Assembly: GCA_019637875.1 (NCBI GenBank)
Contig: JAHBUW010000015.1
Location: 1-64,000 of the forward strand
DNA length: 64,000 nucleotides
Direction: 5' to 3'
From: Pseudobdellovibrionaceae bacterium
GTDB taxonomy: Bacteria > Bdellovibrionota > Bdellovibrionia > Bdellovibrionales > Bdellovibrionaceae
Both the position numbers and the translations under genes were made by a program. Positions 1 through 64,000 of this stretch are shown here, in pieces. The number at the start of each line of letters is the position of its first letter. Within the stretch, counting starts at the first letter, position 1. Below the pieces are notes generated by a model. The model was not told the DNA's origin and searched no databases. It saw only the letters and a list, made by a program, of their open reading frames with translations.

Positions 1-1430
1 CCCCGTGATTGTCGATCAAAACTCCCGATGAACCGATCAGATTTCCGAGCGCGAAACCGCCCGCGCCATCGCCGATCAAGAGTTGTCCGCTGGTCGCGAC
101 CGAACCGTCGAGGCCGGTGCCGCCACGCTCAACACCCAAAGTTCCGCTCACGATTTTTGCGGCATCCAGATCGGGGATGCGCAAGACGTCGAAAATTCCG
201 GCGGTGATGTCCGAGGCGATGAGCGAACGGAACTCCGGGAGACCCGAAGCGCCGGTGGGCGCGGCAAAGACATGCGCAAGACCTTGAGTGCCGAGGTTCA
301 AAGAGATCGTACCGGCGCCAGTCAAGGGCGAGCCGATGACCGAGAAGAGTCCCGTGGGGGCCTCGAAACCCACGTGGGTGACGGCGCCGCTCGCCAAAGG
401 ATCGAGCGAGATGCCGATGGAACCGCCATAGTTGTCGATCAGAACGCCCGACGAACCGACGAGATTGCCCAGCGCGAAACCGCCCGTGCCGTCACCGATC
501 AAGAGTTGTCCCGTGGTCGCGACCGAACCGTCGAGGCCCGTACCGCCACGCTCAACACCCAAAGTGCCGCTCACGATTTTCGCGGCATCCAGATCGGGAA
601 TGCGCAAGACATCGAAAATGCCCGCCGTGATATCGGAGGCGATCAAAGAACGGAACTCCGGAACGCCCGCCGCGCCGGTCGGGGCGGCGAAAACTTGCGC
701 CGTGTTCTGAGTGCCGAAGCTCAAAGAGATCGTGCCGGCGCCCGTTAGCGGAGCCCCGCTGACCGAGAAGACCGAAGTTGGCGCATCGAATCCCACATGG
801 GTGACCGCACCGCTCGCCAGAGGATCGAGCGAGATCCCGATGGAGCCGCCATAATTGTCGATCAGAACGCCCGACGAGCCGACGAGGTTCCCGAGCGCGA
901 AACCGCCGGTGCCGTCACCGATCAAGAGTTGTCCCGTGGTCGCGACCGAACCGTCGAGGCCGGTGCCGCCACGCTCAACACCCAAAGTGCCACTCACGAT
1001 TTTCGAAGCGTCCAGATCCGGAATGCGCAAGACATCGAAAATTCCGGCGGTGATGTCCGAGGCGACGAGCGAACGGAATTCGGGAACACCCACCGCGCCC
1101 GTGGGCGCGGCGAAAACTTGCGCGATGCCTTGCGTGCCCAAGTTCAGCGAAATGGTGCCGGCCCCGGTCAAAGGCGAGCCGATGACCGAGAAAAGTCCCG
1201 TGGGCGCCTCAAAGCCGACGTGGGTGACCGCGCCGCTGGCCAAAGGATCGAGCGAGATGCCGATGGAGCCGCCGTAGTTGTCGATCAAAACACCCGACGA
1301 ACCGACGAGGTTGCCGAGCGCGAAGCCGCCCGCGCCATCGCCGATCAGGAGCTGTCCCGTGGTCGCGACCGAGCCGTCGAGGCCGGTACCGCCGCGGTCG
1401 ACGCCCAGGATGCCGCTGACGATCTTCGAC
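1..1430 (-). repeat. 423-bp tandem coding repeat (about 3.4 copies visible)
   Basis: The same landmark (GTTGTCGATCA followed by an ACCGA motif) recurs at 14, 437, 860 and 1283, an exact 423-bp (141-codon) spacing. Copies are highly similar but not identical, and all stay in the minus-strand reading frame. A partial extra copy of the segment at 987-1013 recurs near 1461-1490, so the innermost (oldest) unit is irregular. The array continues past the left edge. Confidence 0.9.
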
Positions 1431-2812
1431 GCGTCTAGATCGGGGACGCGTGCGACGTCAAAAGTGCCACTCACGATTTTCGAAGCGTCCAATCCGGGAA
1501 GATCCGAGCTGGCCAGCGCGCGGAAGGTCGGCACGCCGCTGTCGCCGGTAGGCCCCGTGGGCGCCGCGAAGACGAAGCCGACGGGCTGAGTGTTCAGTTG
1601 CACGTCGAAACTTCCCGCGTTCGTGACGGGACCGCCCGTGACGTTGAAAAGATCCAACGGCATCAGCAGGTCGACCGAGGTCACCGCGCCCGTGGTTTTC
1701 GGTTCGCACGTCCAACCGATCGGCGCCATCCATACGAGCACGTCGCCCGGGTTACAAGCCATACCTTCGAAGCGATTGCTCAGAACGTTGAAAACGGGGA
1801 TCACGCCGCCCGTGAACGAGCCATAGCCGAGTCCACCTTGCGCGACCTGCAGGGTACCGGTGATCTTCGTGGCGTCGACGGCCGAGATGTCCGCGTCTTC
1901 CAGCAAACGGAAGAGCGGTTGTCCCGCGCCACCGGTCGGTGCCGCGAGGACGCCCGAAGTTTGATCCAAGAAGCCGAACGAGAACGTGCCTTCGCTCGTG
2001 ATGGGACCACCGGTCACCGCGATCAGTCCCGTCGAGGCCGAGATCGCGTCGACGAGTTTGACGACGTTCAAGGTTCCCAGGCTTGTGCTCAGGACTTGGT
2101 CGACGTAATTTTTCGTCGCGGCGTCTTGCGGTTGGATCGGCTCGGTCAAACCTTGCAGAAGTTTGCCGCCGAAATCGACCGAGTTCGACTCGGCCAAGTC
2201 ATAAAGAATCGAAAATCCCAATGTCGAGAACGAGCGCGAGGGCTCGTGCGCCGCCACGGGGTTGACCTTCATCAGGAACGGCGCGGAGTAGCCACCGATC
2301 ATTTCGGAGTTTGTCGCGTGCAACGCGAACGGCACCGCTTTGATGGGGCCATCGAAAGTCCGCACGACGTTACCGCCGTCGTGCAAAGTGACGACCATCA
2401 CGCGGTCATCGGTCGAACCGGGAGTGTAGGTGTCGCCGTCGCTACAGGTCAGTCCCGTCAGGGCGAGTGCGGACTCGTTCAAGAAAGCGTTCGTGAAATT
2501 CGTCGCGCCACCGGCGTCCGCGCCGCTCAGACGTTTGAGCGGATCTCCCGCCTCGAGGGAAAATGCGCCTTTGTCGAACGCGACGTCTTTCTCTTCGCCC
2601 CAAAGCAAACAGCGCTTCGGATCGGGAGAGTAGATCTTCACCTGAACGCGAAATACTCCCTCGAGCGGCAGACCGTCGGGACGCAGCACGCGGCCTTGGT
2701 AGACCAAGCGGCGATTGCTTGCGTGAGCGACGCTCGTCGACACCGCGAGATCCAGCAGGATCGCGAAGCAAAGAGCCGCGGCTAGAATGAGTGGTCGCGA
2801 AAAGCGGTTCAA
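1..2812 (-). CDS. Large secreted fibre-like adhesin, 5' part only (C-terminus beyond left edge)
   Basis: The minus-strand frame stays open from a TTG at 2812 to the window edge (about 937 codons). A GGA ribosome site lies 6 nt upstream and an in-frame TGA precedes it, so no earlier start exists. The N-terminus is a signal peptide (NRFSRPLILAAALCFAILL, then ...SVAHA). A unique domain of about 180 residues follows, with YQGRVLRPDGLPLEG near its start, then a linker containing KNYVDQVL, then 141-residue repeats. Each repeat carries VERGGTGLDGSVAT, GQLLIGDG and SSGVLIDNYGGS. Such glycine/threonine repeats are typical of phage tail fibres and of the trimeric chimeric fibre proteins of Bdellovibrio; the receptor-binding tip would lie outside this window. 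Function as an adhesin is inference from family style. Confidence 0.8.
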   Translation of the reverse strand, partial: MNRFSRPLILAAALCFAILLDLAVSTSVAHASNRRLVYQGRVLRPDGLPLEGVFRVQVKIYSPDPKRCLLWGEEKDVAFDKGAFSLEAGDPLKRLSGADAGGATNFTNAFLNESALALTGLTCSDGDTYTPGSTDDRVMVVTLHDGGNVVRTFDGPIKAVPFALHATNSEMIGGYSAPFLMKVNPVAAHEPSRSFSTLGFSILYDLAESNSVDFGGKLLQGLTEPIQPQDAATKNYVDQVLSTSLGTLNVVKLVDAISASTGLIAVTGGPITSEGTFSFGFLDQTSGVLAAPTGGAGQPLFRLLEDADISAVDATKITGTLQVAQGGLGYGSFTGGVIPVFNVLSNRFEGMACNPGDVLVWMAPIGWTCEPKTTGAVTSVDLLMPLDLFNVTGGPVTNAGSFDVQLNTQPVGFVFAAPTGPTGDSGVPTFRALASSDLPGLDASKIVSGTFDVARVPDLDASKIVSGILGVDRGGTGLDGSVATTGQLLIGDGAGGFALGNLVGSSGVLIDNYGGSIGISLDPLASGAVTHVGFEAPTGLFSVIGSPLTGAGTISLNLGTQGIAQVFAAPTGAVGVPEFRSLVASDITAGIFDVLRIPDLDASKIVSGTLGVERGGTGLDGSVATTGQLLIGDGTGGFALGNLVGSSGVLIDNYGGSIGISLDPLASGAVTHVGFDAPTSVFSVSGAPLTGAGTISLSFGTQNTAQVFAAPTGAAGVPEFRSLIASDITAGIFDVLRIPDLDAAKIVSGTLGVERGGTGLDGSVATTGQLLIGDGTGGFALGNLVGSSGVLIDNYGGSIGISLDPLASGAVTHVGFEAPTGLFSVIGSPLTGAGTISLNLGTQGLAHVFAAPTGASGLPEFRSLIASDITAGIFDVLRIPDLDAAKIVSGTLGVERGGTGLDGSVATSGQLLIGDGAGGFALGNLIGSSGVLIDNHG

Positions 2813-3041
2813 GAATTCCTTTCGTCACTTCACGAACTCCTCAACGCATATTGAGGGTCGTGAAATACTTTTCGGTATTCCTGAGTTATTTCATGAGTTA
2901 ACGTTTGATTTTCTCGACTTGAGGCGGAGGGTGACTCTGCCTGATCCCTAGACGAAAAGAGGGGAATTTGAGGCTCGCTCAGTCTCGCGCTGAGACATCC
3001 GTCGGGGACGGTTCGGTCTTAGGGCGGGACACTCCTTGAGA

Positions 3042-3064
3042 GGCTCCCCCAAATGGCGGGAGCC
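3042..3064 (-). terminator. Hairpin downstream of the thiolase operon
   Basis: GGCTCCC (3042-3048) pairs with GGGAGCC (3058-3064), 14 nt after the thiolase stop. No strong U-tract follows on the minus strand, so this may be a weak or factor-assisted terminator. Confidence 0.35.
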
Positions 3065-3077
3065 CACTTTGGATTTC

Positions 3078-4343
3078 TTAAACGCCTTCGAGGATCGCCG
3101 CGACGCCCATACCGCCGGCGGTGCAGATCGAAATTAAGCCGCGTTTACCTTTTTGGCCCGAAAGCATTTTCGAAAGTCCGCCGATGATCCGCGCGCCGGT
3201 CGCACCGAACGGGTGACCGATGGCCACGCTACCGCCCTTGATGTTCATCTTCGACTGATCGATCGAGCCCAGTGCCGAAACGCCCATGTATTTCTGGCAG
3301 TACGATTCGGTTTCCCAAGCTTTCAGCGTGCACAGAACTTGGCCCGCGAAGGCTTCGTGAATCTCGTAGATGTCGAAGTCTTGCAGTTTCATTCCGTTGC
3401 GCGCGATCAAACGCTGGACCGCCACGGTCGGTGCCATCAAAAGCCCGTCGCCCTTCACGAAATCCACCGCCGCGGCTTCGCAGTCGACGAATTTCGCGAG
3501 CGGTTTCAGGTCGCGCGCTTTCGCGAAGTCCTCGTTCCCCATCAGGACCGCTGCCGAGCCGTCCGACAGCGCCGAACTGTTCCCCGCCGTCAAAGTACCG
3601 GCGCCGGATTTGTCGAATGCGGGTTTCAGTTTTGCGAGCTTTTCAAGCGAAGTATCGCCACGGACCAACGAGTCTTGCTCGAGGCCTTCGAACGGCGTCA
3701 CCAGGTCCCGGAAGAAGCCTTCGGCCTGCGCCGCCGCCGCCGTCAAATGTGACTTCAAGGCCAGTGCATCTTGCTCTTCGCGCGAGATCTTCCACTCTTT
3801 CACCATGAGTTCGGTGTGTTGACCCATCGAGAGCTTGGTCTGGGGCTCCATCACGCCGGGAAAGATCGGTTTGAAGTCACCGGGGCGGAAGTTGGCGACG
3901 GCCGCCAGTTGCGCGCCCAGGCCTTTCGCGTCCCGCAACGCCAGAATTTTCTTCTGGAATTTGCGCGAGAAAAGAATCGGCACGTCCGAATTGGTGTCCA
4001 TGCCCGCCGCGATCCCCGAGTCGATCTGACCCGCGCGGATTTTCAAGAACATATGGTTCGCGGTTTCAAGTGACGTTCCGCACGCGCGCACGACATCGTA
4101 ACCGGGAGTGAAGGGATGCAGGCCCGACTTCAGCGCGCATTCACGCGCCAGATTCCAGTCGAGGCTCGACTTGATCACGCCGCCGAGCGCGACTTCGCCC
4201 AGGCGTACGTTCTGCAGCGCGAAGCGCGCGACGAGCGGCTTCAGCGAGGCGAGCATCAGCTGCTCGGTCGTGACGTTGCGGTAGTGGGTGAAGGACTTCG
4301 TGAAGGGTACGCGTTGCGAACCGAGAATGAATGCGTCTTTCAT
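3078..4343 (-). CDS. Thiolase (acetyl-CoA C-acyltransferase)
   Basis: 421 residues, full thiolase length. The nucleophile cysteine is C88 in VVRACGTSLE. The catalytic histidine lies in GHPFGATGARI and the second cysteine in SICTAGGMGVA near the C-terminus. The start MKDAFILGSQ is chosen because AAGGAG lies 7 nt upstream; the frame extends 18 codons further but without support. The family cleaves 3-ketoacyl-CoA in beta-oxidation or condenses acetyl-CoA; the long form resembles FadI-type thiolases. It is the last gene of a five-gene run, 14 bp behind the phosphofructokinase. No hydratase/dehydrogenase partner is in the window. Confidence 0.9.
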   Translation of the reverse strand: MKDAFILGSQRVPFTKSFTHYRNVTTEQLMLASLKPLVARFALQNVRLGEVALGGVIKSSLDWNLARECALKSGLHPFTPGYDVVRACGTSLETANHMFLKIRAGQIDSGIAAGMDTNSDVPILFSRKFQKKILALRDAKGLGAQLAAVANFRPGDFKPIFPGVMEPQTKLSMGQHTELMVKEWKISREEQDALALKSHLTAAAAQAEGFFRDLVTPFEGLEQDSLVRGDTSLEKLAKLKPAFDKSGAGTLTAGNSSALSDGSAAVLMGNEDFAKARDLKPLAKFVDCEAAAVDFVKGDGLLMAPTVAVQRLIARNGMKLQDFDIYEIHEAFAGQVLCTLKAWETESYCQKYMGVSALGSIDQSKMNIKGGSVAIGHPFGATGARIIGGLSKMLSGQKGKRGLISICTAGGMGVAAILEGV

Positions 4344-4357
4344 GCGTGGACTCCTTA

Positions 4358-5392
4358 TTAAATGAAAATTCCCAAAGCGTGTCCCATCTTCACCCAATTG
4401 TGATCGGGCGGAACCAGACGGGGCGGTTTCATCAAATCGGTAATGGGCGCGCGCACGATTTGTCCCGCGCGCGAAACGATGGCCTTGCCCCAGTCGCCCT
4501 CTTGCACGGCGCGCGCGGCCTCGATGCCCATGGACATCGTCAAGAAACGGTCGGACACCGTGGGGGCCGAGGAGCGCTGCAAATGGCCCAAGACCACGTT
4601 GCGCGCTTCCCAGCCGGTTTCTTCCTCGATCCAGCGGGCGAGATCGAAGCTCACTCCGCCCAGGCGTTGATTCTCGTGGGCGCCGGCGACTTCGAACGCG
4701 ACTTTCACGTCTTCATTTTTCGCTTTCGCGCCCTCGGAAACGACGACCATCAGGCCACGTTTGTGCGCGCGCTGCGCGCGGATGAACTCCGCGAGTTTCG
4801 CGCGATCGAATTCGATCTCGGGAATCAGGATGACGTCCGCGTAACCGGCAAGGCCGCCGCCCAGCGCGATCCAACCCGCGGTGCGGCCCATGGTTTCGAC
4901 GATCATGACCCGGCGGTGGGTCTCGGCCGTGCGGCGCAAGGAATCGACGGCGTTCGCGACGACCGAAACCGCCGTATCGAAACCGAAAGTGAAGTCGGTG
5001 CCTTGCAAATCATTGTCGATGGTCTTCGGCACACCGACGATCTTCAGGCCTTCCCACACGCGCGAAAGCGCGTCGAACGTCCCGTCACCGCCCGCGACGA
5101 CCATGCCGTCCACGTTGAAAGACTTGAGCTTCTGCAGGAATTCTTTTTCGCGTCCGCGCGTGGACGTCCGGTTGGATGTGCCGATCACCGAGCCCGCGTG
5201 CGAATGATCGCCGTGACCGATGTACTCTTCCAGGCGCAGGGTGCGCCCTTCGAAGACGCCGTCGAAGCCGTCGCAGATCCCGACGACTTCGTAGCCCGCG
5301 ACGGTGAGGCTGCGGGTGACCGACTCTAAAATTCCGTTGAGGCCCGGGGCGTCGCCGCCTCCGGTTAGAATGGCGATTCGTTTCATCGCCAT
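4358..5392 (-). CDS. 6-phosphofructokinase
   Basis: 344 residues. The N-terminal phosphate loop is GGGDAPGLN (about residues 11-19), the nucleotide motif is GGDGTFDAL, and the catalytic motif is PKTIDND; MGRTAGW follows. The glycine in GGDGT is the form found in ATP-dependent enzymes, while the lysine in PKTIDND is the form common in PPi-type enzymes, so the phosphate donor is not certain (ATP is more likely). It phosphorylates fructose 6-phosphate in glycolysis. ATG codons at 5392 and 5386 are both possible and neither has a clear ribosome site. The gene is 13 bp behind the lipoprotein and 14 bp ahead of the thiolase. Confidence 0.92.
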   Translation of the reverse strand: MAMKRIAILTGGGDAPGLNGILESVTRSLTVAGYEVVGICDGFDGVFEGRTLRLEEYIGHGDHSHAGSVIGTSNRTSTRGREKEFLQKLKSFNVDGMVVAGGDGTFDALSRVWEGLKIVGVPKTIDNDLQGTDFTFGFDTAVSVVANAVDSLRRTAETHRRVMIVETMGRTAGWIALGGGLAGYADVILIPEIEFDRAKLAEFIRAQRAHKRGLMVVVSEGAKAKNEDVKVAFEVAGAHENQRLGGVSFDLARWIEEETGWEARNVVLGHLQRSSAPTVSDRFLTMSMGIEAARAVQEGDWGKAIVSRAGQIVRAPITDLMKPPRLVPPDHNWVKMGHALGIFI

Positions 5393-5405
5393 CGATGTTA
5401 ACGAT

Positions 5406-6107
5406 TTATCTGAGGCGGCGCCAGAACAGAGACGGACCTTGCAGTGTGGCGTCCCCTAAAATCCACAGCGGCGTTCGGCTTTCATTGATCAGGATCAAGC
5501 CGAAGTCCGTTTGGCGCTCACGGACGTAAGTTTCGAACCAGGGCTTCAGGTCAAAACACAGGCGGGTGTCGCCCTGACAAAAGCTCGCTTCCGCGTCCTT
5601 CGCGATACTGGTGTGATTGCTCGGGAGCGGCTCGAGGCAGGCGCTGCTTTCGAAATCGCCACCGGCCGCGCCCCAGCCTCCGCCTTTATAGGGATGCGCT
5701 TTGGACCAGGTCGCGAGCATCATCCAATTTTTCGTCAGCGGGCAAAGTTTCAGCGCCGGTCGCGCGGCGAGCGCCAGATCCGCGTCTTTCGTTTCGATTT
5801 TCAGTAGCAGCGCCTGCTGGTCCAGGATCTGGTAGCTGGACGGTTTCAGCGACGACAGACGCAGCAGCACGCGGTTCCGCTCGTCGACCGGATACGACGC
5901 CGCTTTCAGCGTGCGGTCGTCGTCGCTTTTGCGGATGTCGGCCGAGATCAGCTTCACCTCGTCGCTCGCGCTGCGTACGACTTGCGTCTGCTCTTTGATG
6001 TTGGGATCGCCGAAGCCCATGACCTGGCCGCAACCGGTCAGCGTCGACGTCCATGTCACCGCGATGGTCGAGAGGGTCAGCCCTTTGAGGAGTTGCAGTC
6101 TCTTCAT
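5406..6107 (-). CDS. Putative lipoprotein of unknown function
   Basis: 233 residues. A signal peptide ends in a lipobox STLTGC with lipidation at C26. The mature part begins GQVMGFGDPN and is mixed alpha/beta without transmembrane segments; it has three later cysteines (KLCPL, SACLEP, SFCQG, RLCFD region). I do not recognise the fold. It lies 11 bp downstream of the 501-residue secreted protein in the same operon, so an envelope role alongside that protein is plausible. Confidence 0.75.
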   Translation of the reverse strand: MKRLQLLKGLTLSTIAVTWTSTLTGCGQVMGFGDPNIKEQTQVVRSASDEVKLISADIRKSDDDRTLKAASYPVDERNRVLLRLSSLKPSSYQILDQQALLLKIETKDADLALAARPALKLCPLTKNWMMLATWSKAHPYKGGGWGAAGGDFESSACLEPLPSNHTSIAKDAEASFCQGDTRLCFDLKPWFETYVRERQTDFGLILINESRTPLWILGDATLQGPSLFWRRLR

Positions 6108-6118
6108 GTCGTCCTTCC

Positions 6119-7624
6119 TTAGAACTGAATGGCCAGGCTCGTCCCGGCGTAACCTTGTCCCGCACCGTGACCCATCAGATCGGCGACATCATCCAGCTTG
6201 GCGCCGGGGGTTCCGTCAATGATTTGGTACGCGAAGAGTTTCCAGTTGAGCGCCTCGTGATTATAACCCAGCTCGGGGCCGAATTTGACGATGCGCAGCC
6301 GGTCCGCGGGTTGCGTGAAGGTCCCCGAAACCGCTTCGACCTCGTATCCTTGCGACAGCAGAAGATCCCCTTTCAGCCCCGCGGTGAAGCCGCGGTACTT
6401 GCCCCCAAACGCGATCGACGCGTTCGTGAGCCCACCGAATTTCTGCCGGTATTTGGTGTTCGAAACCGTGAACTCCGATTCCGACGGCAGGCTGTAGCTC
6501 AGGAAGTTTTCCGAGTAGAAATGTTCGCCTTCGCGGCGCATGGACACCCCGAAGGTGGTGACGTCGCGCGCTTGGGGCATGTTTTTCAACTCTTCGCTCG
6601 ACAGCGTGTACATCGAGTGCTCGCCGTAGAGCTCGACGTCGAACTGGCGCCAGGTCGCGAGCAGATAACGTCCCGAAACCTGGAGCGGTCCCAGGTAGGA
6701 CCGGTCCGGCAAACGCACGAACGAAAAACTGAGGCCCATGCCGAGCGCGTTCGGACCGCGACCGAAGGGGTGCAGGAAGCTGTCGAGCCGCTGCATGCCG
6801 AGGACGGGCGTCGACTCGTCCTCATCGCGCGCCTCTTTGTCGTAGACCAGGAACGAGTAGCGGAAGAACGAGGGGCGTTTCAGGCGCTCGGTCACGGCGG
6901 GCTCGAAGGGCTCCATCGCCAGCGCGCCGCCATTCGGGGGGAGGGCGACCACGGGACCCTGAGCGGCGGCGGTGGCGGCCCGGGCATTTTGGAGTTTTTC
7001 TTCTGCCCGTTCCACCGCCGCCACCGTGATCGACTTCGCGCGGTCGAAACTCGCGTTGGGATCGGTCAAAGCGAGCGTGATTTCCGAGACGACCGATTCG
7101 TCCTCACGAACGCTTTCGGGAAGGGCGCGGTGCAAAGCTTCGTGAATATGCAGATTGATCAGTTGTTGTTCGGACAACATGAGCGCCGCCGGGAAAAAGC
7201 GCGTCGCCGCGTAGGGACGGGCGAAGGTGCGGGCGTAGACGTACTTGCCGTCGGGCGAGACCTCTTGGCCCTTGTCGAAGTCCTTCGGCACCGCGATGTT
7301 CTGGTGCACGAGGTAGATCTCGGTGCGCTCGACCTCTTCGATCAGATTTCCCAGGTAGGGGATCTGGCGCGTGCCCATGTCCTTCAGATGTTTCGCGGCT
7401 TTTTCGCGGGTGGTCTCGAGGATGCCGCTGGTCACTTTCTCTTTGTGTTCGAGGTCGGCTCCGTCGTCGCCGTTACCCACTTTCGTGGTGCTCTGCTGGT
7501 CGATCGCGGGCGCGGTCGCGCGGGCTTCGCCAAGCAGAAAGGTCGCGAAGATCGCGCAGGCCAGGACGAAACCGATGACGGGTTTCAAAACGAATTTCAG
7601 CGGAGTCAGGATTTCGGTTTTCAT
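6119..7624 (-). CDS. Secreted or outer-membrane protein, unknown, in TIGR02147 operon
   Basis: 501 residues with an N-terminal signal or anchor segment (FVLKPVIGFVLACAIFATF, then GEARATA). Residues 55-220 are helical and charged and contain HIHEALHRALPE, reminiscent of a metal-binding helix but not a standard HExxH. The C-terminal 270 residues alternate polar and aromatic residues and end in LAIQF with a terminal phenylalanine, which suggests an outer-membrane beta-barrel. Its start overlaps the stop of the upstream regulator gene by 4 bp (ATGA), indicating translational coupling. No function assigned. Confidence 0.7.
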   Translation of the reverse strand: MKTEILTPLKFVLKPVIGFVLACAIFATFLLGEARATAPAIDQQSTTKVGNGDDGADLEHKEKVTSGILETTREKAAKHLKDMGTRQIPYLGNLIEEVERTEIYLVHQNIAVPKDFDKGQEVSPDGKYVYARTFARPYAATRFFPAALMLSEQQLINLHIHEALHRALPESVREDESVVSEITLALTDPNASFDRAKSITVAAVERAEEKLQNARAATAAAQGPVVALPPNGGALAMEPFEPAVTERLKRPSFFRYSFLVYDKEARDEDESTPVLGMQRLDSFLHPFGRGPNALGMGLSFSFVRLPDRSYLGPLQVSGRYLLATWRQFDVELYGEHSMYTLSSEELKNMPQARDVTTFGVSMRREGEHFYSENFLSYSLPSESEFTVSNTKYRQKFGGLTNASIAFGGKYRGFTAGLKGDLLLSQGYEVEAVSGTFTQPADRLRIVKFGPELGYNHEALNWKLFAYQIIDGTPGAKLDDVADLMGHGAGQGYAGTSLAIQF

Positions 7625-8415
7625 GTTTGCGAGCTCCCTTTGGTCAGCGGAAAGAGGGCGACTTCGAGTTGGTAAACGTTTTCTTCTTTGGGACGATGGA
7701 ACTTGTTGCGAACCATGTCGGTGAACTGGTCGATCTCGATTTTCAGACGTTTCAGGTCCGTCGCGCGAACGACCAGGCCCACGCCCTGGAATTCACGCTG
7801 GTCGACCGGCACGGTCTCGAGGCTTTCGGCGGCCTTTTCCAGAATCTGGCGGTGGTATTTACGAATTCCCGCCGAGGGGATTTGCGCGCCGACCTGCCAA
7901 TGCGCTTTCGCGCTCTGGGCGCCGCGGCCCTGGAAGGTCACGAAGCCGAGCTTCTCGAGGTTACGCATCGCGAGCTTCGCTTCGGTCAGGGTGATGCCCA
8001 GGCGTTGGCTGATGTGCGCGGCGGACCACTCGAAGTTTTTGGCCTCGAGCAGATTCAGGATCGCGAAGTGGTACCAGTCGCAGACGCGCTCGAAGTCCGC
8101 GGTCGAAAGCCCGGGGGCTTCGGGCTCGGGACCCGAGAGGAATTCCAGCGGCAGGCCCAGGCTGCGGCCCTTCTCTTTTTGCAGAAGCAGCAGGAAGTGT
8201 TTGGTTTCCGACGGCGTGAAGCCCATCGCCTGGGTGACTTTGAAGGCGGAATTCAAACTGAGTTTGCGCTGGCCCTTCAGGACTTGCGACAACTCCGCCG
8301 GATTCAGGCTCAAAGCTTTGGCGAAAGCCCGGAGTGAGTAGCGCGAGTTGCGCTGCACACGTTGGCCGAGCTCGTCGTGCAGATATTCGGTGATGGAATC
8401 GTAATCGAAGATCAT
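7621..8415 (-). CDS. TIGR02147 family protein, likely transcriptional regulator
   Basis: 264 residues. The N-terminus matches the TIGR02147 pattern: YLHDELGQRV, then NSRYSLRAFAKAL, then LSQVLKGQRKLSL, which reads as a helix-turn-helix. A second winged-helix-like part (about 115-190) contains ISQRLGITLTEAKLAMRNLEKLGFV. The family is abundant in Bdellovibrio and Fibrobacter-like bacteria. It is the first gene of a coupled five-gene operon, and four TGTNACA heptamers lie just upstream, which suggests autoregulation. That regulatory link is inference. Confidence 0.85.
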   Translation of the reverse strand: MIFDYDSITEYLHDELGQRVQRNSRYSLRAFAKALSLNPAELSQVLKGQRKLSLNSAFKVTQAMGFTPSETKHFLLLLQKEKGRSLGLPLEFLSGPEPEAPGLSTADFERVCDWYHFAILNLLEAKNFEWSAAHISQRLGITLTEAKLAMRNLEKLGFVTFQGRGAQSAKAHWQVGAQIPSAGIRKYHRQILEKAAESLETVPVDQREFQGVGLVVRATDLKRLKIEIDQFTDMVRNKFHRPKEENVYQLEVALFPLTKGSSQT

Positions 8416-8469
8416 GAGCCCGTTATCCGGCGCTCTTTGCGGAAAGACAAGGGGTGGGTGGGAGTGTCT

Positions 8470-8506
8470 TGTAACAAAGTGTTACAGATGTGTCACAGAT
8501 GTAACA
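8470..8506. promoter_or_regulatory. Four phased TGTNACA heptamers (candidate operator)
   Basis: TGTAACA (8470-8476), TGTTACA (8480-8486), TGTCACA (8491-8497) and TGTAACA (8500-8506). Each heptamer is itself a palindrome around its central base, and start-to-start distances are 10, 11 and 9 bp, about one helical turn. They sit 55-91 bp upstream of the TIGR02147 operon start. A matching pair occurs at 38856-38872. Confidence 0.6.
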
Positions 8507-8521
8507 CAAAGGGTTCGTCGC

Positions 8522-9022
8522 TTACGAAACCTTGAGCTTGCGCGTGGCGCGTTCTTTTTCGCGGACGTGGAATTCCGCGTGCGGCCAGCCCTGTTCCGGA
8601 TAAGCCACGAGGAGTTTGAGCACGACCGGCGACACGAAGGGCAGATCTTTCAGTGCGGAAAAAGCGATCCATTCGGGATGGAAAAGGCCATTGTCCTTTT
8701 GCCACAAAAGCGATGCCTCTTGGCCCGACGGGGCGATGAGTTGGCCTTGCGTGCGCGCCGAATAGTAAACCTGCTGGGTGCCGTCGAATTCGATCGTGCC
8801 CAGGCGCGCGATGCCGCCGGCCTCCAGCGTGAGTCCGGTTTCTTCTTGAACTTCGCGGCGCAGTCCCACGATCGGGTCTTCACCTTTTTCGAGCCCGCCG
8901 CCGGGCGCGACATAGTACAGCTGGCCGCGTTTTTCGCGACGGATCAGGCAGATATGGGTCTCGTCGGCATTCAGAATCAGGCCGCGGACCGAGGTGCTTT
9001 TGGTGAATTTCCAAATCGACAT
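8522..9022 (-). CDS. Nudix hydrolase
   Basis: 166 residues. A complete Nudix box lies at about residues 41-63: GGGLEKGED, then REVQEETGL, matching G-x5-E-x7-REVxEExGL. The fold hydrolyses a nucleoside diphosphate linked to another moiety; the substrate cannot be told from sequence. The start MSIWKF has AAGG 6-9 nt upstream. The gene is divergent from the ATP-grasp gene with only 32 bp between start codons. Confidence 0.9.
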   Translation of the reverse strand: MSIWKFTKSTSVRGLILNADETHICLIRREKRGQLYYVAPGGGLEKGEDPIVGLRREVQEETGLTLEAGGIARLGTIEFDGTQQVYYSARTQGQLIAPSGQEASLLWQKDNGLFHPEWIAFSALKDLPFVSPVVLKLLVAYPEQGWPHAEFHVREKERATRKLKVS

Positions 9023-9054
9023 CTGACCTTCGTATCGGCTAGGTTCAGCGACTG

Positions 9055-9969
9055 ATGAAGCTCTTTTTCCTGACCGGCCCCGAATTTCCCGCGGGTCATC
9101 CCGACGACCAGAAGCTCTTTGACGCCGCGAAAGCCTTCGCCGATCCCGCGTGGCTCGATTGGCGCGCGCCGGCGGGTCCCGGTTACGGGGATGTCGTCCT
9201 CATCCGCACGCCTTGGGATTATCAAACTGATCCATACCGCTTCTTGCGCGTGCTCGAAAGTTTCGAAAAAGCGGGCGCGCGCCTCGCGAATCCCTACGCG
9301 ACCGTGCAGTGGAACCTCGACAAGATCTATATGACCGAACTCGCGGAAGCGGGCGTCGACATCGTCCCGACCCACGCCTTCGCGCGACCGCTTCAGGAGC
9401 TGACGGAGTTCCGCGAAGCTGGGGTTCATGGCGAATGGATTTTGAAACCGCGCATCGGCGCGAGCGCGAGCGGCGTCCTGAAAGTGCGGGATGCAGAGCT
9501 TGACCGGATCATCAGCGCGGGATTCGCCGAAACTCCACGTATCGAGCACGTGAACGGGCAGCGCGGGGCGGGAAGTATCCAGGTGCCGCTTCAGGATTTG
9601 CTCTTGCAGCCGATGATCGAGAGTGTTCGCGAGCAGGGCGAGGTCTCGTTGATTTACTACCGGATCGACGGCGAAGCGGTGTTCAGTCACGCGAGCCTCA
9701 AGGTCCCGAAGGCCGGGGACTTCCGCGTGCAGGTCGATTGGGGCGGGACGGATGCGGCATATTCGCCCACGGGCGAACTGATCGCGACGGGCGCCGCTTG
9801 GCTCGCAGTCCTTGATAAGCCTTGGTTTTATGCGCGGGTGGATATTCTTGAGTACGCGGGCGCGCGCCCCTTACTGGGTGAGGTCGAACTGATCGAGCCG
9901 CAATTGTTCCACCGCTTCGGTGCGCGCAGTGAAGAGCTGTGCCTGCGCTCCCTGGGTTTCACGAAATAG
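9055..9969 (+). CDS. ATP-grasp domain protein (RimK/glutathione-synthase-like)
   Basis: 304 residues. Motifs are RTPWDYQ (about 58-64), WILKPRIGASASG (ATP-grasp lysine and glycine-rich loop) and QPMIES followed by GEVSLIYY, with LGEVELIEPQLF carrying the late acidic Mg-binding residues. ATP-grasp enzymes ligate a carboxylate to an amine or thiol through an acyl-phosphate; the substrate is unknown. The ribosome site is weak. It is divergently arranged with the Nudix gene. Confidence 0.8.
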   Translation: MKLFFLTGPEFPAGHPDDQKLFDAAKAFADPAWLDWRAPAGPGYGDVVLIRTPWDYQTDPYRFLRVLESFEKAGARLANPYATVQWNLDKIYMTELAEAGVDIVPTHAFARPLQELTEFREAGVHGEWILKPRIGASASGVLKVRDAELDRIISAGFAETPRIEHVNGQRGAGSIQVPLQDLLLQPMIESVREQGEVSLIYYRIDGEAVFSHASLKVPKAGDFRVQVDWGGTDAAYSPTGELIATGAAWLAVLDKPWFYARVDILEYAGARPLLGEVELIEPQLFHRFGARSEELCLRSLGFTK

Positions 9970-10039
9970 TCTCTCAAACTGAGGCGTTCATCTTCTAGCT
10001 CGTGGGCAGTCGGCGCTAAGTCCTCGGGATCCAAGGTCT

Positions 10040-10243
10040 TCCCTCTATTTTCGCGTCGAATTCGTCCAGCGCCTCGACGTTTTCACAAGTCGCTAAGTCA
10101 CCGAATCCCGCGTGAATCGGGTGAGCACGGCGTTTGCTCTATCTAGTCTTGCCCTCATCCATGTCCCAACATGGAGACCTCCAAGCCCAACCTTCACTCA
10201 CGGATAGAGTGACAAAAGGACCGTAAGGTCCTTTTGTTTTTTT
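10040..10243 (+). ncRNA. Candidate structured small RNA (family unassigned)
   Basis: The 344-bp gap between the ATP-grasp and LOG genes has no plausible ORF but is rich in structure. AGGTCT pairs with AGACCT, GAGCA (10123-10127) with TGCTC (10135-10139), CTCTATC (10137-10143) with GATAGAG (10203-10209), and CCATGT (10159-10164) with ACATGG (10169-10174). It ends in a 10-bp intrinsic terminator with seven T. The 5' end is a guess. A 6S-like RNA is one possibility but I could not match it to the consensus. Confidence 0.35.
10213..10243 (+). terminator. Strong intrinsic terminator
   Basis: CAAAAGGACC (10213-10222), loop GTAA, GGTCCTTTTG (10227-10236), then seven T. It is too far (243 bp) from the ATP-grasp stop to be its obvious terminator, which supports an independent transcript. 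Confidence 0.85.
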
Positions 10244-10313
10244 GCGCGTCGGCTTTTCAGGGAAGGCGTATCCGCCTTGGCAACCCGGGGTTCGGCACGC
10301 TAGATTTCCGCTC

Positions 10314-10856
10314 ATGAAAATCTGTGTGTTCTGCGGCTCAAGAATGGGCCGTGATCAAGATCTGGTGCAAGAGACGGTGGAGCTCGGTCGATTCTTCGCG
10401 CGCGAAGGTTTCGAGCTTGTTTACGGTGGCGGTAAAGTCGGCCTGATGGGAAAAATCGCCGACGGCGTGCTCGAGGGCGGCGGGCGGGTGACCGGCATTA
10501 TCCCGACTTTTCTTTCCACCGAAGAGGTCGCGCGCCATGACCTGACCACACTCGAGATGGTGCAGACGATGGAAGAGCGCAAACGCCGCATGTTCGAGAT
10601 CTCGGACGCTTTCGTGACGCTGCCGGGAGGCTTCGGCTCGCTGGACGAACTTTTCGAAGCGGTGACCCTCACCCAGCTTCGCATCCACGAAAAGCCGAAC
10701 CTCATCGTTTCGTACCGCGGTTACTACGACGACCTCGATCGCCAGCTTCAGCGCATGGAAACCGACGGCTTCATGACGTCCGAGACGCGGAGACTCTGCG
10801 AGTTTCTGTCGGACTTCGGCGCGCTGAAGGCGGCGTTGCTGGGGCTCCGGTCGTAA
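10314..10856 (+). CDS. LOG family protein (TIGR00730, putative nucleotide phosphoribohydrolase)
   Basis: 180 residues from the ATG at 10314. Motifs are VFCGSRMG at the start, YGGGKVGLMGK, and the family signature LPGGFGSLDELFE at about residues 97-109. The family cleaves nucleoside 5'-monophosphates (cytokinin-riboside monophosphate in some members) to base and ribose 5-phosphate. The longer in-frame start at 10242 would begin inside the preceding terminator and is rejected. The stop codon lies in the arm of the long inverted repeat that follows. Confidence 0.88.
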   Translation: MKICVFCGSRMGRDQDLVQETVELGRFFAREGFELVYGGGKVGLMGKIADGVLEGGGRVTGIIPTFLSTEEVARHDLTTLEMVQTMEERKRRMFEISDAFVTLPGGFGSLDELFEAVTLTQLRIHEKPNLIVSYRGYYDDLDRQLQRMETDGFMTSETRRLCEFLSDFGALKAALLGLRS

Positions 10857-10969
10857 GGTACCATCTACCTTTTGTTTCGCGTTGGCGTCAAAAAACACAA
10901 AAACCACCCCTTGGGGTGGTTTCGTGCTTTCTGACGCGCAAGCGACACAAAAGGTAGATGGTACCTTAC
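10853..10969. repeat. 117-bp inverted repeat with perfect 23-bp arms; bidirectional terminator
   Basis: The arm at 10853-10875 is the exact reverse complement of 10947-10969 and contains GGTACC. Inside is an imperfect second palindrome, and at the centre AAACCACCCC (10901-10910) pairs with GGGGTGGTTT (10913-10922). The element fills the space between two convergent genes and includes the LOG stop codon. It can act as a two-way terminator, but the perfect outer arms are longer than a terminator needs. Confidence 0.85.
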
Positions 10970-12535
10970 CTACTGCGCGCGGAAGACTTGCACGTTCAGG
11001 AGACCGCCGTTGGCGCGGATGCCGAACGGATCGTTTTCCGTGAGTGCCGCCGGGTTCAGCAGCATCAGCCACTGACCTTCGAGGTTTTTCTCGAAGCGAA
11101 CGTAAGTGCCGGTCACTTTTTTGCCGTTCAGGAAAACCGCGATCTTGTTCAGATCTTCCGCGGCGTTCAGGACCACCGGCGAAGTCTGCAGGGAGTCGAT
11201 GAGGCTTGCGTAAGCGAAGCTGACTTCGATTTTCGCGCCGCGGGCCGGAGCGTTCGTGAACACGATCTCGCCGTTCGCGATGCGGAAGCCCGAGGTGACG
11301 ACGGCGCCGTTGATTTTCACGACGAGTGAAGAGAGGTCGATGTCTTTATCCGACAGCTTCCACTTCTTTTTGTACTCGGCGCGACCGGTCGGGAGATTCG
11401 AGGTCGAACCCGTGATGCGCACCGTTTCCGTCGTGCCATTCACCAAGGTGACCGTGAACGTGCGCTGATTCAGTGGCAGGGCGGGATTCAGGCCCGGCAC
11501 GTCGTCAGACACGTACTCCAAAGCGTAAGTCGTTTGCACGCGCAGCATGATGCGATTCAAGATGGTGTTGAGCGTGATGTTGCCGTTCACGAGATCCATG
11601 TAAGGGAAGTGCTCGCCGTTCGAAGCGGGGATGATTCCCAGATTCGTACCGAAGTTGCGCTCGTAGCCGGCGCGCGAAGGGGTCGCCGCGAAGAGGTTGA
11701 CTTGCGAGCGGGCCAGCGAAGCCAAAACGTTGGTGTAGACGGGAGCGTTCGCGCCCAAAGCACCGGGATTTTGCGGACCGTACAAGAAGCCCGCGTCGGT
11801 CAGCAGGATGCCGAAGCGCTGCGAACCTTGCGCCCAAGGAGCGCTCTCGACGTCGATGACGGCTTGCAAAGGATTTTCGTCGAGGTCACGGCCACCGGGA
11901 TCGGCCGCACCGCAACCGGCCGACAGGCCGTTCACTTCCGAGATCAGCTCGTCGACCTGAGCTTGCGTTTCGGGTTTCGAAGGATCGTTATCGTAGAAGC
12001 GATCGCACTTACGAACCGTGTAATCACCGAAAGTCGAAAGGCACATACGGGTGTGGTAGCCCGCCGCGCGCGACGAGTTGATGAAGTTGATCACGCGGGT
12101 TTTCGCCGACGCGATGGTGGGATTCATCGAACAAGTGACGTCGATCAGGAAGGCGATATCGACCGTGCGACGGCTCGACTGGGGATTCGAAGTCATATTG
12201 AAAGCGGGGACGGTCACGCCGTTCTCTTTCAAGACGATTTCGCTCGAGTTCAGGTTGTTCAGGTACTCACCGCCCGAGGTGACCGCTTGGAACGTCACGG
12301 TGGTGCGGTTCGAATCCAGGCTGTCCTGGTTGAACGAAGCGGCCGACGAGCCGAGTTTCATCTGCGCCGAGTGGATTTGCACCAGCTCCGGGGGGTTGAT
12401 GATGACGGGTTCTCCCGGCTCGTCCACCAGCTTTTGACCTTCCGGTTCGACCGGGGCGAAATCATACTTCGCGCAAGCCGCCAGACCCAGGAACATGATC
12501 ACAGACAAACCTTTAACACCCAACTTCAGGCACAT
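10970..12535 (-). CDS. von Willebrand factor type A domain lipoprotein
   Basis: 521 residues. The lipobox FLGLAAC places lipidation at C21. A VWA domain starts near residue 125; its metal-site motif is D132-V-T-C-S136-M, a DxTxS variant with cysteine where glycine is usual. TDAGF follows at about residue 248. The C-terminal 150 residues look like beta-sandwich repeats. GGGAGG precedes the ATG. VWA lipoproteins usually bind proteins or other ligands at the cell surface or in the periplasm; the partner is unknown. Confidence 0.85.
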   Translation of the reverse strand: MCLKLGVKGLSVIMFLGLAACAKYDFAPVEPEGQKLVDEPGEPVIINPPELVQIHSAQMKLGSSAASFNQDSLDSNRTTVTFQAVTSGGEYLNNLNSSEIVLKENGVTVPAFNMTSNPQSSRRTVDIAFLIDVTCSMNPTIASAKTRVINFINSSRAAGYHTRMCLSTFGDYTVRKCDRFYDNDPSKPETQAQVDELISEVNGLSAGCGAADPGGRDLDENPLQAVIDVESAPWAQGSQRFGILLTDAGFLYGPQNPGALGANAPVYTNVLASLARSQVNLFAATPSRAGYERNFGTNLGIIPASNGEHFPYMDLVNGNITLNTILNRIMLRVQTTYALEYVSDDVPGLNPALPLNQRTFTVTLVNGTTETVRITGSTSNLPTGRAEYKKKWKLSDKDIDLSSLVVKINGAVVTSGFRIANGEIVFTNAPARGAKIEVSFAYASLIDSLQTSPVVLNAAEDLNKIAVFLNGKKVTGTYVRFEKNLEGQWLMLLNPAALTENDPFGIRANGGLLNVQVFRAQ

Positions 12536-13024
12536 ACGGCCCTCCCACGAACCGAGTTACAGCAAAGGTCTTGCCAACCGCGAAAGTTCGGAACTCCGTT
12601 TGTGTTTCTAAGAGCTTGCGCGTGAAATCGTGATTTTCGAAAGTTTTGTTTTTCGTCGCGCTTGTCGACGCGACGAGACCTTTCTCAGAGGAGAAACCCG
12701 TTTTTCACCGACGTGGGTCGGGTGAATACGATGACGACATTTCCTCGCGAATTTCCCTTCTCGGGACTTTCGCAACGCGTGCTCTGAGTTCGACAGTAAT
12801 TCCGAAACTGGACCTCGCAAGGCGCATGCGTGACATATCCGTGAATGATCGCGAGGAGTTCTCGCGTCGGAAGCGCGTCGCGCGCGATGGATTTTTCCGC
12901 GCGTCGCGCGCCATTAGGGGTTGAGTCGCGCAATGAAACAACTTAAAGTCCTGGAGAGTTTGCGAAAGTCGCGACTTTCGTCAAAGTCCAACGCAATTTT
13001 CATATCCTTGAAGGCGGTGAAGCC
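12536..13024. other. 489-bp intergenic region, no supported gene
   Basis: This gap separates divergent genes. Open frames here (for example 12646-12924 plus, 12608-12820 minus) lack ribosome sites and have arginine-rich compositions typical of shadow frames. It presumably holds both promoters. The only clear structure is the perfect palindrome at 12963-12980. Confidence 0.6.
12963..12980. promoter_or_regulatory. Perfect 18-bp palindrome upstream of the Mrp operon
   Basis: CGAAAGTCGCGACTTTCG reads identically on both strands. It lies 45 bp ahead of the first gene of the Mrp run, a typical place for an operator; a shorter AAAGTC half-site recurs at 12983-12988. Confidence 0.4.
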
Positions 13025-13573
13025 ATGGATCTTGGCCTTTTCCCACGCAAAAACTCCCGCATCGCTGCACCCGTGCGTCGGTTCGCGACCTTGCTGCTGA
13101 GTTTCGGTCTCCTGGGAAGCGTTCCCGCGCGTGCGGATTTGGGATTGACCTGGGATTTGGGCGCGTCGACCGGTAGCTACAACAACGTCGGCTACTCCGA
13201 GGTCAACCTCGGGGTGAATTGGTCCTTCACCGACTATCTGATTTGGCGTAACTCGGTCTTTAGCCGCTTCCCCTCGACGGGGGATGGAGTCCAAGGATTG
13301 GATACGTCTTTGCGGCTGCACCATTCCGTGACGAGCGATAACGGCACCTTCGGCCTCGGTTTCTTCGGCGGCCCGGGATACCGTTTCGCGTCGGCGTCGT
13401 ACTCGGCGGCCTTCGCCGAAGCGGGCCTGCTCGTGAAGCTCGGCGGGCTGCAGCTCGGCGGCGGCGTGAAAGCCTTCCGTTATTCCAACCCCGGCACCAC
13501 CACGACCGGTGCCGCCCTTCCTCCCGACGATGTGACCTACTTCATCATTCTTTCGGGAGGAGGCGCACTCTGA
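13025..13573 (+). CDS. Small secreted, probably outer-membrane beta-barrel protein
   Basis: 182 residues. A positively charged start is followed by FATLLLSFGLLGSVPARA, a signal peptide. The mature protein is short alternating strands rich in Gly, Ser, Tyr and Phe (LGLTWDLGASTG, GLGFFGGPGYRFAS), consistent with a beta-barrel of six to eight strands, though it ends in SGGGAL without a terminal aromatic. Its stop overlaps a CTG codon in frame with mrpA, so it appears to be the first gene of the Mrp operon. Function unknown. Confidence 0.65.
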   Translation: MDLGLFPRKNSRIAAPVRRFATLLLSFGLLGSVPARADLGLTWDLGASTGSYNNVGYSEVNLGVNWSFTDYLIWRNSVFSRFPSTGDGVQGLDTSLRLHHSVTSDNGTFGLGFFGGPGYRFASASYSAAFAEAGLLVKLGGLQLGGGVKAFRYSNPGTTTTGAALPPDDVTYFIILSGGGAL

Positions 13574-13599
13574 CGAATGCCGACAATCGAAAGCTCGGT

Positions 13600-15855
13600 G
13601 TGGTCGCGCCGCTCTTGGCGGCGGTGCCGCTGGCGCTCGCCGCGTTTTTCGCGTGGCTGGTGCAGGGCGCTCCCGACGGGCTTTTTTACTCCAGCCTTCC
13701 CTGGGCGCCGTCCATCGGCTTGAACCTGTCATTTCGTATCGACGGGTTGAGCCAGCTTTTTTTGCTTTTGATTTTGGGCGTGGGTTTCGTGATTCAAAGT
13801 TTCGCCGCCGTCTACTTCCAAGGGAAGTTCGAGATGTGGCGGCGCTACCGCGGCCCCATGTTGCTCTTCACGCTGGCCATGGTGGGCGCGGTCACCTCGG
13901 ACAACCTGCTGCTCCTTTTTATGTTCTGGGAGATGACGAGCCTGGCTTCGTTCTTCCTGATCGGTCTGGAGCGCGAGCGGGTCACCGCACGGCACGCGGC
14001 GCAGATGGCGCTCATCGTGACGGGGGCGGGGGGCTTGTGTCTGCTGGCGGGGGCGTTGATGCTTGGCCAGATGGCGGGGCATTTCGAGATTTCACGCCTG
14101 CTGGGTGAAGCGGCGAGTCTGCGCGATCATCCATGGCTGCCCGCCGTGTTCGCGCTGTTCGCGCTGGGAGCCTTGACGAAGTCCGCGCAGTTTCCGTTTC
14201 ACTTTTGGCTCCCCAACGCCATGGCGGCGCCCGCGCCCGTGAGTGCTTATCTGCATTCCGCGACGATGGTGAAGCTCGGGATCTATCTGCTTTACCGCTT
14301 CTATCCCTTGTTCGGTTCGCTCGAGTGGTGGCCATGGGTGCTCATCGGCTCGGGCGGCATCACCTTCGTGTGGGGCGCGTGGGTGGCGCTGCATAAGACC
14401 GATTTGAAATCGCTTCTGGCCAATACGACGATCAGTGGTCTGGGGCTTCTGGTTTTGTGTCTGGGCGTCGGGACACCGGGCGCGCTGACGGCGGGGCTCG
14501 TGTTCCTGCTCGCGCACGCTCTCTACAAGGCGCCGATGTTTCTGCTGACCGGCGTGATCGAGAAAAAAGTCGGGACCCGCGATCTGCGCGAACTCACCGG
14601 TCTGGGCTGGAAGATTCCGGGACTGACGCTCGCGATGGCGCTCGCCGCGGGTTCGATGGCGGGGCTGCCGCCGGGAATCGGGTTCGTCGCGAAGGAACTG
14701 GCCATCGAGTTCGCGTTGACCGGCGACTACCTGATCATGGTGTTCGTTTTTTGGGGTTCGGTCTTCACGATCGCGACCGCGCTGCGCTTGGCGCACGCGC
14801 CGTTCTGGGGGCGCCCCGCCGCGAACATCGAACCGCGTGAAATCGTCGCGGGCTCGGCGTGGGGAATCACCGCCGCGCCGCTCGTTTTGACGATCGTGGG
14901 GCTCGCGGCGGGAATATTCGTGGCGGCCGCGGGCGCGGCGTTGATCGACCCAACGCTCTCGGCGATCGGTTCGCCGACCACTGAATCCGCATTGTCATTG
15001 TGGCACGGATTGAACTGGGCGCTCGGCCTTGGCATTTTCACGTGGATCGCGGGCGCGCTCGTTTACCGCTTTCATCCGATCATCGAGACTTTCGGTAGCC
15101 GCGCGTACTTCGACGGCGATTACGCCTACGAAGTCGTTTTGCGCGGAACTTTGCGCGCGGGCGCGACGCTCACCCGGCTTTTGCAGAACGGATCGCTGCA
15201 GTTTTACCTGATCGTCAACGTCTTCGCGATCATCGGGGCGGGCTACCTTGCGTACTGGACGGCCCCGGCGCTCAGTCTGGAGCTTCTGACCACGGAAGCG
15301 ACGCACCCGCCAATCTACGACATCCAGCAAATCTGGGGCATCCTGCTTTGCTTTTTGATGATGGGGATGGCGGGCCTTTCGCTGACGACCCGCTACGCGT
15401 TGACCTCGGTGCTCGGCATGAGCGGCGTGGGCTTCGCGGTCGTCGTGTTTTTCGTTTTCTTCGGCGCGCCGGATCTGGCGCTCACCCAGTTCGCCGTCGA
15501 GTGCATCGGGCTTTTGATCCTCGTTTTGATTCTGCCGTCGATGCCGCCGTTCCGTCGCATGACCACGAGCGGGTTCCGTCGTTTCCAAACGATGCTGTCC
15601 GTGGGCGCGGGCTTCATGGTCTTCTTGGGCGTGTGGATCGGGCAGATCAAAGGCAACGCCTCGGGCCTTTCCGAGTATTTCGGCGCGCAGAGCTGGCTTG
15701 AGGCCAATGGCCGCAACGTCGTGAACGTGATTTTGGTCGACTTCCGCGGACTCGATACGATGGGCGAAATCACGGTGCTCGTCATCGCCGCGCTCGGGGT
15801 TGGGGTTTTGCTGCGTCGCCCGACTCAACCCGACGGTGAAAAGGGGAGCGAATGA
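13600..15855 (+). CDS. mrpA: Mrp Na+/H+ antiporter subunit A
   Basis: 751 residues from GTG 13600, polytopic. The NuoL-like antiporter core contains FMFWEMTSLASFFLIG, then FPFHFWLPNAMAAPAPVSAYLHS (lysine/histidine proton path), then LFLLAHALYKAPMFLLTG-type helices. The C-terminus has the MrpA-specific part, including VDFRGLDTMGEITVL. Mrp complexes exchange cytoplasmic Na+ for external H+. GTG 13600 has no ribosome site; a CTG at 13570, ten codons upstream in frame, has GGAGGAGG 6 nt before it and overlaps the previous stop (CTGA), so the true start may be 13570. Confidence 0.93.
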   Translation: MVAPLLAAVPLALAAFFAWLVQGAPDGLFYSSLPWAPSIGLNLSFRIDGLSQLFLLLILGVGFVIQSFAAVYFQGKFEMWRRYRGPMLLFTLAMVGAVTSDNLLLLFMFWEMTSLASFFLIGLERERVTARHAAQMALIVTGAGGLCLLAGALMLGQMAGHFEISRLLGEAASLRDHPWLPAVFALFALGALTKSAQFPFHFWLPNAMAAPAPVSAYLHSATMVKLGIYLLYRFYPLFGSLEWWPWVLIGSGGITFVWGAWVALHKTDLKSLLANTTISGLGLLVLCLGVGTPGALTAGLVFLLAHALYKAPMFLLTGVIEKKVGTRDLRELTGLGWKIPGLTLAMALAAGSMAGLPPGIGFVAKELAIEFALTGDYLIMVFVFWGSVFTIATALRLAHAPFWGRPAANIEPREIVAGSAWGITAAPLVLTIVGLAAGIFVAAAGAALIDPTLSAIGSPTTESALSLWHGLNWALGLGIFTWIAGALVYRFHPIIETFGSRAYFDGDYAYEVVLRGTLRAGATLTRLLQNGSLQFYLIVNVFAIIGAGYLAYWTAPALSLELLTTEATHPPIYDIQQIWGILLCFLMMGMAGLSLTTRYALTSVLGMSGVGFAVVVFFVFFGAPDLALTQFAVECIGLLILVLILPSMPPFRRMTTSGFRRFQTMLSVGAGFMVFLGVWIGQIKGNASGLSEYFGAQSWLEANGRNVVNVILVDFRGLDTMGEITVLVIAALGVGVLLRRPTQPDGEKGSE

Positions 15856-16268
15856 GAACGTCCCTGATTCTCGCGAAAGTCGCGAAGCTGATCTTCTGGC
15901 CGCTCTTGGTTTTCAGTTTTATTTTGTACTGGCGGGGGCACAACGCGGAAGGCGGGGGCTTCATCGGGGGGCTCGTCGCCGCGGCCGCCTTCGGTGTGAT
16001 CGGCTTCAGTTTCGGCGTGCATGAACTGCGTCGCCGTCTTTACTTTCATCCGGTGACCTATCTGACATTCGGTCTGGCCTGCGCTTACGGCGCGGGCGCA
16101 CTGGGCTGGTGGGCGGGCTCGAACTTCTTGAAGTCGCTTTGGGTCGAGGTCCCCGTCATCGAGAAACTGGGCTCGACGGCGCTCTTTGATTTGGGCGTGT
16201 ACGCGATCGTTCTCGGCATGGTCAGTTTGATCATCACCAATCTCATGAGCGACGGGGGCATCGAATGA
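15852..16268 (+). CDS. mrpB: Mrp Na+/H+ antiporter subunit B
   Basis: 138 residues, about four transmembrane helices. The family signature RGHNAEGGGFIGGLVAA is present at about residues 28-44. The gene starts in an ATGA overlap with mrpA, after AAGGGGAG. It is an essential membrane subunit of the Mrp complex, whose role is structural and in ion path assembly. Confidence 0.93.
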   Translation: MRTSLILAKVAKLIFWPLLVFSFILYWRGHNAEGGGFIGGLVAAAAFGVIGFSFGVHELRRRLYFHPVTYLTFGLACAYGAGALGWWAGSNFLKSLWVEVPVIEKLGSTALFDLGVYAIVLGMVSLIITNLMSDGGIE

Positions 16269-16630
16269 ACATCGCGGGGACGCCACTCCAGTTCGTCTTC
16301 GCCCTGACCGTGGGCTTTTTGTTCGCCGCGGGGCTGTGGCTGATGATGCGCAAAAACTTCGTCAAAATCGTCGTGGGGTTCACGCTTTTGGGACACGCGG
16401 TGAACTTGACGGTCTTTTCGAGCGGAGGGTTGGTCGCGACGAACGCGCCCCTGATCGCCGCCGGCGAGACGACACTCGCCACGGGATCGGCCGATCCACT
16501 GCCGCAAGCGCTCGTGCTGACCGCCATCGTGATCGGCTTCGCCGCGCAGATTTTTTTGATCGTGCTCATGCGGGGAGCGGCGGCCTTGATGGCGGCGCGA
16601 CCGGATTCGGAAATCGGGGGTGACGAGTGA
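16265..16630 (+). CDS. mrpC: Mrp Na+/H+ antiporter subunit C (NuoK-like)
   Basis: 121 residues with three transmembrane helices: FVFALTVGFLFAAGLWLMM, then the NuoK-like GFTLLGHAVNLTVF, then ALVLTAIVIGFAAQIFLIVL. It overlaps mrpB by 4 bp (ATGA). The position and helix pattern match MrpC/MnhC. Confidence 0.92.
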   Translation: MNIAGTPLQFVFALTVGFLFAAGLWLMMRKNFVKIVVGFTLLGHAVNLTVFSSGGLVATNAPLIAAGETTLATGSADPLPQALVLTAIVIGFAAQIFLIVLMRGAAALMAARPDSEIGGDE

Positions 16631-18141
16631 TGCTGACCCCTTCCATGATTCTGATGATCCCCTTCGTGACGGCGGTACTGACCCTCGCGCTGGGGCGGTG
16701 GCCGCTTCTTCAACGGGCGACGAGTCTTCTGGGATCGCTCCTGGCTTTGGCCGCGGCGATCACGATTTTCTTACGCGTCGACGACGGTGAATTTCTGGTC
16801 GAGCAGATGGGGGCCTGGCCCGCGCCCTTCGGTATCAGTTTGGTCATCGACCGGCTCGCGGCCGTGCTGGTGCTGATCACGGGTTTTGTCGGCGTCGTGG
16901 TGAACCTCTACGTGCAAAGCCCGGAGCAGCGTTTGACGCAGGGGCGGGACTTCCATCCGCTGTACCAGCTCTTGCTCGCGGGCGTGACGGGCGCGTTCAT
17001 CACCGGGGATTTCTTCAACCTCTTCGTGTTCTTCGAAGTGATGCTCATCAGCTCGTTCGTGCTGATGATCCGCGAAAAACGTCCCGATCAGTACGACGGT
17101 ACGGTCAAGTACGTGCTGTTGAATCTGCTCGCGTCGCTGCTCTTCCTGGCGGGGCTGGCGTTCATCTACAACGGCCTCGGCACGCTGAACATGGCGGATG
17201 TCGGTCGGTTGTTCCGGTCGTCGACCTGGTCGCTTTCGACCAGCGCCGGTTTCTATTCGCTTTTCCTGGCGTTCGCGATCAAGGCGGGGATGTTCCCGGT
17301 CTACTTCTGGTTGCCGGCGTCTTATCCGTGCTCGCCGATCGCGACGACGTCGCTCTTCGCGGCGCTCCTCACGAAGGTGGGGGTCTACTCGCTGTTGCGT
17401 TTGAACTCCGTGGTCGGTCCCGCGCTGCCACCGCTGTATTTGCAAACGCTCGTGGTCTTGAGCCTGCTCACGATGCTGTTCGGCGTTCTCGGCGCCGCCA
17501 GTCAGCAGGAGATCCGGCGCATCCTTTCGTTCCACATCATCAGTCAGATCGGTTACATCACGCTGGGGCTCGGCTACATGACCGAACTCGCGCTTGCGGG
17601 AACGGTCTTCTACCTGATCCACCACATCGTGGTGAAGGCGAATCTCTTTTTGGTGGCGGGCGTGCTGGATCGCATTTGGGGGACGACGCAACTCGCCCGC
17701 ATCGGCGAGACGTTGAAGATTTCGAAGTGGTTGGCGCTCGGCTTCTTGATCCCCGCGTTATCACTGGCGGGCGTCCCGCCGCTATCGGGATTTTTCGCGA
17801 AGCTCGCGGTTTTGCAATCGGCGCTCGACGCGCGTGATTTCCTAAGCCTGGGCGTCGCGCTGTTCGTGGGGCTTTTCACGCTCTACTCGATGATCAAGAT
17901 CTGGCTTGAGGCTTTCTGGAAAGAGCATCCCGATCCGGCGCCCACGAACCGCATCCACCGTCCGCTCACGCTCGCGGAAAAAGGATGGATGGGCGGCGCG
18001 ATCGCGCTGTTCGCCGCATGGACATTCGCGATGGGCTTCGGCGTGGGCCCCGCCATGGAGTTCGCGCACCGAACCGGCAAAGACCTCATGCAAGGCGAGG
18101 CCTACATCCAAAAAGTCCTGAATCCCCGGAGGACCCCGTGA
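16630..18141 (+). CDS. mrpD: Mrp Na+/H+ antiporter subunit D (NuoN/M-like)
   Basis: 503 residues and about 14 helices. Core motifs are NLFVFFEVMLISSFVLM, then MFPVYFWLPASYPCSPIATT and IHHIVVKANLFLVAG. Start codons GTG 16627 and ATG 16630 are both in frame; ATG gives a TGATG overlap with mrpC. Together with MrpA it forms an antiporter-like channel of the complex. Confidence 0.93.
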   Translation: MLTPSMILMIPFVTAVLTLALGRWPLLQRATSLLGSLLALAAAITIFLRVDDGEFLVEQMGAWPAPFGISLVIDRLAAVLVLITGFVGVVVNLYVQSPEQRLTQGRDFHPLYQLLLAGVTGAFITGDFFNLFVFFEVMLISSFVLMIREKRPDQYDGTVKYVLLNLLASLLFLAGLAFIYNGLGTLNMADVGRLFRSSTWSLSTSAGFYSLFLAFAIKAGMFPVYFWLPASYPCSPIATTSLFAALLTKVGVYSLLRLNSVVGPALPPLYLQTLVVLSLLTMLFGVLGAASQQEIRRILSFHIISQIGYITLGLGYMTELALAGTVFYLIHHIVVKANLFLVAGVLDRIWGTTQLARIGETLKISKWLALGFLIPALSLAGVPPLSGFFAKLAVLQSALDARDFLSLGVALFVGLFTLYSMIKIWLEAFWKEHPDPAPTNRIHRPLTLAEKGWMGGAIALFAAWTFAMGFGVGPAMEFAHRTGKDLMQGEAYIQKVLNPRRTP

Positions 18142-18473
18142 GCCGCTGGTGGTGTTTGGTGAAACTCACTTTCGTTTTCGCCTACGAAATGGTGCGCGCC
18201 AGTCTGCAAGTCGCTCTGTGGATCGTGAAGCCCAACGAACGCCTGTGTCCGGCGTTCGTGCAGTTGCCGCTGGATCTGAAAAGCGAAAACGGTCTCGTGA
18301 CCCTCGCGCAGATGATCACGCTGACGCCGGGGACGTTGAGCCTGGAGTTTTCTCCGGATCACGATTATCTGCTGATGCACGTGATGCACGCGCCGGACCC
18401 CGATCTCGTGATTCAGGACATCAAGCGGACCTTCGAGCGTCCACTCATGAAAATTTGCGGGGAGGTCGAATGA
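18138..18473 (+). CDS. mrpE: Mrp Na+/H+ antiporter subunit E, short form
   Basis: 111 residues from a GTG in a GTGA overlap with mrpD, preceded by GGAGG. MnhE-like motifs are YEMVRASLQVALWI and the cytoplasmic segment LTPGTLSLEF, followed by YLLMHVMHA. The family is usually about 160 residues; here the N-terminal helix pair is missing and a single membrane segment remains. Position in the operon and the conserved core make the call secure. Confidence 0.88.
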   Translation: MSRWWCLVKLTFVFAYEMVRASLQVALWIVKPNERLCPAFVQLPLDLKSENGLVTLAQMITLTPGTLSLEFSPDHDYLLMHVMHAPDPDLVIQDIKRTFERPLMKICGEVE

Positions 18474-18784
18474 TCATGCCGGTTTTATGTCTGGTGATTT
18501 TGTTCGCGGCCGTGGTCGTGGCCTTCGCGCGTCTGATGCGCGGGCCGGAGCTGGCCGACCGCGCGGTGGCCCTCGACATGATCGCGAGCGCGCTGCTTTT
18601 GATGATGATCGTCATCGGCCTGAGTGAACGGGTCGCCTACGCTTTCGAAATCTTTTTGACCTTCGCGTTCATGACATTCCTGGGCACGCTGGCCTTGGCC
18701 GCATTGATCGACCGCACGGGACGTCTGCAGGGTCTCGAGAACAACGAGTCGGTCGACGATCCCCGGGAGGCGCCCCGTGTCTGA
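18470..18784 (+). CDS. mrpF: Mrp Na+/H+ antiporter subunit F
   Basis: 104 residues, three transmembrane helices. RLMRGPELADRAVALDMI at about residues 21-38 is the MnhF/PhaF signature. It starts in an ATGA overlap with mrpE. The C-terminal tail is charged and cytoplasmic. Confidence 0.92.
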   Translation: MIMPVLCLVILFAAVVVAFARLMRGPELADRAVALDMIASALLLMMIVIGLSERVAYAFEIFLTFAFMTFLGTLALAALIDRTGRLQGLENNESVDDPREAPRV

Positions 18785-19154
18785 GTGGTTGGACCTGATC
18801 GGCTGGAGCTTCGTTTTGCTGGGGACGTTCTTCGTGTTCTTGGCCGCGGTGGGGATATTCAAGCTGCCCGATACTCTGACCCGCATGGCGGCGGGCGCGA
18901 AGGCGCCGACGCTCGCGCTCATGCTGGCGGTCGCGGGCGCGATGCTGCACTCGGCTTCGGCGGGTGTGCGGCTGCCGCTGTTTCTCGGTTTCGTGATGGT
19001 GCTGGTGACCTCGCCCGTGGCGGCACACCTTCTGGGGCGCGCGACCATCCGCGCGGGCCTGCGCGTGATTCCGACGACGCAGAATACGGAGCTGCTACAG
19101 ACGTTGCGCGATCAACCGCATCCCGAGGACGAGCCTCCCGAAAAACGGATCTAG
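18777..19154 (+). CDS. mrpG: Mrp Na+/H+ antiporter subunit G
   Basis: 125 residues from GTG 18777, overlapping mrpF by 8 bp. The MnhG signature is GIFKLPDTLTRMAAGAKAPT at about residues 26-45, and SPVAAHLLGRA follows. It is the last gene of the operon, and its 3' end overlaps the convergent LTA-synthase-like gene by 4 bp. Confidence 0.92.
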   Translation: MSEWLDLIGWSFVLLGTFFVFLAAVGIFKLPDTLTRMAAGAKAPTLALMLAVAGAMLHSASAGVRLPLFLGFVMVLVTSPVAAHLLGRATIRAGLRVIPTTQNTELLQTLRDQPHPEDEPPEKRI

Positions 19155-21226
19155 TCCGCGGCTTTTGAGGCTTCGAGTTCGAACTCGAAGAAATAGTCGG
19201 TCAGCCCCATCATCGCGCGGTAGCGCTGATCCAGAAGTTTCAGTTCGTCCGAAGGCGTCTCGGTGCGCTTCAGTGACGAGTACTTCGGGTCCCACATCAG
19301 GTACTGCGTGCCGCCGCGGTCGGCGATGATCGCGCCCGCGTCGTTGAAGCCCAGACGTGAATAGTGAAAGGCGTAGTGCGCGGCTTGCGGATTCAGCAGG
19401 CTCGTGCCCCAGGAGTAATGCTTGAACTCCGAAAGCGCGAAATCGTAAAGGGTCGGGAAGATGTCGGTGTGTGAACCGAAGGTTTCGCTGGGAATTTTGC
19501 GGAAGCCCTCTTTGGGGACGTAAAGGTACAGCGGCGTTTGCCATTTCTGCAGAAGCTCGGCTTCGCTGAAGGTTTTCAGCAGAAAACCGTGGTCGCCCGT
19601 CGCCGCGATGATGGTGCGTTCCCCTAAAGGCGAGTTGCGCACGCGTTCGATCATTTGCCCGAGCATCCGGTTCGAGTACTGATAGACACGGAAGCGCTCG
19701 GCCGAAAGTTGCGCGTCCGAAACGAGCTGCGAAGCGAGGGCCGGCGGAATGGTCAAGGGCAAGGCCTGGTAGTTCTTCGGCACTTGGTAGGGCGGATGGT
19801 TCGTCGTCGTCATGACGAAGATGAACTGCGGCTCGGTCGCTTCTTTCAACGTGTCTTCGATGTAACGGAAGACGTCCTCGTCGTAGATACCCCAATCGTG
19901 TTTCTCGATTTTGCCGTAACGCGATTCGATCGCGAAGTCGCCCTCGATGGTGTCGAAGCTTTGGATCTTCGCGAAGCGGTCCACCGTGCGCCAGCCGATG
20001 CCGCCGCCGTAGATGAAACGTGTCTTATAGCCCGCCTGTTTGAAGTGTTTGGCCGGCGCGAAACGGAAGGGCACCTGCATGTAGCGGCTTTCGGTCAGGA
20101 AGTTGCCTTCCGGGCGGTGGGGGGCGCTGACCATCAGCGCGGACAAACTTCCGATCGTGGCCGTCATCGACGGGACGAAGTTCATGAGGACGTTGTCGGC
20201 TTTGAACTGGGCTTCGAGTTCCCCCAGGACGTTGAACTCGGGGGACTGCCAGGTCAGCCAGTAGCCGCCCCAGCTTTCCATCATGATGACGACGACGTGG
20301 GGGCGAGTTTTTTCGGCCCATTCGTTCTTCGGCGTTTGTTGCGCCAGCAGTTGGATCGGATCGTTGGGCAGTTTCTCGACGGGAATGTCGTAAAGATCCG
20401 CGGCGGCGTCTTGCCAGCGGCCGTAACCGTAGTAAAGGCCGTTCGTATTCCAGACGGCGTTGTGCTCTTGGCGAACTTTGACCGCACGGTGCAGACCGTG
20501 GATCCCCGAATAGGCCAGGTAGTTCAAGAAAGGATCGGGGGAAACGGCCGCGTCGATTTCGTGCAGCGGGAAAAGTCCCAGCGAACCGCGCGCGCCCACG
20601 CCGATCAGCGGGATGATCAGAACGTAGGCCAACAAAACTTTGAAACTAAAGTGCCGCTGCGGAAGCGGTCCCTTGTCGAGGTAGTTGCGCACCCGAAAAA
20701 TCCGCACCGAGCCCGAGGCGAGCGCGAGTACGAAGATGAAGCTTGCGGTCAAAATCGTGAAGAAGGGATAGTTTTTGCGGAAGGTACGAATCAAGGCCAT
20801 CGTATCGTCTTCGAAAAAACCGAAGACCAAGACGTTCAAGTGATCCTGAAAGTAAGAGTAGTAGCCCAGATCCACAAGCGTGATCGCGCAGACAACCGAA
20901 ACGATGAACACGAAGTAAGCGCGTTCGAACCAGGTCAAGACGCGCGCGGAGAATCGGCTCGGAAAACAAAGCCACAACAGATAACTCAAGACCGGCAGCA
21001 CCAGCGCGTAACAAAGGGCGACTAAGTCGAAACGCAAACCCATCAAAAAGGCGCGTCCCAGGTCGCCGGGATTGTCGCGCACGTATTGAAAGCCGCCGCC
21101 AACGCCGCCGCCGTAATAAAAAAACGCGGTGATCCGACACAACATCAGAAACAGACCAAGGGCGAGGGCGATCAGGGCCCAGCGGGTGATCCAAGAACGA
21201 AATACGCGAGAGGGAGAAAGCGACAT
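19151..21226 (-). CDS. LTA-synthase-family sulfatase-like membrane enzyme
   Basis: 691 residues. About five N-terminal helices (to residue 225) precede an extracytoplasmic alkaline-phosphatase/sulfatase fold. Metal and catalytic motifs are VVVIMMESWGG (acidic metal ligand), SMTATIGSLSAL (nucleophile threonine), TTTNHPPY and TGDHG. Relatives transfer glycerol phosphate or phosphoethanolamine to envelope glycans or lipids (LtaS, OpgB/MdoB-like). The true acceptor here is unknown; lipoteichoic acid itself is unlikely in a diderm. Confidence 0.87.
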   Translation of the reverse strand: MSLSPSRVFRSWITRWALIALALGLFLMLCRITAFFYYGGGVGGGFQYVRDNPGDLGRAFLMGLRFDLVALCYALVLPVLSYLLWLCFPSRFSARVLTWFERAYFVFIVSVVCAITLVDLGYYSYFQDHLNVLVFGFFEDDTMALIRTFRKNYPFFTILTASFIFVLALASGSVRIFRVRNYLDKGPLPQRHFSFKVLLAYVLIIPLIGVGARGSLGLFPLHEIDAAVSPDPFLNYLAYSGIHGLHRAVKVRQEHNAVWNTNGLYYGYGRWQDAAADLYDIPVEKLPNDPIQLLAQQTPKNEWAEKTRPHVVVIMMESWGGYWLTWQSPEFNVLGELEAQFKADNVLMNFVPSMTATIGSLSALMVSAPHRPEGNFLTESRYMQVPFRFAPAKHFKQAGYKTRFIYGGGIGWRTVDRFAKIQSFDTIEGDFAIESRYGKIEKHDWGIYDEDVFRYIEDTLKEATEPQFIFVMTTTNHPPYQVPKNYQALPLTIPPALASQLVSDAQLSAERFRVYQYSNRMLGQMIERVRNSPLGERTIIAATGDHGFLLKTFSEAELLQKWQTPLYLYVPKEGFRKIPSETFGSHTDIFPTLYDFALSEFKHYSWGTSLLNPQAAHYAFHYSRLGFNDAGAIIADRGGTQYLMWDPKYSSLKRTETPSDELKLLDQRYRAMMGLTDYFFEFELEASKAAD

Positions 21227-21241
21227 CCGAATTCCGCGGGG

Positions 21242-21658
21242 CTACTGACCGGTTCCCTGCGCGCGGCCGGGAAGTACGCTCATGATTTTCTGGCTGGCTT
21301 CGTTGACGATGACGTTGACCGAAGTTTTGCCGCGCTGACTTTCGATCAGACGCGCGAGTGCGGTTTGATCGCTGGGCGCTTGGTAGATTCCGCCCCTTTG
21401 CATGAACAGCACTTCGGTGTTGCCGTCGAGTTCACGCACGAGTTTCACGGTGTCGGAGAAACGGATGTTCTCGTCGTCTTTTTCAAACACGTTCGTGTTG
21501 TACTGTGACTTCGGTTTGTCGGGTGATTTCGTCGCCGGTGAGGGGCTTTGGGCGGGGGCGGGCTTCGTCGGCTGGCGATAACTTTCGGCGCCCGCAAAAA
21601 AGCCCAGAACGAGCAGGGGCGTGGCGAGCAAAAAGGGTCTCAGAATGGAATGTCTCAT
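21242..21658 (-). CDS. Secreted small protein, unknown
   Basis: 138 residues. A signal peptide (FLLATPLLVLGFFAGAES) is followed by a proline/serine-rich linker (residues 30-50) and a compact charged domain. AAGGAG lies 9 nt before the ATG. It sits 15 bp upstream of the LTA-synthase-like gene in the same direction, so they are probably cotranscribed. No family recognised. Confidence 0.65.
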   Translation of the reverse strand: MRHSILRPFLLATPLLVLGFFAGAESYRQPTKPAPAQSPSPATKSPDKPKSQYNTNVFEKDDENIRFSDTVKLVRELDGNTEVLFMQRGGIYQAPSDQTALARLIESQRGKTSVNVIVNEASQKIMSVLPGRAQGTGQ

Positions 21659-21760
21659 GGAGGCGACTCCTTGGAATGTCCTTGCCAGAACGGGTCAAAA
21701 CTCTTAAACCTCAATAAGATAGGTACACTCGGCCGGAAGCAACCGCAAGAAGGATATCCC

Positions 21761-22015
21761 ATGGGATTTGGAATGCAGGAACTCCTCATCGTGTTAGTCA
21801 TCGTCATCGTCCTCTTCGGTGGCAAAAAGCTCCCGGGATTGGGTAAAGCGTTGGGCGACAGCATCCGTGGTTTCAAAGAGGGACTGAACGGAAACGACGA
21901 ACGTCCTCCGGAACGCCAGGCGCAGGTGCCGCACAACCAAAATCAAAATGCGCTTCCCGGTCAGAACGCGTCGGAACAGACGACGGCGGAAAAAGACAAA
22001 GCGAATCGCTCTTAG
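21761..22015 (+). CDS. tatA: Sec-independent protein translocase subunit TatA
   Basis: 84 residues. One N-terminal helix (ELLIVLVIVIVLFGGKKLP) runs into the amphipathic helix GLGKALGDSIRGFKEG, the TatA pattern; the Gln/Asn-rich tail is variable. It forms the Tat translocation pore together with TatC, which is not in the window. AGAAGGA precedes the ATG by 7 nt. Confidence 0.9.
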   Translation: MGFGMQELLIVLVIVIVLFGGKKLPGLGKALGDSIRGFKEGLNGNDERPPERQAQVPHNQNQNALPGQNASEQTTAEKDKANRS

Positions 22016-22045
22016 TTTGAGGCTTCGACAGATTTACGTTTCCAG

Positions 22046-22072
22046 AAAACCGCGGCGAACCCGCGGTTTTTT
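22046..22072 (+). terminator. Intrinsic terminator after tatA
   Basis: AAAACCGCGG (22046-22055), loop CGAAC, CCGCGGTTTT (22061-22070) followed by T-rich sequence. Confidence 0.88.
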
Positions 22073-22096
22073 ATTTCCGGGGCGGGGGCGCGGCGG

Positions 22097-22978
22097 TCAC
22101 GCGCTCCGACGGAGGGCTCGCCAAGGACGAAACAAAATAAGGACCGCGGCGATCATCAGCAAAAAGGCGAAGGCGGTTTTGGGGCCGATCAATTCGTCGA
22201 AAAACACGTAGGCCATCCCGACCGCGAAGGCGGGTTCCAGAAGCTTCGAGCAGCTCAAGACGTTCACGTTCACGTATTTCAACAGGTAGGTGAAGAGCGT
22301 GTGGCCCATCAGGCTCGGGAACAAAATCAGGCCACCGATCGCGAAATAGAAAAGGCCATGCCCCGGAACGAGGGGCGCGCTTTCGCAAAGCGCGAGACCG
22401 AGGAAGAGCGCGCCCGAGATGGCGTAAAGCCAAAACGAAAAACGCAGATTGGACGAGGTCAGGCGCGCTTGCCGACTGGCCAGGACGTAGGCGGCGTGCA
22501 AGATGGCCGAGATCAGGGCGGAAAAGTCGCCCGCTAAACTTGTCGCCTGGGAACGGGCGGTCGCGGCCCGCGTGGGATCGGTCATCAGCAGATAGATTCC
22601 CATTGCGGCCAGTCCGTAGACGAAGAACAGATGCTTGGGGAATTTTTCTCGGTACCAAACACTCGCCCCGATCGCGGTGAAAACGGGGGCCGCGCTAAAA
22701 ATCATCACGACGTGGGCAACGCTCGTGGTTTGGGCACTATGGACGTAGGTCCAGAGGTGGGCCGCAAAGAAGACGCCCGCCGCGAGGGTGTTTCGGCTTT
22801 CGCTTTTGGAACTGAACCGCAGGGATTCACCACGCCAAAGGGTCGGCACGCTCATGCAGAAGGCCGCACCCAGTAAGCGCCAGAGACAAATCACGGCGAT
22901 GGATGCGCCGGCCATTCGCACCCAAAGGGGCGAACTGGACAGGCTGAAGAGCGCGATCAGGAGCAGGCCCAAATTCAT
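22097..22978 (-). CDS. EamA/DMT-family transporter
   Basis: 293 residues, about ten transmembrane helices in two EamA halves (residues 3-130 and 150-285). The pattern of a short basic loop after each helix pair, and LEPAFAVGMAYVFFDELIG in the last third, are typical. These carriers export metabolites or amino acids; the substrate is not predictable. Confidence 0.88.
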   Translation of the reverse strand: MNLGLLLIALFSLSSSPLWVRMAGASIAVICLWRLLGAAFCMSVPTLWRGESLRFSSKSESRNTLAAGVFFAAHLWTYVHSAQTTSVAHVVMIFSAAPVFTAIGASVWYREKFPKHLFFVYGLAAMGIYLLMTDPTRAATARSQATSLAGDFSALISAILHAAYVLASRQARLTSSNLRFSFWLYAISGALFLGLALCESAPLVPGHGLFYFAIGGLILFPSLMGHTLFTYLLKYVNVNVLSCSKLLEPAFAVGMAYVFFDELIGPKTAFAFLLMIAAVLILFRPWRALRRSA

Positions 22979-23087
22979 GAAGGTTCAGCATAGCGCCTCG
23001 ACTGAAGTATGACCAGTGGCGCTAAGCCTTTCTTTTTATGAGCTTTTGTTTTGGAATGAAGTGGTCATTCGACAAGGAGTCACCACC

Positions 23088-23771
23088 ATGAGAAAATTGC
23101 TCTTGATCGCGCCTATGGCTTTGTTTGCCCTTCAAATGGGCTGCGAGAAGAAACCCAAACTCGATAACGATATGTCCCGGGCGAGCTACGCGATTGGTCA
23201 ACAGATCGGATCGAACCTGAAGAACCAGAATCTGGAATTGGACAAAGATGCTTTGTCGATTTCGATCAAAGACGTTCTTGAGAACAAGCCTTCGCGTCTG
23301 AAGCCCGAAGAAATCCAGCAGGCTCTGATGAAGCTGCAGGAGACCATCAACACGAAGCAAGCGGCGGCGGCGACCGAGAACGCGGAAAAAGGCAAAGCGT
23401 TCCTCGAGACCAATAAAGCGGCGGCGGGCGTGAAAACCACTTCGAGCGGTCTGCAAATCCAGATCACCGAAGAAGGTAAAGGCAAAGTCCCCACTGAAAA
23501 AGACACCGTGAAGGCGCACTACAAAGGCGCGTTGATCGACGGTAAAGTCTTCGACAGCTCGTATGACCGTGGTCAACCCGCTGAGTTCCCCGTGAACCAA
23601 GTCATCAAAGGTTGGACCGAAGCTTTGACCAGCATGAAAGTCGGCACCAAGGCACGTCTGTTCATTCCCCCCGAGTTGGGTTACGGACCGAACGACCGTC
23701 CCGGTATCCCGGCGAACTCGGTCCTCGTGTTCGACGTCGAGCTGCTCGATATCGTTCCCGTTAAAAAATAA
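23088..23771 (+). CDS. FKBP-type peptidyl-prolyl isomerase, lipoprotein
   Basis: 227 residues from the ATG at 23088, AAGGAG 9 nt upstream. The lipobox LQMGC gives lipidation at C19. Residues 25-105 form the FkpA/Mip dimerisation helices (ASYAIGQQIGSNLK). The isomerase domain at 115-225 has VKAHYKGALIDGKVFDSSY, FPVNQVIKGW and PPELGYG. It folds or rescues envelope proteins in the periplasm. A terminator follows. Confidence 0.92.
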   Translation: MRKLLLIAPMALFALQMGCEKKPKLDNDMSRASYAIGQQIGSNLKNQNLELDKDALSISIKDVLENKPSRLKPEEIQQALMKLQETINTKQAAAATENAEKGKAFLETNKAAAGVKTTSSGLQIQITEEGKGKVPTEKDTVKAHYKGALIDGKVFDSSYDRGQPAEFPVNQVIKGWTEALTSMKVGTKARLFIPPELGYGPNDRPGIPANSVLVFDVELLDIVPVKK

Positions 23772-23799
23772 TCACGAATCTAACGATTTGGATTTTGAG

Positions 23800-23836
23800 A
23801 ACCCGGCGCAAGAATCACTGTGCCGGGTTTTTTATT
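23800..23836 (+). terminator. Intrinsic terminator after the FKBP gene
   Basis: AACCCGGC (23800-23807) pairs with GCCGGGTT (23822-23829), followed by a T-run. Confidence 0.82.
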
Positions 23837-23870
23837 TGCGCGCGGGGACGCCCGGGCGCATAACCGGAGC

Positions 23871-24494
23871 ATGAGTCAGCTCACCCCGGATATCTTCCCT
23901 TTCGATCAAGACCCCTTCGATTTGTTTCTGCAAGAGCTCAAAGCGGCCGAAGACGCCGGTATGAAGGAACCGAACGCGATGACCCTCGCGACGGTTTCGG
24001 CGATGGGCCAGCCCCGTGCGCGCACGGTGTTTTTTAAGGGCTACTCGGATGGCGAAAACTCGAAGGGCTTTCGTTTCTTCACCAACTACGACAGCGACAA
24101 GGCGAACGAGATGTCCCGTGGCCGTGCGGGACTGCTGTTCCACTGGAACTTGCTCGAGCGCCAGGTGCGTATCGAAGGCCGTGTCGAGAAAACCTCGCGT
24201 GAGGAATCCGAGGCCTACTTCCGCACGCGTCCGCGCATCTCGCAGCTGGGCGCCTGGAGTTCCGAGCAGAGCCGCGAAATCCCCAATCACAAATGGCTTG
24301 AAGATCGCTTTGAGAGTTTCGAGGCGAAGTTCGCCGGGGGCGAGGTCCCGTGCCCGCCGCATTGGGGTGGTTACCGCGTGATTCCTTTGGAGTTCGAGTT
24401 CTGGATCGCGCGGGCGGGGCGGATGCACGAACGTTACGTTTACCAGCGTCTGAGCGATACCGACGGCTGGCGCCGCTTCATGCGGAGTCCCTGA
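23871..24494 (+). CDS. pdxH: Pyridoxamine 5'-phosphate oxidase
   Basis: 207 residues from ATG 23871. FMN-binding motifs ARTVFFKG and RQVRIEGR, then RPRISQLGAWSSEQS, and the C-terminal signature PPHWGGYRV with EFW are all present. It oxidises pyridoxamine or pyridoxine 5'-phosphate to pyridoxal 5'-phosphate. The stop overlaps the next start (TGATG), so the pyroglutamyl-peptidase-like gene is translationally coupled. Confidence 0.95.
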   Translation: MSQLTPDIFPFDQDPFDLFLQELKAAEDAGMKEPNAMTLATVSAMGQPRARTVFFKGYSDGENSKGFRFFTNYDSDKANEMSRGRAGLLFHWNLLERQVRIEGRVEKTSREESEAYFRTRPRISQLGAWSSEQSREIPNHKWLEDRFESFEAKFAGGEVPCPPHWGGYRVIPLEFEFWIARAGRMHERYVYQRLSDTDGWRRFMRSP

Positions 24495-25099
24495 TGGCGG
24501 GGCTTCTGGTCACGGGCTTCAAACCTTTCCTGGGCGAATCGGAAAATCCGAGCGAGCTCGTGCTTGGACCGCTCGCGCAAGAGTTCGGCGTGCGCACGTT
24601 GACCTTGCCGGTCGAGTACCGGCGCGCTTTCGAAGTGCTGCGTGAAGAGCTGCGCCGCGAGCCCGCGGACGCGATCTTGCTTTTAGGCCAGGCCGCGACC
24701 GCGACGCGATTGAAGTTAGAGCGTGTCGCCTTGAATTTGATGGATGCCTCGGCCGCCGATGAGGCGGGCGAACTCAACTTGGAAACCCCCATCGTGAAAT
24801 CCGGCGCGCTCGCCCTCGCGACGACGCTGCCTTTGCGCGAATGGTGGACGCAGCTTGCGGATCCGCAGTCTTACGAAATCTCGAATTCGGCGGGCGCCTT
24901 CGTCTGCAATTCGACCTATTACTTGGCCTTGAATGAACTCGCGGGCCGTACGCCGTGTTTGTTCGTGCATTTACCGCCGCTCCCGGGACAGGTCGCTGCG
25001 GGCAAGGCGGGGACCTCCCCCATGGAGCTGGCGCGTATGGTGACGCTGCTACGGCCCCTCGTCAGCCGGATGCAAGGTCTGACGCTCGCACGAAGCTGA
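24494..25099 (+). CDS. Pyroglutamyl-peptidase I-like protein (peptidase family C15)
   Basis: 201 residues. Motifs are TGFKPFLGESENPS, LGQAATATRLKLERVALN (catalytic Glu in ERVALN), SAGAFVCNSTYY (catalytic Cys) and FVHLPPLPGQ (catalytic His). The triad is complete, so activity removing N-terminal pyroglutamate is likely. The LGQA segment lacks the usual second GR of LGQAGGR. Confidence 0.88.
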   Translation: MAGLLVTGFKPFLGESENPSELVLGPLAQEFGVRTLTLPVEYRRAFEVLREELRREPADAILLLGQAATATRLKLERVALNLMDASAADEAGELNLETPIVKSGALALATTLPLREWWTQLADPQSYEISNSAGAFVCNSTYYLALNELAGRTPCLFVHLPPLPGQVAAGKAGTSPMELARMVTLLRPLVSRMQGLTLARS

Positions 25100-25325
25100 C
25101 GCGAATCTGAAGTCGCGCCGGAATGACACGTCAAACACTTCGACGGGGCCCGGGTTGCTCTGGGCGCCCGAAGCCCAAAGACTTTCGCCGTTTATCGCGA
25201 TTCGCATTTCAAAACGTGCAGGATTTCGCCACCGGCTCTGACCCCAACTCTGCCCAGGGCGAGGCTCGAAGCTTGGCCGCGCTCTTGCTCTAAGGAGGAA
25301 CGGGCGGGACGCGCCAGGGGGTCAC

Positions 25326-25988
25326 ATGAAACATCAAGCTTGGATTTACGCGCTGGTTTCGGTCACGGTCCTGGTCGGATTTCAAAACTGCGGTAACAAC
25401 GCCAATGTCGATCGGCCCGCCCCCGCCGTGGAAAAGTTCGAGGGCGAGGCGAAAGCCATCGTCGGTGACTGGGCGCAGGCCTGCGAGAAACAGACGGCGA
25501 AAGACGGCACGAAATACTCCACGCGCCTGAAACTGAAAATCCAAAGCGACGGTCAGTTCGCGCTCGAGACGGCGACCTTCGCCGACGAAGCCTGCGGAAC
25601 GCATTCGATGTCCCTGTCCTTTGCGGGAAACATCGAGGCCCTTCCGGGCGATCTGCTCGAGGGCTCGATGGACTCGCTTTTGTTGTCCCACGGGAACGCG
25701 ACGCTCGTTTCGCAATACAATAAAGGAAACGTCTGCGGTCGGAACGACTGGCAACTTGGTGTCGCGAAAAGTCTGATGGGACTCAACTGCGTGGACGTCA
25801 CGTATTCGGAAACCATCGGCGGCGTGACCGAGGAAGTGAAGATCTACGTCGCGGGCCTCGCGAGTACCGTGAAACAGTTCCCGCTCGCGATCGACCGCAC
25901 CCCGTTCTCGCTCGACGGGGATCAATTGACCCTGGACGGTTTCACGATGAACGGGAAAGCGCTGACGACGCCGTTTCTGCGTCAGTAA
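25326..25988 (+). CDS. Putative lipoprotein with FQNC lipobox
   Basis: 220 residues. The signal VSVTVLVGFQNC places the first cysteine at C22; the -1 residue is Asn rather than Gly/Ala. The mature region has further cysteines (QACEK, DEACG, NVCGR, LNCVD) that could form disulphides, and short beta strands. No family recognised. FQNC lipoboxes are a habit of Bdellovibrio-like genomes. Confidence 0.72.
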   Translation: MKHQAWIYALVSVTVLVGFQNCGNNANVDRPAPAVEKFEGEAKAIVGDWAQACEKQTAKDGTKYSTRLKLKIQSDGQFALETATFADEACGTHSMSLSFAGNIEALPGDLLEGSMDSLLLSHGNATLVSQYNKGNVCGRNDWQLGVAKSLMGLNCVDVTYSETIGGVTEEVKIYVAGLASTVKQFPLAIDRTPFSLDGDQLTLDGFTMNGKALTTPFLRQ

Positions 25989-26020
25989 GATTCGAAAAAA
26001 AAGATTGTGGAAATGAAAGA

Positions 26021-26045
26021 GGAGCCGGTCAGGGCTCCTTTTTTT
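26021..26045. terminator. Bidirectional terminator between lipoprotein gene and apaG
   Basis: AGGAGCC (26021-26027) pairs with GGCTCCT (26034-26040), flanked by T-runs; it lies between the convergent genes. Confidence 0.8.
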
Positions 26046-26059
26046 ATGCCGACGACGCT

Positions 26060-26449
26060 TTAGTGAAGCGCGCAGGGCGAGACGAGATAGAACTCGGGGA
26101 TCTCGATATCGAAGTTGTCGCCCTCTTCGGTCGCCATCTGGTAAGTGCCGCGCATGGAACCCGAAGGCGAGTTCAACGGACAGGCGCTTTCATACTCGAA
26201 ATGTTGTCCGGGCGGGATGCGGGGCTGAACGCCGATGACGCCCGCGCCGCGGACTTCTTCGACTTGGCCAAGGGCATCGGTGATGATCCAGTGACGGCTC
26301 ATCAGCTGCGCGGGGACCGAACCTTTGTTGGTGATCCGCACGCGGTACGCGAAGAAGTAATAGCCCGACTCGGGACGCGACTCTTTGTCGACGTACGAGA
26401 CCGTCACGTTGACATCAAAACGGGGGCTGAGCTGTTTTTGCACCGCCAT
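26060..26449 (-). CDS. apaG: ApaG domain protein
   Basis: 129 residues. The fibronectin-like ApaG fold is shown by YFFAYRVRITNKGSVPAQL, SRHWIITDALG and GVIGVQPRIPPGQHFEYES. The family is widespread and linked to Co2+/Mg2+ handling, but the biochemical role is unsettled. GGAGAG precedes the ATG. Confidence 0.93.
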   Translation of the reverse strand: MAVQKQLSPRFDVNVTVSYVDKESRPESGYYFFAYRVRITNKGSVPAQLMSRHWIITDALGQVEEVRGAGVIGVQPRIPPGQHFEYESACPLNSPSGSMRGTYQMATEEGDNFDIEIPEFYLVSPCALH

Positions 26450-26555
26450 AATTTCTCTCCGCCATGAGGCTGATTTCCGGTTTCGGAAATCAAGGCTAGA
26501 GAAGCACGCGCGGGCCGGTCAAGTCAGCAATCCGATCCGGAATTCGATTTTAGAC

Positions 26556-27563
26556 TTAACGCAAAGGGATAGATTTCAGTTCGAAAACCAAAGGATAGTG
26601 ATCCGAGGGCAGCTGCGCCTTGGCGTCAAGCGTCGTGGGGCGATCCAGCGGGAAACCCATGGGATCCAAATAGCGGTAAACACGCACGGAATCCCGTTTG
26701 AGATAGGGCTGCGCCTCGGGGGAAAGAAACGCGTAGTCGAGCTGTTTGCCCTCGGTGCGCGTGCGGTGAATCTGGAAATAGGTTTTCGCGTCATCCGCAC
26801 TGACGTTGCCGAGCTCGCAAACGTCCAGAAAGTCCGGATGCTCGGCCAGCGTCGAGAACTCGGCATCGCGTCCATGGTGACTGGCGTTGCCATTGAAATC
26901 GCCCGCGACACAGATCGGCACGCTGCGCTGCCAGCGTTCGCGCAGTCCCGTGTAGACCTCCATCAAGGTTTTGAATTCGGCTTGGCGACGTTCGAACCCC
27001 AGCGGATCGATGCGGTCGCGATCCAGTTGCGACTTCAAATGCGTCATCACGAAAACGAAAAAGGGGTGTTCGTGATTGTTGAGGAACAGATGCAGCTCGG
27101 CCGCGTCCCGCGAAAAACGGTGACCGCCGGTGACGGGCTGATCCAGAGATTGGCGTTCGTGCGGATACAGGTAGTTGATGCTGCGGTTCCGGTTACTGAA
27201 GACGTCGAAATAGAAACCGATATCGCGACGAAGTAAAAAGCCGATGTCGATATTGCGGTCGGAGTTGCCCTCGACCAAAACGGGAGAATAACGTCCGCCC
27301 AAAAACAAACGATTGAAGTTCGTCAGGCTTTCCAGCCCGCCGACCTCGCAAAGCAGGATGAGGTCCGGGTTTTCGCTCGTGATGATCTCGGCGAGCGCTT
27401 TGGTTTTCGCCAGGGACTTGTTGGGATAGATCGACGTCGACAATTTCTGCCATTGGATCTCGTCCAATTTCAGATGCTCGGAGGTCAGTGTCTGATCCGA
27501 AAGCAAGAACAAGTTCTCGAGGTTCCAGATCATGACCTTGAGGTCGCAGGTGATCTTCGTCAT
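26556..27563 (-). CDS. Endonuclease/exonuclease/phosphatase (EEP) family protein
   Basis: 335 residues. EEP motifs appear in order: MIWNLENLF (Asn), CEVGG (Glu metal ligand), MTHLKSQLD (His), AGDFNGNAS (Asp/Asn), and SDHYPLVFEL (Asp-His pair). Family members hydrolyse phosphodiesters of DNA, nucleotides or lipids. No signal peptide, so probably cytoplasmic. The specific substrate is unknown. Confidence 0.88.
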   Translation of the reverse strand: MTKITCDLKVMIWNLENLFLLSDQTLTSEHLKLDEIQWQKLSTSIYPNKSLAKTKALAEIITSENPDLILLCEVGGLESLTNFNRLFLGGRYSPVLVEGNSDRNIDIGFLLRRDIGFYFDVFSNRNRSINYLYPHERQSLDQPVTGGHRFSRDAAELHLFLNNHEHPFFVFVMTHLKSQLDRDRIDPLGFERRQAEFKTLMEVYTGLRERWQRSVPICVAGDFNGNASHHGRDAEFSTLAEHPDFLDVCELGNVSADDAKTYFQIHRTRTEGKQLDYAFLSPEAQPYLKRDSVRVYRYLDPMGFPLDRPTTLDAKAQLPSDHYPLVFELKSIPLR

Positions 27564-27631
27564 GGGCTAGCATCCAGTTTGCCCTAGGGTCCCGGCATTC
27601 GCCAAGACCTTCCCATACGAAGCCTCAAGAA

Positions 27632-28915
27632 TCAGCCGCCGTGAGCGCCCAGGCAGGCCCGACGGCCCGAAGTCTTGGACTGGACCCACAGCACGCTGCG
27701 CGCGACGCTCGTCTTGATGGCCGAGCGGCCCTCGCCTTTGGGGCCGGTCTCGACCTTGATGAACTCTTTCAGGACCTCGAAGCGGAAGGCGATCCGGAGC
27801 ATCGGCTTCATCACGTAGTCCATCGAGTACAAAAGCATCGCATCGAAGGGCCAGGGGATCAGACCGATGGGCGGGTTCATGCCGGCCGCGAAGCGGTTCG
27901 GTGACGTGATGAAGAAGGACGAAACTCCCGGAGGGGTCGGCGGATAGTGCACGACTCCACGCTCGGGCAGGGTCTCGCGGCCTTTCATCATATTGGCGAA
28001 CATCAGTCCCCATTTGGGGACGATGGCGGCGTTTCCGGTCAGCGCGGTCATGGTGCCGCGGAAGGATTCCGTGATCCGGAAGATCTGCAGAACCGCCGAA
28101 GAGTCGGTTTTGTTCCAGCCGATGAAGATACCGATATCGAACGAGCCGCCGAAGCCTTTGCGTTTTTCCTTGAACTGCGCGCCCAGGAAACCCGTCACGC
28201 CGATCGACGCGAACGCGCCGACTTCGTTCGAGTTCGCGACGAGCGCGGGACGCGACCAGAAGTTGCGGTCCAAGTTCAAGATGATGCGTTGGATGATTTC
28301 GTGACGGCGCTCTTGCATCGTCTTGAGGACGATCCGACTTTCTTCCGGAGTCAGGCCGAATTCACGTGCCTCGCGCTCCATCACCGCTTCGATTTCCGCG
28401 CGCTGACTGCGCGACAGATTACGTTCGTTCAGAAGGGTCTGCAGGGGGTGATTCAAGACGTCGGACGGGTGCGGTCTCATGAATTCACGCATGTGATCCC
28501 AGCTCCAGCGGATGCGGTCTTTCACGAACGCGCCGGTGCCGAACATATTGCCCATGAACGACGTCGACAGCAGCTGGGCCGCGCGGGTCAAAAAGATCAC
28601 GCGGTTCGTGTGGAACATCTGTTGGTAATCCGCGGGCAACTTCTCGTAGTGACCGCGCAAATCGTCGGGAATGGTGTCGATCGCCGGGACTTCGAAACGG
28701 TAGCCGTTGACCGTGATGATCAAAGGATTGTTGATCCCGCCTTTGGCGTTCTCGACGGTTACGGACGGGGCTTTCATTTCGGCCTGGGGATCGCCCTCGA
28801 CCGAACCCTGGATGATACGCCCGTCCGCATCGGCCCAAGCGGGGGCCGAGAGGACGAGGGTCATCGCCAAAGCCAAACTCTGCAACATTCCGAATAACAC
28901 CTTCTGAAGAGGCAT
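27632..28915 (-). CDS. Secreted protein, unknown
   Basis: 427 residues from ATG 28915, chosen for AAAGGGA upstream; the longer frame start at 28966 has none. A signal peptide (FGMLQSLALAMTLVLSAPAWA) is followed by a largely helical, charged region (residues 90-220). The 220-380 part has hydrophobic strands (GAFASIGVTGFLGAQF), perhaps membrane-facing. Two copies of RSW/RPA-like segments are not clear repeats. No family recognised. Confidence 0.7.
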   Translation of the reverse strand: MPLQKVLFGMLQSLALAMTLVLSAPAWADADGRIIQGSVEGDPQAEMKAPSVTVENAKGGINNPLIITVNGYRFEVPAIDTIPDDLRGHYEKLPADYQQMFHTNRVIFLTRAAQLLSTSFMGNMFGTGAFVKDRIRWSWDHMREFMRPHPSDVLNHPLQTLLNERNLSRSQRAEIEAVMEREAREFGLTPEESRIVLKTMQERRHEIIQRIILNLDRNFWSRPALVANSNEVGAFASIGVTGFLGAQFKEKRKGFGGSFDIGIFIGWNKTDSSAVLQIFRITESFRGTMTALTGNAAIVPKWGLMFANMMKGRETLPERGVVHYPPTPPGVSSFFITSPNRFAAGMNPPIGLIPWPFDAMLLYSMDYVMKPMLRIAFRFEVLKEFIKVETGPKGEGRSAIKTSVARSVLWVQSKTSGRRACLGAHGG

Positions 28916-29009
28916 ATCCGCATTCCCTTTTTCCGCCGGCGACCAGTCGTTAGTCAGTGACGCCAAATGTGGTCACTGCTCCTCGGGCTCCCGGCTTCTT
29001 TTAATCAAT

Positions 29010-29084
29010 TTACGCAAGCACCGGAGGCGCGATCAGGAGAAACACTAGGATTCCCGACAACGTGACAAACAACCATTCGTCCAT
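29010..29084 (-). CDS. Putative 24-residue single-span membrane peptide
   Basis: A complete mini-ORF begins at ATG 29084 with GAGG 6 nt upstream and ends at TAA 29010. It encodes MDEWLFVTLSGILVFLLIA and five more residues: one transmembrane segment with an acidic N-terminus. It lies 32 bp after the 290-residue gene in the same direction. It resembles small membrane accessory peptides in form only. Function unknown. Confidence 0.4.
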   Translation of the reverse strand: MDEWLFVTLSGILVFLLIAPPVLA

Positions 29085-29116
29085 CCAGCACCTCGCTCGG
29101 CGGGGGAAGTGCGAAT

Positions 29117-29989
29117 CTAGTGCCAGGAAGGGGTGAAGGCGCAGGCCTCGGAACGGGCGGTGGGCAAGGCTTCCGGTCCGCCGTCGTTGATTTGGCGTTG
29201 GGCCTGATCGCTCGCGAGTTCAACCCAGGAGCTACGGGGCGAGCGGTGCCAGCGTTCGTCCGCGGAACTCAGGGCGCGAAAGTCCCCCGAGCCCGTTTGG
29301 CCGTCGGGCCAAGCCATCAGGACGATGGCGAAGTGTTCGGCCAGGTCGGTGGGGCAATTGGAAAGGTCGAACATCGCGTAGGGACGGCCGTCCCGCGCCG
29401 AAATGCGGGCCTCGTCCTCGAAGCTGGTTTGCGTGAGCTCTTGGCCGTCGAAGCGCACGCGCAGATCCACGCGCGCCCGCAGACCGTCCGCCGCCGTGTT
29501 TTCGATGATCCGGAATTCCGACTCGAACTCATAGGTGCGGTCGCCGCTGATCATTTCTTGTTTGGTGCTCCAGACGCGACCCCGCTCTTGAAGGGCGTTC
29601 AGGAAATTCTGCATCTGCGCGCGCCGCTGCGGCTGCATGTCGACCAGCCAAGCCCAGGGTTTGAAGGCCGGGTCCACCAGACGCGCGAACAGATCCTGAT
29701 GTTTTTCAAACGTCAGACGTCGCAGGTCCGCGAGCGAAAGCCGCGCGGCCTTGTCGAGGGCGGGGGGCGGGAGCGGAGCGGTCACGGGGGCGGCAGAGGC
29801 GGAGGGAATCGAGGCGATGCCCCGCCGCGCGAGAGGTGCGGTCGGGGGCGCGAGTCGCGGAGCCTCAACGGCCGTGACCGGCCGACGAGGTTTGATCTTC
29901 ACTTCGCGTGATTCCACGCTCGTCATGAAGAACAGACTGAACCACATCATGAACCCCAAACCCAATCCCAAGATGATCCGATTCATCAT
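29117..29989 (-). CDS. Membrane-anchored protein, unknown
   Basis: 290 residues. The N-terminal segment MNRIILGLGLGFMMWFSLFF anchors or exports the protein. A Pro/Ala-rich linker (residues 35-75) leads to a helical domain and then a beta domain with two cysteines (SNCPTD, EACAFTP) probably paired. No family recognised. Confidence 0.65.
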   Translation of the reverse strand: MMNRIILGLGLGFMMWFSLFFMTSVESREVKIKPRRPVTAVEAPRLAPPTAPLARRGIASIPSASAAPVTAPLPPPALDKAARLSLADLRRLTFEKHQDLFARLVDPAFKPWAWLVDMQPQRRAQMQNFLNALQERGRVWSTKQEMISGDRTYEFESEFRIIENTAADGLRARVDLRVRFDGQELTQTSFEDEARISARDGRPYAMFDLSNCPTDLAEHFAIVLMAWPDGQTGSGDFRALSSADERWHRSPRSSWVELASDQAQRQINDGGPEALPTARSEACAFTPSWH

Positions 29990-30036
29990 GAGACCATCTT
30001 AGCGGGGCCGGGCCGGGCTTTGCCCGCGGGAAATGG

Positions 30037-30065
30037 ACCCTGTCTCAAGCTGAGACAGGGTTTTC
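30037..30065. terminator. Terminator hairpin downstream of dps
   Basis: ACCCTGTCTCA (30037-30047), loop AGC, TGAGACAGGGT (30051-30061): an 11-bp perfect stem. On the minus strand it follows the dps stop by about 24 nt but without a strong U-tract; a T-run lies on the plus strand. Confidence 0.6.
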
Positions 30066-30084
30066 CTTGGGCTTCAATTTACGC

Positions 30085-30552
30085 TTATTGGAGGAGCGAG
30101 CGGAGCATCCACGCGGTCTTTTCGTGGAGCTGCATCCGCTGCGTCAGCAGGTCCGCCGAGGGCTCATCCGAAGCCTTGTCGACGACCTTGAACACTTCGC
30201 GGGCGGTGCGCACGACGGACTCTTGGCCCGCGACGAGAGAGCGGATCATCTCTTCCGCCGAAAGTTTGCCGGTCTCTTCTTTGATCGAAGACATGGCCGC
30301 GAACTCTTTGTAGGTGCCGGGCGCCGGGAAGCCCAGGGCGCGGATGCGCTCGGCGATCAAGTCCACCGCCAAGGCGAGTTCCGTGTACTGGGTTTCGAAC
30401 ATCAGGTGGAGCGTGTTGAACATCGGTCCTTCCACGTTCCAGTGAAAGTTATGGGTCTTGAGATAAAGGGTGTAGGTATCCGCCAGCAGGTGCGAAAGAC
30501 CTTTCGCGATCACTTTTCTGTCTTTTTCTTTGATGCCAATATTGATTTCCAT
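30085..30552 (-). CDS. dps: Dps-family DNA-protection/ferritin-like protein
   Basis: 155 residues of a four-helix ferritin-like fold. Ferroxidase ligands lie in HNFHWNVEG (residues 34-42) and the following glutamates, with [15 protein letters not shown] at the end. Dps dodecamers store iron oxidised by peroxide and coat DNA in stress. AAGGAG precedes the ATG. The next gene downstream on the minus strand is separated by a hairpin. Confidence 0.95.
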
Positions 30553-30599
30553 GGGGGCTCCTTGGGGAATTGAGGCTTCAATTTAGGCCCATACCGACC

Positions 30600-30914
30600 G
30601 CGATGCAAATCCGACCCATGACGCCAGGAATTGACGGGACGGCGGCGGCCCGGCGCGAAACCTTGATCGTCGCCGACGTCGATCAGTTTCCGGGGTATAT
30701 CACCTGCGATGCGGCCTGGCGCTCGGAGATCGTCGTGCCCCTGTTCCGCGGCGACGAGCTGCTCGGCGTATTGGATGTGGATTCGCCCCGGCTCAACCGC
30801 TTCGGGGATGCCAAAAAAGCGGTCTTATAAGAACTCGTCAAGACTTTGCTCGAACAGCTTTTCGACGGGGACGCGGCGCTTCCGCGCACCCGGCCCGCAT
30901 TTGCCGCGCGTTAA
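30600..30914 (+). pseudogene. Decayed free methionine-(R)-sulfoxide reductase (msrC-like GAF) remnant
   Basis: The frame has GTAAARRETLIVADV, then FPGYITCDAAWRSEIVVPL and LLGVLDVDSP, which is the C-terminal half of the fRMsr GAF domain including the CDAA cysteine. The upstream half, with the first GAF strands, is missing. GVCGTAA is changed to GIDGTAA, losing a conserved cysteine. A TAA at 30828 interrupts the frame, yet the matching tail continues to TAA 30912 (ELVKTLLEQLFDGD). It is therefore a truncated, stop-containing remnant; sequencing error could explain only the stop. Confidence 0.75.
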
Positions 30915-30984
30915 CCGCTTTTTCATCGACAGTCCCGCAGCGGTTTGGGAGCCCTAATTCACACATGTCTTGAGGGGGATTGTG

Positions 30985-32118
30985 ATGAAGTACTTAGGGA
31001 TTTGTCTCTTCATCTGGGCGAGCTTTAACACGTCGTGGGCGGGCGCTGCGGAAAAGGCCGCGTGGATCGGCAAACTCGATCTGGATACCGCGCCGAAGCT
31101 CTTCACCACTCCGAATCCGACCGGTCGCCAGGAGTTCTCGGAACTCATCAACGAGGCGAAGACCAGCGTGAAACTTTATATGTACCGTCTGACGGACAAC
31201 TTCATGATCTCGGTCATGAAGAAGGCCGCGGCCCGCGGGGTGAAGGTGCAGGTCCTCCTGGATCCGGTGAAGCTCAAGGAAGCTTCGATGCAGTCGAAAC
31301 TGAAAAATATGGAAGCCGGGGGCATCGAGGTCCGCGGTGGAAGTTCGGCGTACTCGATGACCCACGCGAAATCGATGTTGGTCGACGGGAAGCGCGTGAT
31401 CGTGTCGACGATGAATCTGACGTGGACCTTCCGCGACTCGCGCGGCTTCGGCCTGGTCTTCGAGGACGCGTCCGTCCGGGACGAGATCGAGCGGATGTTC
31501 GATGCGGATTGGAGGCTCGCGGGCGGCGAGAACGTGGACGTTCCCGAGCCTCAAGATGCCAATCTGATTTGGACTCCGGGAAACAGCGAGGCGAAGCTGA
31601 TCGACCTGGTCCGCGCGAGCGAACGTTCGATCGAGATCGTCGTGGAAAACCTGGGGATGACGCCCTTTCTTGACGAGCTTATCGCGGCCCAAGGGCGTGG
31701 TGTGAAGGTGCGCGTGATCGTGCCCCTTTGCACGACGAGCTCTAAGCCCATTCACAACGCCTATTTCGCCGAAAAACTTTTGGCCGCGAAAGTGGATGTG
31801 CGCAACGTCCCGATGCCGCATTCGGAAAAATTGCCTTACAGTCACGCGAAGATGATGGCGGTGGACGGGCGCTACGTCTATCTGGGCTCGCAGAACTTCT
31901 CGAAGAACTCCCTGCAAAAATCCCGTGAGCTGGGGATCATTACCGAAGACGTCGCACTTTACGGCGAAATCATCCGTTTGTGGAATGACGACTGGAGCGT
32001 TGCGGTCCCGCAGCCGGCGAAGACGACCGACGAGATGTGCCCCTTGCCGGAATGGGGGAAGCAGAAAAAGAAGCCGGCACCTCAACCCGAGGATAAAAAG
32101 ACTCCCGATGCGGCTTGA
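30985..32118 (+). CDS. Secreted phospholipase D-like protein
   Basis: 377 residues from ATG 30985 with GAGGGGG upstream. A signal peptide (YLGICLFIWASFNTSWA) precedes two HKD domains: SMTHAKSMLVDGKRV (about residue 130) and YSHAKMMAVDGRYV (about 282), each followed by the Ser/Asn motif (STMNLT, GSQNFS). PLD-fold enzymes act on phospholipids or nucleic acids; export suggests an envelope or extracellular substrate. The C-terminus is a Pro/Lys tail. Confidence 0.88.
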   Translation: MKYLGICLFIWASFNTSWAGAAEKAAWIGKLDLDTAPKLFTTPNPTGRQEFSELINEAKTSVKLYMYRLTDNFMISVMKKAAARGVKVQVLLDPVKLKEASMQSKLKNMEAGGIEVRGGSSAYSMTHAKSMLVDGKRVIVSTMNLTWTFRDSRGFGLVFEDASVRDEIERMFDADWRLAGGENVDVPEPQDANLIWTPGNSEAKLIDLVRASERSIEIVVENLGMTPFLDELIAAQGRGVKVRVIVPLCTTSSKPIHNAYFAEKLLAAKVDVRNVPMPHSEKLPYSHAKMMAVDGRYVYLGSQNFSKNSLQKSRELGIITEDVALYGEIIRLWNDDWSVAVPQPAKTTDEMCPLPEWGKQKKKPAPQPEDKKTPDAA

Positions 32119-32292
32119 TCTGAACTGATCTGAGTGCGGGCGTTCCGTCGGCGCCCCTGGACTTTTCGCGTGATCTCGGCGAAACTCGCGGGGCTTTTCA
32201 ACGGACGAGAAGCCACTTCCAGACGTTCGGTCAGTCCGCACGTCTACAGACTTGGCCCCTTGTCTCCGAAAAGAACAACGAGGAGATCACCC

Positions 32293-33894
32293 ATGGGCCA
32301 GAACATTCCTTTGATCGCCGCCTTTTGCGTTTTCGTCGGCCTTGTCATGGGTTACGCGCTGAACGCCGCCCGCAACCGTCGCCGTTTCGACGAGGACGAA
32401 AAATCCTTCAACGAAGTGCAGGTCCGCGCGATGGGACTGCAAGCCGATCACCAAGGGATGCAGGTGCGTCTGGCGGAGTTCGCCGAGCAGGTGGCGCAGC
32501 TTCAATCCGACAAAGAGAAACTCACGGAATCCAACGCTCAACTTCAGGCCCAGGTCGGCATGTTGGAAGCCCAACGTCTTGAACTCAAAGAGCAGGTCGG
32601 TCGTTTGGATACCGAATCGAATTCGAAGAACTCCCGTTTGCGTGAAGTCGAGCTGGAGCTCGAGCGTTTGAAACTGCACGACAGCTCACGCGCGGAAACC
32701 GAATCGACTCTGCGCGCGCTCGAGATCGAGCACCGCGCGAACCTCGAAAAGCTGCAAAGCGAATCCAGTCAGCGGCAATTGCTCGATTCGCGGTTGTCCG
32801 ACAACTACCAGGCGCTGCAACAGACGAAGCAAGAGTACGATCGCCGTTTGATGGAGAAAGAAACCGACCTCAAGCAAAAAGAGCAGTCGATCAAAGACCT
32901 GCATACGCGTGTGTCGGGCCTCGAGGCGGACAATCGTCGCCTGAACGAAGAGCAAATGAAGGCCGTCGCGACGTTGACGCTCGCGCATGACGAACTCAAT
33001 CGGGAAAAGGCCGAGATCCGCGCCAACGAGGAACGCCGTCGCCAAGAGGCGTTCGAAAAACGCAAGGCGAACTGGATCAACCACGAAAACTCGATGATCG
33101 AAGTGCTGAAGAATCTGTGTAAACGCCTCGAGATCGTTTACCACGACAAAAAAACCTTCCCGCTTTTGCGCAAGCCCGACTTCGCGATCGAAGTCGCGGG
33201 TCAGTACGTGGTCCTCGACGCGAAAGCGCCCGCGGACCCCGAGCGTCCCGAAAACTTCTACGATTATTTGAAACGCCAAGCGGAAGGACTCGAGAAGTAT
33301 CTGAAGCAAGAGGGCGTTCGCCGCGATGGTTTCCTGGTCGTACCGACGGACTCTTTGCCCTATCTGCAAGAGCGCTTCTTCTACGAGATCGGCGCGTCGA
33401 AAGTGTACGTCGTAACACCCGAGTCCCTCGAGCCCGCGCTGCGGCTGCTACTGAAGATCGAAGAGTACGACATCCTCCAAGCCCTCGGCCCCGAGGCGCA
33501 GGACGACATCGCGACCTACATCGGTCAGGCGTCACGCATGATCAAACGTCGCGTGCAGATCGATCACTATATGTCGGACAAGTTCATCGAGCTGCTGAAG
33601 AGCGGCGAGGCGCTGCCCGAAGAGATCGCCGAAAAAGCGAAAAGCAAAGAGAAGAACTTCCACTTCAATCCACCCAAGCTCGATCGCGGCAAGCCGCTGA
33701 CACGTGAGGAACTGGAAAAGAAGCAATCGCAGGTGGGATTCCAGGTCGACGGCATGGAGATCAACCAGAAGCTGGCCGCCGACGTCCTCGAGAAGATTCC
33801 GTTGAATCGGGATGAAGCTCCGGCGCCGCAGATCGCGGCGACCGAAGAGAAGGCCGACGAAGCCGAAGACTCCGCCGACGAGGATGCCTCTTAA
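32293..33894 (+). CDS. RmuC-like DNA recombination protein
   Basis: 533 residues from ATG 32293, GAGGAG 7 nt upstream. One N-terminal membrane helix (LIAAFCVFVGLVMGYAL) leads to a coiled coil of about 220 residues, then a nuclease-like domain (about 290-420). That domain has KPDFAIEVAGQYVVLDAKAP, a PD-(D/E)xK-like core, and KRQAEGLEKYLKQEG. The acidic tail ends in a DEAEDSADEDAS-type sequence. RmuC proteins limit inverted-repeat recombination; the family call is moderate because the core differs from E. coli RmuC. Confidence 0.7.
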   Translation: MGQNIPLIAAFCVFVGLVMGYALNAARNRRRFDEDEKSFNEVQVRAMGLQADHQGMQVRLAEFAEQVAQLQSDKEKLTESNAQLQAQVGMLEAQRLELKEQVGRLDTESNSKNSRLREVELELERLKLHDSSRAETESTLRALEIEHRANLEKLQSESSQRQLLDSRLSDNYQALQQTKQEYDRRLMEKETDLKQKEQSIKDLHTRVSGLEADNRRLNEEQMKAVATLTLAHDELNREKAEIRANEERRRQEAFEKRKANWINHENSMIEVLKNLCKRLEIVYHDKKTFPLLRKPDFAIEVAGQYVVLDAKAPADPERPENFYDYLKRQAEGLEKYLKQEGVRRDGFLVVPTDSLPYLQERFFYEIGASKVYVVTPESLEPALRLLLKIEEYDILQALGPEAQDDIATYIGQASRMIKRRVQIDHYMSDKFIELLKSGEALPEEIAEKAKSKEKNFHFNPPKLDRGKPLTREELEKKQSQVGFQVDGMEINQKLAADVLEKIPLNRDEAPAPQIAATEEKADEAEDSADEDAS

Positions 33895-33897
33895 GGA

Positions 33898-34674
33898 TTA
33901 CTGAATCTCGTAGCGGCCGATGATGTTCAGGCCCGTCAGGCGGACATCATCCATAGTCAGGCGATTGCCGTTGAACGAACCCGAGAGGTCGTAACGGATA
34001 TCGCGGTTCATGACTTCGATCGCCAGGCGGGGGAAGGGCTTGAAGCCCGCGCCGTACTGGTAACCGATTTTCGGAGTCATCGAAGCGCCGGTCAAATCGC
34101 CGCCGCCGAAGTCGTTGTAGATCGTGTAGTTCAGGCCACCCGAAACGTAGATTGCTTCGTTGAAGCGGTAAACCGCGCCGCCGCCGAGCAGGATCGGCAT
34201 GAAGCGGGGCTTGTTGGTCAGCGTGCCTTGCAGGCGTGCTTGGCCCAGGTTCAGATTCACCGAGCTGATCTCGCGCGATTGCTCGATTGAGGCGTTCGCG
34301 AACCAACCCCAGTTGTAGCTTTTCATTTCCACGAGTTGCGCGGTCACGCCGAGGGCGGTGCCGGTCGAGAGGTTTCCGCCGCCGCGGAAGGACTGATTGC
34401 CTTGGGGAACGGTCAGGGTCGCGCTACCGACCGACAGGTCCGAAGCCGACGAGATGAATCCACCGACGGTCGAACGCGCTTTGATCCAAGCGAAAGTATC
34501 GTTCTGTGCGGCCGTGCGCGAAGTGACGGCCGGGGCTTGGGGTGCCGGAGCTTCGGTTTGCGCGGGGGCGCGCTGTGCTTTGGTTCTTTGGACTTTGTTG
34601 GTTTGAGCGAACGCCGAAACGGCGGTCAAAGAGACGAGCGACAAGGCGGCAAGGCGAGTTGCGAAAAATTTCAT
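33898..34674 (-). CDS. Outer-membrane beta-barrel protein
   Basis: 258 residues from ATG 34674 (GGAGGA upstream; the frame extends further without a site). The signal peptide is followed by a Gln/Pro/Ala linker and amphipathic strands (YNWGWFANASIEQSRE, GGGAVYRFNEAIYVSGG, IGYQYGAGFKPFP) ending in NIIGRYEIQ. It resembles OmpA/OmpW-style barrels. It converges with the RmuC-like gene, with 3 bp between the stops. Confidence 0.75.
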   Translation of the reverse strand: MKFFATRLAALSLVSLTAVSAFAQTNKVQRTKAQRAPAQTEAPAPQAPAVTSRTAAQNDTFAWIKARSTVGGFISSASDLSVGSATLTVPQGNQSFRGGGNLSTGTALGVTAQLVEMKSYNWGWFANASIEQSREISSVNLNLGQARLQGTLTNKPRFMPILLGGGAVYRFNEAIYVSGGLNYTIYNDFGGGDLTGASMTPKIGYQYGAGFKPFPRLAIEVMNRDIRYDLSGSFNGNRLTMDDVRLTGLNIIGRYEIQ

Positions 34675-34795
34675 CGGTCCTCCAGAATTTGTCACTTGGC
34701 TAACGTGGAGGAGACGGCATGTCAAAGCCCAACTGGCGCGCTTTTGGAACTGTGCTCAGGCGTCGTGGATGAGAACAAAGTCGTGGAGATTTGGG

Positions 34796-35554
34796 ATGCG
34801 AATTTTTGAAAATTCGAAAGGCCGTGGCCGTCGTTGGGCGGCCCTGATGGGACTTGTGCTGTTCTCGGGCCAGGTGGCGCTCGCGGATTGCTTGAAACCG
34901 ACCCTCTATTTTAAGCCCATCGCGGACCGGACGCCCTACGCCAATTGCGCCCGCAAGCAAATGTTAACAATCCACGACGACGACAATGGTCGCAGTTTCG
35001 GGATCAAGCTTTGCCCGCGCTTCATTCAAGACGCGAAAATTCAGGGACAGGCTACGATCACCTACAACGGCGTTCGTCGGGTCATTAACGTTTCGGGTCG
35101 CAACAGCCAGGTGTGGAAACTCGTTCCGCATAAGCGTTGCTCGTACGGATACGGCGTCCGCAATCTCTGTTTGATCCCTTTCATTTCGGTCGCGGCGGAT
35201 CTGCGCCATCACAAGCCCGGCGATGTCCTTTTCGTCAAAGCGTTGAAGGGAACGCAGGTGCCCCATCCTTTCAAACCGAAGGAGTGGTGGACGCATGATG
35301 GTTACGTCGTGGTCACGGATCGCGGTGGCGCGATCAAGGGCTCGAACCGTTTTGACTTCTTTATCGGGACGAGCGATTGGCAAAGCTCAAAATTTCCATG
35401 GCGTCCGGAGGTCTTGCGCAAAGTGAACCCGGGCATGGGACAGTTCAGCCTGTCGGACAAGCGCGAGTGTCGCGTGACGTTCCAGAAGGTGAAGTCAAAA
35501 GAGCGTGAGCAGGTGCTCGACAAATACGAGGCGCTCCTGCACCAGGGACTTTAG
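34796..35554 (+). CDS. Secreted 3D-domain protein
   Basis: 252 residues from ATG 34796, which has GGAG at the right distance; ATG 34769 is an alternative with a weak site. The signal peptide is WAALMGLVLFSGQVALA. The C-terminal half has GYVVVTDRGGAIKGSNRFDFFIG, the 3D (Asp-Asp-Asp) fold signature of MltA/YocH-like wall proteins. Cysteines (ADCLKP, NCARK, KLCPRF, KRCSYGY, NLCLIP) suggest disulphides. It may act on or bind peptidoglycan. Confidence 0.75.
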   Translation: MRIFENSKGRGRRWAALMGLVLFSGQVALADCLKPTLYFKPIADRTPYANCARKQMLTIHDDDNGRSFGIKLCPRFIQDAKIQGQATITYNGVRRVINVSGRNSQVWKLVPHKRCSYGYGVRNLCLIPFISVAADLRHHKPGDVLFVKALKGTQVPHPFKPKEWWTHDGYVVVTDRGGAIKGSNRFDFFIGTSDWQSSKFPWRPEVLRKVNPGMGQFSLSDKRECRVTFQKVKSKEREQVLDKYEALLHQGL

Positions 35555-35566
35555 GGGTCCATTGGT

Positions 35567-35791
35567 TCAAGGATCCTGAACGTGCCGGTACTTCCAGATG
35601 AAGCGCAGCAGGCCGCCGACGGTGAAGAGGATCGAGAACGCCAGGCCGTAACCCCAGCCTTCGCCGGGGTATTGGGAGTACTGCAAGCCGAAAAAGTAGA
35701 TCATTGTTTTGCCCACGAGCATGGGCATGAGGAGTGATCTGACGAAGTCGACAAGGATCGGGTTGACGGCCTTGGGTTCCTTGGAGCTCAC
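35567..35791 (-). CDS. Small two-span membrane protein, unknown
   Basis: 74 residues with two hydrophobic segments (VDFVRSLLMPMLVGKTMIYFF and GYGLAFSILFTVGGLLRFIW region). Its start overlaps the TerC stop by 4 bp, so it is coupled to that gene. No family recognised. Confidence 0.7.
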   Translation of the reverse strand: MSSKEPKAVNPILVDFVRSLLMPMLVGKTMIYFFGLQYSQYPGEGWGYGLAFSILFTVGGLLRFIWKYRHVQDP

Positions 35792-36498
35792 GCCTTCGGT
35801 TTACGCTGAGTTTGGTTGAATTGAAAGCGCATTTGCAGCAGTTCAACCATCAACGCGAATCCCATCGGCAAGTAGATGTAACCCTTCGGGACGTGACCGT
35901 CGAAACCTTCGATGACAAGCGTCACCCCAATCGTGATCAGGAATGAGAGCGCCAAGATCTTGAGCGTCGGGTGACGGCCCACGAAATCCGCGATCGCCCC
36001 TGCGAAGGCCAGGACCGCCAGGAACGAAGCAATGACCGCCGCGTAAATGACGATCAGGTTTTCGGTCAATCCCACCGCCGTGATGACCGAATCGATCGAG
36101 AAGACCAAGTCGAGCATGATGATTTGGGTCAGTACCGCTCCGAGCGTCGCGTAGACCGCGGGCTTTTGCGGGTCGATCGTTTCGGGGAGGCTTTCGACGA
36201 CGTGGTGGATTTCTTTGACGGCTTTGAAAAGCAAGAAGGCTCCGCCCACCATCAGGATCAGGTGTTTCCAGCCGAAGTTCATGAAGACGGGATCTTCGAG
36301 ATGGACGACGTACGAGGCGCCGAGCAGCAGGATGCAGCGGGCGACGAAAGCGAGGCCCAGCCCGAGGTAGCGGGCTTTCTTGCGCTGTTCGGGCGGCAGA
36401 CGATCCGACAAAATCGAGATCAGCAGAATGTTGTCGATACCGAGCACGACTTCCAAGCCCACCAAGAGCGCGAAGGTCGCCACTAAATTCATATCCAT
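35788..36498 (-). CDS. TerC family integral membrane protein
   Basis: 236 residues, about seven helices. The TerC core is GLEVVLGIDNILLISIL, with acidic residues in the helix, and LTQIIMLDLVFSIDSVITAVG as the second metal-site helix. TerC proteins move Mn2+ or other metal ions or help export proteins. GGAGGA precedes the ATG. No yybP-ykoY riboswitch was seen upstream. Confidence 0.9.
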   Translation of the reverse strand: MDMNLVATFALLVGLEVVLGIDNILLISILSDRLPPEQRKKARYLGLGLAFVARCILLLGASYVVHLEDPVFMNFGWKHLILMVGGAFLLFKAVKEIHHVVESLPETIDPQKPAVYATLGAVLTQIIMLDLVFSIDSVITAVGLTENLIVIYAAVIASFLAVLAFAGAIADFVGRHPTLKILALSFLITIGVTLVIEGFDGHVPKGYIYLPMGFALMVELLQMRFQFNQTQRKPKA

Positions 36499-36576
36499 CG
36501 AGTTCCTCCAGTTAAGACACGCCCGTCCGGTAAGGACGAACGTTGATCGGGATGGACCGATGGTTTCACGAGAGGC

Positions 36577-36610
36577 GAAAAAAGAAAAGCCCCGGCAAAG
36601 GCCGGGGCTT
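36577..36610 (-). terminator. Intrinsic terminator after the L,D-transpeptidase gene
   Basis: On the minus strand AAGCCCCGGC (36601-36610) pairs with GCCGGGGCTT (36587-36596), and TTCTTTTTT follows. It separates the transpeptidase gene from terC. Confidence 0.88.
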
Positions 36611-36638
36611 CGTCATCTCATCCTTTAGGAATGAAAGA

Positions 36639-37220
36639 TTAGCGATTGTAGACGGTCACGCGGGTGTTCTTGCGACCGTACTGCTGGACGAGCGAGTACA
36701 GCAGGTCCGCGTTACGCATGCTCAAGCGGATGCAGCCACCCGATGCGCGGCGACCGAGCATTTTTTCGTAGCTGGGCATCGCCGCGTGGATCGCGATCCC
36801 GCCGGTCAGCCAGATGGCGCGGGGCATGTCCGCGTCCCACAGACGCGAGCGGTGCAGGTAAGTCATGCCGTAGGGAGTCCAAGTGCCGGTGGGTGTGGAC
36901 GAGAAGTACTTGCGTCCGCTCGGGGGATTTTCGGACTTCTCACGACCGGTCGACACGGGCCAAGTGTAGGTGTGTTGACCATCGATGTAGACGTACATGA
37001 CTTGCGCCGCGGCCGCCTTGTTGATTTTGATTTCGATGCGGGGGCCGGCTGCGAACCAAGTCAGGTTCTCGAAAGTCTCGGCGAAGAACTCGGGGTATTG
37101 CGCTTGAACTTCGGCGCCGATTTCGGCCGGGCTCATCATGTCATCAAGGGCAACTTCGGTTTGAGCGTGAGCGGTGAAGGTGCCGAGCACGATCGCCAGG
37201 GACAGCAGGAACTGGGGCAT
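36639..37220 (-). CDS. L,D-transpeptidase (YkuD domain)
   Basis: 193 residues. A signal peptide is followed by a 30-residue spacer and a YkuD domain. The catalytic motif HAAMPSYEKMLGRRASGGCIRL has the active cysteine in GCIRL and conserved His. PTGTWTPYGM is an upstream loop. It cross-links peptidoglycan stem peptides or attaches proteins to them. GAGGAG lies before the ATG. It is followed by a terminator. Confidence 0.92.
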   Translation of the reverse strand: MPQFLLSLAIVLGTFTAHAQTEVALDDMMSPAEIGAEVQAQYPEFFAETFENLTWFAAGPRIEIKINKAAAAQVMYVYIDGQHTYTWPVSTGREKSENPPSGRKYFSSTPTGTWTPYGMTYLHRSRLWDADMPRAIWLTGGIAIHAAMPSYEKMLGRRASGGCIRLSMRNADLLYSLVQQYGRKNTRVTVYNR

Positions 37221-37482
37221 GGGGTCTCCTCAGAGAGTGGGTTAGGGGCCGCATTGCGACTCGTCATGCTCGATAGCTAGGCGCACACGAGGGGTCAAGT
37301 CAGGGGGAGGTCAGGGCTGTGGGACAGAAAGAGCTTTCCAGAAGTGCTCAATTTGAGGGCATGAGAGATCGTCTCAAGGGGGGACAAAATCCCCGAAAAT
37401 CGCGTCGAACTTCGAGACACCTGTCGAATTGTTCAACCGGTTTTTGGGGCTCCTCCGCTATTCTGAAAGGGCAGGGGGAATC

Positions 37483-38832
37483 ATGCGCCGTCCAATCGTC
37501 TTCGCATTGACCATCGCCGCGATCGCGACGCTGACCCTTTTCCAAAACTGCGCACCCACGCAAAATTTCGATCTGGAGCAAGCTCCGCAGGCTTCGTTGA
37601 ACGGTGAGGACGCTTTGCCCGCGCCGGTCCTGCCCGAGCCCGCGGCTCCGGCGGCCCCGCCCGTGGAAGAAGAGGTTGAGCCGACGCCCGAGTGGCCCGC
37701 GACGGCCGGAGTGTATTGCCCCGCCGATCGTCAGCCGCAAGTGAAGGTGGCCGTCATCAACATGGATGGCGCGAATCTTTTGTCCGCGTCGTTGAGCGGT
37801 CTGCGGAATTCGGGAACCGAGCTTTCGGAGCTGACGATCTATTTGAAAAAACCGAATTACGGGAAGGTCTCGGCGGCCGCGCTGATGTCGATCGGCGCCT
37901 CGCCGATTCTGGCGGCGGGTGGATCGCTGCTGGATCGCAACTTCATGTTGGAGTTCACGGGACACTTACAACTTTCGCCGGGCGCCCTCTCGGGTGATTA
38001 CCAGCTGGTGGCGCGGCATTCGGGGTATTTGAACGTGAACCTCGACAATATGGATGTGCTCTCTAAAAAGTCGGATCTTGAAGGCGTGCACGTGACCTGC
38101 GGCGCGAAGCTTTCGGGCCTGCGTGTTGCGGATCAGCTGCCCTTCGTGATCCGTCAGGTGCATGGCGTGGCCAACGACGCGCAACTCGAGCTGTTCTTGC
38201 GTCCGGCCACGGGCGATCTGTCGAAATGCGGTGACGACATGGGCTCGTGGGTGGCGTTGAACGATGGAAACTTCGTTCTCGAGAAAGACGGAGAGAACCT
38301 CGTGAAGAACGGCAGCTTCGAGGACGACGCCGCGATCCCGTCCGCTTCGGCATATCATTATCCGGGCGGCCTGAAGAACTGGACGAGCACCGGCGGGATG
38401 GAGCGCTGGTCGAGCAATATGCACGGGCTCCTCTCTTCGCACGGCTCACACTATATCGAACTCGATAAAGACACCGCCTCGTCGCGCGACGCGATCTACC
38501 AGATTCTTTCGGGCCTGCACGTGGGGCAGAAGTATCGTTACCTCTCGGAGCACGCGCTTCGTCCCGAGCAAGGGAGCGTCGAAACCAACCAGGTCGAGGT
38601 CCGCGTGGGCACTCGCGCCGGCACGAGCGCGAACTTCAACCGCACCGTTCTCGAGACGGTCGTGGGGGCGGGGAACAAACGTTGGAAGGGCTACTCGTAC
38701 ATCATCACTCCGTCGGTCAGTGAACTGGAGATTTCTTTCGCCGAGCCGTCCAGTCGTAACGACTCGATCGGCGGCATGATCGACAATATCGTTTTCCGTA
38801 AGATCGCGGACTCTTCGGGCAAGTGCCGGTAA
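37483..38832 (+). CDS. Large FQNC-type lipoprotein with carbohydrate-binding-like C-terminus
   Basis: 449 residues from ATG 37483. The signal IAAIATLTLFQNC gives C23 as lipidation site with Asn at -1. A Pro/Ala/Glu-rich spacer (45-75) is followed by two domains. The C-terminal one (about 275-445) begins ENLVKNGSFEDD and contains LKNWTSTGGMERWSS and GSHYIELDKD, like galactose-binding-like folds of DUF642/PEP-CTERM type. A surface role in ligand binding is inference. Confidence 0.72.
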   Translation: MRRPIVFALTIAAIATLTLFQNCAPTQNFDLEQAPQASLNGEDALPAPVLPEPAAPAAPPVEEEVEPTPEWPATAGVYCPADRQPQVKVAVINMDGANLLSASLSGLRNSGTELSELTIYLKKPNYGKVSAAALMSIGASPILAAGGSLLDRNFMLEFTGHLQLSPGALSGDYQLVARHSGYLNVNLDNMDVLSKKSDLEGVHVTCGAKLSGLRVADQLPFVIRQVHGVANDAQLELFLRPATGDLSKCGDDMGSWVALNDGNFVLEKDGENLVKNGSFEDDAAIPSASAYHYPGGLKNWTSTGGMERWSSNMHGLLSSHGSHYIELDKDTASSRDAIYQILSGLHVGQKYRYLSEHALRPEQGSVETNQVEVRVGTRAGTSANFNRTVLETVVGAGNKRWKGYSYIITPSVSELEISFAEPSSRNDSIGGMIDNIVFRKIADSSGKCR

Positions 38833-38855
38833 AAAGAGACACGGCGATTCGATTT

Positions 38856-38872
38856 TGTAACAGTCTGTAACA
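38856..38872. promoter_or_regulatory. Pair of TGTAACA heptamers 10 bp apart
   Basis: TGTAACA at 38856-38862 and 38866-38872, one helical turn apart, 53 bp before the lipoprotein start at 38926. The motif matches the four-copy array at 8470-8506, so the same regulator may act on both. Confidence 0.45.
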
Positions 38873-38925
38873 AGCTTCGCCGCGCCGGCATTGACAGGCC
38901 GGGTGGCGGCTTCAAGAATGGGCCC

Positions 38926-40452
38926 ATGAGACGTTCCCTTTTTGGTGGATGGTGTCTGATCTTCGGGTCGCTTCTTTTGGCGGGGTGTTCGACCCTGAAG
39001 CAGAACGCCGCCGAACTTCTGGAAAAGAAAGAATACGGCGACGCGCTGGCGATCTACGAGCGCGTGCTCGCCGACTCTCCTCATGATGCCGAAGCCCTGT
39101 CGGGCCGCAATCAGTCGCGCTTGGGGCTGATTCAAAAAGAACTCATCGAAGTCCGGTTTCTGCGCCTGAGCGGCCAGCAATCCCAGGGGAACGAAACGCT
39201 ACTGCGTATTTTAAATCGGGTGAAAGACTGGAGCCTTTATCCGGAAGGCCCGGTCGCGTTCACGCAGTTCGAAGAGATGAGCTTCGCGTCGCGCGCGGTG
39301 GAAAAGGACGTGGTCGAGGCGCTCGCCCGACGCCGTCCGTTCCGCGCCGCCGCCGATCTACAGAAGTGGGCGGCGCTCTTTCCCGCCGAGCGCGGAACGC
39401 AGCTCGCGCAGCTGAAAGATCGCACCAAAAATCTGGGCATCGAGCAGTGCGCGAGCTGGCGGGATCAAGCCCCTGGCGAACCTTTCTTCGCGCGTTTTCT
39501 TTGGCGCAGTTGCGGGCTGTGGGGACAACCCGAGATGTCGCTGCCCCCCGCGCCCGAGCTGTTCGCGTGGCTTGAACCGCGGCTGCGTTGGTTCGACGCG
39601 CGTCCGGATCCCGCATTGGAAATCCAGCTGCGCGAAAAACTTCAGACCGCGTTTCGCGAAAGTCCCTGGTTCGACGCGAATGCCGGCAACGTCGCGCTCG
39701 CGCAGGTCGAGCCGCGCTACCGCTTCCGGGAAACCCGAACTCCCGTCGAACTCGTGCATGCTTACCTGGTACAGGTTCCCTACGATTCATCCGAGGTCGT
39801 GGAGCTCAGTCGGTGGGTTCCCGACGACCGGACCGAGAGCGTGCGCGATTCTTCGGGACAATACAAAACCGAGGTCGTTCGCGGCAGTCGGCAGGTTCAC
39901 TACACCGAGATGCGCACGGTCACCCGGATGCGCGATGAGGTCCGCTCGATCCCGTACGACGCTTTGAAAATCGAGTTGGAAGGAAATCTGGATTTCGATT
40001 TGCGCTTCGACAGCGCGCTTTTCGACGATGCGAAGAAAGTCTACTCTGCGCGTGAGGATGAAACCCTGATCCAGCATGGAAACGATAGCCCCGACGTCCG
40101 TTTGAAACCGCAAAATCCGCGCGTTCCTTCGTCGGGCGAGGTCTTCGGGGATTTGGCGGGACGGCTGACGAAAGAGTTCGGCGCGGAGCTCGGGTCTTTG
40201 TGGCGCCGCAAGTTTTGTCGCGCGCCGAAAGGGACGAAGTGGTCGGCCGTGGCCGAGAACGTCCAGAAGTGTCTTTACGGAGCGGGTGGGGAAACGCCGG
40301 ACTACGCCGAGCAGTGGCTCAATCGGGAACTCGGCGTCACCTCGGTCGAGCTGAAAGCGCTGACCCAAGGGCTGCCGAGCGCTCCGGCGGCGAAGCCGCT
40401 TAAACTCCGGAATCTTTCAAGCGCTTCAGAAACTCGAGATCCCGGTCCATAA
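38926..40452 (+). CDS. Lipoprotein with TPR-like N-terminus, unknown
   Basis: 508 residues. The lipobox SLLLAGC lipidates C21. Residues 25-80 form a TPR-like helix pair (KEYGDALAIYERVL). A beta-rich part follows at about 270-340 with VPYDSSEVVELSRWV. The C-terminal part has two cysteines (KFCRAP, QKCLYG). The 3' end overlaps the convergent zinc/histone gene by 53 bp. Confidence 0.75.
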   Translation: MRRSLFGGWCLIFGSLLLAGCSTLKQNAAELLEKKEYGDALAIYERVLADSPHDAEALSGRNQSRLGLIQKELIEVRFLRLSGQQSQGNETLLRILNRVKDWSLYPEGPVAFTQFEEMSFASRAVEKDVVEALARRRPFRAAADLQKWAALFPAERGTQLAQLKDRTKNLGIEQCASWRDQAPGEPFFARFLWRSCGLWGQPEMSLPPAPELFAWLEPRLRWFDARPDPALEIQLREKLQTAFRESPWFDANAGNVALAQVEPRYRFRETRTPVELVHAYLVQVPYDSSEVVELSRWVPDDRTESVRDSSGQYKTEVVRGSRQVHYTEMRTVTRMRDEVRSIPYDALKIELEGNLDFDLRFDSALFDDAKKVYSAREDETLIQHGNDSPDVRLKPQNPRVPSSGEVFGDLAGRLTKEFGAELGSLWRRKFCRAPKGTKWSAVAENVQKCLYGAGGETPDYAEQWLNRELGVTSVELKALTQGLPSAPAAKPLKLRNLSSASETRDPGP

Positions 40453-40924
40453 CGGTCTTGCGTCCGTCGGCCCGCGCGTTGTCGATCGCGCGGTCGGCGA
40501 TCATTCGTAAATGATCCGACAGCACTTCCATCACCGACGCCGACGTATTCATGTCGGCGCGCGCTTGGATGTACTCTTTCATTCTTGAGGCGATCACCAA
40601 AACTTCGCGCGGTATCGCGGCCGCACTGGCGGGGGCGGACGCCGCGGTCGACCCGCCGGGACGCACGATCAGGCGCGCGGGGGCACGTTCGCTTGCGCCC
40701 TCGGCCGTCGCCGAAGCGGGCGAGGTTTTTTCGATGGCGCCGGCATCGCGGTGACGGGCACCGGGAAGATGCGTTTCGAAACATTGCATGCGGCAGAACA
40801 CATAGCCCGTGCGGTTGCCTCCGCAGGTACTGACGCTACAGACGTAGTAGGGGGCTTTGAAGCCGATCGGTTTTTTGCAGACGCTGCACTTCTTCCAGTG
40901 ATCCAAACTGATGTCTTCGCTCAT
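40400..40924 (-). CDS. Zinc-finger protein with C-terminal histone fold
   Basis: 174 residues. Cysteines C13, C16, C29, C34, C44 and C48 with H52 form a zinc module (CSVC, YVCSVSTC, FCRMQC). A disordered Ala/Pro/Ser linker (60-103) leads to a histone fold at about 104-170: IPREVLVIASRMKEYIQ (helix 1), SVMEVLSDHLRMIADRAIDN (helix 2), then GRKTVMDRDLEFLKRL. The last segment matches the loop-2/helix-3 RKTV-x-x-D signature of archaeal histones and H4. Bdellovibrio has histones used as chromatin proteins, and zinc-linked bacterial histones have been predicted. DNA binding is therefore likely; the zinc part may bind DNA or a partner. Confidence 0.8.
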   Translation of the reverse strand: MSEDISLDHWKKCSVCKKPIGFKAPYYVCSVSTCGGNRTGYVFCRMQCFETHLPGARHRDAGAIEKTSPASATAEGASERAPARLIVRPGGSTAASAPASAAAIPREVLVIASRMKEYIQARADMNTSASVMEVLSDHLRMIADRAIDNARADGRKTVMDRDLEFLKRLKDSGV

Positions 40925-41124
40925 GCCTCGATGCTGACACGAAGCGGGCGGTCGAGGTAGGGCAATGCTGCGCGTCCGGCCCTTTCTGTCTGCCCGAAAT
41001 TGTCACTTGGACCGTCTTTCACAGGCTTTTCTCAATGGGGCCGTGCGCGGATCAATTGGCGGGGTCGCCACGCGACGGGTCCGGTTCGACGGTTGCACCG
41101 CTTGAAGATCAGGTGAGGTGCGAG

Positions 41125-42456
41125 ATGGGTTTTCGATTCGGAACATTGTTCTGTCTCGTTTTGGGATTGTGGTCCGAGGCTTCGGTCGCGGTGGAGTGTA
41201 AGGTCAAAGATCTGACCCGCAACTGTTCCGTCTTCGACGGAGACACGCGCGAGCGCATCCCGCTCGGTAACGGAACTTACGTCAATAACCCACGCGTGCG
41301 CCAGAGCGCGCAGAAACCCGCCGAGTTTCTAAGTGCCGGCGAGATCCGCGCCCGTGAGGCCCGCTTGCGCGAGCTCTTTCAGTACGCCCAGCGCCGCATG
41401 ATCGGCTACATCACGCGCGGTCGTCCGGCTTCGGCCTTAAACGAATCCGAGCGCAGCTTGATCGAGCGGATTCGCGGCACGAAAGTGGATATCGATACCG
41501 ACAGCGGTAGCATCGGCGGCAGCAACCAAGGCATGAGCGTGCTGCTCAATGGCGGTTTGCTCGCGGCGCCGGAGGGACTTGCCCTTGGCATCATCGCGCA
41601 CGAAATCGGCCACTCGGTGGATACTTGTTCTTCGCGCGCGCCCGTTTTAGAGCGGGGACGTCGCCATTCGCGTGAAGAGCTCATCGGTCAGCTCGTCGAG
41701 GAAAGACACTCGAAGAAAAGTAACTCGATCTACTACGAGTCGCGCTATCCCGGCGACAGCGAAACCGCGGTTCGTCTCTTTCACCGCCTGACCGACGAAG
41801 CGAGCTTGCCCTTCGTTTTGAACCGTACGTACTCGACCCATCCGGTCGCCCGTCAGCTGACGGACAGCTACGTCGCGCGCGGAAGTTTGCGGATCACGGC
41901 GCCCCCGGTCCCCCGCGAGGCGAACCCGGCCTTGCCCGTGTTGCAGTGTCTGGATCGTCAAGGGCCTCTGCGCGGATTGACCCGTCCCCTCGCGAACCCT
42001 CGTGATGAGGAAGCGCACGTCGCGGCCCAAGATCCGCAGCTCGCGTCGGACTGCATGAGCCAAAGCGGTGAAGTCATCGCCGACGTCTGGGGCGCGAAGG
42101 TGGTCGCCGATTTTGTCCGCGAAAACCCTCCGGCCAATGAAATGGAGAAAATCGGTCTGGCCATGCCCGCGGTCATGGAGGTCTGTGACGGTCGCTCACG
42201 CGCGCCGACCGCACCGACGACCCGGTCCCCCCGCGGGCGCGGGAGCCTGCAGGACTATCGGTCCGAGCACGCGAGTTTCACGGATCGTTTCGAGCAGATC
42301 TACTTCGACCAACCGGCGATCCAAGAGGCCCTCGGTTGCCGCAATCCGGACGGGATCCGGTGCTCCGGCCGATTCGCGGGCGGAGTCGCCGCTCCGCAGA
42401 CGGAGTCGACGGCGGCGCCGTCATCGCCTTCCTCCCGCAATGAGGGACGTGACTAA
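41125..42456 (+). CDS. Secreted zinc metalloprotease, M48-like
   Basis: 443 residues from ATG 41125 (GAGG upstream; the longer frame start at 41035 is upstream of the signal peptide). The signal FGTLFCLVLGLWSEASVA is followed by a catalytic helix IIAHEIGHSVDTC (HExxH, about residue 160). A later SGEVIADVWGAKVV gives the Glu-x-x-x-Asp third ligand as in M48-type gluzincins. Ten or more cysteines suggest disulphides. The C-terminal tail is Ser/Pro-rich. Confidence 0.8.
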   Translation: MGFRFGTLFCLVLGLWSEASVAVECKVKDLTRNCSVFDGDTRERIPLGNGTYVNNPRVRQSAQKPAEFLSAGEIRAREARLRELFQYAQRRMIGYITRGRPASALNESERSLIERIRGTKVDIDTDSGSIGGSNQGMSVLLNGGLLAAPEGLALGIIAHEIGHSVDTCSSRAPVLERGRRHSREELIGQLVEERHSKKSNSIYYESRYPGDSETAVRLFHRLTDEASLPFVLNRTYSTHPVARQLTDSYVARGSLRITAPPVPREANPALPVLQCLDRQGPLRGLTRPLANPRDEEAHVAAQDPQLASDCMSQSGEVIADVWGAKVVADFVRENPPANEMEKIGLAMPAVMEVCDGRSRAPTAPTTRSPRGRGSLQDYRSEHASFTDRFEQIYFDQPAIQEALGCRNPDGIRCSGRFAGGVAAPQTESTAAPSSPSSRNEGRD

Positions 42457-42474
42457 ATGAAACGGCGCCCTTTT

Positions 42475-42933
42475 CTACTTCTGTAAGCGTTCGAGGTTGG
42501 CTTGAATGTCGTAGATCAGAAGGCCGTCCGCGCGACGCCGCCAGAGTTCGCGGTAACGCGCGGTCTTTTCCGAGGTCAGCGTGAAACGAGTTTCGACTTC
42601 GACGCCGTCCGCGCCTTCTTCCAAACTGCGGAAACCTTTCTCATTCCATTCCCCGGCGGCGCTTCCGGCGAGTTCCAAACTCGCCCCGCTTTTCACCCAC
42701 GTCAGCGGATCCGAATACAAATTGAGAATGTCGCACTGAAGTGAGCCGCGGTGACGGCGGATCTCGGTCGTGGACTCTTGGTAGCGGGCCGTCAGCAGGC
42801 AGGGGATCGCCGAGCCGTCGTAGGCCCACTGACCGTAACCTTGCCAAAGACCGCTCACGTCGGCGCGGGCGTGCACCGAGATCAGGCTGGCCAGCACGAG
42901 CGCCGCGAGAGTTTTCAGATTGAAAAATGCCAT
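42475..42933 (-). CDS. Secreted small protein, unknown
   Basis: 152 residues. Signal peptide LKTLAALVLASLISVHARA, then a beta-rich domain with GLWQGYGQWAYDGSAIPC at its N-terminus and a second cysteine at SLQCDIL, probably disulphide-bonded. GGGAGG precedes the ATG. Convergent with the metalloprotease gene. No family recognised. Confidence 0.68.
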   Translation of the reverse strand: MAFFNLKTLAALVLASLISVHARADVSGLWQGYGQWAYDGSAIPCLLTARYQESTTEIRRHRGSLQCDILNLYSDPLTWVKSGASLELAGSAAGEWNEKGFRSLEEGADGVEVETRFTLTSEKTARYRELWRRRADGLLIYDIQANLERLQK

Positions 42934-43123
42934 GGCGGGTCCCTCCCGCCGACAGCCTCCCGCGCGGGCGGGCCGAGGGCAACTCAGGCGAAACGCGCTT
43001 AAGACCTTGGTCCAGCGAGGGATTTATGAATTTGATAGCCCCTCTAAAAAGTGTGGAAGAATCCTGTTTCGAGATATCCATTTTGCCTCCATCTCCCTCG
43101 GCTAACCTGATCCCGAGGTGCCC

Positions 43124-43933
43124 ATGAAAGCGCTGTTCTTGATCGTCGTTTTCTTCTGTTCATCGTTCGTTTTGGCCCAAGCAAAAACCGAAGGCCAGTT
43201 TCTGGATCCTTCGTGCAACTGCGTGCGTGAGCCCGCGAAGAACGCGCCGTTGGACGCGGATTTGGTGCGTAAGATGGAAGAGGAAGCCCGCGCCGGCGCG
43301 GGGAAAAAGCTTTTGGCGCAGGTGAAGTCCTACCGCTGCCCGCGCGCCCCGAAGAAAGACAAGGACGACGTGAACCTCGGCGCTTACGGAATCTCGGACG
43401 ACGAAGAGGAGGGGCCCGCACTGTCGGACGTGATGGAGAGTTTGATCGCGAAAGCCGGAATCGATGAAAACCATCTTGAGGGTGATGTGCGCTCACGTGC
43501 GGAAGACTCTCTCGAGAAAAAGATCGAGAAATGCCGCAAGAGTCGCGCGAAGAGCGTCGCGAATCGCCGGAACGATTCGACGAACAACTCGTCGGCCATG
43601 AATATGCAAATGATGCAGATGATGATGGCCATGCAAATGCAATCTGGCCAGAACATGAATTACGGAATGAACTACGGAATGAGCAACAACGGCCTGATGA
43701 GCGCGGGCTACAATCCCTACCTGATGGGGACCATGATGCCGATGACGGGGTCTTCAACCTACAACCCTTACGCGATGCTGGCGAACTCTTCGGGAATGTC
43801 GCTCGCGAGCCTTTCGCCCGCGCAGCAGGTCATGTACGGCACGACGAGTTTTGGGACGTCGACTTACGCTTGGCCCAGTATGAATTGGCCGATGAATTCG
43901 ATTTACGGCGTCCGGCCGCTTTCGTCGCGTTAG
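43124..43933 (+). CDS. Secreted methionine-rich protein, unknown
   Basis: 269 residues from ATG 43124 (GAGG upstream). Signal peptide KALFLIVVFFCSSFVLAQA, then a cysteine-containing segment (PSCNCVRE) and charged helices up to residue 145. From about 155 on it is low complexity: AMNMQMMQMMMAMQMQ, then repeats of NYGM and Tyr/Pro/Ser. Such Met-rich tails can bind copper or form sticky fibres; neither is shown here. The gene end overlaps the CPXCG gene by 4 bp. Confidence 0.68.
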   Translation: MKALFLIVVFFCSSFVLAQAKTEGQFLDPSCNCVREPAKNAPLDADLVRKMEEEARAGAGKKLLAQVKSYRCPRAPKKDKDDVNLGAYGISDDEEEGPALSDVMESLIAKAGIDENHLEGDVRSRAEDSLEKKIEKCRKSRAKSVANRRNDSTNNSSAMNMQMMQMMMAMQMQSGQNMNYGMNYGMSNNGLMSAGYNPYLMGTMMPMTGSSTYNPYAMLANSSGMSLASLSPAQQVMYGTTSFGTSTYAWPSMNWPMNSIYGVRPLSSR

Positions 43934-44115
43934 AAGCCTTCGCCCTTGTCGACGAGGGCCTTCCAGCGTTTGCCGTTGTGGAAGACGTGGATGTTGATTG
44001 GGTGACAGCAAATTTCGCAGTCGACGATGAGCTGTTGGGATTCGCCGTCTTCCGTGGCCACGAAGATCGTGAACTTTTCCCAGCAGAAGGGACACTGGAT
44101 GCGCACTTCGTCCAT
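43930..44115 (-). CDS. CPXCG-motif zinc-ribbon protein
   Basis: 61 residues. Cysteine pairs CPFC (residue 8-11) and CEICCHP form a zinc ribbon as in the CPXCG family; VDCEICCHPINI is the typical second half. Small cytoplasmic protein of unknown role. Its start overlaps the preceding stop by 1 bp (TGATG). Confidence 0.82.
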   Translation of the reverse strand: MDEVRIQCPFCWEKFTIFVATEDGESQQLIVDCEICCHPINIHVFHNGKRWKALVDKGEGF

Positions 44116-44807
44116 CAGCGCCTCCGGCAGGTCCCTTTCGGAGGCTCCACGAAGCTCATGCCGAGCTTCGCGCAGCAGGCGGCCACCTCATCCATTTGGA
44201 AATCATCGCAGCGACCCGAGGCGGTCAAGACGACCTGTTTCGTGCGCCCGTGGTGACGGCTCCATTCGCCGGTCAATTGGCACTCGTCGGTCGAAGCCGC
44301 CAGATGAAAGCCCACGTTGTAAGTGACCTCGCCCGTTTTTTCGTTGATGGCGAGACCGAAGCCGTCGATGCGCGGCACGCATTTCTGCGGCGGGAGCGGC
44401 TGGCCGTCGCGATCCCGGCGGTTATTCGAAACCGCCGGATGGGGGAGTCGTCGCAAATCGTCGAGGGCCTTCAGCTTCAATTGGCGCGCGCACTCGCGCA
44501 AAAACTTGCCGTCGGGTGAACCTTCCGGCGCGGGACGAATGCGGCAATCGCCTTTCGGAGTTTCGATGATCAAAGTCGGAATGGGTTTCAGGACGGTCCA
44601 ACCCAGGGGCCGCTCACAGATCGCGCGCTCATCGCCCGGGCGGTAGACACCGCACTTCTTGTCGGTGACGTGAATGATCATCTGCTCGGGGGCGGGGGCC
44701 GCCGGCAGAGGGGCGGCCGGCTGAGGCGCGGCCGGCGGAGGTGCGCCCGGCATCGGCGGGGCGGCCAGAGCCGCGTGCAAGACGAAGCCCCAAACCGCCA
44801 TGATCAT
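44115..44807 (-). CDS. Secreted Pro/Ala-rich protein, unknown
   Basis: 230 residues. A short signal (MAVWGFVLHAALAAPP) leads to a Pro/Ala repeat stretch (APPPAAPQPAAPLPAAPAP) and a cysteine-rich globular part. The start overlaps the GST stop by 4 bp (ATGA); ATG 44801 is an alternative. Cysteines at KKCGVY, AICERP, GDCRI, ECARQ, KCVPR, ECQLTG, RCDDF, ACCAKL and GTCRRR could pair. Confidence 0.68.
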   Translation of the reverse strand: MIMAVWGFVLHAALAAPPMPGAPPPAAPQPAAPLPAAPAPEQMIIHVTDKKCGVYRPGDERAICERPLGWTVLKPIPTLIIETPKGDCRIRPAPEGSPDGKFLRECARQLKLKALDDLRRLPHPAVSNNRRDRDGQPLPPQKCVPRIDGFGLAINEKTGEVTYNVGFHLAASTDECQLTGEWSRHHGRTKQVVLTASGRCDDFQMDEVAACCAKLGMSFVEPPKGTCRRR

Positions 44808-45493
44808 TTCTGCGGACCTTGGCCGAAGAGGATCTTTTTCGCTTCATCCGTCATGGTGGGACCGGTGCTGATCGCCTCGCCCTTCGCGTAGGCACGCGCA
44901 ACGGCGGGACGCGCTTGGATGCGCTCGAACCAGGTCTTCACGTTCGGGAAGTCCGCGAGGTTCATGCCCTGTTTCTCGTGCGGCACGATCCAAGGGTACA
45001 TCGACATGTCGGCGATGGAGTATTCGCCCGCGACGAAGTCACGGCCCGTGAGTTGTTTGTTCAAAACGCCGTACAGGCGCGCGGTCTCTTTCGTGTAGCG
45101 TTCGATGGCGTAGGGCACTTTTTCGGGAGCGTACTGAGTGAAGTGATGGTTCTGCCCCAGCATGGGGCCGAGGCCGCCCACTTGCCAGAAGAGCCACTGC
45201 AAGGTTTCGGTTTTCACGCGCAGATCGCGCGACAGGAACTTTCCGGTCTTCTCGCCGAGGTAGTTGAGGATCGCGCCGGATTCGAACACCGCCAGCGGCG
45301 CCCCGCCGCCGGTGGGTTCGCGGTCGACGATGGCGGGGATGCGGTTGTTCGGCGAGATTTTCAGGAAAGCGGGCTGGAACTGATCGCCCTTTCCGATGTT
45401 GACCGGGAACGTCTCGTAGGGAAGTCCCGCCTCTTCCAGATAGATCGAGATTTTGTAACCGTTGGGCGTGGGCCAGTAATGCAGTTCGATCAT
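44804..45493 (-). CDS. Glutathione S-transferase, YfcG/YghU-like
   Basis: 229 residues. N-terminal thioredoxin-like domain with YWPTPNGYKISIYLEE, NNRIPAIVDREP and VFESGAILNYLGEK (glutathione-binding ESxAIL). Helical C-terminal domain with YSIADMSMYPW. The NGYK region fits the Nu/Ure2p-like class that reduces organic peroxides or disulphides. Coupled to the GT17 gene by a 4-bp overlap. Confidence 0.9.
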   Translation of the reverse strand: MIELHYWPTPNGYKISIYLEEAGLPYETFPVNIGKGDQFQPAFLKISPNNRIPAIVDREPTGGGAPLAVFESGAILNYLGEKTGKFLSRDLRVKTETLQWLFWQVGGLGPMLGQNHHFTQYAPEKVPYAIERYTKETARLYGVLNKQLTGRDFVAGEYSIADMSMYPWIVPHEKQGMNLADFPNVKTWFERIQARPAVARAYAKGEAISTGPTMTDEAKKILFGQGPQK

Positions 45494-46398
45494 GGGGCTT
45501 CTCCGGTGGTGAATTTTTGAAGGGCGCCCTGAAGCTCGGCTTCGAGTTCGGGGCGGGTGCGCATCATTTTTTGGAATGGGGGCCGTTGGATCTCGGGGAA
45601 CAGCGGCAGGCCCGAGGTCGCCAGATCCATCAGTTTGAACTCGTTGCCGTCGCCGATCAGATCACGACCGTTTAGAATATTGTCGGTCACCATCTGCAAA
45701 TTGCCGCGCTCGTTGTATTCCGAGTGCGCCCAGTTCTGCATTTTGTAGAGGACCTTTTCGATGCCGCCCATGAATGAGTAGTGCCAGCCGCCATCGCGGA
45801 TGACTTCGATGTGCGGACCTTCCTCGTCGTGAAGCGTGCGGGTGATCTTGATATCCTTGATGAGCTTTTTCTCGAGCATGACCGAACCGCGCCAGCGACC
45901 GTAGCCGCCGCGGTTTTGCTGCGCGATCGCTTTGCCGCCGTAGTCGTGGATGCGGGTGCAGACGTAGTTCAGATAGTAGTAGGCTTGGTACTGCTCGAAG
46001 ACGCGGATGCCCGGACGGTCGCGGTACTCCGTGACCTTGTCCGCGAAGGGGATCTCGTCCAGATCCGACACGATCACGACGTCGTCGGGGCGCGCGTCTT
46101 TCAGACCTTGCAGGATGCCTTCTTTCTGGTGGTTGTCGTAGTGCCAGGTCGTGACGGGGCGAAACTTCGTCCAGAAGGTCGGATACTGATCCACAACGAT
46201 GTGGATAATTTTGTCGCGGAAGCGGTGGTAGCGCGCTTGGTTCTCTTTGAAGAACAGTGGCTTTTCCTTTTTCTGGAAGGTGCGGGTCGCTTCGACCAAA
46301 ATGAAGTAGTCCACCGCCGGGGCCAGATGTTCGAGCCGCAGCTCGAGCAGGTCCATCTCATTGAAAAAAGCGAAGCCATCATAAACACGCGGGCGCAT
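45490..46398 (-). CDS. Glycosyltransferase family 17
   Basis: 302 residues. GT17 motifs: VYDGFAFFNEMDLLELRLEHL, EATRTFQKKEKPLFF and VSDLDEIPF (DxD). WHYSFMGGIEKVLYKMQNWAH is the C-terminal signature. The founding members add N-acetylglucosamine to N-glycans in eukaryotes; bacterial ones modify unknown surface glycans. It is the first gene of a four-gene coupled operon. Confidence 0.85.
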   Translation of the reverse strand: MRPRVYDGFAFFNEMDLLELRLEHLAPAVDYFILVEATRTFQKKEKPLFFKENQARYHRFRDKIIHIVVDQYPTFWTKFRPVTTWHYDNHQKEGILQGLKDARPDDVVIVSDLDEIPFADKVTEYRDRPGIRVFEQYQAYYYLNYVCTRIHDYGGKAIAQQNRGGYGRWRGSVMLEKKLIKDIKITRTLHDEEGPHIEVIRDGGWHYSFMGGIEKVLYKMQNWAHSEYNERGNLQMVTDNILNGRDLIGDGNEFKLMDLATSGLPLFPEIQRPPFQKMMRTRPELEAELQGALQKFTTGEAP

Positions 46399-46428
46399 GC
46401 CCCGTTGTCGCCGATGGACGCGGGACTG

Positions 46429-47142
46429 TCACCAGTTCAGAGCGCTTTTTGTGCCCGAAGGTGGCTCTTTGCCCCCGCTTTCGATCCGGAGTTCGCCGCG
46501 GTGAATCCGCATGACCTCTTGCACGAAGCTGAGTCCCAAACCGGAGCTTTTGCGCCCGGTGCGGGGCCGCTCCATCGAAAAGAAACGCTCCGTGACGCGC
46601 ATTTGGGCAAATTCGGGAATGCCGGGGCCTTCATCCGTGACCTCGACGCCACGCTCGGTCACGCGCAGCGTGACGCGCCCACCGGTGGGTGAAAAATCGA
46701 GGGCATTTTGCACGAGGTTCGCGAGCGCACGCCAGATCAAGAAGCGCTCGCCCCGGCGCGGGAGGGACTCGGGACTTTCGACCGTGATCGTCACGCCGAG
46801 GGTGCGCGCTTGAGTCGCGAAGGCGTCGGCGACCTCGTCCACCAAAAGGGCGAGGTCGAAGTCCTCATCTTGGAGGACGCGATCCCCGGTTTCGAGTGAC
46901 GCGAGCTCCAAAAGTTTTTCGGCGATGTCTTGGAGGCGTCGGGCTTCGCTCCGAACGTTGTCCAGAAGCCGCGCACCTTGGGTCACCGAAAGCAGCGCGG
47001 TGTTTTCGTAATCGCGGCGCTCGCTGATCAGGCCACCGACGTAAAGACGTGGAATGCCCGAGAGCAAGAGCAGGAAAAAAAGAATTCCAAGTTTGAGACC
47101 AAGGCTGTTCGTGTTTTTGGGAAGCATGGGTTTTTGGGACAT
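46429..47142 (-). CDS. Chimeric remnant: CreD N-terminus fused to CreC kinase C-terminus
   Basis: 237 residues with an AGGAGG ribosome site. Residues 10-50 match CreD: IPRLYVGGLISERRDYEN corresponds to the conserved IPxxx...ERxDY. From about 55 on it matches CreC: RRLQDIAEKLLELASLE (second HisKA helix), NLVQNALDFSP (N-box), ERFFSMERP, and SSGLGLSFVQEV (G-box). The first HisKA helix with its phospho-histidine, the HAMP and the sensor domain are absent, so autophosphorylation is unlikely. Looks like an internal deletion fusion; may be a pseudogene or a dominant-type partner. Confidence 0.75.
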   Translation of the reverse strand: MSQKPMLPKNTNSLGLKLGILFFLLLLSGIPRLYVGGLISERRDYENTALLSVTQGARLLDNVRSEARRLQDIAEKLLELASLETGDRVLQDEDFDLALLVDEVADAFATQARTLGVTITVESPESLPRRGERFLIWRALANLVQNALDFSPTGGRVTLRVTERGVEVTDEGPGIPEFAQMRVTERFFSMERPRTGRKSSGLGLSFVQEVMRIHRGELRIESGGKEPPSGTKSALNW

Positions 47143-47270
47143 TATTCCTCCTGATAAAGAGAGTTTCGGGGGCTTGCGTGAACTCCCGGTGAAGTCCGTG
47201 GGGGTTTTCGGTGGAAAGCGCGGACCTGGACCTTGATTTACACAGAATTTGCAGGCAGCATCGGCGGACC

Positions 47271-49472
47271 ATGTTGCCGGTCCTTCCCCCCAAGTATTAC
47301 CTCGATCACTTCCGCGACCTGCTCGGGTTTCTGCGGAGGAACGCGTGGGAGCTTTGCGAAGAGCGCGAGCGCGGCTTCATCGAGGATTTCGAAGAGCTTT
47401 CCGAGGACGCGCAGTGTTTGGTCGTGCGCATGCTGAACCGCAAAGGTCGACTCTTCCGCGCGGATGATCTGCGGTACGCGGAGATCACGGACGCGGCGCG
47501 GGCCTGGCCCGAGCTTGAGCGCACGGGTTTCGTTCAGGGCTACCGTGAGGGCGCGGTCCCGAACGCCGAGCTCGCCGCGTTTCTTGGCAAAAGTGAACTG
47601 CAGTCGTGGCTGCGTGCGGCCGGGGTGGAATTCAAAAAATCGGCGGGAAAAGCCGAACTCGTCGCGCGGGCGTCCGCCCTCGGGGCGCCCGCGGTGAACG
47701 GACCGGCGACCGACGTTCTGGTGCAGGGCCGGGGCGCCGAGATCGAGTACCTGCTGTTTCTTTATTTCGGAAAAATTCAAAGATCACTATCGCTCTATAC
47801 GCTACGCGATTTGGGGATTCGCCGCGTGCGCGAGGCGCGCGCCGAGTACCGTCCGCGTTTTCAAGATCGCGAGGACGCCCGCGCGCACTATTTCTTCGCC
47901 GCGAAGGTCGATCTTTGGAATCGCGGCGAGGCTGACCCCGCGTTTCAGGTTCAGACGCTGGCGGAATGGCCGGTGCCGCGAAGCGAAGCCGCGAGGGAAC
48001 TGCGCGAGTCGCTGCTCGTCGCGCTGGGACAGTATGCCGAAGCGGAGGGCCGCGCGGACGACGCCCTCCGATTTTTTGAGCTCTGTGCGGCTCATCCCGG
48101 CAACGAGCGTCGCGTGCGCCTGCTTCACAAGATGGGACGCGTGGACGAGGCCCGTCAGGAGCTCGACCGGATGATCGCGCGGCCCGGCTGTGACGAGGAA
48201 CTGCTTTTCGCCGAGGATTTCCTCGCCCGCAAATACGAGGGGAAACGTCGCGGCTTTTTGAGCGAGGCCCTGCACTCCGCGCGCGAGCTTCAGGTTTCGG
48301 AGTCCTATCTGGGAAAACCCGAACTCGGCGTCCGCGACCATCTGAAGCGCGAAGGCATCGAAAGCGTGCACACCGAAAACGATCTGTGGAACGCGCTCTT
48401 CGCACTGAGCTTTTGGGACGAGCTGCTGAACGCGGACGACGCCGCGATCCACAACCCCTTCGAGCGGGCCCCGCAGGATCTGGGCGGCGCGGAGTTTTAC
48501 GCGCGCTTTCGCGAGCGAATCGAAACGCGGCTGAGCGATTGGGATCAGCCGCGGCTCGCGCTCGCGCGGCTTTTGGAAACCTTGAAACGTCACGAAGGTG
48601 AAACGCAGGACCTTTTGCGCTGGCATCCGGGATTGGCGCCGCTGATCACCGACTTTGTGACCTCCGCCGCGGTGAGCGGCCGCGGCGCGGGGATCGCGAA
48701 CGTGCTACGGGCGATGGCGCGCAGTCACGCGGATCGCCGGTCGGGTTTTCCGGACCTGGTGGTCTTCGGGGCCGAAGGCCCGCGCTTCATCGAGGTAAAG
48801 TCCGAAGGCGACGCGATCAAAGCGCGACAGCTCAGTCAGATGCGCCTGCTGCGTGAATCGGGTTTTGACGTCGAGATTTTGCGCGTGAATTGGGCGCCCG
48901 ATCCGGCACAGGCCTACGTCGTGGTCGACGTCGAGACGACCGGCGCGGGCGGGACTCAGCACCGCGTGACCGAGATCGGCGCCGTGAAGATCGTCGACGG
49001 CCGGGTCGTCGACGAATTCCAGACGCGGCTCAACCCGGGGCGTTCGATCCCTTCTTTCATCACGAAGCTGACGGGCATTTCAAACGCCATGGTCGCGGAT
49101 GCGCCGCGCTTTGCAGAGGTCGCGGACCGCTTCGAGGCGTTCACGGACGGGGCGATCTTCGCCGCGCACAACGCGAGATTCGATTACGGTTTCATCCAGT
49201 CCGAGTTCGCGCGTCTGGACCGCGCTTACGTCCGGCCGACCTTCTGCACTTGCCAGAACGCGCGCAAGTTCTTCCCGAAGCTTGAGAGCCACGGCCTCAA
49301 GAACCTGTGCCAGCATTTCGGGATCGATCTGGAAAGCCACCACCGCGCTCTCTGCGACGCGAAAGCGGCGGCCGAGGTGCTGCTCCGGATTCAAGCGGCG
49401 CGTTGGGGCGCGGGCGAAGCGAGCCCTCAGAACATCAAGGTCACGGAACCCGAAACTTCCCGCAGCAGGTAG
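47271..49472 (+). CDS. FAN1-like VRR-NUC nuclease fused to DnaQ-like exonuclease
   Basis: 733 residues from ATG 47271. The N-terminus LPPKYYLDHFRDLLGFL and CLVVRMLNRKGRLFRADDL match bacterial FAN1. TPR-like helices fill 200-470. The VRR-NUC active site is GFPDLVVFG, then RFIEVKSEGD and SQMRLLRESG (residues about 500-560). The C-terminus is a DEDDh exonuclease: VVVDVETTG (Asp-x-Glu), VTEIGAVKI, AAHNARFDYGFI and HRALCDAKAA (His, Asp). FAN1 cuts branched or cross-linked DNA. A GTG at 47211 is an alternative start. The gene end overlaps the convergent beta-barrel gene by 46 bp. Confidence 0.85.
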   Translation: MLPVLPPKYYLDHFRDLLGFLRRNAWELCEERERGFIEDFEELSEDAQCLVVRMLNRKGRLFRADDLRYAEITDAARAWPELERTGFVQGYREGAVPNAELAAFLGKSELQSWLRAAGVEFKKSAGKAELVARASALGAPAVNGPATDVLVQGRGAEIEYLLFLYFGKIQRSLSLYTLRDLGIRRVREARAEYRPRFQDREDARAHYFFAAKVDLWNRGEADPAFQVQTLAEWPVPRSEAARELRESLLVALGQYAEAEGRADDALRFFELCAAHPGNERRVRLLHKMGRVDEARQELDRMIARPGCDEELLFAEDFLARKYEGKRRGFLSEALHSARELQVSESYLGKPELGVRDHLKREGIESVHTENDLWNALFALSFWDELLNADDAAIHNPFERAPQDLGGAEFYARFRERIETRLSDWDQPRLALARLLETLKRHEGETQDLLRWHPGLAPLITDFVTSAAVSGRGAGIANVLRAMARSHADRRSGFPDLVVFGAEGPRFIEVKSEGDAIKARQLSQMRLLRESGFDVEILRVNWAPDPAQAYVVVDVETTGAGGTQHRVTEIGAVKIVDGRVVDEFQTRLNPGRSIPSFITKLTGISNAMVADAPRFAEVADRFEAFTDGAIFAAHNARFDYGFIQSEFARLDRAYVRPTFCTCQNARKFFPKLESHGLKNLCQHFGIDLESHHRALCDAKAAAEVLLRIQAARWGAGEASPQNIKVTEPETSRSR

Positions 49473-50359
49473 TAGTTGTACATCAAGCCCACCATGAAGT
49501 TCCCGGTGACGCGAAAATTCCCGCCGTAGAACTGTTCGACTTTCTTTTCCTGGAAAAACAGATCGCCCGTTTGGAAGTTGAAGTGCGCGCGTCGGGAGTA
49601 TTCGCGACGTTCGGAAATACTGATCGACCAACGGTCGAAAAGAAGACTGCCGGTGATGAGGTCGACGTGATCGACCGCGGTGTTTTGCATTCTCAGGGTC
49701 GAGTAATCGATGACGAGCATGTTCAGGTAAATGCCTACACTGTAGTTTTCGACGATGGATTGGACCTTGTAGGGATCAAGACCGATCGGAGTCAGCAGGG
49801 TCTCGTCCCGGTAGGCCGAATAACCGAACGTGAAGGGCCCCAAAATTCCATTCACGCCCGCGCCGCCGGTCGTGGCGTAGGTCGTCTGATTGTATTTTCC
49901 GAGGACGCCCAGATTTAGCGAGAAGCGTCGGAGCGCCGACTTTTTATGTTCGAAAAGATTGAACGCGGTCGCGAGCGTCACCTTCCGACCGCGGTATTTG
50001 TCGCGCTCGAGTTTACGCAGATGCAACTCCTCGGTGGCCTCGTAGGCCGGGGCGCCGAAGAAGGTGTCTTCACTGTTGGAGGGGGTGATGGCGGCCCCCA
50101 CGCGACCGAGTCCACGGACGAGGCCCACGTCGTAGAGATTTTTGTAACCGATAGCTTCGATGCCGAGTCCGCGCTCGGTCGGGACGGCGGAAGGGTTGAT
50201 GCTGATCCGGCTGTTGGAGCTGGGGTTCGCCGAAGCGCTGCGCGAGGTGCGCGCGCGACCGCACTTGAATTCACCCAAGTTGCAGATCCCGTCGAACATC
50301 GCCCGCGCGGGTTCGAAAACGCCAAAGCAGAAAAAAATGAATAGGGCGAGCGCGCGCAT
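49427..50359 (-). CDS. Outer-membrane beta-barrel protein
   Basis: 310 residues. Signal peptide RALALFIFFCFGVFEPARA, then two cysteines (ICNLGEFKC) and a Ser/Asn linker. Amphipathic strands from about residue 95 include FSLNLGVLGKYNQTTYA and FTFGYSAYRDETLL, ending in VSGSVTLMF with the terminal phenylalanine usual for barrels. Its 3' end overlaps the FAN1 gene by 46 bp. Confidence 0.72.
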   Translation of the reverse strand: MRALALFIFFCFGVFEPARAMFDGICNLGEFKCGRARTSRSASANPSSNSRISINPSAVPTERGLGIEAIGYKNLYDVGLVRGLGRVGAAITPSNSEDTFFGAPAYEATEELHLRKLERDKYRGRKVTLATAFNLFEHKKSALRRFSLNLGVLGKYNQTTYATTGGAGVNGILGPFTFGYSAYRDETLLTPIGLDPYKVQSIVENYSVGIYLNMLVIDYSTLRMQNTAVDHVDLITGSLLFDRWSISISERREYSRRAHFNFQTGDLFFQEKKVEQFYGGNFRVTGNFMVGLMYNYYLLREVSGSVTLMF

Positions 50360-50487
50360 TTTCCCATTCTAACTTGAGTCTCTCGCGGAAGGCGCCCACG
50401 TCTGAAAGAGGCCCCGACCGAGGTCGGGACTTCGTTCGCGGGGTGTTGGGCATGGACAGGACCTGGGTTCGGCGCGAGCATGGAAGG

Positions 50488-52806
50488 ATGAAAAATCTGA
50501 AGGGTTTTTTGATGGTCTTCAGTCTGGCGGGAACGCCCGCCGCAGCGGCGACCTTGGATTTCGATTGGCGTCGTGATCACGCGGGGCTGATCGTGCAGGT
50601 CATGGATGCGCGCGACTTGGACGCGCTGGAAAGTTCGGGGATGAGCTTCGGCGAGGCGATCGGCGGTAGCCAGCGACTCAAAAGCACGCAGGAACTTTAC
50701 GCGAAGAATCCGTTCTTCAAACAGATCGCGACGCAAATCTCGCAGCCGCTGACGCATGATCCGAAAACCGATCAGCTGCCGTCCGTCATCCCGCCTGGCA
50801 TGGGTGACATTCCCGAGATGGTGCGTTTCATCCGGAATTTCGACGACAAAGGTTCGCGCGGCGACAAGGATACGAAGGGTGGATTTTTTATCCAATCCCT
50901 TTCGAATAACTCGCAGTATCCGTACCGCATCGAAAACGACGGCGATGAACCGCGCCATTTCGACGCCCGCTGGCTGAACTCCGCGCACGCGCAAATGAAG
51001 TTGATCGCCGTCGTGAACCGCATGGACCGCGTGGATTTCGATCCCGCCACGTGCGGGGAAGTGCGCTTCGTTTACCGGCTGTCTTACGCCGCGGGAAATG
51101 CGGGCTCGAGTTTACCCTTCTTCGCGAACGTGGTGATGCGCTACCCGAAAATCGAAAGCTGCCGCGGCTTCGCGCAAAGGTGGTCGGTGTCGCCGAAGGC
51201 CATCGCGAACTTTCGCCGGGCGAAAGGCGCGAAAGGCGCAGTGATGTTCGCGGACTGGCTGCACGAAAACGCGTTCAAAGGATTGGTTTTCAAACAGGTG
51301 GAGCTCAACTTCCAAAGCTTGAGATTCACCTCGGGTTATATGCACGACTTCGGTGGTCAGGCGATGTACATGCAGCGGATCTTCCGGCTGCAGGGCGGAA
51401 GCCTGGTGCCGGTGAAGCTCGAAAACACGCCCGACGTTTTGAAAATTGAAAAATCCCCCGAGCTCCTTAAGAAGTTCGTCACCTATCTGAAACAGGGGCA
51501 AAACCTGAGTCTTTTGGATGAGGGGCGTTTGAACATCGACTTTGACCCGGAATTTCTGACGGATTTCTCGGTCAGTTGGTCGACTTTGGGACGAGTACGG
51601 AGCGCGAACAAACCTTACCAACGGCTGTTCGAAGGCAAAAAAGAGCTACTGAACGGCATCGACTTCGCGAAGCTGAAACACTTGAAAAGCGCAGACGCCC
51701 TGATCGAGCGACTGGACAACCTGACCTGCATGGGATGTCACCAAAGTGGCGGGACGGCGGGGTTTCATCTGCTGGGACAAGCGCATCCGGATTTTTCGCA
51801 CGGTTTCAACCGCCAAGAGCTGGGCCTTTCGCCCCACGCCTTCGCCGAGAAGTTCCGTCGCGAAGCTTACGTCGAGAAAATCGCCGCGGGTCAAGAGCCC
51901 TCGCGTCTGCGGCCTCATTCGAGTTTCAGCGAGGCGGACTGGTCCGGCGCGACGCCGGCCTACGCGAAGCTTAAGCGCGGATCGCTTTGCCTTTTGGACA
52001 CGGGCGCGCACTTCACGGGGGCGCCAAGCTGCGAAGACGGCAGCGTCTGCCGGGCCACCGTGACCCGGACCGATGGGCCTCCGCTTTTTGGTGAGTGCAC
52101 GCTCGCGGTCACGAACGACGCGCGCGAAAATCTGGCGGGCGCCGTCTGTTGGGAAGGCACGATCGAAGAACGCCGCGCGATTCCCGGCGATCGCGGCACG
52201 CCGCCCAGCTACAATCTGTTCGCCTTTCAGGATAAATGGAAAATGCGCGGTTCGGTTCGCGGCGCCAAAGCGGTGGCCTTGAAGACCCACACTTGCGTGC
52301 TGCCGCAAAGCGGAGCCCCGCTCGGTCGCCAAAGCCGCGCGTGCACGGCGGCGGAAGAGAACTTCACCGCGCTCAGCGAGGTTCGTCGCGACACCGCGCC
52401 GATGGAGATCTGCGCCAATCAAGGCGGCAATGGCTTCGACATTTGCGCCGCGACCGGCGATTCGGGCGCTTGCCTCGAGTCGCGGGTCGTTCGCGCCATG
52501 CTCGACACCTGCTACGCGGGACGTTTCTGTCGCGAGGATTACATCTGCCAGAAATTTCCGGACTACCATCGCATCAAGGCCGCGGATTACGGCAAAAAGA
52601 AAAACGGCAAGCCCGTCAATCAAAGTTCCCCGGACAAGATCGCGGGCGGCGCCATTGAGCACGTCCGTGACCAGGGCATCGGTTTTTGCGTCCCGACTTA
52701 TTTCCTGTTCAATATGCGCGTCGACGGACACCCCAGTCCCGTGACGGGAAAGCCTCCGGGCGAACCCGTCGTCGATCGCAAACAACCCGTGCGGGGGTAC
52801 CGGTGA
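50488..52806 (+). CDS. Secreted protein with CxxCH motif, cysteine-rich C-terminus
   Basis: 772 residues from ATG 50488. Signal LMVFSLAGTPAAAA, then a long domain of about 380 residues. One CMGCHQSGG motif (about residue 415) fits a covalent haem-binding CxxCH but no clear Met ligand is seen. The last 300 residues have about fourteen cysteines (SCEDGSVCRA, EICANQGG, DICAATG, ACLESR, KFCRED) likely in disulphides. The GTGA overlap couples it to the next gene. Function unknown; surface or extracellular protein. Confidence 0.7.
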   Translation: MKNLKGFLMVFSLAGTPAAAATLDFDWRRDHAGLIVQVMDARDLDALESSGMSFGEAIGGSQRLKSTQELYAKNPFFKQIATQISQPLTHDPKTDQLPSVIPPGMGDIPEMVRFIRNFDDKGSRGDKDTKGGFFIQSLSNNSQYPYRIENDGDEPRHFDARWLNSAHAQMKLIAVVNRMDRVDFDPATCGEVRFVYRLSYAAGNAGSSLPFFANVVMRYPKIESCRGFAQRWSVSPKAIANFRRAKGAKGAVMFADWLHENAFKGLVFKQVELNFQSLRFTSGYMHDFGGQAMYMQRIFRLQGGSLVPVKLENTPDVLKIEKSPELLKKFVTYLKQGQNLSLLDEGRLNIDFDPEFLTDFSVSWSTLGRVRSANKPYQRLFEGKKELLNGIDFAKLKHLKSADALIERLDNLTCMGCHQSGGTAGFHLLGQAHPDFSHGFNRQELGLSPHAFAEKFRREAYVEKIAAGQEPSRLRPHSSFSEADWSGATPAYAKLKRGSLCLLDTGAHFTGAPSCEDGSVCRATVTRTDGPPLFGECTLAVTNDARENLAGAVCWEGTIEERRAIPGDRGTPPSYNLFAFQDKWKMRGSVRGAKAVALKTHTCVLPQSGAPLGRQSRACTAAEENFTALSEVRRDTAPMEICANQGGNGFDICAATGDSGACLESRVVRAMLDTCYAGRFCREDYICQKFPDYHRIKAADYGKKKNGKPVNQSSPDKIAGGAIEHVRDQGIGFCVPTYFLFNMRVDGHPSPVTGKPPGEPVVDRKQPVRGYR

Positions 52807-54047
52807 AAAAGATCTTCATGATTTTTCTGTTGATCGGCGCGACGGCCTGGGCTGACGACTACGGCGCCACTGCGGCCGACGACAGCCACAACCACGACGG
52901 CACCCATCCGGAGGGGATCGTGGACTGCGGCACGAACTATATGCTTCCCGGCGTGGTCGCCAGGCTCGGTTCGCACTCGTTCATCATTCTCGGGCAGGAT
53001 GGACCGAACCACATCATCGCGGATCACCGCTCGGGGACGCCGCCGCACAACTACCACTTCATCTTGAAGGTGCGTCTGGATCCGGAAGAAATGGCGTTCT
53101 ACCAAAAGCTGAAGGCGGAATCGAAACTGTTGCCGGCGTTCACCACGATCTATTTCGACGACGCGACGGGAAAGAAGCAACTCGACCGGACGTTCTTCTG
53201 TTTGGCGGATCTGCCGAAAATCTTCGGTCCCGAGAGGAAAAAGAACGACGTCTTCCAAAAGCTCTTCCCCATTCGCGCATCGCTGCAGAAAGATGCCGAC
53301 CACGAGGGCGCTTTTCCCATCGAAAGCACGATCTATCCCGGCGCGCACTTCAGCCTCGAACGCGACGATGTCGAAATCCTGATTTACAAGTACCTGCCCT
53401 CGTACTTACCGCAGAAAGAATTCCGCCAAGCGATCCAAGACCAGCCGACGAAGATCATTCCGCTGCTCGACGACGCGCCGATTTCGCAGAACGACGACCG
53501 GCAAAAAGCCGAGCAGCGTCCCGCGTACATGGCGGGTGACGGACTGATCTCGACCGAGAAAGGCGAATGTCCCGCCGACTACTTTCTGAAGGGCGTGAAA
53601 AATCCGCGTACCGTTCACGGTTTTCTACTATTGAACGAAACGCCGGAGGGACGGGTCTTGGCCGTTCACTATTACGATCAAGCGCCGCACAATTACCAAG
53701 CGCTTCTACGCCTGAAGTTAAACGACGAGCAGCTCGCGCTGTTCCGCAAAGCGAAGGCGGGCGCGCAGGCGCCGCCGCTCTTTCTGACTCACGTCCCGCG
53801 GAAGGGTAAAACGAAAGCGCGGGGGACGTCGTTCTGTATGCGTGATCTACGCGAGCTGGTGGCGAAGCTCGAATTCGAAATGGTCGGCACCCTTTACCGA
53901 GATCCGGGGATCAACGAATACCGTCGCGGGACCGCGGTCGGCGAACTGACGTTGACGTCCGCGCAAATGGAGGTCGGCGTGAACCGCACACTCCAAAGTT
54001 TGCTGAATCCCAAAGCGGTTCACAAAGACGTCATGAAAAAGAAGTGA
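52803..54047 (+). CDS. Secreted protein with internal duplication, unknown
   Basis: 414 residues from GTG 52803 in a GTGA overlap. Signal KKIFMIFLLIGATAWA. Two halves repeat: PHNYHFILKVRLDPEEM (about residue 81) and PHNYQALLRLKLNDEQL (about 298), each followed by a helix and a cysteine-containing segment (FFCLADLPKIF, SFCMRDLRELV). The duplication suggests a two-fold symmetric domain. Partner of the CxxCH protein by operon position. Confidence 0.72.
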   Translation: MKKIFMIFLLIGATAWADDYGATAADDSHNHDGTHPEGIVDCGTNYMLPGVVARLGSHSFIILGQDGPNHIIADHRSGTPPHNYHFILKVRLDPEEMAFYQKLKAESKLLPAFTTIYFDDATGKKQLDRTFFCLADLPKIFGPERKKNDVFQKLFPIRASLQKDADHEGAFPIESTIYPGAHFSLERDDVEILIYKYLPSYLPQKEFRQAIQDQPTKIIPLLDDAPISQNDDRQKAEQRPAYMAGDGLISTEKGECPADYFLKGVKNPRTVHGFLLLNETPEGRVLAVHYYDQAPHNYQALLRLKLNDEQLALFRKAKAGAQAPPLFLTHVPRKGKTKARGTSFCMRDLRELVAKLEFEMVGTLYRDPGINEYRRGTAVGELTLTSAQMEVGVNRTLQSLLNPKAVHKDVMKKK

Positions 54048-54048
54048 A

Positions 54049-57000
54049 TCACTTCACGAATTCGTTCGGGCGCGTGCTGAGTTCGGCGATTCGGTGGATC
54101 AAGAGCGCGCGGTCGATGGGTTTTGACAGGTAGTCGGTGAAACCCGCATCTAGGCAGGCATCCTTTTCTTCCTTCAGTGCGTGCGCGGTGAGCGCCAGGA
54201 TGGGGCCCAGGTAACCGCTCTCACGCGCGGTTTTCAGCGCCTGGTAGCCGTCCATGACCGGCATTTGGATGTCCATCAATACGACGTCGAAAGTTTCTTT
54301 CAGCATGGCGTCCACGGCTTCGCGGCCGTTTCCGGCGATGGCGACTTCGCCGCCGACGGCTTCGATAAAGAGCTGAATGATGGCCTGATTGTCGGGGGCA
54401 TCGTCCACGACCAGAATGCGGCGTCCGCTCAAGGTCGTGGCATGGGATTTCGGCACGGGCGCGCGGCGGTCCGTCGAGACGCGGCCCACAGGCCCCAACG
54501 CGATCATGATCAAGAAGGACGAACCGCGTCCGAGTTCGGAGTCTTCCAGAATGAAATCGCCACCCATCAACTGCGCCAATCGGCGTGAGAGGACGAGGCC
54601 CAGACCCGTTCCGCCGTATTTACGCGTGACCGAGGCGTCGCCCTGCACGAAGCGATCGAAGATTCGTTTCTGATGCTCGGGCGAAAGGCCGATACCGGTA
54701 TCGCGCACGCGGATCCAGAGCATGTCGCGGCCCTGTTGCTGGCGCGCTTCGAGTTCGATATCGATGCGACCGTGTTCGGTGAACTTGACCGCGTTCCCGA
54801 CGACGTTCGTGAGAACCTGGCGGAAACGTGTCGGATCCGTGTTGATGACCGTCGGCAGCGCGTTCAGTGCCCGGTGGCGAATCGCGATGTCTTTGTCGCG
54901 TGCCTTGAGCGCGAGGCTGTCCACGACCTCGTTCACGACGGCGAGCAGATCGAAATCCGCGCGGTCGATCTCGAAACGTTCGGCTTCGATTTTTGAAAGA
55001 TCAAGTAGATCGTCGATCAGGCGGCCGAGCTGCGAAGCGTTCTTCGAAATCCGGTCCAGCTGTTGTGCGGCCTCGGAGTCGGATTCTTTCGTGCGTCCTT
55101 GCAACAGATCCGCGTAGCCTAGAATCGCGGCGAGTGGCGTGCGGATTTCGTGGCTCATATTGGCGAGGAAGCGCGTCTTCGATTCGTTCGCCATTTCCGC
55201 GGTGGCGCGCGCCTCTTCGGCCTCGTCTTTCGCGGTCTGTAGGTCGAGCATCGATTGACGACGCTCCATCACGAGCGCGGCCGTGCGGGTCGCGAGCTCC
55301 AGAAGTTTGTGTTCCCAGGGCGAAGGGTTGCGCACGTCGTGGTAGTAAAGGGCGAAGGTGCCCAGAACTTTGCGTGTGCTCGACAGAATCGGCATCGACC
55401 AGCAGGCGCGCAGTTTGAAACGCGCGGCGATCTCGCGGCCGTGCGCCCACAAGGGATCTTTCTGAATGTCGGAGACGATCACGGTCTTGCCGAAATACGC
55501 GGCCGTTCCGCACGATCCCATTTGTGGGCCGATGGGGAGCCCGTGCACGAGCTCGCTGTACTCCGGCGGCAGCGAGGGGGCGGCCCCGTGCTGAAGGTGC
55601 TGGCCGTCGTCGGCCATGATCAGCGCCGAGGCCATGCAGCCGCGCCCGATCTGCTGCTCGAGGTTTTGCGTCAGGACGTGCAGGATCTCTTCGGTCGAAG
55701 CGCCGCGCAGGGTGAGCTCCAGCGCCTGCTTCTGCGACTCGACGGATTCGCGGTTCGTGATCTGGTCCGAAATCTCTTGGCCCAGAATCATGACGCCGTT
55801 GATTTTCCCTTCGGAGTCGCGGCGGGCCGCGTAGGTCAGGTTGAAGTACCGCAAGCGGTCGCCGAGGGTGACGGGGATCTCGCTCAGCTCGGCCGTGACG
55901 CCGGTTTCGTAGACATTGTCCAAGATACCGTGGATTTCGGTCGATTCGGGTTGCGCCGCGCGGATGGTCATTCCGGTGGCGTCGAAGCCGAGCGCTTTCG
56001 TGTGGGCTTCGTTGACGAATTCGAAGACGTGCTCCGGGCCGTTCAGGATCACGACCATCTCGGGGGTTTGCCGGAACAGATTGCGGAAGTTCTCGCGTTC
56101 GATTTCGATGGTTTGCTTCGCCAGTTCGAGGACTGATCGCGCCTGGACCTTTTCGGTGACGTCGACGCCGTGAACGAAAATCTGCGGGACGTCCCCGTCG
56201 ACCGCGACCGCTTGGTAGGCGAAATCCAGGTAACGTAATTCTTGCGGGCGGAGGGAGCTCCGCTTCAGCATGACGGGGACTTCGGTTCCCGTATAGGGCT
56301 CGCCCGTCCGGCGCACGTGATCGAGGATGTCGATGAAGCCTTGGCCCTCGATTTCGGGCAGGGCCTCGCGCAGGGTTTTGCCGATGATGTCGCGTTCGCG
56401 TCCCACGAGTTGCAGGTAACGCTCATTCGCCTGAATGAAGTTGTAGTCGGGGCCGCTCAAGACGGCCATGAACGAGGGCGAAGTCTCCAGCATCATGTCT
56501 TGGCGCGCGCGCGCCTCTTCGACGGCGCGACGGGCGAGGACGCGGTCCGTGACATCGAAACCTTGACTGACGATCGCGAAGATTTTGCCGTCGTCGCCCG
56601 AGAGGGGCTGAAACGCGAAGTCCAGATACAGGCGGCGCTTACGCCCTTCGCCCAAATCGATGTCGAGCGGGCGTTCAAAGCCGTAGTAGGGCTCCCCCGT
56701 TTCGATCACGCGGTCTAAAAGTTGGACGAAGCCCTGTGGCTCGATGCCGCGGTAGACCTCTTTGACGGTCTTGCCGATGATCGAAGAGTCCATGCCGGTG
56801 ACTTCGTAGTATTTTTTGTTCGCGTTCGCGTAGACGTGGTTGGGGCCCTTGATCAAGGACATGAACGCGGGACTTTCCTGGAAAATCAAATCCAGCATAC
56901 GTTCGCTGCGCGAGATGGCTTCACGCGCGAGGCGAAGCTCGTTGATATCCATGCAGCCGCCGATAAAGCCTTCGAAGCGACCATCGGCGGTGAAGCGCGG

Positions 57001-60000
57001 CGTGCCGCGGCCATTCACCCACCGGTACTCGCCCGAGTGATGAAGCAGGCGGTACTCGATGATGAACTCTTGTTGGTCACGGAAGGCCTGCTCGTAGGTG
57101 TCCATGAAGCGGCGGAAGTCGTCGGGGTGGATGCTTTTCGACCAGCCCGATCCCTGCTCGACTTCCAAGCTGCGGCCCGTCCAGTTCAGCCAAGAGCGGT
57201 TGAACCAATGGCGCTGCATGTCCGTTCCCGAAAGCCAGATCAGGACGGGCGCGCGGTCGGCCATGACCTGGAAGCGAAGCTCACCTTCGCGCCGACGGTT
57301 TTCCGCGGCGACGCGATCGTCGATATCGAAGTTCGTTCCGTAGTACTTGTACACGTTGCCGGTCGCGTCCCGCACCGCCACCGCGCGCGCCAGGAACCAG
57401 CGGTAGGCCCCGGTGGAGCGATCCATAAAGCGGAACTCGATCTCGAGCGGTTTGCCGGCCTTCACGGCGGACGACCAGGCCCGCGCGGTCCGTTCGGCAT
57501 CTTCGGGGTGGAGCAGTTCGATCCAGGAACCGTCGGGTTCGGAATCGGGCGGAAGTTGGGCGAATTCGTACCAGCGGCGATTGAAATAGTCGACGTAGCC
57601 GTCCGGATTCGCCGTCCAGACGATCATCGGCATCGTGTCCGCAAGCTCGCGGTAGCGTTCTTCCGCCGCCCGCACTTTGGTGATGTCCACGAAGGTCGCC
57701 ACGATCCCCGAGGCTTCTCCTTCGGAGGTGCGGTACGGAAGCAAGCGTCGTTGCAGCCACCGTCCGTCGCGCATGGGAATATCGTCTTCGAAGTGGTCTT
57801 CGCCGTTCAGGATGTCGTGATAGGCCGGGAATGCGGGCATCGCCTGCGCGCGGTCCGTGATATCCGTGATCGGACGGCCGATATCGACTTTGGAGAGGTT
57901 GTAGACGCTCTCGACCTGGGGAGTGAAGCTGAGGATGTTGTACTTTTCGTCCAGGAAGAGCGTCGCGACGTCCGTCGAAGCGAGCAGGTTTTCCAAATCG
58001 CTGTTTGAACGCGAAAGCGCCTCATTCGCGATCTGGACGTCCTCTTTCGAGGCTTCCAGCTCTTCGTTCGCGCTTTGTAACTCTTCGTTCATCGAGAGCA
58101 GTTCTTCGTTGGACGATTTGAGCTCTTCGTTGGAGGCTTCCAGATCCTGAACCGAGCGGTCGAGATCTTCGCGCATCGTCCCCAGCTCACGCTCGAGCTG
58201 ATCGATGATGAGCACGTCGGACTCGCTGATGGCGGGAGTCTTCGCGACCTGATCGCGCGACCGCAGCGGTCCCAGGTTCGTGAAAACCACCATGAAAAGC
58301 GGCGCTTCGTCGCCGAGCTGGGGCATCGGCTGAACCGTGATGCCGATCCGCTCGAACTGTTTGTCATGCTTCAGCGACGAATCGTAATGCGAGACCTTAC
58401 GTTTTTGCTTGCTGGCCTGGGTGAAGGCGGTCCGCAAACCCACACGTAAAGACGGCTTCACGAGTTTCATGAGGTTGTTTTGAAACGTGCCTTCACTGGG
58501 CTCCATGTAGTGCGCGATGCCCGCCGAAACCGAGACGATCTGGCACTCGTCATTCACGACCGCATACTTCGGCGCGAACTCGTCGAGCAGAATGCGTTGG
58601 CTGATCTGGTGGATGTCGGCCTCGTGATTGCGCACGTTCTCGATCGGATGTTGGGTAAACGAAGATCCCACCGTCGTCGAAAACCCCGGCGGACGGATCG
58701 CGGTCGCTTTGCGCTGCGCGATCCGGTGTTTGGCGCTGGTCGGCCGGAAAAGCTCTTTGTGGTTGGTGAGCGTCTCGCTGTTCCCCAAGAAGAGCGATCC
58801 CCCCGGACGAAGCGCGTAGTGGAAGACCGGGATGAGTTTTTTCTGCAGATGCGGGCCCAGGTAGATCAACACGTTTCGGCACGAGATCAGATCGAGCTGC
58901 GAAAACGGCGGATCGTTGATCAGATTGTGCGAAGAGAACAGCACCATCTCGCGGATCTCTTTGTTGACGTGGTACTTGCCCGTTTTGCGCGTGAAGAAAC
59001 GTTTCAACCGTGCGCGCGAGACGTGCTCGTCGATGGTGATGGGGTAAACTCCCTTGCGCGCTTGGTTCAGCGCGACCTCATCGATATCGGTCGCGATGAT
59101 CTGGACCTCGCAAGGCGCCTTCAGCTTCGACAGCACCTCGCGTACGAGGATGGCGATCGTGTAAACCTCTTCGCCGGTCGAGCAGCCCGCGACCCAGATC
59201 CGGTACTTGCTGTCCGCGGGGCGACTTTTGAGCGCTTTGACGAGCACTTCTTCTTTCAAAGTTTCGAAGGCTTCCGGATCGCGGAAGAAATTCGTAACGT
59301 TGATCAAAAGCTCTTTGAAAAGGGCGTCGGCCTCTTTCGGGTCTTTCTGCAGGTGCTCGAGGTAAGACTCCACGTTGTCGAGTTGCAAGACCTGCAGGCG
59401 GCGTTGGATACGGCGGACGAGCGTCGTGGTTTTGTAGTGTTTGAAATCGTGGCGGGTTTTCTTCAGTAGAATTTCGCAGATCTCGATCAGCGCCGACGAG
59501 ATTTTGGTTTGCACCGCCGCGCCGTCGCGCTCAAGGATCCGCTTCAACGACTGGACGTAGTCGCGGATCAGGCCCGGCATGTGCTCGGGCCGCGCGATGT
59601 GATCGATCGCGCCGGTGGCGATGGCGTTTTCCGGCATCGAGGGGTGTCCCGTCGACTCCGGATTTTGCGTCATCGTCATTCCACCCGCGTCGCTGATCGC
59701 CTTCAGGCCGAGTGCGCCGTCGGCGCCTTCGCCGGAAAGAAGGATACCCACGACACGTGCGCCGTGTTCAGCGGCCAGCGAGCGGAAGGTGAAGTCGATC
59801 ATCGTGACCGCTTCATTACGTTCGGTCAGATTCTCGACCACGAAGCTGTTGTTCTTTACGCCGACGCGCGAGTGGGCAGGGGCATGGAAGATGTGTCCCG
59901 AGCGCAGCTTCGTTCCCGACTCAATGCGGATGACCGGAAGCGGGGACTGGCTTTTCAGAACCTCGAGGGCCAAGTCGTTGCCGTGCTCATCGAGATGTTG

Positions 60001-60168
60001 CGTGATGACGTAAGCGACGGGGGTTTCGGGATCAATATGACTTAGAAACTGTCGCAGTCCTTGTACCGCTCCGGCCGATGCGCCCAACGCGACGATCGCC
60101 ACCGGGCCGGTGCTCGCGGCACGGGGCGGCGTTTTCGTTTTTTTGACCGCGCGCGTTTTCTTCGCCAA
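54049..60168 (-). CDS. CheB-CheR-PAS-GAF hybrid histidine kinase
   Basis: 2,039 residues. Start TTG 60168 is chosen for AGGGAG 8 nt upstream; TTG 60186 is an alternative. CheB methylesterase (about 20-205) has GASAGAVQG, ITQHLDEH and SGEGADGALG. CheR methyltransferase (220-480) has NVTNFFRDPEAF and VAGCSTGEEVYT. A coiled coil (NEELKSSNEELLSMNEEL) precedes about six PAS segments (730-1480) and a GAF domain (1500-1660). HisKA has NMSHEIRTPLAAI, HATPase GTGLGLVLSRRL, and the C-terminal REC has phospho-Asp in VVLMDIQMP. These proteins link receptor methylation enzymes to signalling; the input is unknown. The CheB part lacks its receiver. Confidence 0.92.
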   Translation of the reverse strand: MAKKTRAVKKTKTPPRAASTGPVAIVALGASAGAVQGLRQFLSHIDPETPVAYVITQHLDEHGNDLALEVLKSQSPLPVIRIESGTKLRSGHIFHAPAHSRVGVKNNSFVVENLTERNEAVTMIDFTFRSLAAEHGARVVGILLSGEGADGALGLKAISDAGGMTMTQNPESTGHPSMPENAIATGAIDHIARPEHMPGLIRDYVQSLKRILERDGAAVQTKISSALIEICEILLKKTRHDFKHYKTTTLVRRIQRRLQVLQLDNVESYLEHLQKDPKEADALFKELLINVTNFFRDPEAFETLKEEVLVKALKSRPADSKYRIWVAGCSTGEEVYTIAILVREVLSKLKAPCEVQIIATDIDEVALNQARKGVYPITIDEHVSRARLKRFFTRKTGKYHVNKEIREMVLFSSHNLINDPPFSQLDLISCRNVLIYLGPHLQKKLIPVFHYALRPGGSLFLGNSETLTNHKELFRPTSAKHRIAQRKATAIRPPGFSTTVGSSFTQHPIENVRNHEADIHQISQRILLDEFAPKYAVVNDECQIVSVSAGIAHYMEPSEGTFQNNLMKLVKPSLRVGLRTAFTQASKQKRKVSHYDSSLKHDKQFERIGITVQPMPQLGDEAPLFMVVFTNLGPLRSRDQVAKTPAISESDVLIIDQLERELGTMREDLDRSVQDLEASNEELKSSNEELLSMNEELQSANEELEASKEDVQIANEALSRSNSDLENLLASTDVATLFLDEKYNILSFTPQVESVYNLSKVDIGRPITDITDRAQAMPAFPAYHDILNGEDHFEDDIPMRDGRWLQRRLLPYRTSEGEASGIVATFVDITKVRAAEERYRELADTMPMIVWTANPDGYVDYFNRRWYEFAQLPPDSEPDGSWIELLHPEDAERTARAWSSAVKAGKPLEIEFRFMDRSTGAYRWFLARAVAVRDATGNVYKYYGTNFDIDDRVAAENRRREGELRFQVMADRAPVLIWLSGTDMQRHWFNRSWLNWTGRSLEVEQGSGWSKSIHPDDFRRFMDTYEQAFRDQQEFIIEYRLLHHSGEYRWVNGRGTPRFTADGRFEGFIGGCMDINELRLAREAISRSERMLDLIFQESPAFMSLIKGPNHVYANANKKYYEVTGMDSSIIGKTVKEVYRGIEPQGFVQLLDRVIETGEPYYGFERPLDIDLGEGRKRRLYLDFAFQPLSGDDGKIFAIVSQGFDVTDRVLARRAVEEARARQDMMLETSPSFMAVLSGPDYNFIQANERYLQLVGRERDIIGKTLREALPEIEGQGFIDILDHVRRTGEPYTGTEVPVMLKRSSLRPQELRYLDFAYQAVAVDGDVPQIFVHGVDVTEKVQARSVLELAKQTIEIERENFRNLFRQTPEMVVILNGPEHVFEFVNEAHTKALGFDATGMTIRAAQPESTEIHGILDNVYETGVTAELSEIPVTLGDRLRYFNLTYAARRDSEGKINGVMILGQEISDQITNRESVESQKQALELTLRGASTEEILHVLTQNLEQQIGRGCMASALIMADDGQHLQHGAAPSLPPEYSELVHGLPIGPQMGSCGTAAYFGKTVIVSDIQKDPLWAHGREIAARFKLRACWSMPILSSTRKVLGTFALYYHDVRNPSPWEHKLLELATRTAALVMERRQSMLDLQTAKDEAEEARATAEMANESKTRFLANMSHEIRTPLAAILGYADLLQGRTKESDSEAAQQLDRISKNASQLGRLIDDLLDLSKIEAERFEIDRADFDLLAVVNEVVDSLALKARDKDIAIRHRALNALPTVINTDPTRFRQVLTNVVGNAVKFTEHGRIDIELEARQQQGRDMLWIRVRDTGIGLSPEHQKRIFDRFVQGDASVTRKYGGTGLGLVLSRRLAQLMGGDFILEDSELGRGSSFLIMIALGPVGRVSTDRRAPVPKSHATTLSGRRILVVDDAPDNQAIIQLFIEAVGGEVAIAGNGREAVDAMLKETFDVVLMDIQMPVMDGYQALKTARESGYLGPILALTAHALKEEKDACLDAGFTDYLSKPIDRALLIHRIAELSTRPNEFVK

Positions 60169-60249
60169 GTCGGGGACTCCCTGCAAAGAGGGGAGTCTGG
60201 CAGGACCTTTTTAGCTCGTCAATTGGCCCCTCGGAGGAAGCGCAATTTC

Positions 60250-61149
60250 CTACGCTCCGCGCGGCTTTTTCATCGCTTCCAAATTGTGGGCACGTTCGAT
60301 GAAAAGGCGAACGAGGGGACGGGATTCGCGGTGTGCGGGCCACAGAAGCTGTACGGGGACGCGGGGGCCGCTCCATTGGGGAAAAAGCCGTTTGAGCCGG
60401 CGCGCGCGTAGCGCCTCTTGGACGACGAAGTCGGGCAAAACCGCGAGGCCTTGATGATCGAGTGCGGCCGCAAGAAGCAACTGGGGATTATTGGAACTTC
60501 GAAAGGCGTGGGGCTTGACTCGCCGACGTTCCCCTCCCGGGCCCTGGAAGGTCCACTCCACGGCCGCCGTTCCGGGGGCGAAGACGAGGGCCGGGTGTGA
60601 CGCGAGCTCGGCGGGGTCTTTCATCAGGCCCCAGCGGCGCGCCATTTCCGGGCTCGCCACGGGGATCAGTTGGATGTCGCCCAATTTTTTTTGACGCAAA
60701 CTCGTGTCTTTGAGCGCGCCGATGCGGATCGCCAGATCGACGCCTTCCTTGACGAGATCCACATAGTCGTTGGTCAGGCGGGCCTCGATACGCAGTGCGG
60801 GAAACTCGCGTCCCAAACGATTCAGAAAAGGCGTCAGCAGCACGAGGCCCAGATCTTCGGCGGCGGTGACGCGCAAAAGACCCGCCGTCGGCTCATGTTC
60901 GGTCGCCATTTGCGAGGCGCTTTCGAGATCGTACAGCGGAGTCCGGATTTTTTCGTAAAGGGCGCGCCCGGCTTCGGTGAGCGAAAGCTGGCGCGTGCTC
61001 CGTAACAGCAGCGCGGTTCCCAACGCTTTTTCCAGGCTCGCGATCTGGCGGCTGACGCGCGATTTCGGTTGCCGCAATTGCTGGGCGGCCCGGGTGAAAG
61101 AGCCCGCCTCGACGACGCGGGAAAAGACGGCCAGTTGGTTTAAATCCAT
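60250..61149 (-). CDS. LysR-family transcriptional regulator
   Basis: 299 residues from ATG 61149. HTH at 1-60: LAVFSRVVEAGSFTRAAQQL, then SRVSRQIASLEKALG. The C-terminal LysR effector domain is complete. A palindrome begins one base before the start codon, suggesting autorepression. It is divergent from the dioxygenase gene, its likely target. Effector unknown. Confidence 0.93.
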   Translation of the reverse strand: MDLNQLAVFSRVVEAGSFTRAAQQLRQPKSRVSRQIASLEKALGTALLLRSTRQLSLTEAGRALYEKIRTPLYDLESASQMATEHEPTAGLLRVTAAEDLGLVLLTPFLNRLGREFPALRIEARLTNDYVDLVKEGVDLAIRIGALKDTSLRQKKLGDIQLIPVASPEMARRWGLMKDPAELASHPALVFAPGTAAVEWTFQGPGGERRRVKPHAFRSSNNPQLLLAAALDHQGLAVLPDFVVQEALRARRLKRLFPQWSGPRVPVQLLWPAHRESRPLVRLFIERAHNLEAMKKPRGA

Positions 61150-61167
61150 TGTTCTAAAATTAGAACA
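61150..61167. promoter_or_regulatory. LysR-type palindromic operator
   Basis: TGTTCTAA-AA-TTAGAACA, an 8+8 inverted repeat touching the LysR start codon in the 74-bp divergent promoter region. Confidence 0.6.
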
Positions 61168-61183
61168 GTGTTTTGCATTTATG

Positions 61184-61195
61184 TCCACTAGTGGA
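61184..61195. promoter_or_regulatory. Second palindrome in the divergent promoter
   Basis: TCCACTAGTGGA is a perfect 12-bp palindrome 28 bp before the dioxygenase ATG; could be a second operator site. Confidence 0.35.
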
Positions 61196-61223
61196 ACGAT
61201 GGCAGAGAGCGTACAATCAACTC

Positions 61224-62147
61224 ATGACGAAGGACCCCCGCTTTTGGAACCGCCGCCAGCTTCTGACCGCCGCTTCACTGGGCGGGCTGGGACTGGCCGC
61301 GGCCTGGGCGGGACTTCGGGACGGGAGAACGACGATGAAAACCACCTCCGATCGCATGCCGATTCTTTTCTTCGGCCACGGAAGCCCCATGAACGCGATC
61401 ACCGACAATGCCTTCACCCAACGGCTCGCGCAGATCGGTCGGGATCTGCCGCGACCGCGCGCCATCCTTTGCGTCTCGGCGCACTGGATGACCGAAGGGA
61501 CGTTTGTCACCGGAATGGAGAAGCCGCCGACGATCCACGATTTCGGCGGCTTTCCGCGTGAGCTTTTCGAGGTGCAGTACCCCGCGCCGGGTTCGCCGGT
61601 GGTGGCGGAGCTGGTCGAGCGTGAGGTCGCGAAAACGTCCGCGCCGGCGCCCGTGGTCGGGATTGATGAAGACGAATGGGGGCTCGATCACGGAACGTGG
61701 TCGGTCTTGCGTCACGTTTTCCCCCAGGCCGAGATTCCGGTCTTGCAGTTGAGTCTCGATATGACGAAAGGGCCGGCCTACCACTTCGAGATGGGGGAAC
61801 GCCTGCGCGCCCTGCGTGAGCAAGGGGTCTTGATCGTCGGCTCGGGTAATCTCGTGCACAACTTGCGGCGGATCGAATGGGATCCGGCGGCGAAACCCTA
61901 CGCGTGGGCGCTGGAATTCGACGCGTGGACCAAGTCGATGTTAGAGGACGGCAATTTCGGCGCTTTGACGAAAGACTATCTCGCGACCGAGGCCGGACGT
62001 CTGGCCGTGCCGACGCCGGATCACTACTTCCCCGCGCTCTACATCCTGGGCGCGGCGGACGCGAAGGATCGACTCGCGTTCGAGTGGGAAGAGATGCAGA
62101 ACGGATCGATTTCCATGCGGACCTTCAGCTTCGGCCTGCGCGGCTAA
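61224..62147 (+). CDS. DODA-type extradiol dioxygenase family protein (YgiD-like)
   Basis: 307 residues from ATG 61224. Motifs: LFFGHGSPMNAI, VSAHWMTEGT, WGLDHGTWSVLRHVFP and GSGNLVHNLRR, where His residues bind the metal. The first 30 residues look like a Tat signal (NRRQLLTAASLGGLGLAAAWA). An internal ATG at 61335 with GGGAG upstream gives a 270-residue cytoplasmic form, the usual YgiD length. Family members open aromatic diols such as DOPA; the substrate here is unknown. Confidence 0.88.
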   Translation: MTKDPRFWNRRQLLTAASLGGLGLAAAWAGLRDGRTTMKTTSDRMPILFFGHGSPMNAITDNAFTQRLAQIGRDLPRPRAILCVSAHWMTEGTFVTGMEKPPTIHDFGGFPRELFEVQYPAPGSPVVAELVEREVAKTSAPAPVVGIDEDEWGLDHGTWSVLRHVFPQAEIPVLQLSLDMTKGPAYHFEMGERLRALREQGVLIVGSGNLVHNLRRIEWDPAAKPYAWALEFDAWTKSMLEDGNFGALTKDYLATEAGRLAVPTPDHYFPALYILGAADAKDRLAFEWEEMQNGSISMRTFSFGLRG

Positions 62148-62153
62148 AGAGCG

Positions 62154-63050
62154 TCATCCGTCTTTTAAAAGCGCGCGCAATCTTTCCGTCAGCAGGTCCG
62201 CCGTGATTTTCAGGCGCGCGGAACTCGAGGTCGCGAGCGGCGAGATCAGGGCCACGGGCAATCCGGGCGCCGACCAATCGGGAAGCACCCGCTGCAAGCG
62301 CCCCGCGCGCAAATCCTCGGCGGCGAGATACGAAGGCACGAGCGCGACGCCGCCGCCCGCGACGGCCATTTTCAAAAGACTCGTCATCTGGTTGCTCGCG
62401 ACGCGGGGATTGACCCGGACCGTGATCGTTTCACGTTCGTTGCGCAGTGACCACTGGTTGCGCAAACGGCTTTCGCTGAAGCTGAGCGTGCAATGGGCCG
62501 TCAGGTCCTTCGGCTTTTGGATCTTCGGAAAACGTTGCAGATAGGATTTCGCGGCCACGGGAATCAACCGCACCTCGCCCAGTTTGTGCGTTTTGAAGTT
62601 CGACGGCGCGACCCGCCCGATGCGAACGGCAAGGTCGAAGCCGTCGCGGACCAGATCCACGACCGTATCCGTGTAGTGCAAATCGAAGTTGAGTCCCTGG
62701 TTCTTGCGGCTGAGCTCGGCCACGACCGGGGCGACCGCGTAACCGCCGAGGTCTTCGGGCGCGGTGATGCGCACCAAACCCTGCATGACGCTGTCCGCGC
62801 CGCTTAAAGACTTGCGGGCGTCCTCGAGCGTCTGCACCGGGCCGACGCAGCTTTCGAAAAACGCGCGCCCGGCCGCCGTCAACGTCAGCGAGCGGGTCGT
62901 GCGGATCAAAAGTTTGGTGCCGGTTTCGTCTTCCAGACGGCGGATCGCCTTGCTGAGCGTCGACTTCGGAAGCTTCAAAACGGTGGCCGCGCGGGTGAAG
63001 CTGGACTGCTGCACCACCTTCACGAAAAGACGGGTCAATTCCAGATCCAA
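62154..63050 (-). CDS. LysR-family transcriptional regulator
   Basis: 298 residues from TTG 63050 with GGAGG 6 nt before. HTH: FVKVVQQSSFTRAATVLKLPKS-like segment and LSKAIRRLEDETG. C-terminal effector domain complete. It is a paralogue in style of the LysR at 60250 (RLTxDYVDLV versus LHYTDTVVDLV pattern) and is divergent from the NmrA-like gene. Convergent with the dioxygenase gene, 6 bp apart. Confidence 0.92.
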   Translation of the reverse strand: MDLELTRLFVKVVQQSSFTRAATVLKLPKSTLSKAIRRLEDETGTKLLIRTTRSLTLTAAGRAFFESCVGPVQTLEDARKSLSGADSVMQGLVRITAPEDLGGYAVAPVVAELSRKNQGLNFDLHYTDTVVDLVRDGFDLAVRIGRVAPSNFKTHKLGEVRLIPVAAKSYLQRFPKIQKPKDLTAHCTLSFSESRLRNQWSLRNERETITVRVNPRVASNQMTSLLKMAVAGGGVALVPSYLAAEDLRAGRLQRVLPDWSAPGLPVALISPLATSSSARLKITADLLTERLRALLKDG

Positions 63051-63063
63051 GGTCGACCTCCAT

Positions 63064-63081
63064 TGTTTCTTTAGTGAAACA
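63064..63081. promoter_or_regulatory. LysR-type inverted repeat
   Basis: TGTTTC-TTTAGT-GAAACA sits just upstream of the LysR start in the divergent region, similar in placement to the operator at 61150. Confidence 0.5.
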
Positions 63082-63186
63082 TTATCTTTCGATTTTGCCG
63101 TCTAATCAACAATCGAAAAAGGGGCGATAGTCATTTCATCGGCGGTGAGATTTAAAACCGCCCCACCTTCAAAGAGGAGATTCGAA

Positions 63187-64000
63187 ATGAAACAAGGCAA
63201 AGTTCTGGTCATCGGCGGCAGCGGTAAAGTGGGCTCGGGCATCGCGCAAATCCTGCGGGCGCAAAACTACGAGGTCGTCACCGCGACTTCGAGAAAAGCG
63301 GGCGCGGGGCAAGTCCATCTGAATCAGGTGACGGGGGAAGGTCTGCACGCGGCCTTCGAAGGCGTCGACCGCGCCTTTCTGCTGGCGCCTCCGGGAATCG
63401 TGGATCAGTACGCGCTGCTTTCGCCGCTGATTCAAGAGGCGAAACGCCGTGGGCTGAAAAAAGTCGTTCTGATGACATCGATGGGCGCGAACGCCTCGGA
63501 CGCGACGCCTTTCCGGCGTGCGGAACTCGAACTTGAAAAGTCGGGACTCGCCTACAACATCATCCGCCCCAATTGGTTCATGGATAACTTCCACACGTTC
63601 TGGATTCAAGGGATCAAAGAAGCGGGCACGATCTTCCTGCCGGCGGGCACCGCGAAAACGAGCTTCATCGATGCCGGTGATATTTCGGCGGTCGCGGCGA
63701 AGCTCTTGACCACGGATCAATGGAACGATCGCGACTTCGATCTGACCGGCGGCGAGGCCCTTGATCATGATCAGGTGGCGCGCGCACTGTCGGAAGCCAG
63801 CGGGCGTGAGATCAAGTATCAAGACATCTCGCCCGAGGACTTCGTCCAAGGACTTAAAGGCGCCGGTCTGCCCGCGGACTACTCCGAGTTTTTGGGAATG
63901 ATCATGGGTTACGTCAAGGCGGGATACAGTGCCGCGATCAATGACAACGTGCGGACGATCACGGGGCGGGCTCCGCGTACGCTCCAGGATTACGCGAAGG
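63187..64000 (+). CDS. NmrA-like NAD(P)-binding oxidoreductase, 3' end beyond window
   Basis: The first 271 residues are visible; no stop before the edge. GAGGAG lies 7 nt before the ATG. The Rossmann motif is VLVIGGSGKVGSGIA, followed by VVLMTSMGA and YNIIRPNWFMDNF, as in NmrA/QorB-like quinone reductases and regulators. Divergent from the second LysR gene, which likely controls it. Redox role inferred. Confidence 0.88.
   Translation, partial: MKQGKVLVIGGSGKVGSGIAQILRAQNYEVVTATSRKAGAGQVHLNQVTGEGLHAAFEGVDRAFLLAPPGIVDQYALLSPLIQEAKRRGLKKVVLMTSMGANASDATPFRRAELELEKSGLAYNIIRPNWFMDNFHTFWIQGIKEAGTIFLPAGTAKTSFIDAGDISAVAAKLLTTDQWNDRDFDLTGGEALDHDQVARALSEASGREIKYQDISPEDFVQGLKGAGLPADYSEFLGMIMGYVKAGYSAAINDNVRTITGRAPRTLQDYAK

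Follow-up and report, generated by a model that had tools for sequence, protein, structure and literature searches.

The window that we analysed, a stretch of 64,000 nucleotides from a Pseudobdellovibrionaceae bacterium, carries a gene for a regulator of the TIGR02147/DUF4423 family at the head of a three-gene operon, and elsewhere a lipoprotein gene that is preceded by the same kind of sequence array (Table 1). The barrel predicted for the second gene product of the operon is like those of FapF and EspP (model mean pLDDT 66). This protein family has no Pfam or NCBIfam match and usually adjoins a TIGR02147 gene; homologues of the barrel gene were found in 14 of 143 genomes of the class, our own genome included, and also on five contigs, three of which represent genomes already found. 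Of the 15 homologous loci, some of which are cut by contig ends, 7 have a homologue of the third operon gene next to the barrel gene. Around the second array, the gene just upstream (37429-38832, forward strand) encodes a lipoprotein-like protein with a choice-of-anchor C/DUF642-like C-terminal domain. A 174-residue protein is encoded at 40400-40924 on the reverse strand; its C-terminal part matches the histone-fold structures 8cmp and 8fvx (E ~5e-11), and its N-terminal part is Cys-rich and zinc-ribbon-like, the Cys pattern having been read by eye.

Table 1. Genes, operators and predicted promoter elements, in positions of the window.
Feature	Position	Strand	Remarks
Operon gene 3	5406..6107	-	lipoprotein, 233 aa
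Operon gene 2	6119..7624	-	invariant HExxH (H161-E162-x-x-H165); predicted C-terminal outer-membrane beta-barrel
TIGR02147/DUF4423 regulator gene	7621..8415	-	264 aa; recognition helix ~39-46 with A40, Q44; downstream of the first phased array
Predicted -10, GATAAC	8422..8427	-	ends 6 nt before ATG, leaderless-looking; consensus match only
Predicted -35, TTGTCT	8445..8450	-	28 bp from operator centre; consensus match only
Proximal operator, 21 bp	8468..8488	-	centre 8478; gene-direction sequence TCTGTAACACTTTGTTACAAG
Extra half-site TGTCACA	8491..8497	.	11 bp from preceding heptamer
Extra half-site TGTAACA	8500..8506	.	9 bp from preceding heptamer
Second operator, TGTAACAGTCTGTAACA	38856..38872	+	centre 38864
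Predicted -35, TTGACA	38891..38896	+	27 bp from operator centre; consensus match only
Predicted -10, AAGAAT	38914..38919	+	ends 6 nt before ATG; consensus match only
Predicted target gene	38926..40452	+	lipoprotein, weak TPR match, 508 aa; downstream of the second phased array
Lipoprotein gene on contig C4, outside the window			233 aa; downstream of the third phased place

The preliminary description of this DNA reported a helically phased array of four self-palindromic TGTNACA heptamers before the regulator operon and a matching pair at 38856. The arrays are real and their spacings are as described: the heptamers start at 8470, 8480, 8491 and 8500 (steps of 10, 11 and 9 bp) and at 38856 and 38866 (a step of 10 bp), and all six in the window fall inside the two phased arrays, 8470-8506 and 38856-38872. 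Their bare number is ordinary (six seen vs 4.2 expected) and was dropped as evidence. Pairs spaced by 9-11 bp occurred in none of 300 first-order Markov windows, vs four such steps in the real window. A search of the whole genome (3.98 Mb, 30 contigs) bore out the phasing, insofar that TGTNACA-N2..4-TGTNACA was found at three places only (C15:8470-8506 and C15:38856, both in the window, and C4:23370), and the reversed-pattern control gave no match. Each of the three is intergenic and upstream of a gene; the chance reading, by which phased heptamers would be as frequent inside genes, thus found no example in this genome. Allowing one mismatch added two weak places (C1:254508 and C8:176489), which we do not count as regulon because the control search gave one. 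Among 58 relatives, eight had one match each, so that the pattern is present in 9 of the 59 genomes searched, our own included; the reversed control matched in 4 of the 58.

The unit of the arrays is larger than the heptamer first proposed, and consists of a dyad of about 21 bp, TTTGTAACA-N3-TGTTACAAA, together with extra half-sites. The window example is at 8468-8488, and the C4 site is perfect, TTTGTAACA-GTT-TGTTACAAA. Read in gene direction, the three sites of the genome have TGTAACA-N3-TGT(A/T)ACA in common, and the core of the proximal operator, ACACTTTGT, recurs with the same letters in the operators of distant paralogues.

The regulator is a member of its family by curated cut-off, with 107.8 bits against TIGR02147 (NCBIfam cut-off 50; residues 1-258 on positions 4-271 of the 272-position profile) and 115.6 bits against DUF4423 (PF14394, cut-off 30). 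Its score against the HTH_3 profile was 19.7 bits (cut-off 23). An assignment as the antitoxin of a HigBA toxin-antitoxin pair was rejected, since the protein stayed under the cut-off of the HigA equivalog (24.8 vs 47.7 bits). In the AlphaFold model (mean pLDDT 69; 74-92 by 10-residue block over HTH residues 5-85) the N-terminal domain has a lambda-repressor-like fold, and residues 40 and 44 lie inside the recognition helix, 39-46. The closest solved HTH folds are HigA/GraA antitoxins, several of them with operator DNA; the best VIA-align rows were 2eby, 9chn and 6chv, at Z ~9. A sequence match to 2icp (E=6e-4) covered the HTH span only, and a Foldseek search with the whole regulator found nothing at E<=0.001. 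Like this regulator, HigA/GraA antitoxins combine a lambda-repressor-like N-terminal HTH with a palindromic operator upstream of their own gene; here, however, no toxin partner was seen, a winged-helix and DUF4423 region is added, and the operator core is ACA-N3-TGT with phased extra half-sites. A literature search for a HigA paper giving Arg40/Thr34 contacts returned nothing relevant. The lambdoid phage repressors (434, 933W) offer a second comparison: according to PMC3317979, the recognition-helix residues S41, K42 and K46 (helix positions 1, 2 and 6) read bases in the 933W repressor model, and here it is A40 and Q44, at helix positions 2 and 6, that co-vary with bases. The regulator differs from the phage repressors in that no prophage was seen and that many paralogues exist, each beside its own site.

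Conservation of the arrays follows the regulator. In another genus (genome G025), a phased pair lies 45 bp upstream of the orthologue, which is 45% identical (next best match 38%), and this pair is the sole match to the pattern in that genome. The next two genes are syntenic with the window operon, at 45% and 37.5% identity. Just upstream of the TIGR02147 gene of G025 is a homologue of the C4 lipoprotein (35%), with a degenerate phased array in front of it as read by eye; the gene that has the distant site in one genome is consequently the neighbour of the regulator in the other. In a second relative (G044) the match is likewise found directly upstream of a TIGR02147 gene, and the matches in the other six had no TIGR02147 match within their 1.5-kb flanks. 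More distant orthologues were recognised by synteny with the barrel gene. Of the 15 homologous loci compared, 14 have a TIGR02147 gene next to the barrel gene, the exception (L085) being close to a contig end. Upstream of many of these orthologues we found TTTGGAACA-N3-TGTTCCAAA or close variants, that is, the same frame with one base, G for T. TGTNACA itself was found upstream of none of the orthologues at barrel loci except that of G025, and the orthologue of G113, in which residue 44 is Gln, has no visible upstream site.

Does the family as a whole carry such sites? Of 144 genomes of the phylum that were searched, 126 have TIGR02147/DUF4423 regulators, in many cases ten or more each, and we gathered 92 distinct genes (after removal of one duplicate from 93), then 60 and then 70 more, 222 altogether. 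The first motif test used 90 of the 92, genes with less than 100 bp upstream being left out. Of these 90 upstream regions, 17 contained ACA-N3-TGT with flanks complementary at 4 or more of 6 positions; the same was true of 9 among 2923 other windows, and shuffled sequences gave 0.13. When dyads were sought at -120 to -25 irrespective of motif, the odd gaps 1, 3, 5 and 7 were present in 34, 37, 39 and 30 of the 90 regions, vs about 5.5% of 4654 control windows and 10-14 of 90 for even gaps. The odd-gap excess was confined to genes of a YSLRAF-like HTH subclade (112 YSLRAF-like vs 68 other upstream regions), and it recurred in 52 new YSLRAF-like genes from other families (gap 3 in 28 of 52 vs 41 of 1035). 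No odd-gap excess was seen for the canonical TIGR02147 proteins with high scores, of which 30 loci were pooled with the remaining non-YSLRAF genes.

A called site, with core ACA-N3-TGT and variable flanks, lies upstream of 73 of the 222 genes, vs 4-8 of 222 in five equal-length coding windows. The orthologue of G091, cut by a contig end, and that of G025, whose direct-repeat form fails the calling rule, are outside these 73. Extra half-sites at most 40 bp upstream accompany 51 of the 73 operators (9.2 expected), which makes the phased array a trait of the family. Under the calling rule 103 of 166 YSLRAF-type genes have no site, and among the 56 genes with the other HTH type, 10 have site calls as well; of the site-less genes of all types, nine have a variant with a 1-bp spacer. 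The 1-bp-spacer variant, TGAAACA-N-TGTTTCA, often in phased triples, was noted upstream of L032, L033, L034, L044, L105 and L106. In our own genome, one paralogue (C9:88474-88521 of G000; L021, L223, L224) is preceded by a pair of perfect TCGAAACA-N3-TGTTTCGA operators at a distance of 29 bp; this sequence occurs at exactly two places in the genome, both upstream of that paralogue. TGTNACA was rejected as the family-wide motif, since no TGTNACA pair was found at any of the other TIGR02147 loci of the genome and the distant orthologues are without TGTNACA. TGTNACA is particular to the window regulator, and the family-wide part is ACA-N3-TGT.

The variable flanks co-vary with the protein. The recognition-helix residue that directly follows LS (residue 44) seemed to set base c-6; this rule was written first, and two new gene sets were fetched afterwards. 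Glu or Asp at residue 44 went with G at half-site position 6 in 15 of 15 training, 9 of 10 first-validation and 11 of 11 second-validation cases, vs 1 of 12, 1 of 6 and 6 of 19 for other residues (pooled, 35/36 vs 8/37, p=6e-12). Near-identical paralogues stay in these raw counts; merged into one unit per 50% cluster, the figures are 20 of 21 vs 7 of 28 (p=5e-7). The positive half of the rule, that Glu or Asp goes with G, held in both new sets, whereas its negative half, that G is absent with any other residue, held only in part, the eight exceptions with G being mostly Ser, Ala, Gly and Asn. Counted by half-site, G was found with Glu in 41 of 48 and with Asp in 22 of 24, C with Arg in 8 of 8, A with Lys in 6 of 6 and with Leu in 8 of 10, and G with Gln in 1 of 26. 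These pairings would be chemically sensible if residue 44 reads the complementary strand (Arg with guanine, an acid with cytosine). When the first 110 residues of the protein were scanned, Q44 ranked top for c-6 and A40 for c-5. Over the full length, z for c-6 is greater at His188 and at Asn38 than at Gln44, and lineage structure thus contributes to the co-variation; the residue-44 effect persists within strata of residue 188 or 38. The window protein and that of G025 have Gln with T, and most of the orthologue clade has Glu with G; this joint change of residue and base explains why TGTNACA is seen in our own genome.

The preliminary description took the arrays for a site that a single regulator binds, implicitly the TIGR02147 protein, and this is now supported by the conservation in G025, the lipoprotein neighbour there and the family palindromes that co-vary with the helix. 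On these sequence comparisons, the array is very probably an autoregulatory operator of the adjacent protein. A competing explanation is that an OmpR/PhoB-type response regulator, independent of the TIGR02147 protein, binds here to direct repeats of 10-11 bp, insofar that TGTNACA-like heptamers resemble OmpR/PhoB-type half-sites (TGTCACA/TGTAACA), that the steps are 9-11 bp, and that the pairs at 38856 and in G025 read as direct repeats. We regard it as very unlikely, since the family sites are odd-centred inverted repeats, distant orthologues swap TGTAACA for TGGAACA, and the base concerned co-varies with the TIGR02147 recognition helix. Dyads are common between genes, and for the other HTH type intergenic regions were indeed somewhat richer in them whatever the gap; chance, or a terminator or RNA hairpin, could account for single sites. 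For the whole family this is refuted and hardly credible, considering the 0 of 300 Markov windows, the excess in odd gaps only, the common core and the co-variation of bases with protein residues.

The sign of regulation is a separate matter. HigA/GraA antitoxins are autorepressors, and as a sub-case of autoregulation by the TIGR02147 protein, differing in sign, it is possible, if somewhat doubtful, that the regulator is a simple autorepressor of this kind and that the position of the operator relative to the -35 is incidental. The kinship of the HTH folds favors this, as does the finding that no single operator-to-promoter distance fits all sites. Against it, the operator centre lies 49-55 bp before the ATG in 41 of 73 family sites, and in part of the sites (10 of 43) the start of the best -35 is 16 bp beyond the centre, which leaves the core promoter free; the window sites are 27-28 bp from their predicted -35. 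With operators just upstream of the predicted -35, activation or positive autoregulation appears somewhat likelier than simple blocking, as far as consensus matches can show. The promoter match of the C4 lipoprotein gene was poor. In 14 of 43 sites only 6-7 nt separate the end of a predicted -10 from the ATG, which suggests leaderless mRNAs for many TIGR02147 genes.

The computed sites, their subclade association and their co-variation with residue 44, together with the conservation, point to TIGR02147 proteins most likely binding their own promoters through an odd-centred operator, here shared with two lipoprotein genes. The N-terminal lambda-repressor/HigA-like HTH of a dimer would read the odd-centred palindrome of about 21 bp, of which the core is nearly constant and the flanks vary among paralogues; the flanks would be read by recognition-helix residues, chiefly 44 (base c-6) together with 38-40. 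Extra half-sites at steps of about 10 bp could bring further subunits, perhaps cooperatively, to the same face of the DNA. In response to a putative signal, the regulator would probably control its own operon, with the HExxH/beta-barrel protein and a lipoprotein, and the two other lipoprotein genes; our best guess is an envelope function under local control.

In the open-licence literature we found no operator, target or signal in print for any TIGR02147/DUF4423 regulator. The terms TIGR02147, PF14394 and Fsuc_second were not found there, and DUF4423 was met as one protein named in a table. The family's namesake is Fibrobacter. With a defined operator and a predicted specificity residue, tests of binding, regulon and specificity swaps become immediate, and targets can be predicted from sequence. 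We think it rather probable that in the YSLRAF-type subclade, with its many paralogues per genome, a constant core is combined with a readable code (residue 44 as Glu/Asp for G, Arg for C, Lys or Leu for A, Gln for a base other than G, and residues 38-40 for neighbouring bases), so that each paralogue has, next to its gene, an operator almost exclusive to it. Predatory bacteria and their relatives would then possess numerous local switches insulated from each other, in this case acting on envelope genes, and the TIGR02147 operators may provide a natural collection of regulatory parts with little crosstalk.

What the first reader, a model, noticed from the sequence alone, without database searches (positions are those of the whole stretch)
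40400..40924. Zinc module joined to a histone fold
The last 70 residues carry a histone-fold pattern ending in GRKTV-x-x-D, as in H4 and archaeal histones, behind six cysteines and a histidine and a disordered linker. Histones are rare in bacteria, and this two-domain form would be a candidate chromatin or regulatory protein in a predatory lineage.
Basis: partly seen in the sequence, partly recalled or inferred. Interest (0 to 1): 0.75.

Follow-up and report, generated by a model that had tools for sequence, protein, structure and literature searches.

The report
A zinc-finger (ZZ) bacterial histone
The gene encodes a genuine bacterial histone with a zinc-binding module on its front end, a protein type already described in predatory bacteria as a 'ZZ histone'; the new part is that related genomes keep the zinc module even where the histone half is missing.

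Summary
The 174-residue protein at 40400-40924 (-) has an N-terminal zinc-type module, a disordered linker and a C-terminal histone fold. By sequence the fold matches the solved Bdellovibrio histone HBb (E=4.5e-11, 7.1e-19 with a profile). By predicted structure it matches DNA-bound HBb (target TM-score 0.84, 46% identity). The module has six cysteines and two histidines as presumed ligands, not one; all eight are invariant in 30 relatives. The relative in the genome I take to be B. bacteriovorus HD100 (presumably Bd3044) is 67% identical. The same genome also carries a separate HBb-type histone.

New here, as far as the library shows: the zinc module occurs in 174 of 369 genomes of the phylum. 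In at least 22 of those genomes, from several families, it is a complete gene without the histone fold. Six genomes of one genus keep it with no detectable histone at all. The module therefore does not act only through histones, which argues against the 'histone-tail reader' idea. I read the protein as a low-abundance DNA-bound tether: the histone fold dimerises and grips DNA backbone, and the zinc module docks something else.

The parts
40400..40924 (-). ZZ-histone gene, 174 aa, ATG start; its 3' end overlaps the convergent gene 38926-40452 (+) by 53 bases
   Evidence: purifying selection; relatives
40724..40924 (-). N-terminal zinc (ZZ-like) module, residues 1-67; presumed ligands C13 C16 C29 C34 C44 C48 H52 H58
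   Evidence: all eight ligands invariant in 30 sequences; module found alone or fused in 174 of 369 phylum genomes; pLDDT about 90 over much of it in the full-length model
40613..40723 (-). Disordered linker, residues 68-104, variable in length and sequence, with a weakly conserved R-I/L-I/V patch at residues 84-87
   Evidence: pLDDT below 50 at residues 76-103; median identity of about 28% against 71% (module) and 60% (histone fold)
40403..40612 (-). C-terminal alpha3-type histone fold, residues 105-174; helices 112-123, 129-152, 160-171; RD clamp R155/D162; loop-2 K156/T157
   Evidence: phmmer/hmmsearch to HBb; AlphaFold2 and Foldseek; alignment A3

Best explanation
The gene makes a ZZ histone of the bacterial alpha3 histone family. 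Shown by computation: the C-terminal 70 residues are a histone fold of the HBb kind, and the N-terminal 60 residues are a conserved cysteine/histidine module with ligands for two zinc ions in a cross-brace order. Inferred: two copies pair through the histone fold, and the pair holds DNA non-specifically through backbone contacts in the minor groove, bending it as HBb does. The zinc modules project on flexible linkers and dock something else (a non-histone protein or a nucleic acid). The protein is then a low-abundance, chromosome-bound tether or regulator rather than the bulk packaging histone; the separate HBb-type histone in the same genome fits that packaging role.
For: Fold. DNA contacts: of the ten HBb residues with most DNA contacts in simulation (PMC11317129: N22 R57 S9 T53 T8 S24 K10 K12 K52 K16), seven are identical here (N126 R161 S113 T157 S128 K116 K156), one is conservative (K10 to R114), and two differ (T8 to A112, K16 to Q120) by the alignment. 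RD clamp R51/D58 = R155/D162, and D49 = D153. Zinc module: eight invariant ligands, with spacing that matches the published ZZ histone D0LYE7 at seven of the eight listed positions with a constant offset of +7. Second histone: HBb-type gene at G000:C13:72373. Tree: the window lies in a 15-member clade made only of ZZ histones (SH-aLRT 99), apart from HBb-type histones. Low abundance: reported for the HD100 ZZ histone (PMC11390915). Zinc module acting beyond histones: at least 22 genomes have it as a complete gene without the histone fold, and six of these have no detectable histone.
Against: No DNA-binding, zinc-binding or oligomer data for this protein or, in the papers read here, for any ZZ histone. 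Two HBb DNA-contact residues differ. Net charge of the fold is only about +1, low for a packaging histone. Only a monomer was modelled; no homodimer prediction was possible. The partner of the zinc module is unknown, and gene neighbourhoods conserved beyond close relatives were not found.
Confidence: 0.75

Rival explanations
1. Histone-tail or histone reader: the zinc module, like eukaryotic ZZ domains of p300, HERC2 and ZZZ3, binds other histones in the cell, and the histone fold places it on chromatin or makes mixed dimers with the HBb-type histone.
For: Structural likeness to eukaryotic ZZ domains that bind H3 tails (PMC11390915). The genome has a second histone, as do most of the Bdellovibrionales genomes surveyed that have a ZZ histone. 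Zinc module and histone occur both fused and as separate genes.
Against: Schwab et al. note that the H3-binding pocket is not conserved and that only half of ZZ-histone proteomes have a second histone. Six genomes of one genus (83-98% complete) keep the zinc module under constraint with no histone found by three queries. HBb-type histones here have no long tail.
Confidence: 0.15
2. Histone fold used only as a dimerisation module: a regulator whose specificity comes from the zinc module binding DNA or RNA, with no DNA binding by the histone fold itself.
For: Zinc module is more conserved than the histone fold (median 71% against 60%) and persists alone. It is mildly basic (+4), and weak Pfam echoes are to treble-clef-type fingers (zf-FLZ, zf-FCS, zf-HIT).
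Against: The DNA-backbone contacts of HBb are mostly kept (N126, K156, T157, R161, S113, K116), and N126, S113, K116, R155, T157 and D162 are invariant across relatives. That is hard to explain if the fold only pairs.
Confidence: 0.15
3. Degenerate or chance ORF overlapping a convergent gene.
For: The last 53 bases overlap the neighbouring gene, and no sigma-70-type promoter was found.
Against: Conserved protein in dozens of genomes, dN/dS well below 1, confident fold.
Confidence: 0.01

Closest known systems
ZZ histones (alpha3 histone family), e.g. D0LYE7 of Haliangium ochraceum and the ZZ histone of B. bacteriovorus HD100 (presumably Bd3044); Schwab et al. 2024, PMC11390915
   Same: Same order of parts; same cysteine/histidine ligand pattern for a C4 and a C2H2 site (constant offset of 7 from D0LYE7); bacterial-dimer-like histone fold; 67% identity to the copy in G036, whose size (3,782,950 bp) I take, from my own knowledge, to be strain HD100.
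   Different: Predicted third helix spans 12 residues (160-171) because of the tail EFLKRLK, longer than the 3-4 residues given for alpha3 histones; shared with its own subclade. Reported position C53 of D0LYE7 corresponds to C55 by the offset here, perhaps a numbering slip in the paper.
HBb (Bd0055), bacterial dimer histone, PDB 8CMP, 8FVX, 9EZZ, 9F0E
   Same: Histone fold 46% identical, target TM-score 0.82-0.87; RD clamp, KT loop and most DNA-contact residues shared.
   Different: HBb is the fold alone, abundant and very likely essential. The window protein adds a zinc module and linker. HBb-type histones form a separate group in the tree, and the window genome has its own HBb-type gene.
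Eukaryotic ZZ domains (p300, HERC2, ZZZ3)
   Same: Order of zinc ligands (cross-brace, C4 plus C2H2) as described in PMC11390915.
   Different: No Pfam ZZ hit at any threshold used and no PDB sequence relative. The likeness rests on the published structural comparison, not on a test made here.
Archaeal nucleosomal histones (HMfA, HMfB)
   Same: Histone fold and RKTxxxxD motif; weak profile match (HMfB E=0.006).
   Different: Much weaker match than to HBb (target TM-score 0.71 against 0.84); tetramer-forming residues are reported absent in HBb.

Membership tests
ZZ histone (alpha3 family) | N-terminal module with C4 and C2H2 zinc-binding sites | tested here: met
   C13 C16 C29 C34 C44 C48 H52 H58, invariant in 30 sequences; pattern matches D0LYE7
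ZZ histone (alpha3 family) | C-terminal bacterial-dimer-like histone fold | tested here: met
   HBb best match by sequence (4.5e-11), by profile (7.1e-19) and by fold
ZZ histone (alpha3 family) | RKTxxxxD / RD clamp and KT loop | tested here: met
   R155 K156 T157 ... D162; R, T and D invariant
ZZ histone (alpha3 family) | Truncated third helix (3-4 residues) | tested here: inconclusive
   AlphaFold2 predicts helix 160-171; many relatives end right after D162, so the extra turns are a subclade feature
ZZ histone (alpha3 family) | Groups with other ZZ histones in a tree | tested here: met
   15-member all-ZZ clade, SH-aLRT 99; few columns, so deeper forks are unresolved
ZZ histone (alpha3 family) | Actually binds zinc and DNA, forms a dimer | not testable with these tools
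   Needs purified protein; only monomer prediction available
Bacterial dimer histone (HBb class) | Single histone fold with no added domain | tested here: not met
   Zinc module and linker present; separate HBb-type gene elsewhere in the genome
Eukaryotic-type ZZ domain (Pfam ZZ) | Sequence match to the ZZ profile | tested here: not met
   No hit; nearest weak hits are other small zinc fingers below cut-off
Archaeal/eukaryotic nucleosomal histone | Tetramer-forming residues and DNA wrapping | not tested
   Only fold similarity was measured

The most novel reading that the evidence does not exclude
The zinc module, not the histone fold, is the conserved core of this family. It is a widespread single-copy bacterial protein module with its own partner, and the histone fold is an optional DNA anchor that has been lost, split off or re-attached several times in Bdellovibrionota and related groups.
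Probability: 0.45. Interest if true: 0.55.

Novelty: new member of a known kind. Interest (0 to 1): 0.35.

Why it matters
ZZ histones are, in the papers found here, an uncharacterised class of bacterial histone; no function is reported. The survey gives a concrete handle: natural proteins consisting of the zinc module alone, with and without histones in the same cell, make it possible to test what the module binds apart from the histone fold. They also count against the idea that it reads histone tails. The window protein itself is an ordinary member of the class.

Tried and rejected
Chance or degenerate ORF: rejected by conservation and dN/dS. A new domain combination: rejected, since the class is published. 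Mobile element or phage gene: no match in plasmid or phage collections. Operon partner: neighbours are conserved only within close groups (FlgD-type gene upstream in one genus, a membrane pyrophosphatase-like gene downstream in another group), so no general partner emerged. Naming the zinc module by sequence: no significant Pfam or PDB match. A separate AlphaFold model of the module alone was of low confidence (pLDDT 59) and was not used for fold search. Whole-genome download was not available. Tree test of repeated fusion or fission: too few columns to decide.

Full report
What is there. The minus-strand ORF 40400-40924 encodes 174 residues. Its 3' end overlaps the convergent gene 38926-40452 by 53 bases. 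The protein has three parts: a cysteine/histidine module (residues 1-67), a low-complexity linker (68-104) and a C-terminal domain (105-174).

The C-terminal domain is a histone fold. phmmer against the PDB finds HBb of Bdellovibrio bacteriovorus at E=4.5e-11 and the Leptospira and archaeal HTkC histones more weakly. A profile of 26 relatives gives 7.1e-19 to HBb and reaches HMfB. All 17 sequences in the histone-fold alignment echo Pfam CBFD_NFYB_HMF at E<=1, although the window protein itself is below the curated cut-off. AlphaFold2 with 26 relatives gives helices at 112-123, 129-152 and 160-171 with pLDDT about 90 or more over most of the fold, and a disordered stretch at 76-103. Foldseek's best PDB matches are HBb chains, free and DNA-bound, target TM-score 0.82-0.87.

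DNA contacts. Hu et al. 2024 (PMC11317129) list ten residues of HBb with most DNA contacts. With an offset of 104 taken from the alignment, seven are identical in the window protein, one is Lys to Arg, and two differ. The R51/D58 clamp and D49 are kept. Dimer-interface L31 is kept as L135; the other listed interface residues (V11, I35, L38, I59) are replaced by hydrophobic ones. A DNA-bending dimer is therefore the expected behaviour of the fold, but this is inference.

The zinc module. Their spacing agrees with the published ZZ histone D0LYE7 (PMC11390915) with a constant offset of 7, except for one printed position (C53 where the offset predicts C55). The module is the best conserved part: median identity to the window 71%, histone fold 60%, linker 28%. 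No Pfam family or PDB sequence matches it significantly.

What it is. Schwab et al. 2024 describe exactly this arrangement as 'ZZ histones', one of five categories of alpha3 histones, and report that the HD100 copy is expressed at a low level. Hocher et al. 2023 report Bd3044 as a longer, less conserved second histone present in 37% of Bdellovibrionota genomes (PMC10627809). G036, whose length of 3,782,950 bases I recognise as that of HD100 (own knowledge), has a 67% identical copy and an HBb gene at 49.4 kb. I take the former to be Bd3044. The window genome likewise has a separate HBb-type gene (G000:C13:72373). In a tree of histone folds the window sits in an all-ZZ clade of 15 (SH-aLRT 99), apart from HBb-type histones (few columns, deep forks unresolved). 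One review says deletion of Bd3044 is lethal (PMC11318664); the primary paper as read here reports deletion attempts for bd0055 only, so essentiality of the ZZ histone is not established.

Distribution. In 60 relatives, 26 have a ZZ histone and two more have the zinc module alone, while an HBb-type histone is found in nearly all. With the zinc module as query, 44 of 107 genomes of the class and 174 of 369 of the phylum have it, almost always as one copy. No match was found in plasmids or phages. A relative also occurs in Myxococcota (L005).

What is new. I read 22 genes in which the module is complete, with all ligands in place, but the reading frame stops before any histone fold. Two forms occur: about 69-75 residues (G012, G044, G115 and nine genomes of two genera of family f14), and 105-122 residues with a linker that ends in a basic, hydrophobic stretch such as VILRR (ten genomes of families f20, f25 and f26). 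No histone fold lies in the surrounding few kilobases of the 20 loci fetched. Several of these families contain both fused and unfused forms, so the change has probably happened more than once. Sixteen of the 22 genomes have a separate histone gene. Six, all of one genus and 83-98% complete, show none with a ZZ/HBb-type profile, an FtF-type profile or Pfam PF00808; PF00808 is a weak detector here, finding the window's own histones only below cut-off. The short genes are under purifying selection where this can be measured (dN/dS about 0.27 and 0.06 for two pairs). No paper in the library was found to mention such proteins, but most subscription journals are not held.

How it probably works. 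Shown: fold, ligands, conservation, co-occurrence. Inferred: dimerisation, DNA binding and zinc binding. The persistence of the zinc module without the histone fold, and in one genus apparently without any histone, says that the module has a job of its own. I therefore favour a tether model, in which the histone fold brings the zinc module, and whatever it holds, to the chromosome. The module as a reader of other histones is less likely (0.15), and the fold as a mere dimeriser is about equally so (0.15).

Verdict. As an item it is a new member of a known kind, of moderate interest because the class has no known function and the survey offers a way to separate its two halves.

Noticed in passing
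L136 (G240:C14:354300-355300), minus strand, about 280-692: A 134-residue ORF with two tandem alpha3-type histone folds, each with its own first helix and RKTVM motif: a histone doublet that matches HBb and the Leptospira histone by sequence rather than DUF1931 pseudodimers. Seen in one genome only.
   Followed up: partly
L116-L124, L137-L142 (families f25, f26): Free histones in these families resemble the histone half of ZZ histones more than HBb; the two f22 ZZ histones (L110, L114) carry a histone half very like these free ones, which hints at fusion or fission. The tree cannot decide.
   Followed up: partly
L086-L095, C-termini: Zinc-module proteins without a histone fold end in a conserved hydrophobic-basic stretch (VILRR, PILRR, VIIRKK); ZZ histones have a similar RRIIV/RRIVA patch in the linker. 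A possible short docking motif.
   Followed up: partly
L063, L022, L023, L028, L031, L033 (genus g6): In six genomes of one genus the ZZ-histone gene lies 12-52 bases downstream of a gene that looks like flagellar hook-capping FlgD, on the same strand; the name is from my reading of the sequence, not a family search.
   Followed up: no
window 41035-42456 (+): Divergent neighbour: a 473-residue probably secreted protein with an HEIGH motif and no Pfam match; a candidate unclassified metallopeptidase.
   Followed up: no
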